A stretch of 33,034 bases of DNA, from the NCBI GenBank assembly GCA_017448355.1, contig JAFSLQ010000037.1, positions 1-33,034 of the forward strand, in the 5' to 3' direction. Origin of the DNA: Clostridia bacterium. Its GTDB lineage: Bacteria > Bacillota > Clostridia > Christensenellales > Borkfalkiaceae. Shown in pieces: positions 1 to 33,034 of this stretch. The notes beneath the pieces are model-generated. The model saw only the letters and a list, made by a program, of their open reading frames with translations. It did no database searches and was not told the DNA's origin. The first letter of the stretch is position 1. Each line of letters begins with the position of its first letter. Made by a program: the position numbers and the translations under genes.

Positions 1-12
1 CACAATAGATGA
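1..12 (-). repeat. half of an inverted recombination-site-like repeat (site D)
   Basis: CACAATAGATGA at the window edge is the exact reverse complement of bases 128-139 in site A. The other half would lie left of base 1. With site A it encloses an AT-rich segment containing the leftward promoter at 28-56. Confidence 0.6.
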
Positions 13-27
13 CAATCCAACGCATTA

Positions 28-56
28 ATTTTACGAAAAATGTCGAAAAAAGTCAA
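28..56 (-). promoter_or_regulatory. predicted sigma-A promoter reading left out of the window
   Basis: On the minus strand the -35 is TTGACT (56-51), the spacer is 17 nt and the -10 is TAAAAT (33-28). It lies inside the segment bounded by sites D and A and points to a gene beyond base 1. If the segment inverted, the promoter would read right into the terminator at 158-181. Confidence 0.6.
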
Positions 57-101
57 GTATATTTAACGCAATAACAAATAAAAATATAAAATTACATTAA
101 A

Positions 102-149
102 TAGATGATAAATAAATATTATTTGTTCATCTATTGTGCTAGTAGATGA
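102..149 (+). repeat. recombination-site-like repeat A
   Basis: Three half-sites related to TAGATGA lie at 102-108 (forward), 127-133 (reverse) and 143-149 (forward). The right pair forms TCATCTATT-GTGCT-AGTAGATGA (127-149), an inverted pair with a 5-nt centre and one arm mismatch. The left pair (102-115 with 119-133) is also nearly palindromic. A direct relative, site B, lies at 648-702 on the other side of the SLOG gene; the inverted partner is site D at base 1. Confidence 0.7.
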
Positions 150-157
150 TGCCTTTT

Positions 158-181
158 AGATGGCTGTTAGCCGTCTTTTTT
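158..181 (+). terminator. rho-independent terminator, plus strand
   Basis: The 8-bp stem AGATGGCT/AGCCGTCT (one G-T pair) has a 3-nt loop and is followed by six T. It would stop rightward transcription coming through site A, including transcription from the 28-56 promoter if that segment were inverted. It overlaps the stop codon of the leftward SLOG gene. The 13-mer TAGATGGCTGTTA inside it recurs at 829-841. Confidence 0.6.
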
Positions 182-634
182 ATTTGTAATTAGCGTAATC
201 GTTATGTCTTTTTGTTGCGCTTTCTTCAAACACTCATAAGCACCACCATAGTTCCTTTCAACGTAAGAAACCAGCATCTCCGAATTGTTTACAAACCACT
301 CATTTCTTTTCGTGATTGCCGCCTTGTAATGAGTGTGATACAACTCTTGCGGATACCAAACTTCATCATAATATTTCTCCATGTCTTCCATATCGGCAAT
401 AGGATACGGAATTACAAGAATAAGCGAATTGTTTGCTTTTCCGTAATCACGTTGCACCCTTTTTATAACCGACGCAACCATAATGTCAAACTCGCCGTTT
501 CGCCCAACATAAAACTCGACATATTCTTTTTTTTCAATCAGTTCTTTTACAATGTTTTCGACTTGTTCTTCGACATATGAAAAATTTTCAACTTCTCTAT
601 GTCCTATAAAAGAAACCCTATAAATATCAAACAC
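167..634 (-). CDS. SLOG-family (DUF1273/YpsA-like) protein
   Basis: The predicted 155-residue protein begins FDIYRVSFIGHRE, the strand-loop-helix start with a GHR motif seen in the DUF1273/YpsA branch of the SLOG superfamily. It continues with EFYVGRNGEFD and ends with an NYGGAYECLKKA segment, also typical. SLOG proteins are thought to bind nucleotides or nucleotide-like ligands; the role of this branch is not settled, though it is common on Firmicutes mobile elements. I chose the GTG at 634 because GGAG (646-643) sits 8 nt upstream; an in-frame TTG at 661 lies inside repeat B and has no ribosome site. The gene lies between two inverted-repeat modules. The only good promoter in the right-hand module points away from it, so it may be off in the orientation shown, unless integrase transcripts read through. 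Confidence 0.75.
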   Translation of the reverse strand: MFDIYRVSFIGHREVENFSYVEEQVENIVKELIEKKEYVEFYVGRNGEFDIMVASVIKRVQRDYGKANNSLILVIPYPIADMEDMEKYYDEVWYPQELYHTHYKAAITKRNEWFVNNSEMLVSYVERNYGGAYECLKKAQQKDITITLITNKKDG

Positions 635-647
635 TATTTTTACTCCA

Positions 648-702
648 TAGATGATAAACAAAATAACGATTTGTTCACCTATTGTTGTAATAGATGAACA
701 AA
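648..702 (+). repeat. recombination-site-like repeat B
   Basis: A forward half-site lies at 648-654. It is followed by a 14-bp inverted pair (670-683 and 689-702, one mismatch) around the 5-nt centre GTTGT. The repeat is about 80% identical in order and spacing to site A. Its core CTATTGTTGTAATAG (679-693) occurs as an exact reverse complement at 817-831 in site C. Confidence 0.75.
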
Positions 703-831
703 CCGCTACTTTTTAACCACCTATGAATAATTTTAATGAAATTTTACTATCAACCTGTTTGCGTATAATTGTTTTATTTTTTAATTTTTGATATAATTAT
801 GAATATAAAAGTCCGCCTATTACAACAATAG
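679..831. other. candidate invertible promoter segment (sites B and C)
   Basis: Fifteen-base perfect inverted repeats at 679-693 and 817-831 bound an AT-rich, non-coding segment with a strong rightward promoter (769-797). By geometry, inversion would move the -10 to about 713-718 facing left, roughly 70 nt upstream of the SLOG start at 634. A tyrosine recombinase gene begins just to the right. The inversion itself is inference and has not been observed here. Confidence 0.5.
769..797 (+). promoter_or_regulatory. predicted sigma-A promoter inside candidate invertible segment
   Basis: TTGTTT (769-774), a 17-nt spacer and TATAAT (792-797). As shown, it reads right through site C and into the integrase gene in the antisense direction. 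In the flipped state it would drive the SLOG gene. Confidence 0.55.
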
Positions 832-841
832 ATGGCTGTTA
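817..841 (-). repeat. recombination-site-like repeat C, inverted relative to B
   Basis: CTATTACAACAATAG (817-831) is the exact reverse complement of the site B core, including the 5-nt centre. The flank TAGATGGCTGTTA (829-841) repeats 157-169 exactly. Confidence 0.7.
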
Positions 842-1771
842 TTATAGCAGTTTTCCAAGCCTGTTCATCATGTCTCTTTTGTGTTCCATTAAAGAGTGAA
901 CGTATCTGTTTAATGTTACCGTCGGCGACTTATGTCCGAGAATATCAGATAACGTCTTAACGTCCATACCGCACTCTAACGCTCTTGTTGCGAAAGTGTG
1001 CCGAAGCGAGTGAAATCCCCTATGCGGGATTTTTAATTTTCTCTGCAACAAATCAAAGCTTCGCTGATAAGATCTGACAGACAACGGCTTATTATTTTTT
1101 GAAACAATAAACTCGGACTCGCTTTTCTTTTTCGCTTCTCTTATAAGCGGTAATAATTGTCTCGGTAAAGGTATAATCCTGCGAGAAGATGATGTTTTCG
1201 GCGTGTCTTCAAATCTAACGTAATGACCGAATTTATCTTTTCCGTCGTGACAAGATTTTGAGACAGTCAAAATCCCTTTCTGCAAATCAATATCGTCCCA
1301 TTTTAACGCAAGCAATTCCCCTACACGAAGTCCGGTATAAAGACAAAGTAATATGCCGAACATCTTGCCTTTCTTACTATTTAACACCGCTTGCTCAATC
1401 TGTTTTTGTTCATATGCCGTAAAACAATTTACGGCTTTTTCTTGCGCTTTCGGTCGCTTTATCCTATCTGCCGTAAACTCTTTTATGTAGCCGAGATTAA
1501 ACGCAGTTCTGAGCGAATTTTGCACAACATTTATAATGCTACCGACCGAATTTGCAGACAATCCTTTGCCCGTCTTTAAATTGCCCGTTTGTAGCAACTC
1601 GGTAATATAATGTTGTAGAACGCTCGGCGTTATATCGTCTAACTCATAATTCCCGAGTTTCGGTATAAGATGTTGTTTTACAATCTCCGAATACCTACTG
1701 AACGTCCTTGCTTTTGCCGTTGGCTCGATATAATTATCTAACCACTCTTTTAACCAATCTTTATATTTCAT
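842..1771 (-). CDS. tyrosine recombinase/integrase without arm-binding domain
   Basis: This is a 309-residue site-specific recombinase. An N-terminal SAM-like core-binding domain (about 1-100) is followed by the catalytic domain. All catalytic residues are visible: Arg149 (TGLRVGE), Lys192, the H254-S-L-R257 motif, His280 (LGHKS) and the nucleophile Tyr290 (LNRYVHS). It starts directly with the core-binding domain and lacks the AP2-like arm-binding domain of Tn916 or lambda-type integrases, so simple short sites are its likely substrates. The ATG at 1771 has a strong AGGAG 7 nt upstream; the longer frame to 1810 starts inside a hairpin. The leader (19-codon peptide plus terminator-like hairpin) suggests attenuation control. 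Two pairs of inverted sites lie immediately downstream. It could equally be the element's integrase. Confidence 0.9.
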   Translation of the reverse strand: MKYKDWLKEWLDNYIEPTAKARTFSRYSEIVKQHLIPKLGNYELDDITPSVLQHYITELLQTGNLKTGKGLSANSVGSIINVVQNSLRTAFNLGYIKEFTADRIKRPKAQEKAVNCFTAYEQKQIEQAVLNSKKGKMFGILLCLYTGLRVGELLALKWDDIDLQKGILTVSKSCHDGKDKFGHYVRFEDTPKTSSSRRIIPLPRQLLPLIREAKKKSESEFIVSKNNKPLSVRSYQRSFDLLQRKLKIPHRGFHSLRHTFATRALECGMDVKTLSDILGHKSPTVTLNRYVHSLMEHKRDMMNRLGKLL

Positions 1772-1795
1772 TTTACTTCTCCTTTTTCCTTTTAT

Positions 1796-1829
1796 AAAAA
1801 TAAGCCGCACGAACTGTATCGCACGGCTT
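1796..1829 (-). terminator. terminator-like hairpin in the integrase leader
   Basis: On the minus strand AAGCCG/CGGCTT (1829-1824 with 1807-1802), plus an inner CGA/TCG pair, is followed by ATTTTTAT. It sits 16 nt after the leader-peptide stop and ahead of the integrase ribosome site, the geometry of an attenuator. Confidence 0.55.
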
Positions 1830-1844
1830 TAAAAGATCTGATTT

Positions 1845-1904
1845 TTATAGCAATATCACATACGCTATCTTTGCTTTCAGTCGCGCTTTTAATTTGGGCT
1901 TCAT
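1845..1904 (-). CDS. 19-residue basic leader peptide upstream of integrase
   Basis: The short frame MKPKLKARLKAKIAYVILL has an excellent ribosome site, AGGTGAGGGG, 6 nt before its ATG. The N-terminal half is strongly basic and the C-terminal end hydrophobic. Its stop codon lies 16 nt before a terminator-like hairpin that precedes the integrase. Ribosome position on this frame could decide whether the hairpin forms, as in erm-type or amino-acid attenuators. No run of one amino acid is present, so the sensed signal is unclear. A membrane-active peptide is the alternative. I know no named family. Confidence 0.45.
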   Translation of the reverse strand: MKPKLKARLKAKIAYVILL

Positions 1905-2013
1905 AAGAATCCCCTCACCTAAAAGGGCGATTTTCGGGCAAAAGTCAAGGTTAAAATTAAAAATAGTAGAAAATATTTTTTAAAAGTTTAATTATATATT
2001 TACAAATACCAAT

Positions 2014-2054
2014 ATTTTAAAAAGCATGAGCCGCTGTAAAAACACAACGGCTCA
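2014..2054 (-). terminator. terminator of the first XRE gene
   Basis: Stem TGAGCCG/CGGCTCA (2054-2048 with 2033-2027) with an inner ACA/TGT pair, followed on the minus strand by TGCTTTTTAAAA. It lies 10 nt past the stop of the XRE gene at 2065. Confidence 0.75.
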
Positions 2055-2064
2055 CTTACACTTT

Positions 2065-2370
2065 TTAGCCCTTAATGGTTTTTATCATAACCTTTACGGC
2101 TTGTTTCTGTTCCTGCGTCAATAAAAGCCAGTCGTCAAACAATTCTTTCATTTCCGCATCAACTTCGATGAGATTATTGTCGGCAAATAGTTGACTTAAC
2201 GTTATCCCAAACGCATCACAAATTCCTTCTAACGCCTGAACTGTAGGCGTTGAATTCCTATGATACCAATTATAAATACATTTTTCAGATAAACCCGAAA
2301 GTTCAGCCAACTTATATACTGACCAACCTCTTTTAATACGCATCTGTTCAATCTTCTTAATTATACTCAC
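2065..2370 (-). CDS. XRE-family transcriptional regulator
   Basis: This 101-residue protein has an N-terminal helix-turn-helix (about 5-60): IKRGWSVYKLAELSGLSEK is followed by IYNWYHRNSTPTVQALEGICDAFGI, the classic Cro/C1 pattern. A C-terminal helix with QEQKQAVKVMIKTIK may dimerise. The start is GTG at 2370 with AGGAG 7 nt upstream. A promoter (TGAACA-17-TATAAT) is at 2443-2415 and a terminator follows the gene. It resembles the second XRE protein encoded just upstream, suggesting an old duplication. It probably represses or tunes the divergent recombinase operon or the integrase; the target is inferred from position only. Confidence 0.85.
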   Translation of the reverse strand: MSIIKKIEQMRIKRGWSVYKLAELSGLSEKCIYNWYHRNSTPTVQALEGICDAFGITLSQLFADNNLIEVDAEMKELFDDWLLLTQEQKQAVKVMIKTIKG

Positions 2371-2414
2371 GAGAGAACTCCTATTCTATTATTACTGAAC
2401 AACTGTCCTATATA

Positions 2415-2443
2415 ATTATAGCCTAAACAGCTTTTTATGTTCA
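2415..2443 (-). promoter_or_regulatory. promoter of the first XRE gene
   Basis: TGAACA (2443-2438), a 17-nt spacer and TATAAT (2420-2415) on the minus strand. An 11-bp palindrome TATACTGTATA lies just upstream at 2452-2462 and may be an operator. Confidence 0.6.
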
Positions 2444-2504
2444 TAGCCACCTATACTGTATAATATGGAACTATTGTAGAATTAAAATGCAGATTATCCC
2501 TATT

Positions 2505-2572
2505 AAATATAGGTGGGCTTTTGCGAGTATGACGAATAATTCATACAATCTCGCCTATATTTTTTCAAGCCC
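2505..2572 (-). promoter_or_regulatory. bistable hairpin between the two XRE genes
   Basis: A central stem GCGAG/CTCGC (2523-2527 with 2550-2554) can be extended in two crossing ways: AAATATAG/CTATATTT (2505-2512 with 2555-2562) or GGGCTT/AAGCCC (2515-2520 with 2567-2572). The two outer stems cannot both form as simple nested helices. It lies after the second XRE gene and before the promoter of the first. It may be a terminator of the former or a regulated read-through element. Confidence 0.4.
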
Positions 2573-2636
2573 AGATTTTATATTATTTTTTTATTCTAAT
2601 TTTAGAATAGGATTCTCGTGAATAATTATTTATGTA

Positions 2637-2960
2637 TTATGTTTTCATGTTTTTTGCCACCTCCAACAATAATTTTCTGGTTGAGTCAGATAACTCGTTC
2701 ACAACACAAAACAGTTCATCAGTTATTTCGTCTTCAATCAAGAAAAACTTAGCAAGCGTAATATCTAGCGAATTGCAGATCGGAATTAGTGTTTCCAGCG
2801 TAGGCATTGATTTCCTATATAAACTTGAATAGATTGTTGATGCTGTAATTCCCGACAAGTCGGCAAGCCTGTTCATTGTCCATCCGGATTGTTCGCATAA
2901 TCTCATAATCCTGTCATAAATGGCTTTTGGAGTCCATTTGTCATTTTTTGTACTTTTCAT
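2637..2960 (-). CDS. XRE-family transcriptional regulator
   Basis: This is a 107-residue DNA-binding protein. The helix-turn-helix covers about residues 14-70: EQSGWTMNRLADLSGITAS, then TIYSSLYRKSMPTLETLIPIC, then NSLDITLAKFF. The C-terminal part is a helical segment, DELFCVVNELSDSTRKLLLEV. The ATG at 2960 has AAGGAG 8 nt upstream. It is divergent from the recombinase operon starting at 3133, with about 170 bp between starts that contain a 14-bp palindrome, so it is the natural candidate repressor of that operon and of itself. It resembles the XRE protein at 2065 in fold and length. Confidence 0.85.
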   Translation of the reverse strand: MKSTKNDKWTPKAIYDRIMRLCEQSGWTMNRLADLSGITASTIYSSLYRKSMPTLETLIPICNSLDITLAKFFLIEDEITDELFCVVNELSDSTRKLLLEVAKNMKT

Positions 2961-3084
2961 TATAAATACTCCTTAAATGATTTATTTGGGCTTGGAAAAA
3001 CCATTTTCGGAAAATCTATGCTACAGCGTATATTTATTAAGGCACAAGCGTACATAAAAAAATTTCGACTTGTTATATAATTAT

Positions 3085-3098
3085 AATGAAATTTCATT
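3085..3098. promoter_or_regulatory. candidate XRE operator, perfect 14-bp palindrome
   Basis: AATGAAATTTCATT is perfectly palindromic and overlaps two TATAAT-like hexamers (3076-3081 and 3082-3087) upstream of the recombinase operon, in the divergent space next to an XRE gene. No good -35 is visible. Operator function is inferred. Confidence 0.4.
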
Positions 3099-3132
3099 TT
3101 TTCAGGAATCGTTGAAACGGGGGGGCAATAAA

Positions 3133-3624
3133 ATGGACAAGGTTTATAGCGTCGTAGGATATGTAAAACTTGCGAAATTATGGGAACGAAGCGAACAATC
3201 CGCAAAGACATATCATCAAAATTACTATAAAACCAAATTCGCAGATACCCCTTGCTACAAGTTATATAATGTTTATATAGATATTACAGGCAAAAAAGAA
3301 ACATATAAGCGCATAGAAATGGTTCGACTATTAAAAGACTGCCAATTCGGTTATGTAGATTGCATATTTACACAAACAAAGGCATATTTAGCGGCTAATA
3401 CAAGAGAATTTTGCTATTTACTTAAATTTCTTTTTTCAATGGAACACAGGATTGACATTGTAACGGAAGACGACGCTTATAACATAAACACCATTGCGAA
3501 TGACGATAATCAACGCGAAGCGTTAATTAAAATGGCGGACGATTTTATATATTTAAATCCTCCCGACTTCCGTAATTGGTTAAGTGAACTAACAAAAAGA
3601 ATAAACGCTATTGAAAACGACTAA
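3133..3624 (+). CDS. resolvase-domain-like protein lacking catalytic residues
   Basis: This 163-residue protein aligns along its length with the catalytic domain of the recombinase encoded next. NVYIDITG...YKRIEMVRLLKDCQFGYVDCIFTQT matches the recombinase's DIYKDEGISG...RKDFLRMIADAENKKMDLILCAS, and IDIVTEDDAYN matches the strand before FETEDIYT. The nucleophile motif YARVS of the partner is replaced here by VGYVK (8-12), and the arginine motif SRFARD by KAYLAA, so strand cleavage is not expected. The ATG at 3133 follows an unusual run of seven G rather than a standard AGGAGG; an upstream in-frame ATG at 3070 has no ribosome site. It is first in an operon of four recombinase-related genes. A regulatory or structural partner of the active recombinase is my inference; I know no named family. 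Confidence 0.6.
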   Translation: MDKVYSVVGYVKLAKLWERSEQSAKTYHQNYYKTKFADTPCYKLYNVYIDITGKKETYKRIEMVRLLKDCQFGYVDCIFTQTKAYLAANTREFCYLLKFLFSMEHRIDIVTEDDAYNINTIANDDNQREALIKMADDFIYLNPPDFRNWLSELTKRINAIEND

Positions 3625-3638
3625 AAGGAGTTGCAACA

Positions 3639-5594
3639 TTGGATACCGATAAACCGAATACAAACGAAAACGAACAATCAAATGAAACCACGCCGACTTA
3701 TCAGTGGCGACCACAAGATGCGGATAGAGAATTTATTAAAATGACTACCCGCAAACGAGTCCGCAACGCAAAAGTCCCTGAAAATGCTATATTCAAGCCG
3801 GCAAAGCCTACACCGACTATAAACGATTTAGGACAGAAGAAGGTTGCGGTTTACGCTCGCGTCAGCACAAAAAGCACCAATCAAGTCTCATCTATTGAAA
3901 ATCAGACAAAATACTATACGGAAAAAATTGCAAAAACACCTAATTGGGAAATGCAAGACATTTATAAGGATGAAGGTATTTCAGGCACATCAATAAAAAG
4001 ACGTAAAGATTTTTTAAGGATGATTGCAGATGCAGAAAACAAAAAAATGGATTTAATCCTTTGTGCAAGTGTTTCGCGTTTTGCAAGAGACGTATCAGAC
4101 TGTATCGAACAAGTCCGCAAATTAAAAACCGTCAACCCATCTCACCCTGTCGGCGTTTATTTTGAAACGGAAGACATTTATACTCTCGACCCTAACGTTT
4201 CAGAACGTTTAGAAATGCACGCGATGTTTTCTGCTTGGGAATCAAGAAATAAAAGTCGCCGTATGATTTTATCATACGACCAACGAATATGTACGGGACA
4301 ATATCCTGTATTAGACTTACTTGGTTATAGACACACTGAAGACGGAGATTTAATAATTCAGCCGGAAGAAGCAAAAACGGTACGATTCATTTTTCTGGCA
4401 TATATTGCGGGATATTCCTATAAAACCATTGCGGAAATACTTACAAATAAAAAAAGAACCACCCTTACGGGTAGAACCGAATGGAACGTTGCAATGGTAA
4501 AAAACATTATGTATAATGAACGTCGTTGGGGCGATTTAGACGCAAGAAAAACAGTCTGCATAGATTATAAAGAACGTATTGTCGTTAAAAACAAAGATTT
4601 AAGAGATGCAGCTTATATTCCGAATCATCACGAAGGAATTGTTACGCCCGCCATTGCAAAAGCGGCACATTTGCTTGCGTCAAGCGGAAAAACCGTCAAT
4701 TCCGTTCCGAACACATCTATTATAACTAGTGGATCATTGAAAGGTTTTATTAGTATTTCCCCTGCGTGGAAAGGTGTTGACGACGCTTCTTTACAACTTG
4801 TATCTCGCAACGTTTATACAGACGAAGAATATGAAGAATTAGAATTCATATCAAAAATTAGTAGCGGCGAAGAACACAGCAAAATCTTATCGTTTAACCT
4901 ATCTAACTATGAAGTTCCCTACGGCGCATTTTTCCTGAACCAAAAAACACCTTCATTAACGGTAACTTATAAAACTATCAAATTTAACCGTGCGGCTCAC
5001 TCTCGTTTGGGAAATTGTAATTTTATAGAACTGTTATACCACCCTATCCTGAAAATGATTGCAATAAAAGAAACAATTCAGGAAAACCCATATGCATTAA
5101 AATGGATAAACGAAGACGGTACTATAAAATCATCGCTAAATTCAAAAGCCTTGTCAAAATCCATATATGAAAGAATCGGTTGGAAACAAGATTTCAATTT
5201 TAAGTTCAGGGGTATAACCCGTATCCGCGGCAATGCAAAAATTCTAATATTCTATCTTGACGAACCGCAGATAATTCCAAGTAAAAAAACAAAGCAATCA
5301 ACTGCCAACGAAAAAACAAACAATACTGAACAATATATCGCTTATAAAGAAAATACAGAAAACGAATCATCAACCAATGTCCCCGAAACAACAACTGTTT
5401 CTAAAACCATAACAAATAATGACAGTTTTGGAATAAGCCTATCTTTAAGTAAAAAGCGAGATTGGATAGTTCACTCAATATCCGAACAAGATATTCAAAC
5501 CAAAGGGGTATTTGTCGATAATCCGCTTATAGGCGCACTACCGAGCAAATATGAAATAAATGAAGAATTGGAAAAACTAATCGCTTCCATGTAA
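3639..5594 (+). CDS. large serine recombinase without zinc ribbon
   Basis: This 651-residue protein has a Ser/Thr-rich lead-in, then a resolvase catalytic domain (about 69-210) with Ser76 in YARVSTK, the IENQ and DEGISGTS motifs and Arg147 and Arg150 in SRFARD. A recombinase DNA-binding domain follows (about 225-345: LLGYRHTEDG, TIAEILTN, W...VKNIMYNERRWGD). Most members next show a CxxC zinc ribbon. Here that place reads LKGFISISPAWKG with no cysteines. Residues 420-545 form another domain that recurs in the next two genes. The start is TTG at 3639 with AAGGAG 8 nt upstream and 14 nt after the previous stop. Such enzymes integrate, excise or invert DNA; the target site here is not identifiable. 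Confidence 0.88.
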   Translation: MDTDKPNTNENEQSNETTPTYQWRPQDADREFIKMTTRKRVRNAKVPENAIFKPAKPTPTINDLGQKKVAVYARVSTKSTNQVSSIENQTKYYTEKIAKTPNWEMQDIYKDEGISGTSIKRRKDFLRMIADAENKKMDLILCASVSRFARDVSDCIEQVRKLKTVNPSHPVGVYFETEDIYTLDPNVSERLEMHAMFSAWESRNKSRRMILSYDQRICTGQYPVLDLLGYRHTEDGDLIIQPEEAKTVRFIFLAYIAGYSYKTIAEILTNKKRTTLTGRTEWNVAMVKNIMYNERRWGDLDARKTVCIDYKERIVVKNKDLRDAAYIPNHHEGIVTPAIAKAAHLLASSGKTVNSVPNTSIITSGSLKGFISISPAWKGVDDASLQLVSRNVYTDEEYEELEFISKISSGEEHSKILSFNLSNYEVPYGAFFLNQKTPSLTVTYKTIKFNRAAHSRLGNCNFIELLYHPILKMIAIKETIQENPYALKWINEDGTIKSSLNSKALSKSIYERIGWKQDFNFKFRGITRIRGNAKILIFYLDEPQIIPSKKTKQSTANEKTNNTEQYIAYKENTENESSTNVPETTTVSKTITNNDSFGISLSLSKKRDWIVHSISEQDIQTKGVFVDNPLIGALPSKYEINEELEKLIASM

Positions 5595-5611
5595 GCGTTA
5601 AGGAGAATATT

Positions 5612-6352
5612 ATGGAAAATACAAATGAAACATTACAAAATCAAGGCGAAGTCATAAGCCAAAAAGAACAGGAATTGATTGCTCAACTCGTAAGTATAAG
5701 AAAAGAACAGAAACAAAACTTACCGTTTGAAACTCTCGACGGTTATGAAGTTCCTCCACGAACACAGTTTTCAATGCTTAAAAAACCCGCTGTTACATTT
5801 AAAATAACAAAATTTGAATTCAACTGTGCGGCGGTAAGACTTTTTTCGGGAATCACTTTGGTTTTGCCGACTTTTAACAGAGCTAAAAAAAGATTGGCGG
5901 CTATCCCTTGCTCGGAAGAAGAAAGTGCTTCCATAGAGTGGTCTAGATTAAAAAATGACGTTTATATTTCTAAAACAATTACCTCGCCCGACTATGTGGA
6001 AAAAATATTCGAGATTATGAAATGGGACAGAACTTGCAGATACAAAATTCTCGGTCGCCTTGCGCAGACTGAACGTGGACTTGTTCTTATTTTCGATTGT
6101 GAAGAAGCAATTAAGTTTGCTCCACAACCTTTAGAATACGTTGACAAGCGTACAGGTCAGATTAAGAAACGACAAGTTAAATACTACCCAGACGAATACA
6201 AATATAAAATCGGAAAATCATATAGCGACTACGTTGCTTTCCACCAACAAAGCCTTTTTGAAAATCTTGACGAATACACCGAAACGACTGAAGGCGCAAA
6301 AGCTGACTCAATCCCAATAAATGAAAATGGAGAAACAAATGAAAAACAATGA
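5612..6352 (+). CDS. paralogue of the serine recombinase C-terminal domain
   Basis: This is a 246-residue protein with ATG 6 nt after AAGGAG. Residues about 45-165 align with 420-545 of the large recombinase: LDGYEVPPRTQF with LSNYEVPYGAFF, VTFKITKFEFNCAAVRLFSG with a similar YKTIKFNRAAHSRLGN stretch, then a shared helix (DYVEKIFEIMKWDRTCRYKI with SIYERIGWKQDFNFKF) and a final strand (VLIFDCEEAIKF with ILIFYLDEPQII). It has no catalytic domain. A basic region with TGQIKKRQVKYYPDEYKYK follows. It sits in the same operon and is likely a partner that binds DNA or the recombinase; this is inference. I know no published name. Confidence 0.6.
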   Translation: MENTNETLQNQGEVISQKEQELIAQLVSIRKEQKQNLPFETLDGYEVPPRTQFSMLKKPAVTFKITKFEFNCAAVRLFSGITLVLPTFNRAKKRLAAIPCSEEESASIEWSRLKNDVYISKTITSPDYVEKIFEIMKWDRTCRYKILGRLAQTERGLVLIFDCEEAIKFAPQPLEYVDKRTGQIKKRQVKYYPDEYKYKIGKSYSDYVAFHQQSLFENLDEYTETTEGAKADSIPINENGETNEKQ

Positions 6353-6755
6353 GAAATTAAATTTGACAACAAAAGAATTAAGTCCTTACATCTTAATTCA
6401 AGCTCATAGATTTACAATCACCATCGGAAAAGATATTATAAGAAGTCTCGGCTTCCCTACACACGTTTGTCTTCGTATAAACGAAACAAACAATTCTTTT
6501 GCGATTATTCCTTGCAAGGAAGATGACGTAATGTCTTTTAAAGTACCTGAAAAATTGTTTACGGATAGCAAATGTGTGTTCAGAATATACAGCAAACAGT
6601 TTTTAATAAACCTTATTCTGAAATACGATTTAGATCCGTATTGCGTTTATGAGTGCAACGGAATACATAGCAAAAAGGTAAATGCTGTAATCGTAAGTTT
6701 AGACGCAGACAATCTAAAAATAACTAACAATTTTGCAATGCAAAAAGCCAACTAA
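6339..6755 (+). CDS. second small paralogue of the recombinase C-terminal domain
   Basis: This 138-residue protein shows the same order of elements as the two preceding genes: a strand with ITIGKDIIRSLGFP, a core strand FAIIPCKEDD matching LAAIPCSEEE of the 246-residue protein, a helix YSKQFLINLILKYDLDPYCVY, and a last strand NAVIVSLDADNL. Similarity is lower than between the first two copies. I chose the ATG at 6339, with GGAG 6 nt upstream, over 6321. It overlaps the previous gene by 14 nt, so the two are likely translationally coupled. It ends the four-gene operon; a terminator follows at 6892. Function unknown. Confidence 0.5.
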   Translation: MKNNEKLNLTTKELSPYILIQAHRFTITIGKDIIRSLGFPTHVCLRINETNNSFAIIPCKEDDVMSFKVPEKLFTDSKCVFRIYSKQFLINLILKYDLDPYCVYECNGIHSKKVNAVIVSLDADNLKITNNFAMQKAN

Positions 6756-6891
6756 AAATTGATTGTCCAAGTTCAAATCCTACAAGTTCTGGAAAAATCG
6801 AAAATGACAGCTCAAAAATGATATAATTTTGTCCAACTTTTTTGATGAATATTTTATGCATAAAAATGTGCTTTTTGCAATTTTTGACAAT

Positions 6892-6927
6892 AAAAAAGGC
6901 GAGAAAGTGAATATTCTCGTCTTTTTT
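6892..6927. terminator. terminator after the recombinase operon
   Basis: The stem of about 14 bp (GGCGAGAA with TTCTCGTC at its core, one G-T pair) is flanked by A and T runs, so it can work on both strands. It separates the recombinase operon from tRNA-Thr. The preceding 6756-6891 is AT-rich and holds no gene I can support. Confidence 0.75.
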
Positions 6928-6958
6928 ACACACTGACAGCTATTTTGTTAGTGCAACA

Positions 6959-7034
6959 TGGAGCTGGTGGGCGGACTTGAACCGCCGACCTGCTGATTAC
7001 GAATCAGCTGCTCTACCGACTGAGCCACACCAGC
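6959..7034 (-). tRNA. tRNA-Thr (anticodon CGT), CCA encoded
   Basis: A full cloverleaf folds on the minus strand: acceptor GCTGGTG/CACCAGC, D-arm GCTC...GAGC, anticodon stem GCTGA/TCAGC with loop TTCGTAA (anticodon CGT, reading ACG threonine codons), and T-arm GGCGG-TTCAAGT-CCGCC. The discriminator T is at 6962, followed by encoded CCA at 6961-6959. Bases 6996-7029 are duplicated exactly at 7162-7195. Confidence 0.97.
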
Positions 7035-7135
7035 AATTTTTATTAAGTTTTTACACAGTTTTTTACAACTTTTTTACACCTATTTTCAAAAACTGTTAAA
7101 AACAAATAGTTTTGATATGTTTTATAGTCCTTTTT

Positions 7136-7200
7136 GCTACTTTTTACTGGTTAATTAAATAATTACGAATCAGCTGCTCTACCGACTGAGCCACAGTAGC
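7136..7200 (-). pseudogene. partial tRNA-Thr copy (5' half) with a tRNA-like acceptor pairing
   Basis: Reading left from 7200, the copy keeps the D-arm and anticodon sequence: 34 identical bases at 7195-7162, matching 7029-6996. It then diverges inside the anticodon arm, and no T-arm is present. Its acceptor start GCTACT differs from the intact gene, yet AGTAGC at 7141-7136 could pair with it, closing a 65-nt tRNA-like shape. It may be an attachment-site remnant, the disrupted original host tRNA or a decayed tandem tRNA. Confidence 0.7.
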
Positions 7201-7207
7201 ATATTTA

Positions 7208-7252
7208 GTGTTAAGATAACCGCTTATTTATAAAGCCTAATTATCTTAACAC
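7208..7252. repeat. 12-bp inverted repeat downstream of the esterase
   Basis: GTGTTAAGATAA (7208-7219) and TTATCTTAACAC (7241-7252) are perfect inverted copies with a 21-nt spacer. There is no T-run, so it is not an ordinary terminator. It lies between the tRNA fragment and the esterase stop. Confidence 0.6.
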
Positions 7253-7310
7253 ATTTTAGTAAAATTATCAACGATTTTTTGCGCTTTAAATCAAATTTAA
7301 TTTAAAACTT

Positions 7311-8132
7311 TTAATCGCTTAAAACAAAACCGTGTTCATATAGCCAGGTAACAGACAGTTCAAGCCACTTTTGGACGGGCTTATTTATCCCGCCTGTTTC
7401 CACCGTAGCGAGCGAAAGCCCGTGCACGCCATTTTCAAAAATATGCAATTCAAACGGAACTCCCACCGTTTTATATGCAAGCGCCATATACAAAGAGTTT
7501 TCCGACGGAACGCCATTGTCGTCCGCCGTTGCCCAGATAAAGGCGGGCGAAGATTTTTCGTTTACACATTTTTCAAGCGATAACGCTTTTTTAAGGTCGT
7601 CGTTATCTCCGCAAAGGTTATCAAAACTCCCCATATGCGCTTTTTCTCCGCTACTGATAACGGGATATGACAAAATAACCGCGTCGGGGCGGGCAAGCGC
7701 CGCCTTTTCGTTAAGTGCCGCTTTAACTTCCGCACGGCCAAACAGCGTGGCAAGCATACCCGTTAAATGTCCGCCGGCAGAAAAACCTATCGCCGCGATT
7801 TTATCGGGTTTAACCGCAAGTTTTTCAGCATTTTCACGAATATATGCCATCGCCATCGCGCCCTCTATAAGTTGGGCGGGAAAGCGTACGGGTGCGACGG
7901 AATATTCCAAAGTAAACGCCGCAAATCCGTGCGCGACGTAAGCGAGCGCTATACACTCTTTTTCGCGAGGCGAAACAAAACCGTACCCGCCGCCACCGAT
8001 AACAAGCATAGCGGGGCGAACACGCGTCGGATAATCGGGTGCTTCGGGAATATAAACGTTAAGATAACCTTCTTCGCCGCCCTTTCTCTTTAAGCCGCAA
8101 TATTGATACAAATCAATTTTTTCACAAAGCAT
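7311..8132 (-). CDS. alpha/beta-hydrolase, BD-FAE/acetyl-esterase type
   Basis: A 273-residue cytoplasmic carboxylesterase of the family that removes acetyl or feruloyl groups from plant polysaccharides. The oxyanion-hole region is IGGGGYGF (46-53), the nucleophile is Ser118 in GFSAGGH, the acid is Asp204 or Asp205 in WATADDNGVP, and the base is His237 in GVHGLS. No signal peptide is visible, so it would act on imported oligosaccharides. The length is normal for the family. It stands alone, with an AT-rich divergent region separating it from the gene at 8244. Codon use is more GC-rich than left of the tRNA, marking the return to core chromosome. The exact substrate cannot be read from sequence. 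Confidence 0.85.
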   Translation of the reverse strand: MLCEKIDLYQYCGLKRKGGEEGYLNVYIPEAPDYPTRVRPAMLVIGGGGYGFVSPREKECIALAYVAHGFAAFTLEYSVAPVRFPAQLIEGAMAMAYIRENAEKLAVKPDKIAAIGFSAGGHLTGMLATLFGRAEVKAALNEKAALARPDAVILSYPVISSGEKAHMGSFDNLCGDNDDLKKALSLEKCVNEKSSPAFIWATADDNGVPSENSLYMALAYKTVGVPFELHIFENGVHGLSLATVETGGINKPVQKWLELSVTWLYEHGFVLSD

Positions 8133-8208
8133 TATTATAATCTCCGAATTTTGATGACGTTTTTATTCTATCACCGTAAAACTTAAAATGCAAGATTTTT
8201 AATAACAC

Positions 8209-8237
8209 TTGTAAAATAAAAATTATTTTGGTATACT
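8209..8237 (+). promoter_or_regulatory. promoter placing transcription start at the ATG
   Basis: TTGTAA (8209-8214), a 17-nt spacer and TATACT (8232-8237). The ATG of the next gene begins at 8244, 7 nt past the -10, so the transcript would begin at or next to the start codon. No Shine-Dalgarno sequence is present. Confidence 0.6.
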
Positions 8238-8243
8238 TATCGT

Positions 8244-8921
8244 ATGCAATACCATATAGATACAGGCTTAATTTACGAAAAATTTAAAACAGACTGCGAG
8301 TGCCCGCTTTGCGAGATAGAAAAAATCGTGCAGGAACAATTTTTGCACGAGTTTTTAAATGACGCGGTTATGGAAGACAACACTCGCATAACCGTAGGCA
8401 AAAAAGGCTTTTGCGATAAGCACTTCGATATGCTGTTTAGTAGGCAAAATAAGTTGTCCGTCGCATTGCAGGTAGGAACGCGCGCGGAAAAACTTTTGCC
8501 GCTTTTATCGCCCGTAAAGAGTGCGGGCGCGGCGAAAAAACGCGCAACGGAAATCAATAACGCCGCAAAAACTTGCACTATCTGCGACCTTATTGAAGAA
8601 AGTATGATAAAGTACTATAAAACCGTAGCGCAAATGTTCACACACGAAAAAGATTTTTATAAACTGCTCTTTTCTTGCAAAGGTTTTTGCTTAAATCATT
8701 ATGCAAAACTTTTAAAATACTCATCTAGCGCAGGGTTTGGAGTAAAAGAATATCTTTCGGTATTATCAAGTGCAGAAGAAAAGAACTTTAAGCGCGTGCA
8801 AAACGAATTAAAGGCTTTTTGCGACAGCCACGATTATAGAAACGCCTATAAACCGTTAGGCGACGCGGAAAACGCCCTACCCCACGCGCGCATAAAGTTT
8901 TACGGCAAAAAATTCGATTAA
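8244..8921 (+). CDS. DUF6062-like protein with two CxxC...CxxH motifs
   Basis: This is a soluble 225-residue protein of unknown function, resembling the family annotated as DUF6062 in Clostridia. It contains an internal duplication. C20-PL-C23 pairs with KGFC57-DK-H60, and C111-TI-C114 pairs with KGFC149-LN-H152, so each half has a CxxC followed about 35 residues later by GFCxxH. Two structural metal sites (3 Cys, 1 His) are likely, though redox activity is also possible. The N-terminus YHIDTGLIYEKF is well suited to start at the first ATG. The gene seems to be leaderless: the predicted promoter's -10 lies 7 nt before the ATG. It shares a palindromic terminator with the convergent ABC ATPase gene. 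Confidence 0.7.
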   Translation: MQYHIDTGLIYEKFKTDCECPLCEIEKIVQEQFLHEFLNDAVMEDNTRITVGKKGFCDKHFDMLFSRQNKLSVALQVGTRAEKLLPLLSPVKSAGAAKKRATEINNAAKTCTICDLIEESMIKYYKTVAQMFTHEKDFYKLLFSCKGFCLNHYAKLLKYSSSAGFGVKEYLSVLSSAEEKNFKRVQNELKAFCDSHDYRNAYKPLGDAENALPHARIKFYGKKFD

Positions 8922-8935
8922 TACTTTTTATAATT

Positions 8936-8967
8936 AAACGGGCAGATGCTAACGCATCTGCCCGTTT
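8936..8967. terminator. bidirectional terminator between convergent genes
   Basis: Perfect 14-bp stem AAACGGGCAGATGC/GCATCTGCCCGTTT with loop TAAC, between the convergent genes ending at 8921 and 8984. Confidence 0.8.
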
Positions 8968-8983
8968 ATAATTTACCGTTTAA

Positions 8984-10357
8984 TTATTTATTTGCTTTTT
9001 CTTCCGAAGGCTGTTCTACGGTTTCGCCTTTTTTAGCGGCTTTTTTCGCCATTTTAAGTCTCTGCTTTTCGAGTGCGGCGCTAGCCTTTGCGTCTTCCTG
9101 TGCCTGTTTTTCGGCGCTAGCTGCGGCTTTTTTAGCCTCTTCTTCTTCGCGTTTTACCTGTAACGCCTCTATCGACGCTTTATTCGCTTCGTCCACGGCA
9201 AGAATCGTAACTTCCGTTTCTTTATCGAAAATATGACAATGTCTCATATCCAAACCGATTTTGATAACGGTGTTCGCTTCGGTCATCGAACGGCTGTCAA
9301 CCCTTGCAATAAGGTTGCTGATATCTTCCGCGATACTCTTTTCTTCGCCGCTGTCAACAGCCCTGGTCTTGCAATACAACAACGTTTCCGCGCCAAGCGC
9401 TTCGATAACGTCAACTTTAACGTCGATTGAAGGCATCTGGTCGTGCTTTTTAATCCATTCGGGATTGTCGTGGATATCTTCGGGTCTGATACCGAACACG
9501 ATTTCTCTATCGGTGTTAAGATATTTATCCAAATTAACGATTAAATCCACTTTTTCTTTGGGAAGGCTAATCTTATCAAGACCGAATTCTATGCTGACGT
9601 CGGTTTTCGTGCCGGTAAGTCTGCCCGTGAAGAAGTTCATTTGCGGAGTGCCGATAAAGCCCGCGACGAACTGGTTAATGGGATGGTCGTAAAGATTTAA
9701 CGGCGTATCGACTTGTTGCATAAAGCCGTCTTTCATAACGACGATACGAGTACCCATCGTCATAGCCTCTATCTGGTCGTGCGTAACGTAAATAAACGTC
9801 GTCGCAAGTCTGTTGTGAAGTTTGGTGATTTCCGTTCTCATTTGCGAACGGAGTTTTGCGTCTAAGTTCGAAAGCGGTTCGTCCAAAAGGAAAACTTTCG
9901 GTTCACGGACGATTGCACGCCCGAGCGCAACACGTTGTCTTTGACCGCCGGAAAGAGCCTTCGGCTTTCTCGAAAGATACATTTCGATACCCAAAATTCT
10001 TGCCGCTTCTTTAACCCTTTGGTCAATCTGCGCTTTGGGCATTTTGCGAAGTTTCAAACCGAACGCCATATTATCGTAAACGGTCATGTGCGGATAAAGT
10101 GCGTAGTTCTGGAAAACCATCGCGATATCCCTGTCTTTCGGTGCGACGTTGTTTACGAGATTGCCGTCGATATACAGTTCGCCGGAAGAAATTTCTTCTA
10201 AGCCCGCAATCATACGGAGCGTAGTGGATTTTCCGCAACCGGAAGGTCCGACGAAAACGATGAACTCTTTATCTTCGATATCGAGATTGAAGTCCGAAAC
10301 AGCGGTAACGCCCGAAGGGTATACCTTGTAAATATTCTTTAAGTTTAAACTTGCCAT
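8984..10357 (-). CDS. ugpC: sugar ABC transporter ATP-binding protein (MsmX/UgpC/MalK type)
   Basis: This is the ATPase that powers carbohydrate ABC importers of the CUT1 class. Walker A is GPSGCGKST (37-45), Q-loop Gln83, signature LSGGQ (135-139), Walker B VFLLDE (155-160) and H-loop His193. A C-terminal TOBE-type regulatory domain follows from about residue 235. The family is usually about 365-380 residues. This protein has 457, with a tail of some 60 residues made almost only of Ala, Lys, Glu and Gln (from about 395). No permease or binding protein is adjacent, so it is likely a shared ATPase serving several importers, as MsmX does in Bacillus. The ATG at 10357 follows GGAGGAAAAT. Confidence 0.92.
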
Positions 10358-10496
10358 ATTTTCCTCCGTTATAAGCCTTTTAATGCGGCTATCGATTTAC
10401 TATATTATTTTAACTCAAAAAGCCCTGATTTACAATAAACATTTTTTATAAATAACAAAACAGTTATTGTACATATTGCACAAATGGGCGTTATTT

Positions 10497-11072
10497 TCAG
10501 TCTAATTCGTCAAGCGTAAGTTCATACGCGGGCGCGAATTCTTTAAGATAATAGATGACCGCGGAATTATCGCACTTTTTAAGTTCACCGCCGATAGAAG
10601 TTTTTGCCTTTTTAAATTCGGCGTTACCGGCCTTTACTTCTTCAACGCATTTAAGGTATGCCGATATTCTGTCCGCGTACTTTACGAGTTTATACTCTTC
10701 GCTTTTTTCGTCGGGAAGAATAAACGCTTCGTATTCGCCGCGAAGTTCGTCGGGCAGCATTGAAAGTATCCGAAAGCACGCGTCTTTTTCAAGGTCTTTG
10801 TAAGCCGTTTTTATTTCGGGATTGAAATATTTTATGGGCGTCGGAAGGTCGCCCGTTATAACTTCGCCCACTTCGTGATACTGCGCAAGAAGAACGACTT
10901 TCGCAACGTCGATATTGCCGCCGTAAATTTTATTAGTAATAAGCGCGAGCGCGTGCGCGATAACCGCGACGCTTTGACTATGTTCCATAATGTTTTCTTC
11001 GCGAATAGAGCGCATAAGCGACCAACGCTTAATATACTTCATACGGTTAAGAAATGCAAAAAATTTGGACAT
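10497..11072 (-). CDS. YfbR-like HD-domain 5'-deoxynucleotidase
   Basis: This 191-residue HD-superfamily phosphohydrolase is close in size to E. coli YfbR (about 199 residues), which dephosphorylates deoxynucleoside monophosphates. YfbR hallmarks are present: RWSLMR (16-21), His31 in MEHS, TGDLPTPIKYFNP (73-85) and Asp134 in KYADR. The key doublet reads His66-Glu67 (QYHEVGE) rather than His-Asp, an unusual change at a metal ligand. I chose the ATG at 11072, with AAGGAG 10 nt upstream; the longer frame would run into the neighbouring guaA gene. The ribosome site lies in a small palindrome (CCTTAAA..TTTAAGG, 11085-11100) that could dampen translation. It is 76 nt downstream of guaA, probably cotranscribed: a nucleotide-metabolism pair. 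Confidence 0.85.
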   Translation of the reverse strand: MSKFFAFLNRMKYIKRWSLMRSIREENIMEHSQSVAVIAHALALITNKIYGGNIDVAKVVLLAQYHEVGEVITGDLPTPIKYFNPEIKTAYKDLEKDACFRILSMLPDELRGEYEAFILPDEKSEEYKLVKYADRISAYLKCVEEVKAGNAEFKKAKTSIGGELKKCDNSAVIYYLKEFAPAYELTLDELD

Positions 11073-11148
11073 AAAAATAAAACTCCTTAAAAGTTTAAGG
11101 AATTTTATTTTATCATAAAAAATATTATTTAACAAGCGTTTATTTGTT

Positions 11149-12132
11149 TTATTCCCACTCGATAGTGCCGACGGGCTTCGGGGTAAGGTCGTAAACCACA
11201 CGGTTAACGCCCTTTACTTCGCTTAAAATCCTATCGACGACTTTATGCAAAATCGCATACGGAATTTCTTCTATCGTGGCACTCATAGCGTCCTTGGTGT
11301 TTACCGCACGGATTATTACGGGATAAGCGTAGGTACGTTTACCGTCCGAAATACCCGTAGACTTAAAGTCGGGAACGATGGTGAAATACTGCCACACTTT
11401 GCCTTGAAGTCCGTTTTTAGCAAATTCGTCGCGCAAAATAGCGTCCGACTCTCTGACGAGTTCAAGCCTGTCGCGGGTTATCGCGCCAAGACATCTTACG
11501 CCAAGTCCCGGACCCGGGAAGGGTTGACGGTAAACCATATTGTCGGGAAGTCCCAACGCTTTACCGACGACTCTCACTTCGTCCTTAAAGAGAAGTTTAA
11601 CAGGTTCTACGAGTTCGAATTTAAGGTCTTCGGGAAGACCGCCTACGTTGTGATGCGCTTTAACGCCCTTTTCACTCTCTAAAATATCGGGATAAATAGT
11701 GCCTTGCGCAAGGAACTCGATGCCTTCTAATTTCCTTGCTTCTTCTTCAAAAACTTTAATAAATTCCGCACCGATTATCTTACGCTTGGATTCGGGTTCG
11801 TTGACGCCCGCAAGTTTATCCAAGAAACGGTCCACCGCGTCCACGTAGATAAGATTTGCGTTCATTTCGTCGCGGAAAACTTTTATAACCTGTTCGGGTT
11901 CACCCTTTCTAAGCAGCCCGTGGTTTACGTGCACGCAAGTGAGTTGTTTACCTATCGCTTTAATTAAAAGCGCGGCGCATACGGAAGAATCAACGCCGCC
12001 GGAAAGCGCTAAAAGCACTTTCTTATCGCCGACTTGCTGTCTTATTTCGGCAATCTGTTCTTCTATAAAGGCTTGCGCCTGTTTATCGCTTACAATTCTT
12101 TCCATACTCTCGGGACGAACGTTACTATTCAT
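11149..12132 (-). CDS. guaA: GMP synthetase, ATP-pyrophosphatase subunit only
   Basis: This enzyme converts XMP to GMP. At 327 residues it holds the ATP-PPase domain, with the P-loop SGGVDSS (44-50), and the C-terminal dimerisation domain ending in TPKPVGTIEWE. Bacterial GuaA is normally about 510-525 residues with an N-terminal glutamine amidotransferase domain of about 200 residues. That domain is wholly absent here, and the upstream DNA does not encode it. It therefore resembles the two-subunit archaeal arrangement and must use a separate glutaminase elsewhere or free ammonia. The ATG at 12132 follows AGGAGTTTTGT. The YfbR-like gene follows. There is no sign of a frameshift. Confidence 0.9.
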   Translation of the reverse strand: MNSNVRPESMERIVSDKQAQAFIEEQIAEIRQQVGDKKVLLALSGGVDSSVCAALLIKAIGKQLTCVHVNHGLLRKGEPEQVIKVFRDEMNANLIYVDAVDRFLDKLAGVNEPESKRKIIGAEFIKVFEEEARKLEGIEFLAQGTIYPDILESEKGVKAHHNVGGLPEDLKFELVEPVKLLFKDEVRVVGKALGLPDNMVYRQPFPGPGLGVRCLGAITRDRLELVRESDAILRDEFAKNGLQGKVWQYFTIVPDFKSTGISDGKRTYAYPVIIRAVNTKDAMSATIEEIPYAILHKVVDRILSEVKGVNRVVYDLTPKPVGTIEWE

Positions 12133-12274
12133 ACAAAACTCCTTTCTTATGTTTTACGGTAAATATTTTAGCACAAAAGTCGCGCGCCCGTCAATTATAT
12201 AAAAAATCACGCGCAACATTTTTTTTAATACTTTGTATAATCGTATTTAATAATTCCGAACTCCCCTAAAACGC

Positions 12275-12303
12275 TTGACGAAAGTTTTTTACGGTGGTAT
12301 CAT
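12275..12303 (+). promoter_or_regulatory. promoter of the TPP riboswitch-thiT unit
   Basis: TTGACG (12275-12280), a 17-nt spacer and TATCAT (12298-12303), ending about 20-30 nt before the aptamer. Confidence 0.65.
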
Positions 12304-12322
12304 AGAGACGATAAAATTAAAT

Positions 12323-12395
12323 ATTCGCTATGGGTGCCGTTAGGCTGAGATTAAACCATTGAATCCGCAAGGTAATGCTTGAAGGAAATTGCAAA
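12323..12395 (+). promoter_or_regulatory. TPP riboswitch (thi-box)
   Basis: Conserved TPP aptamer elements occur in order: GGGTGCC, GGCTGAGA, ACCATTGAATCC and GGTAATGC...GAAGGAA. A terminator hairpin follows 13 nt later and then the thiamine-transporter gene, so binding of thiamine pyrophosphate should stop transcription. The aptamer ends are approximate. Confidence 0.92.
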
Positions 12396-12407
12396 GTTTC
12401 GGTTTTT

Positions 12408-12434
12408 ACGCGCCAGATAGTGGTGCGTTTTTTT
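12408..12434 (+). terminator. expression-platform terminator of the TPP riboswitch
   Basis: Stem ACGCGCCA/TGGTGCGT (one G-T pair), loop GATAG, then seven T, 34 nt before the thiT start codon. Confidence 0.85.
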
Positions 12435-12467
12435 AACGCCTTACTGCGAATAAAAGGAGTTTTTTGT

Positions 12468-13574
12468 ATGTGGGATTTTTTAAGAACCGTTTACGTGTAC
12501 AACGAAGAGACGTACGAAGAGTTCTATCACGTCGATTTTGAAAGAGTGATAGATATTGCCTCGTCGTTTATGCTGTATGTCACCATCGCGCTTATAATAG
12601 GACTTATTGCGGCGTGGGCGATTGTTCGCCTTAAAAACGCGCAAGCCTTGCCGTCGTTTTTTAAAGTTGCCATCGGCGTAGGCGTGGGATACGCTGTAAG
12701 CGTTATAGCGATACTCGGTTATTTAAATATCGTGTATTCGTTAATCGATGAAAAAATAAACACTAATTTCTGGCTGATTATTTCACTGCTTGCGTTTGTG
12801 TTTGTTTCCGTCGCGGTTTGCTCGATTTTAAAAACAAAAAACAGCAAAGCGTTTACGCCTGCCGTCATTATCGCTTCAATCCTTGCGTGCGCGTATCTTA
12901 TAGTAATACTTTGTATCGTTCCCGCAAAAAAGGCGAAATACGAACCGCTTAATATCTACGGTATGTACGTATTCAGCGCACTCCTTATCGCCGTTATCGC
13001 AGTGCTTACGTTTTTATTCGGACGGAAAGAAAATTCGCAAAGTTCTAAAAGTATAGCCTACGCGGGAGTTTGTATAGCGCTTTCGTTCGCGCTTTCTTAC
13101 GTAAAATTTTTCACGCTTGGCGCGCAAGGCGGTTCGATTACGTTTGCAAGTTTATTGCCGCTTATGATTTTCGCGTACAAATTCGGAACTAAAAAAGGCG
13201 TTATTGCAGGCATTGTTTACGGACTTTTGCAATTTATACAGTCGCCGCAATTTTATCAACCGATGCAAGTAGTTCTCGATTATCCCGTAGCGTTCGGGGC
13301 AATAGGGCTTGCGGGAATTTTTAAAGACGTAAAACATCTTAAAAACGACTTATGGAAATTTGTTTTAGGTGCAACGCTTGCCGTTGCGCTACGCTACGTC
13401 GCGCACGTTATCAGCGGCTACTACGTTTTCTCGTCTTGGGCTTGGGAAGGCTACGGCGCGTTCGCTTATAGTGTGGTATATAATTTATTCTGTTTCGTGG
13501 ACTTAGCGATAGTTTTAATCCCCGCCGTTGTTATTTTCTCAAATAAATCCGTCGTAAAAAAACTGTTCGACTAA
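12468..13574 (+). CDS. thiT: ThiT thiamine ECF S-component fused to an N-terminal membrane domain
   Basis: This 368-residue membrane protein has a C-terminal half (about 195-360) that matches ThiT, the thiamine-binding subunit of energy-coupling-factor importers: GGSITFASLLPLMIFAYKFG (221-240), YGLLQFI, VVLDYPVAFGAIGLAGIFK and RYVAHVISG. ThiT alone is about 180-190 residues. The extra N-terminal half carries five predicted membrane spans (about 31-53, 66-88, 100-121, 132-151 and 164-184) and an acidic, Tyr-rich start; I do not recognise it. The ATG at 12468 has AAAGGAG 8 nt upstream. The TPP riboswitch directly upstream supports thiamine as substrate. The shared ECF ATPases and T-component must lie elsewhere. 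Confidence 0.88.
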   Translation: MWDFLRTVYVYNEETYEEFYHVDFERVIDIASSFMLYVTIALIIGLIAAWAIVRLKNAQALPSFFKVAIGVGVGYAVSVIAILGYLNIVYSLIDEKINTNFWLIISLLAFVFVSVAVCSILKTKNSKAFTPAVIIASILACAYLIVILCIVPAKKAKYEPLNIYGMYVFSALLIAVIAVLTFLFGRKENSQSSKSIAYAGVCIALSFALSYVKFFTLGAQGGSITFASLLPLMIFAYKFGTKKGVIAGIVYGLLQFIQSPQFYQPMQVVLDYPVAFGAIGLAGIFKDVKHLKNDLWKFVLGATLAVALRYVAHVISGYYVFSSWAWEGYGAFAYSVVYNLFCFVDLAIVLIPAVVIFSNKSVVKKLFD

Positions 13575-13584
13575 TAAAACAATG

Positions 13585-13616
13585 ACGGGGCGTTGCGAGT
13601 ATTCGCAACGCCCCGT
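13585..13616. terminator. hairpin between convergent genes
   Basis: Perfect 14-bp stem ACGGGGCGTTGCGA/TCGCAACGCCCCGT with loop GTAT. T-runs are weak on both sides. Confidence 0.75.
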
Positions 13617-13631
13617 AAAAATAATCATCTT

Positions 13632-14057
13632 TTATTTGACATACTTTTCCGCTATTTCCGCGGCAAGAAAACACAGGTCGGCACAAGGGCGCTTTTTATA
13701 ATATTCGGGCGAGCGTTCTTCGGGAACCGTCGATTTATCCTTTAATATTTCGCCCGAAAGCATTTCCGCGCAGATTATTGAGCCCGTTTCCGCTTTAAAA
13801 TCGTCGCAAGCGGTTTTTATCATCGCATACGCCGCCGCTTTGTCCTGTCCGTCAGATTTAAGCGCGCCGAGAACCATCGCCATACCGCTGACCGCACCGC
13901 AGGTTAGTCTTTGGCGCGCTAAGCCCCCGCCGAAACCTATCGTAATTTTTTTAATTTCTTCTTCTGAAAGTTTAAGTTCGTCCTTAAACGCTAAAACCAC
14001 CGCTTGACAACAGTTAAAACCTTGCAAAAAATACTTTTTTGCTATCTCGCCTTTCAT
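13632..14057 (-). CDS. C-GCAxxG-C-C family protein
   Basis: This is a 141-residue protein of the C-GCAxxG-C-C (split-Soret-like) family, whose conserved cysteines are thought to bind a metal or redox cofactor. Cys16 and Cys17 lie in FNCCQAV, the signature C53-GAVSG is present (Val at a position written A-x in the family name), and Cys84, Cys96 (SIICAEML), Cys125 and Cys129 (RPCADLC) complete the set. Length is normal. No signal peptide is present. Its biochemical role is not established, and it is often found in anaerobes. It is 26 nt downstream of the membrane-protein gene at 14084 and may share its transcript. Confidence 0.88.
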   Translation of the reverse strand: MKGEIAKKYFLQGFNCCQAVVLAFKDELKLSEEEIKKITIGFGGGLARQRLTCGAVSGMAMVLGALKSDGQDKAAAYAMIKTACDDFKAETGSIICAEMLSGEILKDKSTVPEERSPEYYKKRPCADLCFLAAEIAEKYVK

Positions 14058-14083
14058 TTTTATCTCCCGTAAAACAATAAACT

Positions 14084-14809
14084 TTATTCTTTGTCGGAAT
14101 TTACGGGCGCAGGTTCAACGGGCGCGGTTTTCGTCAATTCTCTAAGTCTTTCGATTTCGGCTTTAAGATTTTCGTATTCGGTTTTGGTGATAGTAACGTA
14201 ATCGCCCTTTTCTCCGACGGTTGCCGCTGCTTTTTGCGCAATATTTTTCTGCTTTACTTTAAGCACGATAAAGAGCGTTAAAATGACGATTATCGCTGTT
14301 ACCAGAACCTGCCACAAATCCGTTAACAGCGTATTGCCGAAGATCGCGAGCGAAACCGCAAGTTCCACGTATGCAAAACATAAATATAATATTATCTGAA
14401 TAAAAATAAGGCTTTTGCCGAGCGCGATATAATTCGACACTATAAGGTTGAGTAACACCGACAGCATCGAAACCGACACTATAATGTACGAAAAGACTTC
14501 GCCGAAAGTGCCGAGATATTGATTTGCCCAGATAAGCACTAAAAATAAAAGCGCGGAAACGACAATCATAAACGCGGCAAAAATCCCGAGTTTATTACCG
14601 ACGGTTATAGCATTGATAGAGTTAAGCAAGAAAAGTCCCGCGATAAAAACGGTTAAAAGCGACAACAGCACGTTACCTAAGATATCGCTATACTCTATGA
14701 CTTTAAACAAAAGTCCGATTCCTATGAGTGCCGCCGCGATGACGCAGGTAATAATAATGCCCGAAACAATTTTTACAAGACTGTTTTTACTGATATTAAC
14801 GTTTTCCAT
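14084..14809 (-). CDS. six-span membrane protein with cytoplasmic coiled-coil tail
   Basis: This 241-residue protein has about six hydrophobic spans (roughly 11-35, 41-62, 74-98, 102-130, 134-158 and 161-185). A charged tail follows, with a short coiled-coil-like stretch (YENLKAEIERLREL) and a Pro/Ala-rich end. I do not recognise a family. The tail suggests contact with a cytoplasmic partner. The ATG at 14809 has AAAGGAG 5 nt upstream; a longer frame to 14851 lacks one. A gene for a cysteine-rich protein follows closely. Confidence 0.7.
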   Translation of the reverse strand: MENVNISKNSLVKIVSGIIITCVIAAALIGIGLLFKVIEYSDILGNVLLSLLTVFIAGLFLLNSINAITVGNKLGIFAAFMIVVSALLFLVLIWANQYLGTFGEVFSYIIVSVSMLSVLLNLIVSNYIALGKSLIFIQIILYLCFAYVELAVSLAIFGNTLLTDLWQVLVTAIIVILTLFIVLKVKQKNIAQKAAATVGEKGDYVTITKTEYENLKAEIERLRELTKTAPVEPAPVNSDKE

Positions 14810-15112
14810 AATTTCTCCTTTATTTGCTTGTATTATACCACAATAAAACATATTTACACAAAAATTATAAAATTTATCTAAAATACCGTCGCCCTGAAAG
14901 GGCTTTAAAATTCAAAAAGCAATAAACAATGTTTACTGCTTCCTGAATAATATATGATAAGGGGGAAAATGATGAGCGATTTAATCTGAAAGCGCACTCG
15001 CTTTCGACAATCAATAATATACAACTTTCGACAGAATTTGTAAAGCGTTTTTATCCCGCTTTTTAAAAATTTTTTAAATTTTTTCAGGCTTATTTTTCCG
15101 TCTGTTTTTAAA
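14810..15112. other. intergenic region with hairpins, no supported gene
   Basis: Three local structures are seen: GCCCTGAAAGGGC (14891-14903); AAGCAATAAAC..GTTTACTGCTT (14917-14941, one mismatch); and GAAAGCG-CACT-CGCTTTC (14989-15006). Just before the last is GGGGG, then an ATG-ATG frame of only six codons (MMSDLI). A leader-peptide/attenuator remnant or a small RNA are possible, but no gene can be supported. Confidence 0.4.
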
Positions 15113-15115
15113 AAG

Positions 15116-15144
15116 AAAAAAGACGGAATTTCCCGTCTTTTTTT
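15116..15144 (-). terminator. terminator of glf
   Basis: Stem AGACGG/CCGTCT (15121-15126 with 15133-15138) extended by A and T runs, just after the glf stop. Confidence 0.8.
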
Positions 15145-15149
15145 ATGCT

Positions 15150-16307
15150 TTATTCTTCGTCGAAAACGTATTCTTCGTTAATTTTATCGAACATTTTCAT
15201 AGCGTTTAAAACCGCTATATCCATATTTATGTATTTATAATTTGCAAGCCGTCCCAAAAGGTAAAGATTTTTATATTTCGCCGCTTCCGCCGCATACTTT
15301 TCGTATTGCGCACAATTTTTCTCGGTCGGTATAGGATAGTAGGGCATATCGGATTTTTTGCACTTTTTAGGATACTCTTTAACTATAACCGTTTTGTCCT
15401 TTGCGCCGCAAGTGAACTTTGTAAACTCCGTAATTCTCGTAAACCTGTGGCTTGTAGTATAATTGACTACGGCGGCGTTCTGGAAAGACGAACGGTTAAA
15501 AGTTTTTACCTTAAATTTAAGCGTTCTATACGGCAGCGCGCCGAAACTATACCCGAAAATTTCTTCAACTCTCCCCGTATAAACGACTACACCGTTGAAT
15601 TCTTTACCTTCTAAATAAATCTTCCCGTCTTTAAAAGACAATACGCCGGCCGCGTCGGTATTGAGTTTAAGACGAATATGCGGATGACGAAGCATATTCG
15701 TTATCATTTCCGAAAACCCGTTCTTCGGCATAAACTGATAGTCGTCGGTAAAATATCTGTCTTCGTACGAAACGTAGACGGGCACTCTGTCCATAACCGC
15801 GTTGCCTAAGTCTTCGGGTTTCATCTTCCATTGTTTTTTGGTGTATTTATAGAAAATGTTGTTATATACAAAATGCGCAAATTCGCGAATTTCCGCGTTT
15901 TCGTGCTGTTTTAACTGTAAAATCGGAACGTGTTTATCCACACCTATTTCTTCGGTTAAAATCTTCTTGATTCTATCCGCTTTGGCTTTCGGAAAACAGG
16001 CGTAAAGCGACGTAAGATTGAACGGTACGGGTACGAGTTTGCCCTTTACGTTAGCAAGAACCTTGTGTTCGTAAGCGTTCCACTCGGTAAATTTCGACAA
16101 AAAGTCGAAAACTTCCTTTTCCTTGGTGTGAAAGATATGCGGGCCGTAGGGCTGAACCCTGATGCCGTTTTTATCCACGTAATCGTAAGCGTTTCCGCCT
16201 ATCGTAGCCCTTTTATCCACAACGGTAACGTCTTTACCGCCGTCCGCAAATAATCTCGCAAGCGTTGCACCCGAAAGTCCCGCTCCTACGATAATAAGTT
16301 TGTCCAT
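15150..16307 (-). CDS. glf: UDP-galactopyranose mutase
   Basis: This FAD enzyme interconverts UDP-galactopyranose and UDP-galactofuranose, giving the galactofuranose donor for surface polysaccharides. The 385 residues match the family length. The N-terminal dinucleotide-binding motif is VGAGLSGA (7-14), followed by VVDKRATIGGNAYD, the signature HIFHT, YTKKQW, and the C-terminal GRLANYKYINMD that contacts FAD and substrate. No glycosyltransferase gene is adjacent, so the polysaccharide it serves is encoded elsewhere. A terminator follows. The ATG at 16307 is preceded by CAGGAGAAAATA. Confidence 0.95.
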   Translation of the reverse strand: MDKLIIVGAGLSGATLARLFADGGKDVTVVDKRATIGGNAYDYVDKNGIRVQPYGPHIFHTKEKEVFDFLSKFTEWNAYEHKVLANVKGKLVPVPFNLTSLYACFPKAKADRIKKILTEEIGVDKHVPILQLKQHENAEIREFAHFVYNNIFYKYTKKQWKMKPEDLGNAVMDRVPVYVSYEDRYFTDDYQFMPKNGFSEMITNMLRHPHIRLKLNTDAAGVLSFKDGKIYLEGKEFNGVVVYTGRVEEIFGYSFGALPYRTLKFKVKTFNRSSFQNAAVVNYTTSHRFTRITEFTKFTCGAKDKTVIVKEYPKKCKKSDMPYYPIPTEKNCAQYEKYAAEAAKYKNLYLLGRLANYKYINMDIAVLNAMKMFDKINEEYVFDEE

Positions 16308-16357
16308 TATTTTCTCCTGATAAAACCGATTTAATCCAAGTTTTATTTTCTTCCGTT

Positions 16358-17533
16358 TTATTTTTTAAGAAGTTCCGCCACAAATTCGCCTATTTTGTCC
16401 ATCGCGGTTTTAAGCGCTTCCATAGAATAAGCGTACGAACACCTTATATAGTCTCTTCCGAATTCCCCGAACGCCGACCCGGGTACTACCGCAACCGACT
16501 TTTCGCTAAGCAAACGCGTCGCGAATTCTTCGCCCGTAAGCCCCGTGTTTTTAACGCACGGAAAAACATAGAAAGAACCTTTCGGTTCAAAACAGGTAAG
16601 TCCCATACGCTTTAATGCGCCGAGCATAAATTTTCTTCTTCTGTCGTATTCTTCGCGCATTTCGCCGACAGTGGCAAAATCGTCTTGTTTGCCGAGTTTT
16701 AACGCGGCAAGTGCGGCGTGTTGCGAAAAAATCGGTGCGCATATCGCGGCGTACTGATGGATTTTAAGCATCGCGGTCAAAAGTTCCTTATCCGCGCACA
16801 CAAAGCCTATACGCCAGCCGGTCATCGCGAACGACTTTGAAAATCCGCCGATTAAAACAACCCTTTTATCGAGTTCGGGAAACGCGGCAACAGAACAATG
16901 CGCGCCGCCGTAGGTCAGTTCCGCATAAATTTCGTCGGAAATTACCAAAAGGTCGTGCTTTAATATAACGGGAATAATTTTTTCTATGTATTCTTTTTCC
17001 ATAACCCCGCCCGTAGGATTGTTGGGATAGGGGAAAATAAGCGCTTTGGTCTTTTCGGTTATAACCTTTTCAAGGCTGTCGGGCGTCAATTTAAACCCGT
17101 TGTCGCCGCTGGTCGGAATTGCGACCGGCACGCCGCCGAGAAGCGAAACTATCGGCGCGTAAGACACGTAACTAGGGTCGGGAATAAGTATCTCGTCGCC
17201 TTCGTCAATAATAGCGCGAAGCGACAAGTCAATCGCTTCGCTTGCGCCCATAGTGATAATTATATCTTCTTTATCGAAGTTTACGTTAAACCTATCGCGA
17301 AGATATTCGGAAATTTCGGCGCGAAGTTCGGTTATTCCTTTATTAGAAGTATATTGCGTATAGCCGCTTTTAAGCGCGGAAATAGCCGCGTCGCGGATAT
17401 ACCACGGCGTAATGAAGTCGGGTTCGCCGACGCCGAGCGATATAACGTCCTTTCTTCCCGCCGCTAAATCGAAAAACTTCCGTATTCCGGACGGTTTAAG
17501 ATTTTTGGCGCGCTTTGATACGAATTCTCTCAT
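16358..17533 (-). CDS. class I/II PLP aminotransferase
   Basis: This is a 391-residue fold-type I aminotransferase of the aspartate/PatA-like group. Visible residues are GVGEPDF (34-40), Asn172 in PNNPTGG, Asp200 and Tyr203 in ISDEIYAEL, the PLP lysine Lys233 in GGFSKSFAMTGWRIG, and the carboxylate-binding Arg near the C-terminus (YIRCSYA). Its start codon overlaps the stop of the upstream Lrp/AsnC gene by 4 nt (ATGA), so translation is coupled. That pairing is common in Firmicutes and implies amino-acid-responsive control. The amino donor and acceptor cannot be fixed from sequence. Confidence 0.92.
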   Translation of the reverse strand: MREFVSKRAKNLKPSGIRKFFDLAAGRKDVISLGVGEPDFITPWYIRDAAISALKSGYTQYTSNKGITELRAEISEYLRDRFNVNFDKEDIIITMGASEAIDLSLRAIIDEGDEILIPDPSYVSYAPIVSLLGGVPVAIPTSGDNGFKLTPDSLEKVITEKTKALIFPYPNNPTGGVMEKEYIEKIIPVILKHDLLVISDEIYAELTYGGAHCSVAAFPELDKRVVLIGGFSKSFAMTGWRIGFVCADKELLTAMLKIHQYAAICAPIFSQHAALAALKLGKQDDFATVGEMREEYDRRRKFMLGALKRMGLTCFEPKGSFYVFPCVKNTGLTGEEFATRLLSEKSVAVVPGSAFGEFGRDYIRCSYAYSMEALKTAMDKIGEFVAELLKK

Positions 17534-18021
17534 GCCTGAATAATTTCTCTCTTATGCGCGGGGGCGGGTTTTGTAATCTGCCCTTCTATTTTGTATTTTT
17601 TAAGAATAAAGTGCGTAGCGACGCCGACTATTCCGTCTAAAACGGACAGTTTTTCCGCTACGAATTTCGCAATCGAACCGATATCCTTACCTTCGACGAA
17701 AACCGCCAAATCGAAACCGCCGCTCATAAGATACAAACTCTGCACTTCGGGGAAATTATAAATCTCTTCCGCGCAGGACTCGAATCCTTTGAGTTTTTGC
17801 GGCGCAACCTTGACTTCGATAAGTGCCTGAACGTTTTTTTCCGGCAATACTTCGGTATTTAAAATAGCGGCGTACTTTACGACGGTCTTGGTCTCTTCAA
17901 GTTCCTTAACGGCGTTTTTAACGTCCTGTTCCGACGCGCCGAGAATATCCGCCATTTCGGCAAACGAATAACGGGCGTTTTCGCCCAAAAGTTTTAAAAC
18001 CTGTTTGACAAAATCCGTCAT
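17530..18021 (-). CDS. Lrp/AsnC-family transcriptional regulator
   Basis: This 163-residue feast/famine regulator has an N-terminal winged helix (about 1-55: QVLKLLGENARYSFAEMADILGASEQDVKNAVKELEE). The C-terminal RAM/AsnC ligand-binding domain follows (about 65-145: ALIEVKV, SLYLMSGGFDLAVFVEG), with the G-x-x-D turn typical of the family. It is coupled to the aminotransferase gene by a 4-nt overlap and likely regulates that operon in response to an amino acid. Lrp proteins usually autoregulate, but I could not pick out an operator in the 160 bp upstream. Confidence 0.9.
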   Translation of the reverse strand: MTDFVKQVLKLLGENARYSFAEMADILGASEQDVKNAVKELEETKTVVKYAAILNTEVLPEKNVQALIEVKVAPQKLKGFESCAEEIYNFPEVQSLYLMSGGFDLAVFVEGKDIGSIAKFVAEKLSVLDGIVGVATHFILKKYKIEGQITKPAPAHKREIIQA

Positions 18022-18187
18022 ATATTTTTACCCCGCGAACAAAACGCAGCGACGCCGTTTACAAAAAGGGACACGCTTCGTTATAATAATACATTTATAT
18101 TTTATACTGTTAGCAAAGTTTTGTCAATTACATAAGTTGCTTTTTTAGTATTGTTTATGATAGAATATTCAAAAGAGGTGGTTTTTT

Positions 18188-18448
18188 ATGATAAGAATTT
18201 GGGCTAAAATTATAAAAAACGGTAAAATCGACAAACAATACGTTTATACGCGGGAAGGTTTAATCGATTACTCTTTATTTTTTGATTACGTAAAGGATAT
18301 CTGCGAAGCGCTGGATATCCCCACCCCCGTGATTATTAAAACGCACCTTTTTAATTACGCCAAGTATAATAACGTAAAATTCCGACAAGACGACTTTGTG
18401 GAAAAAATTAATTTCGATAGATTAGTACTTGAAAACGCGTTGCTGTAA
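18188..18448 (+). CDS. small conserved-looking protein of unknown function
   Basis: This 86-residue soluble protein begins MIRIWAKIIKNGKIDKQYVY and continues with an aromatic, acidic helix (YSLFFDYVKDICEAL) and a strand VIIKTHLFNYAKYN. The ATG at 18188 has AGAGGTGG upstream. A promoter with TTGCTT and TAGAAT (18-nt spacer) lies just before. Similar short proteins occur widely in Clostridia as far as I recall, but I know no function. The last codons and the stop lie inside the terminator hairpin, so transcription ends within the gene's own 3' end. Confidence 0.7.
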   Translation: MIRIWAKIIKNGKIDKQYVYTREGLIDYSLFFDYVKDICEALDIPTPVIIKTHLFNYAKYNNVKFRQDDFVEKINFDRLVLENALL

Positions 18449-18462
18449 AGCAACGCGTTTTC
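18431..18462. terminator. terminator containing the stop codon of the small gene
   Basis: Perfect 14-bp stem GAAAACGCGTTGCT/AGCAACGCGTTTTC with loop GTAA; the TAA stop (18446-18448) is in the loop. It also serves the convergent ypeB gene. Confidence 0.8.
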
Positions 18463-18495
18463 GATTTTATCTTCTCTCCGATATTCCGCCGCACA

Positions 18496-20013
18496 TCACA
18501 TCAAAAGCGAGCCTTCGTCGGAATCTATCACTTTAAACATTTCGACTTGTCTGCCGTTTATTGCGTCGATATACACGTAATAAACGTCGCCGTCTCTCGT
18601 TCCCGAAAACTCGTAGCAAAGTCTTTCGGCGTTTTCGCCCGTCGGCACTACTGCTAGCCGCGCCGTTTCCAACGCGATTTCGTCCGACACCTTGCTTCGC
18701 GCCGCCGAAGTGGTTAAAACGGGTGTTTCTATCTCCCTTTCCGTATGGTTTTTATAGTATTCCGTCGCTTCTAAGCCTATTATCATACCCGTTTCGGCAC
18801 ACACGCGCACTTTAATTAAGTCGGGATAAATAACAACCCCGTTAATTTCAGGTGCAAAATTGATAGTGTAAAGGTCGTTTGAAAGATTTATCCATACAGC
18901 CTTAATATCGACCGAAATTTCTTTGCCGATAAACTCCCGCGCTTTTGCCGTCGCATAATCTTCGCCGTAATTTACGCCGTTGCAACTGCCGGCAAAAGAA
19001 TACATTATCGTTTTGCCGCCCATAACCGAAATTTCCGCGCAGGCGGTTTCGCCGTTAATTTCCGCTTCTACCGAATACGCTTCTATTCTGCCCGCACTTT
19101 TACCCGTAACACGAATATTTTCGGGTGCGTAATTTTTAAAGTTCTCGGCAAAAATTTCCGTCGCTTCCGCACTCGTTATATTTTCGCCCGAAAGCCCCTT
19201 AATCTCACCGCTATCCCTTCCGTCCGAAAACGGTCCGTCGTATATGAGTTCGGGAAATTCAACGGACATTTCCTGTAATTCGTCGAAGTTTTTATAAAAC
19301 GCGTTGCCTTCGATATTTTTGCCGATAGCGGTAAAGTCGAAGTCCTGACTCATCTCTCTCATTGCCGCTTGCAACGCGTTTTTAAGCGCAACGTTTGCCT
19401 TGTAAAGGTTAGTAAGATTAGCGTAGTCTTCACGCGAAAGCGTTTCGCCGTTTATAATCTTTTTGTTAAGATATTTGGCGTAATCGCCCACTTGATTGAC
19501 GATTTTCGTGGTGTAAAATTTATTTTGGTCTTCTAAGGGTAATTGTTGAAGATTATTCTCGGCAAGTTCGCTGTTTACCGCAAGGTCGGTAAGATACAAC
19601 TGCATCGCGCCGCTGTCCTTTGTCGAAAGCGCCTTGGAAAGATTTAAATCCATATTATCCACTTGCACTACCATGTCGTAGAAAGATTTTCTGTACCCCG
19701 ACTCCAAAACGCCGTCGCTTTCCGCGGGCAAAAACAGCGTATAAATAAACGAAAACGCAAGCACCGCAGTCGAAATACCAAGCGTTATAACTGCCGCGAC
19801 AAGCCCCTTTTTAGCACCGCTTTTTTCGGTGTTTTGTCTTTTACGTTCTTCCTTTAATCTGTTGCACTCCGCTTTAACCGCCGCCCGCTGTTCTCTTATT
19901 TCCGCTTTGTGCCTGATTTTTTCGCGCTGTTTTTCGGCTTTCTTTTTATAGCGTTCGGCACGCAAATGTTCGCGCTGAAACTCTTTTGCGCTTTGATTTT
20001 CATTATTTTCCAT
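18496..20013 (-). CDS. ypeB: germination protein YpeB with a charged N-terminal extension
   Basis: YpeB stabilises and localises the cortex-lytic enzyme SleB in the spore inner membrane. This 505-residue protein has a single span at about 71-95, a YpeB helical domain, then PepSY-like repeats in the C-terminal half (ENITSAEATEIFAENF, EDYATAKAREFIG, ISDEIALETARLAV-type segments). Unlike Bacillus YpeB, which starts close to its span, it carries about 65 residues of Lys/Arg/Glu-rich, coiled-coil-like sequence before the membrane. It begins 11 nt after sleB and ends the spoIIR-sleB-ypeB run; a terminator follows. Expression in the forespore is expected. Confidence 0.88.
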   Translation of the reverse strand: MENNENQSAKEFQREHLRAERYKKKAEKQREKIRHKAEIREQRAAVKAECNRLKEERKRQNTEKSGAKKGLVAAVITLGISTAVLAFSFIYTLFLPAESDGVLESGYRKSFYDMVVQVDNMDLNLSKALSTKDSGAMQLYLTDLAVNSELAENNLQQLPLEDQNKFYTTKIVNQVGDYAKYLNKKIINGETLSREDYANLTNLYKANVALKNALQAAMREMSQDFDFTAIGKNIEGNAFYKNFDELQEMSVEFPELIYDGPFSDGRDSGEIKGLSGENITSAEATEIFAENFKNYAPENIRVTGKSAGRIEAYSVEAEINGETACAEISVMGGKTIMYSFAGSCNGVNYGEDYATAKAREFIGKEISVDIKAVWINLSNDLYTINFAPEINGVVIYPDLIKVRVCAETGMIIGLEATEYYKNHTEREIETPVLTTSAARSKVSDEIALETARLAVVPTGENAERLCYEFSGTRDGDVYYVYIDAINGRQVEMFKVIDSDEGSLLM

Positions 20014-20024
20014 AAATTTCCCCC

Positions 20025-20714
20025 TTACTTTGCGAATACGTGATTACCGATGGTAATCGTCGTTTGCCTTGAAAATATCCACGAACTTGTGGCGGTTTTG
20101 GGATTATAATAGTAAATCGCGCCGTAGGTCGGGTCCCAACCGTTCATAGCGTCCTGCGCCGCCTTTTTAGCCGTCGCGTCGGGCGTTAAATTAATCTGTC
20201 CGTCGGCTACCGCCGTAAACGCGTAACTCTGATAAATTACCCCCGCCATAGTGTTCGGAAAAGACGAACTTCTTATTCTGTTCATCACGACCGCGCCGAC
20301 GGCGACTTGTCCCACGTAACTTTCGCCGCGTGCTTCGCCGTAGATAAGCCGCGCGAGAAGGTTTATATCGGAATTGCTGTAAGAAGACGTTGCGCCCGAA
20401 TCGGACGAAGAACTTATTCCCATCGCGGCAAGAGTTTTTGCCCCGACTATGCCGTCTGCGACAAGCCCGTTTTTCTGCTGAAAATATTTAACCGCCGCTT
20501 TGGTCTTCGCGCCGAAAATTCCGTCCACAGCACCCGTATAGTAACCCCAGTTTTTAAGTTTTTGCTGAATAGTTTTTACCGTCGTGCCGCTGCTGCCCTG
20601 TTTGTACACGGCGGCATACACGCCGACGGTGTTCGCGTTTACAAGTCCGAAAGCGGAAAACGCCATTATAACCGAAAGCGCGATTAATCCCGCTATCTTA
20701 AAAGATTTTTTCAT
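20025..20714 (-). CDS. sleB: spore cortex-lytic enzyme SleB
   Basis: This lytic transglycosylase degrades spore cortex during germination. Its 229 residues comprise a signal peptide (about 1-35), a peptidoglycan-binding domain (38-98: SGTTVKTIQQKLKNWGYY, DGIFGAKTKAAVKYFQQ), a short Ser-rich linker and the SleB hydrolase domain from 114, with catalytic Glu127 in IYGEARGE and the downstream AYKTV-like aromatic strand. The length is slightly short but complete. It sits between spoIIR and ypeB with gaps of about 11-15 nt, so the three are one operon. SleB and YpeB depend on each other for stability. Confidence 0.93.
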   Translation of the reverse strand: MKKSFKIAGLIALSVIMAFSAFGLVNANTVGVYAAVYKQGSSGTTVKTIQQKLKNWGYYTGAVDGIFGAKTKAAVKYFQQKNGLVADGIVGAKTLAAMGISSSSDSGATSSYSNSDINLLARLIYGEARGESYVGQVAVGAVVMNRIRSSSFPNTMAGVIYQSYAFTAVADGQINLTPDATAKKAAQDAMNGWDPTYGAIYYYNPKTATSSWIFSRQTTITIGNHVFAK

Positions 20715-20729
20715 TTTTACCCCCTTAAA

Positions 20730-21254
20730 TCAACCGAAAAATCCCTGAATTATTTCAAGAATTTTACTCTTATATACGTAACTTGTCCCAGACCCCGTAA
20801 AGCATAGGGGCGGGTACACCACGCACCACCAGTTATCGCCCTTGCCGCTTCCGAGTTCTATTATAAGCGCGTCGTAAAACCCTTCGGTTAAAGTAAAATT
20901 TCCGTAATTTCTCGTCGGAAAGTTTTCGGTATTGAGTTTTACCGTCGCCGCGTAATCGTATCCCTGTTCGGTAAGGACTTTATCCGCAACCGCTTTTATC
21001 TCCGGCATTTTAGAAGAAATCATATCTTCGGCTTTGCTTTTAGTGTCGCAAAGCGCGATAAACGGCGTCAAATAATCCACTACCGCGTCTTTGACGCGAT
21101 ATTTTACCGCCTGTGCGTTTTCTTCGTTAGAATCGGCGCGGATATGTATGCGTAAGTATTCGGTTTTAGCGTCGGAACGCGGAAAAACCGCGCACGCCGA
21201 AAGCGATAAAATTATTATGAGAAAGAGAGTAAAACTTATACAAAATTTTTTCAT
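20730..21254 (-). CDS. spoIIR: stage II sporulation protein R, predicted lipoprotein
   Basis: SpoIIR is made in the forespore and signals across the septum to trigger pro-sigma-E processing by SpoIIGA. This 174-residue protein shows the family pattern LRIHIRADSNEENAQAVKYRVKDAVVDYL and the late WWCVVYPPLCF. The N-terminus ends in LSAC, a good lipobox (Cys about 21), suggesting membrane anchoring rather than free secretion. The ATG at 21254 has AAGGAAG upstream; the longer frame to 21287 lacks a ribosome site. It is first of the spoIIR-sleB-ypeB operon. Confidence 0.93.
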   Translation of the reverse strand: MKKFCISFTLFLIIILSLSACAVFPRSDAKTEYLRIHIRADSNEENAQAVKYRVKDAVVDYLTPFIALCDTKSKAEDMISSKMPEIKAVADKVLTEQGYDYAATVKLNTENFPTRNYGNFTLTEGFYDALIIELGSGKGDNWWCVVYPPLCFTGSGTSYVYKSKILEIIQGFFG

Positions 21255-21337
21255 TTTAACACTTCCTTGTAAAAGTAATACCCGCATTATTCCCTGAATT
21301 TAAATTTTTTATTCCGCCCCGCCTGTTTTTGCGCACA

Positions 21338-21363
21338 AAAAAAGAGCCTTAAGGCTCTTTTTT
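21338..21363. terminator. bidirectional terminator
   Basis: A perfect palindrome with core AGAGCC-TTAA-GGCTCT flanked by A and T runs, between spoIIR and the membrane operon. Confidence 0.85.
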
Positions 21364-21393
21364 CATTTTACGCTTTATCTCTATGATAATATA

Positions 21394-22215
21394 TCAGAAT
21401 TTAGCGTTGTAAGTTGCCGTCGCTTCGATTAAGTCTTGCTTATTTTCTTTATTATATTTATTCGCATACCAACAAGCGATAATACTACCGATAAAGCACA
21501 GTGCGGGCAACACATAATAAAAAGCGTTTACGTGCATAAACCCTTGAAACCACTCTTCCAAAAATATACCGAACGAAACGGGGAAAATAAAGACTATGGG
21601 ATAAGGAATCACGTCTGCTGCCCAATCAACCTGCCGTACCCTAATCATACTTTTCGGCGTCCCTTTGCCGTTTGCTACACTCCTGAAACTATTTCTGCTT
21701 ACCGCGGAATCATAATTTTGCCTTATCCGCGTTTCTGCGTTAGAATTTAAAATAAAAATTCCAACACTATGAATAAGAGTCTTGATTAAAATATAAGCGG
21801 AAAACATACAAAAAACAAGAATTTCAATTCCCCTAACCTTAGATAACAACTTTGATACTTGTTCCCCGTAAACAAACTCATAAAAAGCGTTGCCGTAAAC
21901 GGAAAAATCCAAATTATTCAAATCAAAACCGTCAACACGTTCTTGCGGAATACCGTAATCAAATATAAATTTCCATACGCTCATAGAAGACTTACTTATA
22001 AATACGGGTAAAAGCATACTTAAAATGCCGAGTAGTGCCACAACCGCCGGCACAATACATAAAATGTTGTTTTTCTTGTAAACAGTCGTTAATTTTCTGA
22101 TTTTTTCTTCTTTTTCGACGTATTTCTTTATGTCCGAAGTGCCTTCGGTAATGCGGTTTAATTTGTTTTCGATAACAACCTGTTCCGCACTCTTTTGTTC
22201 TTCTATATTATTCAT
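21394..22215 (-). CDS. four-span membrane protein of an XRE-controlled operon
   Basis: This 273-residue protein has a charged, helical N-terminus (1-48, many Glu and Lys) and about four hydrophobic spans (50-73, 130-156, 203-222, 232-251). An extracytoplasmic or cytoplasmic loop of some 55 residues lies between the first two. I recognise no family. It overlaps the preceding gene by 8 nt, so the two are coupled. Together with the divergent XRE repressor they form a compact module with a strong, doubly guarded promoter. This layout resembles small stress- or toxin-type cassettes, but nothing in the protein shows such activity. Confidence 0.7.
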   Translation of the reverse strand: MNNIEEQKSAEQVVIENKLNRITEGTSDIKKYVEKEEKIRKLTTVYKKNNILCIVPAVVALLGILSMLLPVFISKSSMSVWKFIFDYGIPQERVDGFDLNNLDFSVYGNAFYEFVYGEQVSKLLSKVRGIEILVFCMFSAYILIKTLIHSVGIFILNSNAETRIRQNYDSAVSRNSFRSVANGKGTPKSMIRVRQVDWAADVIPYPIVFIFPVSFGIFLEEWFQGFMHVNAFYYVLPALCFIGSIIACWYANKYNKENKQDLIEATATYNAKF

Positions 22216-22609
22216 TTGTTTCTCCTTTGGATAAATTATTTTCTTGATTTAAATTTCTTTCTTCAACTAACGTTTCAATATAAATGTTTTTCTGTGTTAT
22301 TAAGCCTTTATTACCTGTTTTTATCGACCCAAAACTTTTTAATAACAATATGCACGACAAAAACACTATAATCCCACCAAAAATCAAAGCCAATATACGG
22401 CTATCATTTTCCATATCATTAGCGATAATACAATAAATTAATAATACCATAAATGCTAAAAGAAAAACCGAACCACAACAAGCCGTAATTTTGCTTGCTT
22501 TTTTGCTTTTTTCAATTTGTTCGTTCAGCCTTTTCACTTCGTAATGTTCTTCTGCCCAGAGTCTGTCTTCTTCGCTTACTCTCGGCTCTAACAAATACAT
22601 CTTGCTCAT
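22208..22609 (-). CDS. two-span membrane protein of an XRE-controlled operon
   Basis: This 133-residue protein has an acidic N-terminus (PRVSEEDRLWAEEHYEVKRL), two spans (about 38-62 and 70-91) and a polar C-terminus. The first span contains a CC pair (TACCGSVFL). The ATG at 22609 has AAAGGAG upstream; a GTG frame to 22657 starts inside the operator. The promoter TTGACA-17-TATAAT (22668-22640) is consensus or nearly so and carries two operator palindromes, so expression should be high only when the XRE repressor is off. Function unknown. Confidence 0.7.
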   Translation of the reverse strand: MSKMYLLEPRVSEEDRLWAEEHYEVKRLNEQIEKSKKASKITACCGSVFLLAFMVLLIYCIIANDMENDSRILALIFGGIIVFLSCILLLKSFGSIKTGNKGLITQKNIYIETLVEERNLNQENNLSKGETNE

Positions 22610-22639
22610 TTTACTTTCTCCTTTTGTGTCAATAAATAT

Positions 22640-22683
22640 ATTATATGTGTTTTGCACATAATTGTCAATGTGTATAGCACATT
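22640..22683 (-). promoter_or_regulatory. consensus promoter with two matching operator palindromes
   Basis: The promoter is TTGACA (22668-22663), 17 nt, TATAAT (22645-22640) on the minus strand. AATGTG-N5-CACATT (22667-22683) overlaps the -35, and TATGTG-N5-CACATA (22644-22660) fills the spacer. The two palindromes share ATGTG/CACAT arms and are centred 23 bp apart, about two helical turns. They are likely binding sites of the adjacent XRE protein. Confidence 0.75.
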
Positions 22684-22701
22684 TTTTGTTAAAATATCAT
22701 T

Positions 22702-22905
22702 ATGAAGTTCGGTAAATTTTTTAAAGCGGCGCGAAAACAGAGCGGTTTAACGCAAAAAGACGTCGCCGACAAACTCGGAATACACCAGTCGAACATAAGC
22801 GACTGGGAAAACGATATTTCCCGCCCCGAATATGAAAATCTTATTGAACTTGCTAAAATTTACGAAGTTAGCGTGGAAGATTTACTGAATATCGATAAAA
22901 TATAA
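22702..22905 (+). CDS. small XRE-family repressor
   Basis: This 67-residue protein is a bare Cro/C1-type helix-turn-helix: KQSGLTQKDVADKLGIHQSNISDWENDISRPEYENLIELAKIYEVSVEDLL, with only a few extra residues. The ATG is at 22702; no strong ribosome site is visible. It is divergent from the two-gene membrane operon, and the shared 90 bp contain two identical-type palindromes over the operon promoter, so repression of that operon and of itself is likely. A terminator hairpin begins at its stop codon. Confidence 0.88.
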   Translation: MKFGKFFKAARKQSGLTQKDVADKLGIHQSNISDWENDISRPEYENLIELAKIYEVSVEDLLNIDKI

Positions 22906-22939
22906 AACACGGCTCGGCAATATTTTGCCGAGCCGTGTT
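22906..22939. terminator. bidirectional terminator
   Basis: Perfect 15-bp stem AACACGGCTCGGCAA/TTGCCGAGCCGTGTT with loop TATT, between the convergent XRE and ispE genes. Confidence 0.82.
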
Positions 22940-22943
22940 AATT

Positions 22944-23786
22944 TTAAACTGTCTGTGCTTTCAAAAGTCTGTCGCCGTAAAAGATACGTAAAAAATCATA
23001 TGCACTGTCGCGTTCTTTTTTGGTTTTATAAATACAGTATACCGCCGAACCGCTGCCCGTCATTAACGCCGTTCCGTACTCGGAAAGCCGTTCCGCCGTG
23101 TCCCGTATTTCAGGCAAAATTTCGGAAGAACTAAGATATAAATCGTTTTTAAGAACTTTCAAAAAATTATCGACGTCATCATCTTGCAATAACTTTAAAG
23201 CGACAGGAGTAATTTTATCGGGTTTTTTATCGAGTTTATCGTAGCCCGTATAACTTTCGCCCGCAGAAACGCCTTTCCTTCCCACAACTATCAAGAGATA
23301 AAAAGTCCGCTTTACGCCCTGTATATATTCGACTTTTTCGCCCCTGCCTTTCATTACGGCATAGCCGCCGTTAAGCATATACGAAACGTCGCTGCCAAGA
23401 TTATTCGCTATAAATGTAACGTCTCGGTTTACGCCGAAAAATTTACTGAGACCTTTTAACACGCCCGCAATATCCGCGGAAGAACCGCCAAGCCCCGCCG
23501 CGACGGGAATATCCCTTTTTATCGTTATATCCGCGCCGCCTACGCCGAACTCTTTTTTAAACATTTCGGCGGCTAAATGCGCGTTGCTTTTTTTAGCGTT
23601 TAAGCCTATCGGAACGCCGCTGAAATTAACGGTTATCACATTTTCTTTTCGCGGTTTAATTATGACTGTATCGTATAAATTTATCGACGCAACCAGCGAC
23701 TCTATCTCGTGATATCCGTCTTTTATGCCCGAAACGTCCAGCGTCAAATTGACTTTTGCAGGTATTTTTATCTTGATTTTTCTCAT
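22944..23786 (-). CDS. ispE: 4-diphosphocytidyl-2-C-methyl-D-erythritol kinase
   Basis: This GHMP-family kinase carries out the fourth step of the MEP isoprenoid pathway, phosphorylating CDP-methylerythritol. The 280 residues match the family. Seen are the substrate-binding start IPAKVNLTLDV (8-18), GYHEIESL, the ATP loop PVAAGLGGSSAD (94-105), NLGSDVSYML with the catalytic Asp region, and the C-terminal TGSGSAVYCIY. I chose the ATG at 23786; the ribosome site is weak (AAAAAAGG). It follows the sipL-like gene by 14 nt in the veg-sipL-ispE cluster, an order related to veg-ispE neighbourhoods in other Firmicutes. Confidence 0.93.
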   Translation of the reverse strand: MRKIKIKIPAKVNLTLDVSGIKDGYHEIESLVASINLYDTVIIKPRKENVITVNFSGVPIGLNAKKSNAHLAAEMFKKEFGVGGADITIKRDIPVAAGLGGSSADIAGVLKGLSKFFGVNRDVTFIANNLGSDVSYMLNGGYAVMKGRGEKVEYIQGVKRTFYLLIVVGRKGVSAGESYTGYDKLDKKPDKITPVALKLLQDDDVDNFLKVLKNDLYLSSSEILPEIRDTAERLSEYGTALMTGSGSAVYCIYKTKKERDSAYDFLRIFYGDRLLKAQTV

Positions 23787-23800
23787 ATGTAAGCCTTTTT

Positions 23801-25300
23801 TTACTTTTGTCTGTATACTACTATTCTTTCCGTACCCGTCAGCGGGAATTGCAATTCGGAGTTGGTTTCGACGAGTTTTTCGGGGCAAACATTAAGCCTT
23901 TTAGAAAGTTCCCAAAGTCCTTCGCCCGCAAGCGGAATATATACGCTTATAGCCGCCGTCGGCGTTGCCTTTTCTGCGCCCGTTTCCACCGCGGAAATTA
24001 TCTCCGCGGAATAACTCGTTTTTTCGCACACCGTAAACACCGCTTCCGCTTCGCACTCTATTTCCGAAAGCGTTATAAGTTTTACCGCCACGGATTTAAC
24101 GGCGACCGTTAAATCGCAATCCCCCGCACTTACGTCGGTAAGCGCGATTTCAAAAGGAATTTCCGATTTACGGTTAAAAATCTGACCTTCTTCCGATAAA
24201 AACCAAGCGTTAAAGGCAAGCGTACCCGTAACGTTAAGCCCGTTGCCGCTCGGCGAATAAGACGCTATCTCCGCGCGCTCGCTTGCGACTGCGACGACCT
24301 TAGCCGTGCCTACGTCTTCAATCGTTGCCCTGCCCGAAAGTTTACAAAATTTTGCACTCGGCGCACCACTTGCCGAAAACGCTATACGGGATTTAGTAAG
24401 CGCAAGTTCGTTTTCTGTACTGAAAGCGTCGGTTGCAAAAGCATCTTCCGAAACGGCATACGCTTCGCCGCGAAGTTCTACCGATATCGCCGCGGTAAGC
24501 GTAGAAACGTTTTTCGTTTCATCGACGCTTATATCCGTTTTAAGCGATTTTACGTAAGCGCGACAAGTCGCCGAAAGTTGCGGCATTGCGTCTTCGCACT
24601 CGACTTCCGCACGGAAAGGAATAACTTTGTTTTCTCTTATTATATCCTTTTTATCTCCCGATTGCAACAATATTTCGGTCAAATAAATTTCGCCGTCCGC
24701 AATCACCGTGCCGACGCCGCATTGAACCTGCGTAAGGCACACTTCCGCCCTATGCGCAAGCACTTCCGAAACCGCAAAGCCGAGTTCGAATTCTTCTTCC
24801 GTCTGGTGAACGTACTGAACCGTTCCGCACGGTTTTACGGTGTTTACGTCCGTTAAATTACAGTACACCCCGTCGCCGCCCGTAAGTGCGGAATATTCGT
24901 TCTTTCTATACACTTCGCCTTTGACGGTAAGATATGCGGAAACCGTCATTTTCACTCCCGAAAGGTCTGTTTCTAACTTATCCGTCTCCCAAGAGAGTTT
25001 TATAAAGTCGCCTTCGGATATAACGTCCGACACGAAAGAATCTTTAATCTCCGCACCGCACTCGCATTTTTTTATTCCGTCCTGCGTGGCGTAACAAATA
25101 AAAAAAGTGGACTTGCCGACAAACTCCGCCCTTCCGCTCACCACGTCGCCGAGCGTAACCGAAACGCACACGTTGTCGTTTAACACTCTTTCCACCGAAT
25201 CAGCGGGGACATCCGTTTTGCACTCCACTTTTACCTGACAGACGACATCGCCCGCCTTTTCTTTTGCGCTTATTTTCTCGAAAACAGGTTCAATCGGCAT
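23801..25300 (-). CDS. sipL: SipL-like spore coat protein (DUF3794 plus C-terminal LysM)
   Basis: This 499-residue protein has the layout of SipL, the clostridial functional counterpart of SpoVID that binds SpoIVA and ties the coat to the forespore. Repeated beta-rich DUF3794-type segments include VCQVKVECKTDVPADSVERVL at the start and later FELGFAVSEVLAHRAEVCL and IPFRAEVECEDAMP. A C-terminal LysM-like domain (about 452-497: ISVYIPLAGEGLWELSKRL, VCPEKLVETN) follows; in SipL that domain contacts SpoIVA. No signal peptide is seen, in keeping with a mother-cell cytosolic protein. It lies between veg and ispE. Alternative: another DUF3794-LysM paralogue. Confidence 0.8.
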   Translation of the reverse strand: MPIEPVFEKISAKEKAGDVVCQVKVECKTDVPADSVERVLNDNVCVSVTLGDVVSGRAEFVGKSTFFICYATQDGIKKCECGAEIKDSFVSDVISEGDFIKLSWETDKLETDLSGVKMTVSAYLTVKGEVYRKNEYSALTGGDGVYCNLTDVNTVKPCGTVQYVHQTEEEFELGFAVSEVLAHRAEVCLTQVQCGVGTVIADGEIYLTEILLQSGDKKDIIRENKVIPFRAEVECEDAMPQLSATCRAYVKSLKTDISVDETKNVSTLTAAISVELRGEAYAVSEDAFATDAFSTENELALTKSRIAFSASGAPSAKFCKLSGRATIEDVGTAKVVAVASERAEIASYSPSGNGLNVTGTLAFNAWFLSEEGQIFNRKSEIPFEIALTDVSAGDCDLTVAVKSVAVKLITLSEIECEAEAVFTVCEKTSYSAEIISAVETGAEKATPTAAISVYIPLAGEGLWELSKRLNVCPEKLVETNSELQFPLTGTERIVVYRQK

Positions 25301-25379
25301 AACTTTCTCCTTGACAATAAATTCTGTTCAATAAAGTATATACTGACCTTGCCTTTATTATGACAAAATTATTTAAGCG

Positions 25380-25634
25380 CTAAATCTTGCCGTCTTCCGT
25401 CTCTTTCAATTTTACTTTACCGCAAAGATATTCCGAGTAAGAATAGGAAGTTTTGCCCCGATAGTCTTTATCGAACGGCTTTACCGTAAACAACGCGGGG
25501 TATACTCCCGACAACACCCCCGTAAATTTTGCGTACTTATTTCTGCCAAGATTTACGACGACTTCCACGTTTCTAAGGTTCATTTTTGCGATTATTTCTT
25601 TTACCTGTGAAATAGAAGTATTACTTTTTATCAT
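25380..25634 (-). CDS. veg: Veg family protein
   Basis: This is an 84-residue small protein of the Veg family, abundant in vegetative Bacillus cells and linked there to biofilm gene expression. The match covers the whole length: NVEVVVNLGRNKYAKFTGVLSGVYPALFTVKPF, then KTSYSYSEYLCGKVKL, corresponding to the family's KANGGRRKT...G.L..TYPSVFVI and VSYSYADVLT. Its place upstream of sipL and ispE mirrors the veg neighbourhood elsewhere in Firmicutes. It is 79 nt from sipL, with no terminator between. Confidence 0.88.
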   Translation of the reverse strand: MIKSNTSISQVKEIIAKMNLRNVEVVVNLGRNKYAKFTGVLSGVYPALFTVKPFDKDYRGKTSYSYSEYLCGKVKLKETEDGKI

Positions 25635-25678
25635 ACGCCGATTATTGCCGTAAAAAGGTTTTTTATACTTTTTAAAAA

Positions 25679-25715
25679 TTTTTCGCGGCTACGGTGTTGC
25701 CGTAGCCGCGAAAAA
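25679..25715. terminator. bidirectional terminator
   Basis: A 16-bp perfect GC-rich stem (TTTCGCGGCTACGG with CCGTAGCCGCGAAA, extended by T/A runs), loop about 5 nt, between veg and the acidic zinc-ribbon gene. Confidence 0.85.
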
Positions 25716-25730
25716 AAGTTATTCTGTTTA

Positions 25731-26234
25731 TTAATCGTTATCGTCTTCTTCGCCTTCGTCATCCTCGTCTTCTTCGTCCTCTTCAATAAAGTCCGATTCG
25801 TCGATATCGGGGATTTCAAAGTCGTCGTCCTCGTCGGGCTGTTCTATTTCTTCTTCCTCTTCTTCGTCGTCGAAAAGTTTTTCGCCCTCTTCTTCCGCGA
25901 GTTTATTAAGCGAAAGCATTTCTTCACTCTCTTCTTCCTCTTCGGGCGCGTCGTCGTCAAGGTATTCCTTCCACGAATCGTCGTCCTCAGGCTCCGGCTC
26001 AACGTCACGCTCACACTCTTTAAGGCACTCTTCGCACATCGTTTCGCCGGGCTTTACGTAATTACGGTGACAACGCGGACAAAGTTCCAAGTTCTCCGAG
26101 TCATCCTCGTCTTCGTCTACCGCAAAGACAAGTGGCGGTGCTTTTTTAAGTTCCGCTTTGCAAACGTCGCAAAACTCTTCGCCTTCTAACATATAATTCA
26201 AATCACATCTCGGACATTTTACATATTTTGGCAT
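25731..26234 (-). CDS. acidic protein with two zinc ribbons
   Basis: This 167-residue protein starts with two CxxC pairs per ribbon: C7-PR-C10 with C22-DV-C25, and C52-PR-C55 with C67-EE-C70. The remainder from about residue 75 is overwhelmingly Asp and Glu (long EEEE and DEDD tracts) with a short mixed stretch MLSLNKLAEEEGEKLF. I recognise no named family. Such layouts can bind basic proteins, RNA polymerase or act as DNA mimics, all speculative here. The first ATG at 26234 fits an AGGGAG ribosome site. It stands between spo0A and veg with terminators on both sides, so it is likely a single-gene unit. Confidence 0.7.
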   Translation of the reverse strand: MPKYVKCPRCDLNYMLEGEEFCDVCKAELKKAPPLVFAVDEDEDDSENLELCPRCHRNYVKPGETMCEECLKECERDVEPEPEDDDSWKEYLDDDAPEEEEESEEMLSLNKLAEEEGEKLFDDEEEEEEIEQPDEDDDFEIPDIDESDFIEEDEEDEDDEGEEDDND

Positions 26235-26374
26235 ATCTTAATCTCCCTTTACTCGGAAGGATTTCACTTTATTCCTTTCGGATGATAGTATTATATCTAT
26301 ATGCACCTTATTTGTAAACTGTTTTTAAATAATTTTTTAAATTTTTTTGTAAATTATCGTTTTTAAATATTTTA

Positions 26375-26410
26375 AGAGTCCCCGACAAGCGTTTGCTTGT
26401 CGGGGACTCT
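26375..26410. terminator. terminator of spo0A
   Basis: Perfect 16-bp stem AGAGTCCCCGACAAGC/GCTTGTCGGGGACTCT with loop GTTT, 30 nt past the spo0A stop. Confidence 0.85.
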
Positions 26411-26441
26411 AAGGAGATACAATATAGAATTTTACAAAATT

Positions 26442-27200
26442 CTACGCTTTTTCCAAAAGCATTTTATCGGCAATAAGCGCGATAAATTCGCCGTTCGTCG
26501 GCTTATCCGCACCAACGTATGCGCGAACGCCTAATATATTATTGATATTATCTATTCTGCCCCTGTTCCAGGCAACTTCTATCGCGTGGCGGATAGCGCG
26601 CTCAACTTTACTCGGCGTAGTTTGATACCTTTCGCCTATCATCGGATAAAGTTGCTTTGTTATATTGTTTATTATAGAAGGATTTTCCACCGCCATCATA
26701 ACGCCTTCGCGCAAAAACGAATACCCCTTTATATGCGGCGGAATACCTACGTTTATAAATATCTTGCTGACCTTTTCTTCAAGCGAAACCCTATGTAGAT
26801 TTTCACCGTGATTTTTATACCCGACGTCATTTCCCGAACAAACTTCTTTCATCCTAGCAAAAAGAATTTCAAAGTTTATAGGTTTTGCCATAAAATAATC
26901 CGCACCCGCCGCAACCGCACGGGACACAATTTCTTCACGACAAAGCGCCGACAATACCACCACTTTAATATCGTCGTTCATACTTTTAACCTTATCGATA
27001 ACGGAAATTCCGTCGTAACCTACAAGCACCAACTCGGTAATAAGAAAGTCGGGTCGCTTTTCTGCAACAGCGGCTATTGCCGATATCCCGTCGGTAGACG
27101 TCCCCAAAACCGAATAGTCCGCGCTTTCGTTAAAAGCCGCCGCAATTTCTTCACACGATTCTTTTGTATCCATCAAAATAAAGACAGATTTCTTGCTCAT
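26442..27200 (-). CDS. spo0A: sporulation master regulator Spo0A with Glu at position 56
   Basis: This 252-residue protein has a receiver domain (about 5-122) and the Spo0A DNA-binding domain (about 140-250), with HIKGYSFLREG, SKVERAIRHAIEVAWNRG and KPTNGEFIALIADKM all intact. In the receiver, the phosphoacceptor position reads PDFLITE56-LVLVGYDG where an Asp is expected. The usual acidic DD pair near the start is Met10-Asp11. Ser84 and Lys106 (MAKP) are kept. Glu56 could mimic phosphorylation or mark a receiver regulated otherwise. The DNA reads GAG, not a one-base ambiguity to a stop. RBS GAGGAGG; a 0A-box-like TTTGTCGAAAA lies about 100 bp upstream, suggesting autoregulation. Confidence 0.93.
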   Translation of the reverse strand: MSKKSVFILMDTKESCEEIAAAFNESADYSVLGTSTDGISAIAAVAEKRPDFLITELVLVGYDGISVIDKVKSMNDDIKVVVLSALCREEIVSRAVAAGADYFMAKPINFEILFARMKEVCSGNDVGYKNHGENLHRVSLEEKVSKIFINVGIPPHIKGYSFLREGVMMAVENPSIINNITKQLYPMIGERYQTTPSKVERAIRHAIEVAWNRGRIDNINNILGVRAYVGADKPTNGEFIALIADKMLLEKA

Positions 27201-27300
27201 TTTATCGCCTCCTCAAAAATTAACTACATTGTACTACATTTTTGGACAAAAATAAAGCATTTTCGAATACTTTTTTATAAAATATTTCACAAGTTGCTGA

Positions 27301-27314
27301 ATTTTCGACAAATT
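27301..27314 (-). promoter_or_regulatory. 0A-box-like site upstream of spo0A
   Basis: On the minus strand AATTTGTCGAAAAT contains TGTCGAA, the core of the Spo0A binding consensus. Partial matches occur near 27240 (TTTTGTCC) and 27355 (TGACAAA). A TACAAT hexamer lies nearer the gene, but I see no clear -35. Confidence 0.5.
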
Positions 27315-27371
27315 TTGCACATTATTTAAATAAAAAAACGCATTTTGTTATTTTTTGTCAAAAAATAGTGT

Positions 27372-27418
27372 AAACCAAAACACCTTGACGAAGTGTTTTC
27401 GTCAAGGTGTTTTGGTTT
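27372..27418. terminator. very long perfect terminator hairpin
   Basis: Twenty-one paired bases without mismatch (27372-27392 with 27398-27418) and loop GTGTT, A-rich before and T-rich after. It terminates the lipoprotein gene ending at 27440 on the minus strand. Confidence 0.85.
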
Positions 27419-27439
27419 AATTATGTGTTTTTAAGTTTT

Positions 27440-29287
27440 TTATGCGCTAAGCACTTTGCCCGCTTCCTGATAGAAATAATTAAGATTGTTGGTAACGTAG
27501 TCTGCAATCGTGCTGTAATCGCTGCCGTAACTTTCAACGAGTTTCTTTGCGGCTTCGTAGTCGGCTTTAAGCGCGTCTTTCTTCTCCTCCGTAAGATTCT
27601 CGTAATCTAAAACGGGTTCGAGTTTTTTATACGCGTCGGCAAGAAGAATTGCCCTTTCAGCATTTTCGAGTTTCTTTACGTCGGCGCTTGAAATATTATT
27701 TTTAGCGTCCTTATCAAGTGCGTCGTAAGCCGCGCGCGCAACTTTTACGCTTTCCGCAAAATATTTTCCGTTTGCGTCTTCTTCTAAATCAAGCGGGGAT
27801 TCAATCGCGTTTATCTTGGTTGAAACAACCGCCGCCCTGTCAGCCGCGGGCATAACCCCGAAAAAGTCAGCGGAAAGATAATAAATATCTTCGTCGCCGC
27901 TATCGTCCACTTCGGGATTGCCGAGTTTATTAAGATTAGCGCCGAAAACGTAAGAATTGCCTTCGCTGGAACTATCGCAGTAAAGCATAAAAGCAGAGTC
28001 CCCTATAATCGCCGTTTCGGGCTTGTACCAGGACGACGACGCCGTGCGTTCGGAAATTCTCACCGTTTTGCCGTCCGCGCGCGAAATCGCTACAATATAA
28101 CCGTCGGAATTATAGCCATAAACGTAATTTGCGTCGACAGCCAAAAGCGAACTTATAGCGTCGCTCTTTAAGATTACTTCTCTTGCTTCTTTCTCGGTAA
28201 CGGGTTCTTTTACAAGCGTAGTCTTTATAACCTTTTTAGCGTCGCTGTCGTAGAAATAAACTTCTTCAAACGATTCTACAATCATATCGTCTTTAACGTT
28301 ATCGGTGTAATCAATAAGTTTTTCGTCGTTAATCGCGGATAATTTCACCCCGTAAGTCTTAGTTGCGTTTTCGCCGCCGACAAGCGGTTTTGCAGTATAG
28401 AAAAGATATCCGCCAACGCTCGACTTTAACGCATAAGTCGTATTAGTCGCCTTGCCGTCCTTTATACAAACGGGGTCTTGTCCCGCCGTATATTTATATA
28501 TATAGTTATAAGTCGCGGTCTGTCTCGAATAAGAATCGGTCTGCGCTTCCTGCTCGGCAACGTATTCCTGCGTGTACACGGTCATCGTGTAAACGACTTG
28601 CACGTCGTCTTTAAGGAATTTATATTCGCCGAGTGAAAGATATTCGCCGTTTTCACCGTCGTTATTCTTAGCGTCGGTCTTAGCAATAACCGTGTTTTTG
28701 CCGGTTTTGGCGTTATAAGACATTATCGCGCTGTTTTCGGTATCGTAATACACGATATACACCGCACCGTCTTCGCCTTGCGCCATTCTGTAAGTCGTAG
28801 AGTGCGACGAAACGGTGAAAAGTTTAGTATTGTTTTTGCCGTCCAGAGTGGTTTTAGTAAAGGTCATTTCGGAAGACGAAACAGCGCCCGAAGAATTTTT
28901 CTCTCTGTTCGGCGTGCCGTAATACGCGTAAACCTTGTCGCCTTCTTTGAATAGGTATATACCCGCGTCGTAATCGGTAGAAACTATAAGTTCGGGGATA
29001 ACCACCTGCGGGGCTTTCGTAGCGTCCTTTTTATCCGCCGCAACGAGTGCGCCCTTAATGGGAGTACCGAAAGTGTTGTCGCTTGAACTCGAACCTATAC
29101 CGTTAATAAAGTATACGTAGTTATCGGTTTCCGCAACGAAGCCGCCGTTCGTTTCCGCAATAACGTTGCCGTAATTAGTGAAATCCGTACCCTTCCAGGC
29201 GTCGCTGCCGTTCCCGCCGCAACCGACCGCGCCCGCAATCATCGCCGCAAGCGAAACGGTCAATAAACTTTTAGTCAATTTTCTCAT
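27440..29287 (-). CDS. large surface lipoprotein with propeller-like repeats
   Basis: This 615-residue protein begins with a type II signal peptide, MRKLTKSLLTVSLAAMI...AVGC, with the lipobox Cys at about 24. The body has spaced repeats of the type NYVYFINGIG, GVYIVYYD, GYLFYTAK, EEVYFYDSDAKKVIK, NYVYGYNSDG. This suggests beta-propeller blades as in DUF5050-like proteins. The last 120 residues are helical and Ala/Lys/Asp-rich (AARAAYDALDKDAKNNI, KLENAERAILLADAYKKL), resembling FIVAR-like cell-wall protein helices. The ATG at 29287 follows GGAGAATAT; a frame to 29311 has none. The promoter is TTGCAA-17-TATAAT. The ligand is unknown. Confidence 0.75.
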   Translation of the reverse strand: MRKLTKSLLTVSLAAMIAGAVGCGGNGSDAWKGTDFTNYGNVIAETNGGFVAETDNYVYFINGIGSSSSDNTFGTPIKGALVAADKKDATKAPQVVIPELIVSTDYDAGIYLFKEGDKVYAYYGTPNREKNSSGAVSSSEMTFTKTTLDGKNNTKLFTVSSHSTTYRMAQGEDGAVYIVYYDTENSAIMSYNAKTGKNTVIAKTDAKNNDGENGEYLSLGEYKFLKDDVQVVYTMTVYTQEYVAEQEAQTDSYSRQTATYNYIYKYTAGQDPVCIKDGKATNTTYALKSSVGGYLFYTAKPLVGGENATKTYGVKLSAINDEKLIDYTDNVKDDMIVESFEEVYFYDSDAKKVIKTTLVKEPVTEKEAREVILKSDAISSLLAVDANYVYGYNSDGYIVAISRADGKTVRISERTASSSWYKPETAIIGDSAFMLYCDSSSEGNSYVFGANLNKLGNPEVDDSGDEDIYYLSADFFGVMPAADRAAVVSTKINAIESPLDLEEDANGKYFAESVKVARAAYDALDKDAKNNISSADVKKLENAERAILLADAYKKLEPVLDYENLTEEKKDALKADYEAAKKLVESYGSDYSTIADYVTNNLNYFYQEAGKVLSA

Positions 29288-29377
29288 ATATTCTCCGTGT
29301 TCGGTCAACATTTTTAGGTGTGCCGAATATAAATAACTGTACGAGCGTATTTTAGTCCTAAAAAATCTCGTGTAACA

Positions 29378-29406
29378 ATTATACTCTAATCGACTTATTT
29401 TTGCAA
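29378..29406 (-). promoter_or_regulatory. promoter of the lipoprotein gene
   Basis: TTGCAA (29406-29401), a 17-nt spacer and TATAAT (29383-29378) on the minus strand, giving a leader of about 85 nt. TTGCAA is self-complementary and could also serve as a -35 for the divergent small gene at 29455, though no good -10 is seen there. Confidence 0.65.
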
Positions 29407-29454
29407 TAATTTTTAAGGTTTTTTATTTGTTTTTTATGTTTCGGGGAAAGATAA

Positions 29455-29697
29455 ATGGATAAATTCGGCATTTTTAACCTTTTAAGTTCGCTATTTAACG
29501 GAAATAATACTAATTCCGACAATAAAATACAAGAAGATTTAGTGGACAATAAGGCTATTTTCGACAACGGGGCGGAAACCAAGTCGGCAAAAATACGCGC
29601 AAACCTTCCGCCGCTACAAAACTCTATGCTTTTAACGATGAAAACTCACGACGAGTTTATAAAACGGGTTAAAGCCAGACAATCGAAACAGCAATAA
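29455..29697 (+). CDS. small protein of unknown function
   Basis: This is an 80-residue soluble protein. A short hydrophobic start (FGIFNLLSSLFNG) leads to an Asn/Asp-rich linker and then a denser C-terminal part, LPPLQNSMLLTMKTHDEFIKRVKARQ. The PPLQ..ML..M..HD.F..RV pattern looks conserved rather than random, but I know no family name. GGGGAAAG sits 6 nt before the ATG. It is divergent from the lipoprotein gene, and a hairpin at 29710-29741 ends it. Confidence 0.6.
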   Translation: MDKFGIFNLLSSLFNGNNTNSDNKIQEDLVDNKAIFDNGAETKSAKIRANLPPLQNSMLLTMKTHDEFIKRVKARQSKQQ

Positions 29698-29709
29698 ACC
29701 ACTTATTTT

Positions 29710-29741
29710 ACGTGCGAGCGAAAAATTTTTCGCCCGCACGT
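29710..29741 (+). terminator. terminator-like palindrome
   Basis: ACGTGCG and GCGAAAAA pair with TTTTTCGC and CGCACGT around one A/C mismatch; the real loop would open at the central A-T pairs. Confidence 0.65.
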
Positions 29742-29784
29742 ATAAGAAAAATCGAACTTCACATAATAATTGTCGGAGGAAGAT

Positions 29785-30000
29785 ATGAAGTTTACTACGA
29801 TTATTGCTTTCAGTCTGGTTATTATCGGCGCGATAATCTGGGGACTTATCGGAATTTTCAACATCAATCTCGTATCGATGATATTCGGCGCGGGTGATGC
29901 GGCGGTAGTTTCCAGAATAATTTATTCGCTCGTCGGCGTATCGGCTTTATGGCTTTTACTCGTCTGGGCGATTTATCACCCGTTTAAGGTAATAGACTAA
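29785..30000 (+). CDS. DUF378 family small membrane protein
   Basis: This 71-residue protein has two membrane spans (about 5-27 and 43-63). The family pattern IIGAIIWGLIGIFNINLVSMIFG is followed by SRIIYSLVGVSALWLL. DUF378 proteins are widespread, of unknown function, and typically this length. The ATG at 29785 has GGAGGAAG directly upstream; a GTG frame starting at 29770 is less likely. It is a single gene followed by a strong hairpin. Confidence 0.88.
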   Translation: MKFTTIIAFSLVIIGAIIWGLIGIFNINLVSMIFGAGDAAVVSRIIYSLVGVSALWLLLVWAIYHPFKVID

Positions 30001-30033
30001 GCACAAGAAACTGTGTTTCTTATCCAAAAAAAG

Positions 30034-30064
30034 CGTGCGGGAAACGATTTTCGTTTCCCGCACG
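30034..30064. terminator. bidirectional terminator
   Basis: Perfect 14-bp stem CGTGCGGGAAACGA/TCGTTTCCCGCACG, extended by AAGC/GCTT with a small bulge, between the DUF378 gene and queT. Confidence 0.82.
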
Positions 30065-30092
30065 ACGCTTTTAAAAACATTATTATATATAT

Positions 30093-30641
30093 TTACATAA
30101 GTACTTTAACGCCCTTAGCGCGCAAGCGTTTAACCGCAAAATAAAGCGGCAAGCCCAGCGCGTACACCCAAACGGATTGCGTAAGCATAAATTCGCCGAA
30201 CAACGCCCAGTAAGCCGCCATAGGGGTTTCTACGTCGCCAAGAATAATTACAAACGGAATAACTATGGCGTTAAAAAGTATCGGCGGTATACCGCCCAAA
30301 ACCGCGGATAAAAAATTGCGAAGTAAAATTAAACCTATAATAAACGTAAGGATTGCGGCAACAAGCGTAGTTAAACTTCCGAACGCGATATCGTAAATAC
30401 CGTAGCCCGACAAAAGGTTAGCAAGTGCGCAACCAACAAAAAGCCCTGGCACGGATTCTATAAAGAATATCGGCAAGATGCAGAGTGCTTCCGCGGGGCG
30501 GATTTGCAGCGGTCCGTACGCAACGGGTGCAAAAGCGTAAGTCAGCGCAGCATAAAGCGCGGCGATAATTCCCGCGCGCGCTAAGGCGCGAGTAGTTAAA
30601 AGGTCTTTAAAAATGTTGTGTTTTTGCGTGTTTTCCGTCAT
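30093..30641 (-). CDS. queT: QueT family queuosine-precursor transporter (ECF S-component)
   Basis: This 182-residue membrane protein of the QueT family is the substrate-binding subunit for preQ1-type precursors in ECF importers. Typical stretches are ALYAALTYAFAPVAYGPLQIRPAEALCILP, GLFVGCALANLLSGYGIYDIAFGSL and GLPLYFAVKRL. About five or six spans are present. The ATG at 30641 follows GGGGAG, which is itself part of a terminator hairpin. A preQ1 riboswitch upstream confirms the substrate class. The ECF module is not in the window. Confidence 0.93.
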   Translation of the reverse strand: MTENTQKHNIFKDLLTTRALARAGIIAALYAALTYAFAPVAYGPLQIRPAEALCILPIFFIESVPGLFVGCALANLLSGYGIYDIAFGSLTTLVAAILTFIIGLILLRNFLSAVLGGIPPILFNAIVIPFVIILGDVETPMAAYWALFGEFMLTQSVWVYALGLPLYFAVKRLRAKGVKVLM

Positions 30642-30680
30642 AAAAACTCCCCGTTTCGGCAAACGCCCGAAACGGGGAGT
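30641..30680 (-). terminator. riboswitch terminator that also contains the queT ribosome site
   Basis: On the minus strand the 14-bp stem ACTCCCCGTTTCGG/CCGAAACGGGGAGT (30680-30667 with 30659-30646) is followed by TTTTT, which ends at the ATG. The SD GGGGAG lies in the 3' arm, so the hairpin would block both elongation and initiation. Confidence 0.8.
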
Positions 30681-30689
30681 AAAAATCTC

Positions 30690-30730
30690 TCTCGGTTGTT
30701 TTATAGAAGTGTTTGCCGAAAACCTTCTTA
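30690..30730 (-). promoter_or_regulatory. preQ1 class I riboswitch
   Basis: On the minus strand P1 is AGAAG/CTTCT around GTTTTCGGCAAACA; the A-rich tail ATAAAACAACCGAG supplies CCGA to pair with TCGG of the loop, forming the H-type pseudoknot of preQ1-I aptamers. A terminator and queT follow. Confidence 0.82.
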
Positions 30731-30745
30731 TTAAGTTACGGTTTT

Positions 30746-30774
30746 ATTGTATAATTTAAAAGGTTTTTTGTCAA
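30746..30774 (-). promoter_or_regulatory. promoter of the preQ1-queT unit
   Basis: TTGACA (30774-30769), a 17-nt spacer and TACAAT (30751-30746), about 15-20 nt before the aptamer. Confidence 0.75.
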
Positions 30775-30843
30775 CGGTTTTACTCTATCCGCGCAAAAAA
30801 TCGCGAAATATTAAAAATTTTACGCAAAATTTGTTAAAAATTG

Positions 30844-30872
30844 TTGACAGCACGCGAATAAAGTTATATATT
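30844..30872 (+). promoter_or_regulatory. promoter of the lysine riboswitch unit
   Basis: TTGACA (30844-30849), a 17-nt spacer and TATATT (30867-30872), a few bases before the aptamer. Confidence 0.75.
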
Positions 30873-30885
30873 ATTCCTGTAAAAA

Positions 30886-31053
30886 TAAATAGAGGCGCGG
30901 TCTTTATGATAAACGCAAGACGGGGAAAGTGTTTTGCGCGGTAAAGGAAAGGTCGCCGAAGACGGAAATTTTACCCCGAAATTTTCGGTCTGGGCGTAAG
31001 CGAAATACGTTTACGACTGTCGCTGGGTTTATCCCCGCGTTGCGCTATTAAAT
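30886..31053 (+). promoter_or_regulatory. lysine riboswitch (L-box)
   Basis: L-box landmarks occur in order: AGAGGCGCGG at the 5' side, AAAGGTCGCCGAAG-type core (AAGGTCGCCGAAG at 30949-30961), TCTGGGCGTAAG, CTGTCGCTGG, and a closing P1 strand GCGCTATT pairing with the AATAG...CGC start. A terminator hairpin and a transporter gene follow. Confidence 0.9.
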
Positions 31054-31064
31054 ACCAAAGATGA

Positions 31065-31103
31065 AAAATCACGGCTATTTAATGGCCGTGATTTTGATTT
31101 TTA
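31065..31103 (+). terminator. expression-platform terminator of the lysine riboswitch
   Basis: The 11-bp stem AAAATCACGGC/GCCGTGATTTT has a 9-nt loop and is followed by a T-rich tract, 15 nt before the transporter start. Confidence 0.85.
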
Positions 31104-31117
31104 TTAAGGAGGCTTTT

Positions 31118-32704
31118 ATGAGCGGAACTTTTTGGGCATTTGTGCCCGCAATTGTAGCAATAGTTCTTGCACTCGCAACCAAACAAGTCTACCTTTCGCT
31201 GTTCATCGGAATTTTCGTCGGCGGCATGTTTTACGCTGGCGGAAACCCCGTAGAAGCGGTGGGCGTTTCTTACCAGGTTATGAGTGAAAAAGTAGGCGGA
31301 AACGTGCCGATTTTGGTATTCCTTGTAGTACTCGGCATTTTTGTAGTCCTTATGCAGAAATCGGGCGGCGCTAAATCCTACGGCGAATGGGCGCAAAAAC
31401 GAATCCGTAATAAACGCGGTGCGCTTATCGCGACGGCTGGACTCGGCTGCCTTATCTTTGTCGACGATTACTTTAACTGCCTTACGGTCGGTTCGGTTAT
31501 GCGCCCCGTCACGGACAAGTTTAAAGTGTCGCACTCAAAACTCGCTTGGATTATCGACTCTACGGCTGCGCCCGTCTGTATAATCGCACCCATTTCTTCT
31601 TGGGCAGCGGCTGTTTCGGGCGAACTTGCAGGAAACGGACTTGTTGCGTTTATATCGACGATACCGTTCAATATTTACGCAATACTGACGCTTATAATGG
31701 TGTTTGTGTTCTGTATCTACAAAATCGACTTCGGTAAGATGAAGAGAAACGAAAACGCAGCGGACTTTTTGGACGACCTTAACGCAGGCGAAACCGACCT
31801 TCCTACCGACGAAGACAAATCTATCGTCGCAAATCCCAAAGGAAAGGTTCGCCACTTGATTATCCCCGTTATCACGCTTATCGTTTGCTGTGTTCTAGGC
31901 ATGATTTACACCGGTTATTACTATAACTGGGATACCGAAACGCTCGGAACGGCAATTCAGTCCGCAAGCGTTATCGAAGCGTTTTCAAATTGCGAAGCCG
32001 GCTTGTCACTCGCAATCGGTTCAACCTTTGCACTCATTATTATAGCGGCGTATTATATGATTGCTAAAGTAGTCAATTTTAAAGAAATTATGGAAAGTAT
32101 CGTACAAGGCTTTAAAACGATGGTTCCTGCAATACTCATATTAGTGTTTGCCTGGACAATTTCGGGTATTATGGGTGCAAAAGGCGGTTATCTTGAAGCA
32201 AAAGCGTTTGTACAAAACAACGTTGCCGGACTTTCGATTCAATGGTTGTTCCCCGCTATATTCTTCTTGCTTGCTTGCGGTATATCGTTTGCAACGGGCA
32301 CGTCTTGGGGAACATTCGGAGTTTTAGTCCCGATAGCGATATCCGTTTTAGGCGACACGGGCACTCTCGCTATTCTGACCGTTTCGGCAACACTCGGCGG
32401 CGCAGTTTATGGCGACCACGTTTCGCCTATATCCGACACAACGATTCTTGCGTCCGCAGGCGGAAACTGCAACCACGTAGACCACGTAAGAACTCAATTG
32501 CCATATGCGTCACTTATAGCGGTAATAGCCTTTATATCCTACCTTGTCGGCGGAATACTCATAAATACAAATATGAACGGCGTTCTCGGTGGCTTAATTA
32601 TGTGGGCTATAGCGCTAGGTTTGTTCGTATGTGCGGTGTTCTTAATCAAATTGATTGAAAAAAACAAAAAGCAGCCCGCAGTTAGCGAAACGAAAGAAGA
32701 GTAA
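31118..32704 (+). CDS. NhaC-family antiporter, predicted lysine transporter
   Basis: This 528-residue protein of the Na+/H+ antiporter NhaC/ArsB-NhaD group has about 12 spans. Family motifs are GIFVVLMQKSGGAKSYGEWA, IFVDDYFNCLTVGSVMRPVTDKFKVSHSKLAWIIDSTAAPVCIIAPISSWAA, FATGTSWGTFGVLVPIA and VYGDHVSPISDTTILASAGGNCNHVDHVRTQ. Members under lysine riboswitches are predicted lysine importers (LysW type), so the L-box upstream argues for lysine rather than sodium as substrate. I chose the ATG at 31118 after AAGGAGG; an in-frame ATG at 31061 lies in the terminator stem. It is a single gene and a terminator follows. Confidence 0.92.
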   Translation: MSGTFWAFVPAIVAIVLALATKQVYLSLFIGIFVGGMFYAGGNPVEAVGVSYQVMSEKVGGNVPILVFLVVLGIFVVLMQKSGGAKSYGEWAQKRIRNKRGALIATAGLGCLIFVDDYFNCLTVGSVMRPVTDKFKVSHSKLAWIIDSTAAPVCIIAPISSWAAAVSGELAGNGLVAFISTIPFNIYAILTLIMVFVFCIYKIDFGKMKRNENAADFLDDLNAGETDLPTDEDKSIVANPKGKVRHLIIPVITLIVCCVLGMIYTGYYYNWDTETLGTAIQSASVIEAFSNCEAGLSLAIGSTFALIIIAAYYMIAKVVNFKEIMESIVQGFKTMVPAILILVFAWTISGIMGAKGGYLEAKAFVQNNVAGLSIQWLFPAIFFLLACGISFATGTSWGTFGVLVPIAISVLGDTGTLAILTVSATLGGAVYGDHVSPISDTTILASAGGNCNHVDHVRTQLPYASLIAVIAFISYLVGGILINTNMNGVLGGLIMWAIALGLFVCAVFLIKLIEKNKKQPAVSETKEE

Positions 32705-32723
32705 TAAATAACATTTAAAAATT

Positions 32724-32755
32724 CTGCGGCGCAAGCAAAATTGCTTGCGCCGCAG
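32724..32755. terminator. bidirectional terminator
   Basis: Perfect 14-bp stem CTGCGGCGCAAGCA/TGCTTGCGCCGCAG with loop AAAT, between convergent genes. Confidence 0.82.
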
Positions 32756-32774
32756 ATTGTTTTATTACAAAAAA

Positions 32775-32987
32775 TTAAAAACCAAAAAAATCATTAGGGG
32801 TTATGTCAAATTTAACACATATTGCAAGTATATTATCATAACTTGGTTTCTTTTTACCTAATAACCACTGACTTACAGTCGTTTGATTTATATCAAGTTC
32901 TTTTGCAAATTTCTCTTGGCTCAAATCTCTTTCTATCATTATACCTTTTATAACAGAAATATAATTTGCCCTATTTTTATTATTCAT
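32775..32987 (-). CDS. small XRE-family regulator
   Basis: This 70-residue protein is a single Cro/C1 helix-turn-helix: MIERDLSQEKFAKELDINQTTVSQWLLGKKKPSYDNILAICVKFDITPNDFF. Codon use is more AT-rich than in the neighbouring transporter, so it may belong to another accessory segment continuing right of the window. The ATG at 32987 has no strong ribosome site. Upstream at the window edge is the palindrome TTGAC-N4-GTCAA plus another GGTCAA, a possible autoregulatory operator. Targets are not visible. Confidence 0.85.
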   Translation of the reverse strand: MNNKNRANYISVIKGIMIERDLSQEKFAKELDINQTTVSQWLLGKKKPSYDNILAICVKFDITPNDFFGF

Positions 32988-33020
32988 ACAAGTATTTTAT
33001 TAAATTAAAGGTCAAAAGTC

Positions 33021-33034
33021 TTGACATAGGTCAA
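33021..33034. promoter_or_regulatory. candidate operator palindrome at window edge
   Basis: TTGAC-ATAG-GTCAA is palindromic, and its minus-strand TTGACC could also be the -35 of the XRE gene at 32775. A third related half-site, GGTCAA, is at 33010-33015. Confidence 0.45.

Follow-up and report, generated by a model that had tools for sequence, protein, structure and literature searches.

A putative phase-variation switch, with its own tyrosine recombinase, beside a YpsA/SLOG-type gene in an order of Clostridia

The window analysed here, a 33,034-nt stretch that is the entire contig C31 of a 1.94-Mb Clostridia genome in 60 contigs, very probably carries a phase-variation switch: two inverted sites, S2 and S3, enclose a promoter segment that an adjacent tyrosine recombinase (Int) would invert, and that as sequenced would lie in the OFF orientation. 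We propose that Int binds the two-arm sites S2 and S3, and that strand exchange within their identical 7-bp centres, TGTTGTA/TACAACA, would invert the segment between them. With the switch OFF, the promoter would point toward int's 3' end, leaving the SLOG gene silent, and RNA antisense to int is a reasonable predicted consequence; with it ON, transcripts from that promoter would read through S2 into the SLOG gene, with a leader of roughly 70 nt. Decisive support for this reading comes from relatives of the locus, which, as judged from sequence, is one of a family of putative modules in a single clostridial order, each made up of int, an invertible promoter and cargo. Read leftward, the locus consists of int (842-1810), S3 (813-835), 115 bp, S2 (675-697), the YpsA/SLOG-type gene (167-634), S1 (127-149), a further segment and S0, with the following features:

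1..12, minus strand: S0, which pairs with S1 and is truncated within its centre where the contig begins
28..56, minus strand: promoter of the second segment, TTGACT-17-TAAAAT, leftward and away from the SLOG gene, its -10 ending 16 nt before S0 (spacing read by eye)
127..149, plus strand: S1, site of the second pair, TCATCTAT-TGTGCTA-GTAGATGA
167..634, minus strand: predicted cargo, a YpsA/SLOG-type gene, likely GTG start at 634, reading frame open to 661
675..697, plus strand: S2, putative cargo-side recombination site, TCACCTAT-TGTTGTA-ATAGATGA, centre at 683-689, inverted partner of S3 with an identical 7-bp centre
698..812, strand not assigned: putative invertible segment bounded by S2 and S3, in the OFF orientation as sequenced (promoter toward int)
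769..797, plus strand: candidate promoter TTGTTT-17-TATAAT, its -10 ending 16 nt before S3
813..835, minus strand: S3, putative int-side recombination site, CCGCCTAT-TACAACA-ATAGATGG, centre at 821-827
842..1810, minus strand: tyrosine recombinase (Int), PF00589 at 1.8e-29 and PF14659 at 3.2e-15, earliest in-frame start at 1810, with the likely ATG near 1771 (by eye)

The S2/S3 pair matches at 18 of 21 bp, a score never reached by the best pair in 960 dinucleotide shuffles (450-nt regions 3' of int, 10 shuffles for each of 96 loci), and the two centres lie 138 bp apart (the family median, measured start to start, is 149 bp). The perfect 15-bp inverted repeats of the original prediction are both present: CTATTGTTGTAATAG occupies 679-693, and the sequence at 817-831 is exactly its reverse complement. 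Each repeat had been described as a two-arm site with a 5-nt centre; the two arms stand, but alignment across the family shows that the invariant centre is 7 bp long (TGTTGTA/TACAACA). S2 is also the core of a longer imperfect inverted repeat at 660-712 (24-nt arms, 83%), which would fall in the ON-state leader. The neighbouring recombinase had been said to lack an arm-binding domain, and it indeed matches SAM-like and catalytic Pfam domains only; the catalytic residues R, K, HxxR, H/W and Y are all present, as read by eye.

Relatives of Int at E <= 1e-75 are present in 81 of 396 genomes from the order and, at the level of the genus, in 12 of 44, the genome of the window being counted in both. 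The same clade is found in none of the 397 other genomes of a phylum-wide sample, which we infer, from 21 of 398 rows, to lie outside the order, so that the Int-switch family is apparently restricted to one order of Clostridia. A scan of viral contigs for Int gave 10 pattern matches with no relative among them, and the exact flipped junction gave 0 matches in the same kind of contig. For comparison of the sites we used 104 loci, the window included, after leaving out the weakest 31 of 135 distinct Int matches (counted by hand); 8 of the 104 have too little 3' sequence, leaving 96 for the pair search. Two further loci, L057 and L058, were read by eye and stand outside all counts.

Inverted pairs scoring at least 17/21 lie within 420 nt 3' of int in 68 of the 96 homologues, whereas shuffling yields one in 24 of 960 cases and the region upstream of int in 2 of 96; no such pair is present in the other 28 loci, in part of which the switch may be absent or lost. 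The set of 74 loci used for further comparison admits scores of 16, which 112 of the 960 shuffles also reach, and five loci were kept out of it, four (L076, L092, L116 and L152) manually and L072 through the limit on spacing. Site spacing is 126-177 bp in 71 of these 74. In an alignment of 71 loci by their centres, partners share 99-100% identity over positions -3 to +3, different loci are only 30-39% identical at the middle three bases, and 38 distinct centres are represented; arm positions differ freely between partners, with identity of 63% at -4 and 52% at +8. Since pairs were picked by complementarity, their internal identity is somewhat inflated, yet the drop at the 7-bp edge falls inside the same 21-bp window. 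The relatives show a centre that is identical between partners and of the 6-8 bp length expected for strand exchange by a tyrosine recombinase, and the pair at the window locus has identical 7-bp centres. Similarity of the arms correlates with Int identity at r=0.39 and that of the centres at r=0.14 (permutation p=0.0005 for both); as both correlations pass the permutation test, the contrast between them is only one of degree. The pair lies about 220 bp after int, rather than 10-110 bp, in L086, L132 and L158; in L158, int is followed by a third site before the pair is reached.

Comparison of related loci reveals natural inversion. Among the 74 loci, blastn relates 39 pairs of segments; taking int as the reference, 18 of these pairs are reversed and 21 are not. 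Over 2.4 kb, L062 and L066 align collinearly at 91.6% identity, with the 161 bp between the sites reversed at 99.4%; in L146 and L147 a reversed 190 bp is enclosed by collinear flanks of 93% and 86% identity; and the genome's own second copy (contig C12, L036) is reversed relative to L097. In the reversed isomers L062/L066, L146/L147 and L132/L136 the half-sites are swapped across the centre, and thus the crossover falls within the 7 bp. These reversed orthologues, collinear flanks, swapped arms and pair-specific centres support the originally predicted ON/OFF switch in its OFF state, and suggest that the segment in the window would flip in the same way. The second copy comprises a second int (56%) and its own OFF-state switch ahead of a lipoprotein gene (L036:4515-5700), and the ORFs upstream of it are phage-like by eye.

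Contig ends are also unevenly placed around int, with 15 of the 104 loci breaking within 300 bp on its 3' side versus 2 of 104 on its 5' side. Five of the 15 breaks fall in site 1 (L060, L079, L087, L103 and L120, by eye), one lies 10 bp and four lie 55-61 bp past site 2, three cut within int, and two are at loci without a good pair. We infer that the 3' breaks reflect the behaviour of short-read assembly when both orientations coexist. The window contig starts inside a site and contig C46 of the same genome ends inside one, at positions that are not exactly those predicted by such an assembly-break model.

The promoter proposed for the window has its elements in place: TTGTTT at 769-774 and TATAAT at 792-797, separated by 17 bp and directed rightward, away from the SLOG gene. 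By sequence match alone it scores at chance in so AT-rich a stretch (p=0.64), and the case therefore rests on its family position, 16 nt from S3, and on a conserved -10, which aligns over the -10 of TTGACT-17-TATAAT in L061 (read by eye) in an alignment that outscores 200 shuffles. As had been anticipated, flipping would bring the promoter in front of the SLOG gene: the -10 would fall at 713-718, leaving 79 nt to the probable GTG start codon (634), and a GGAG Shine-Dalgarno motif lies at 643-646. Across the 74 family segments, scored with a promoter matrix, the best promoter-like score averages 9.9 bits against 6.6 (SD 1.4) in shuffles, with p<=0.05 in 49, and in 51 the -10 stops 14-22 nt short of the leading site. 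This best promoter points toward int (OFF) in 55 of the 74 and toward the gene beyond the pair in 19 (for the 49 with p<=0.05 the split is 34 to 15). One dominant predicted promoter per segment, pointing either way, adds to the strong family support for promoter inversion by the adjacent recombinase; the excess of OFF orientations means that flipping may be rare in places.

Among competing explanations the one that fares best, though we consider it improbable, is that the palindromes are transcription terminators or protein-binding sites and that the segment at the window locus is static, a locked switch. The segment is OFF in both genomes that hold this locus, namely that of the window and G419 (L056, equivalent to G419:C33 and 97.5% identical to window 1-2633), and its reversed form was not found in these two; the S2-S3 segment also has an identical orientation in L056/L088, L061 and L064. 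In many relatives the int-side site in its OFF form is a hairpin followed by a T-run, and 41 of 70 loci show leader folding in favour of OFF (p=0.009), a bias that reaches p=0.056 in the 46 loci with clearer promoters. Against a locked state, the window locus has no such hairpin bias (-7.8 against -9.8 kcal/mol), its 15-bp site core is undamaged and its Int frame is open. We reject the OFF-state terminator as a general rule, since it is only a tendency and the window goes the opposite way. The OFF-form int-side site is a near-perfect hairpin followed by a T-run in L036, L062, L066, L097, L100, L102, L111 and others, and inversion may, as a tendency only, build and break a terminator.

We consider it very unlikely that the sites are instead integration (att) sites of a mobile element and the inverted pair a by-product of integration. 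Int does resemble element integrases, its nearest solved relatives being 6en0, 6emy and 6emz ('Int protein'), and the C12 copy and L058 sit among phage- or ICE-like genes (by eye). The pairs are, however, inverted rather than direct, reversed isomers with collinear flanks exist, and there is no further site copy on the module's other side in the 33-kb window, exact sites occurring genome-wide only in C31 and C46; on these three grounds we reject the att-site reading. Least likely of all is that the SLOG gene is an integron-like cassette which recombination between the direct-oriented S1 and S2 would excise, with gene loss rather than promoter flipping as the main event: the two sites do flank the gene in the same orientation and have about 50 bp in common at 80%, but their 7-bp centres differ at two positions, whereas true partners match, which leaves this a weak rival at most.

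The gene that a flipped S2-S3 promoter would serve had been called a SLOG gene. It has no direct Pfam or family match, and the assignment stands instead through homology to paralogues in the genome: two of these match PF06908 YpsA at 5e-21 and 6e-22, and a joint profile that includes both finds YpsA 2nx2 at 1.2e-8, placing the predicted cargo of the window in the YpsA/SLOG family. Across the family, the first ORF beyond the pair runs in int's direction in 62 of 69 loci. We scanned 57 cargo proteins, the window's own and 56 of the 67 found, with 11 left out. Among the best 25 of 54 Pfam families, the 57 include List-Bact repeats (10), divergent InlB repeats (7), LRR_5 (5), ResIII (5), N6_N4 methylase (3), TIR (2), NusG (2) and N_methyl (2), and PADLOC identifies type III methyltransferases in 3. 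The cargo thus spans surface lipoproteins, restriction-modification, NusG, TIR and pilin-like proteins, a repertoire that is usual for phase variation (PMC11892184). The first cargo genes of L085 and L148 are of NusG type, reminiscent of capsule-locus antiterminators. If our model is true, a whole order of uncultured, small-genome Clostridia varies surface, restriction and sensor genes by a dedicated recombinase-plus-promoter module, and phase variation of the YpsA/SLOG gene would suggest a function that is costly or only sometimes useful, such as defence.

The far side of the SLOG gene holds a second pair, S0/S1, that the original prediction overlooked. In L056, S0 is complete, and S0 and S1, 137 bp apart, have the same centre, TGTGCTA; the promoter TTGACT-17-TAAAAT lies between them and is directed away from the SLOG gene. 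This centre differs from that of S2/S3 at two positions (TGTGCTA versus TGTTGTA). Within the few kb scanned, only 4 of the 71 loci have extra sites with the same arms, and the window and G419 are the only two with a second pair in tandem. The end of C46 (L018:8940-9161) holds a site with the centre TAGTGTA, a segment and a cut site, and a strong promoter, TTGACA-17-TATAAT (by eye), directed toward a gene cluster in which a first gene precedes those for WXG100-like, ThiF (E1-like) and JAB proteins; by eye, C46 perhaps adjoins the window's contig C31, joined at S0. We hold it an evenly balanced proposition that one recombinase runs the tandem switches S2/S3 and S0/S1, and perhaps a third at the C46 end, with shared arms and spacing and with different 7-bp centres as the address, so that independent flips would yield several expression states from two or more cargo units. 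If partners must match in their centre, each promoter would flip alone and the SLOG gene between the direct S1 and S2 would not be excised. Were this true, pair-specific centres on shared arms would constitute natural insulated switches, useful for orthogonal genetic memory.

Several known systems share parts of this design. Mpi of Bacteroides fragilis is a serine recombinase encoded apart from its switches, unlike Int here, and the FimB/FimE-type tyrosine invertases of E. coli adjoin the promoter that they invert, as Int does. Int scores far below the family cut-offs, with 27.7 bits where NF007371 requires 222 and 25.6 where NF007370 requires 221, and there is no clear relation. Recombinase-linked promoter inversion is already known (PMC11892184, PMC5903667). 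The Bacteroides Mpi/capsule promoters, which PMC5903667 mentions, resemble the present family in having several invertible promoters under one recombinase and antiterminator cargo. The invertons of PMC11892184 likewise have short inverted repeats around a promoter, with surface-protein and antiterminator genes downstream and integrase-type genes nearby, oriented so that the promoter cannot drive them; that paper lists tyrosine recombinase/integrase genes near inverton groups 139 and 145, the former mostly from Clostridia-like Firmicutes_A. The present family differs from those invertons in comprising one Int clade in a single order, with a fixed place and direction (int, pair, cargo) and a pair-specific 7-bp centre. 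The RecV switches of Clostridioides difficile (PMC5903667, PMC9286219) share with it short inverted repeats and the inversion of a promoter or leader by a tyrosine recombinase that acts at several places; unlike RecV, which mostly acts at a distance, nearly every Int here has its own adjacent pair. A literature search in which subscription journals were thinly covered found no report of this Int clade, of a phase-variable SLOG gene or of tandem switches distinguished by their centres.

Beyond the int module, window 2633-6729 carries a large serine recombinase (3639-5594), a resolvase-like ORF (3070-3624) and two uncharacterised ORFs. This block is absent from L056, where the flanking parts adjoin, and is probably a separate insertion. 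A tRNA-Thr follows at 6959-7034, and then a 33-bp partial copy at 7163-7195 (by eye); in L056, the homologous block adjoins a tRNA-Leu rather than the tRNA-Thr.
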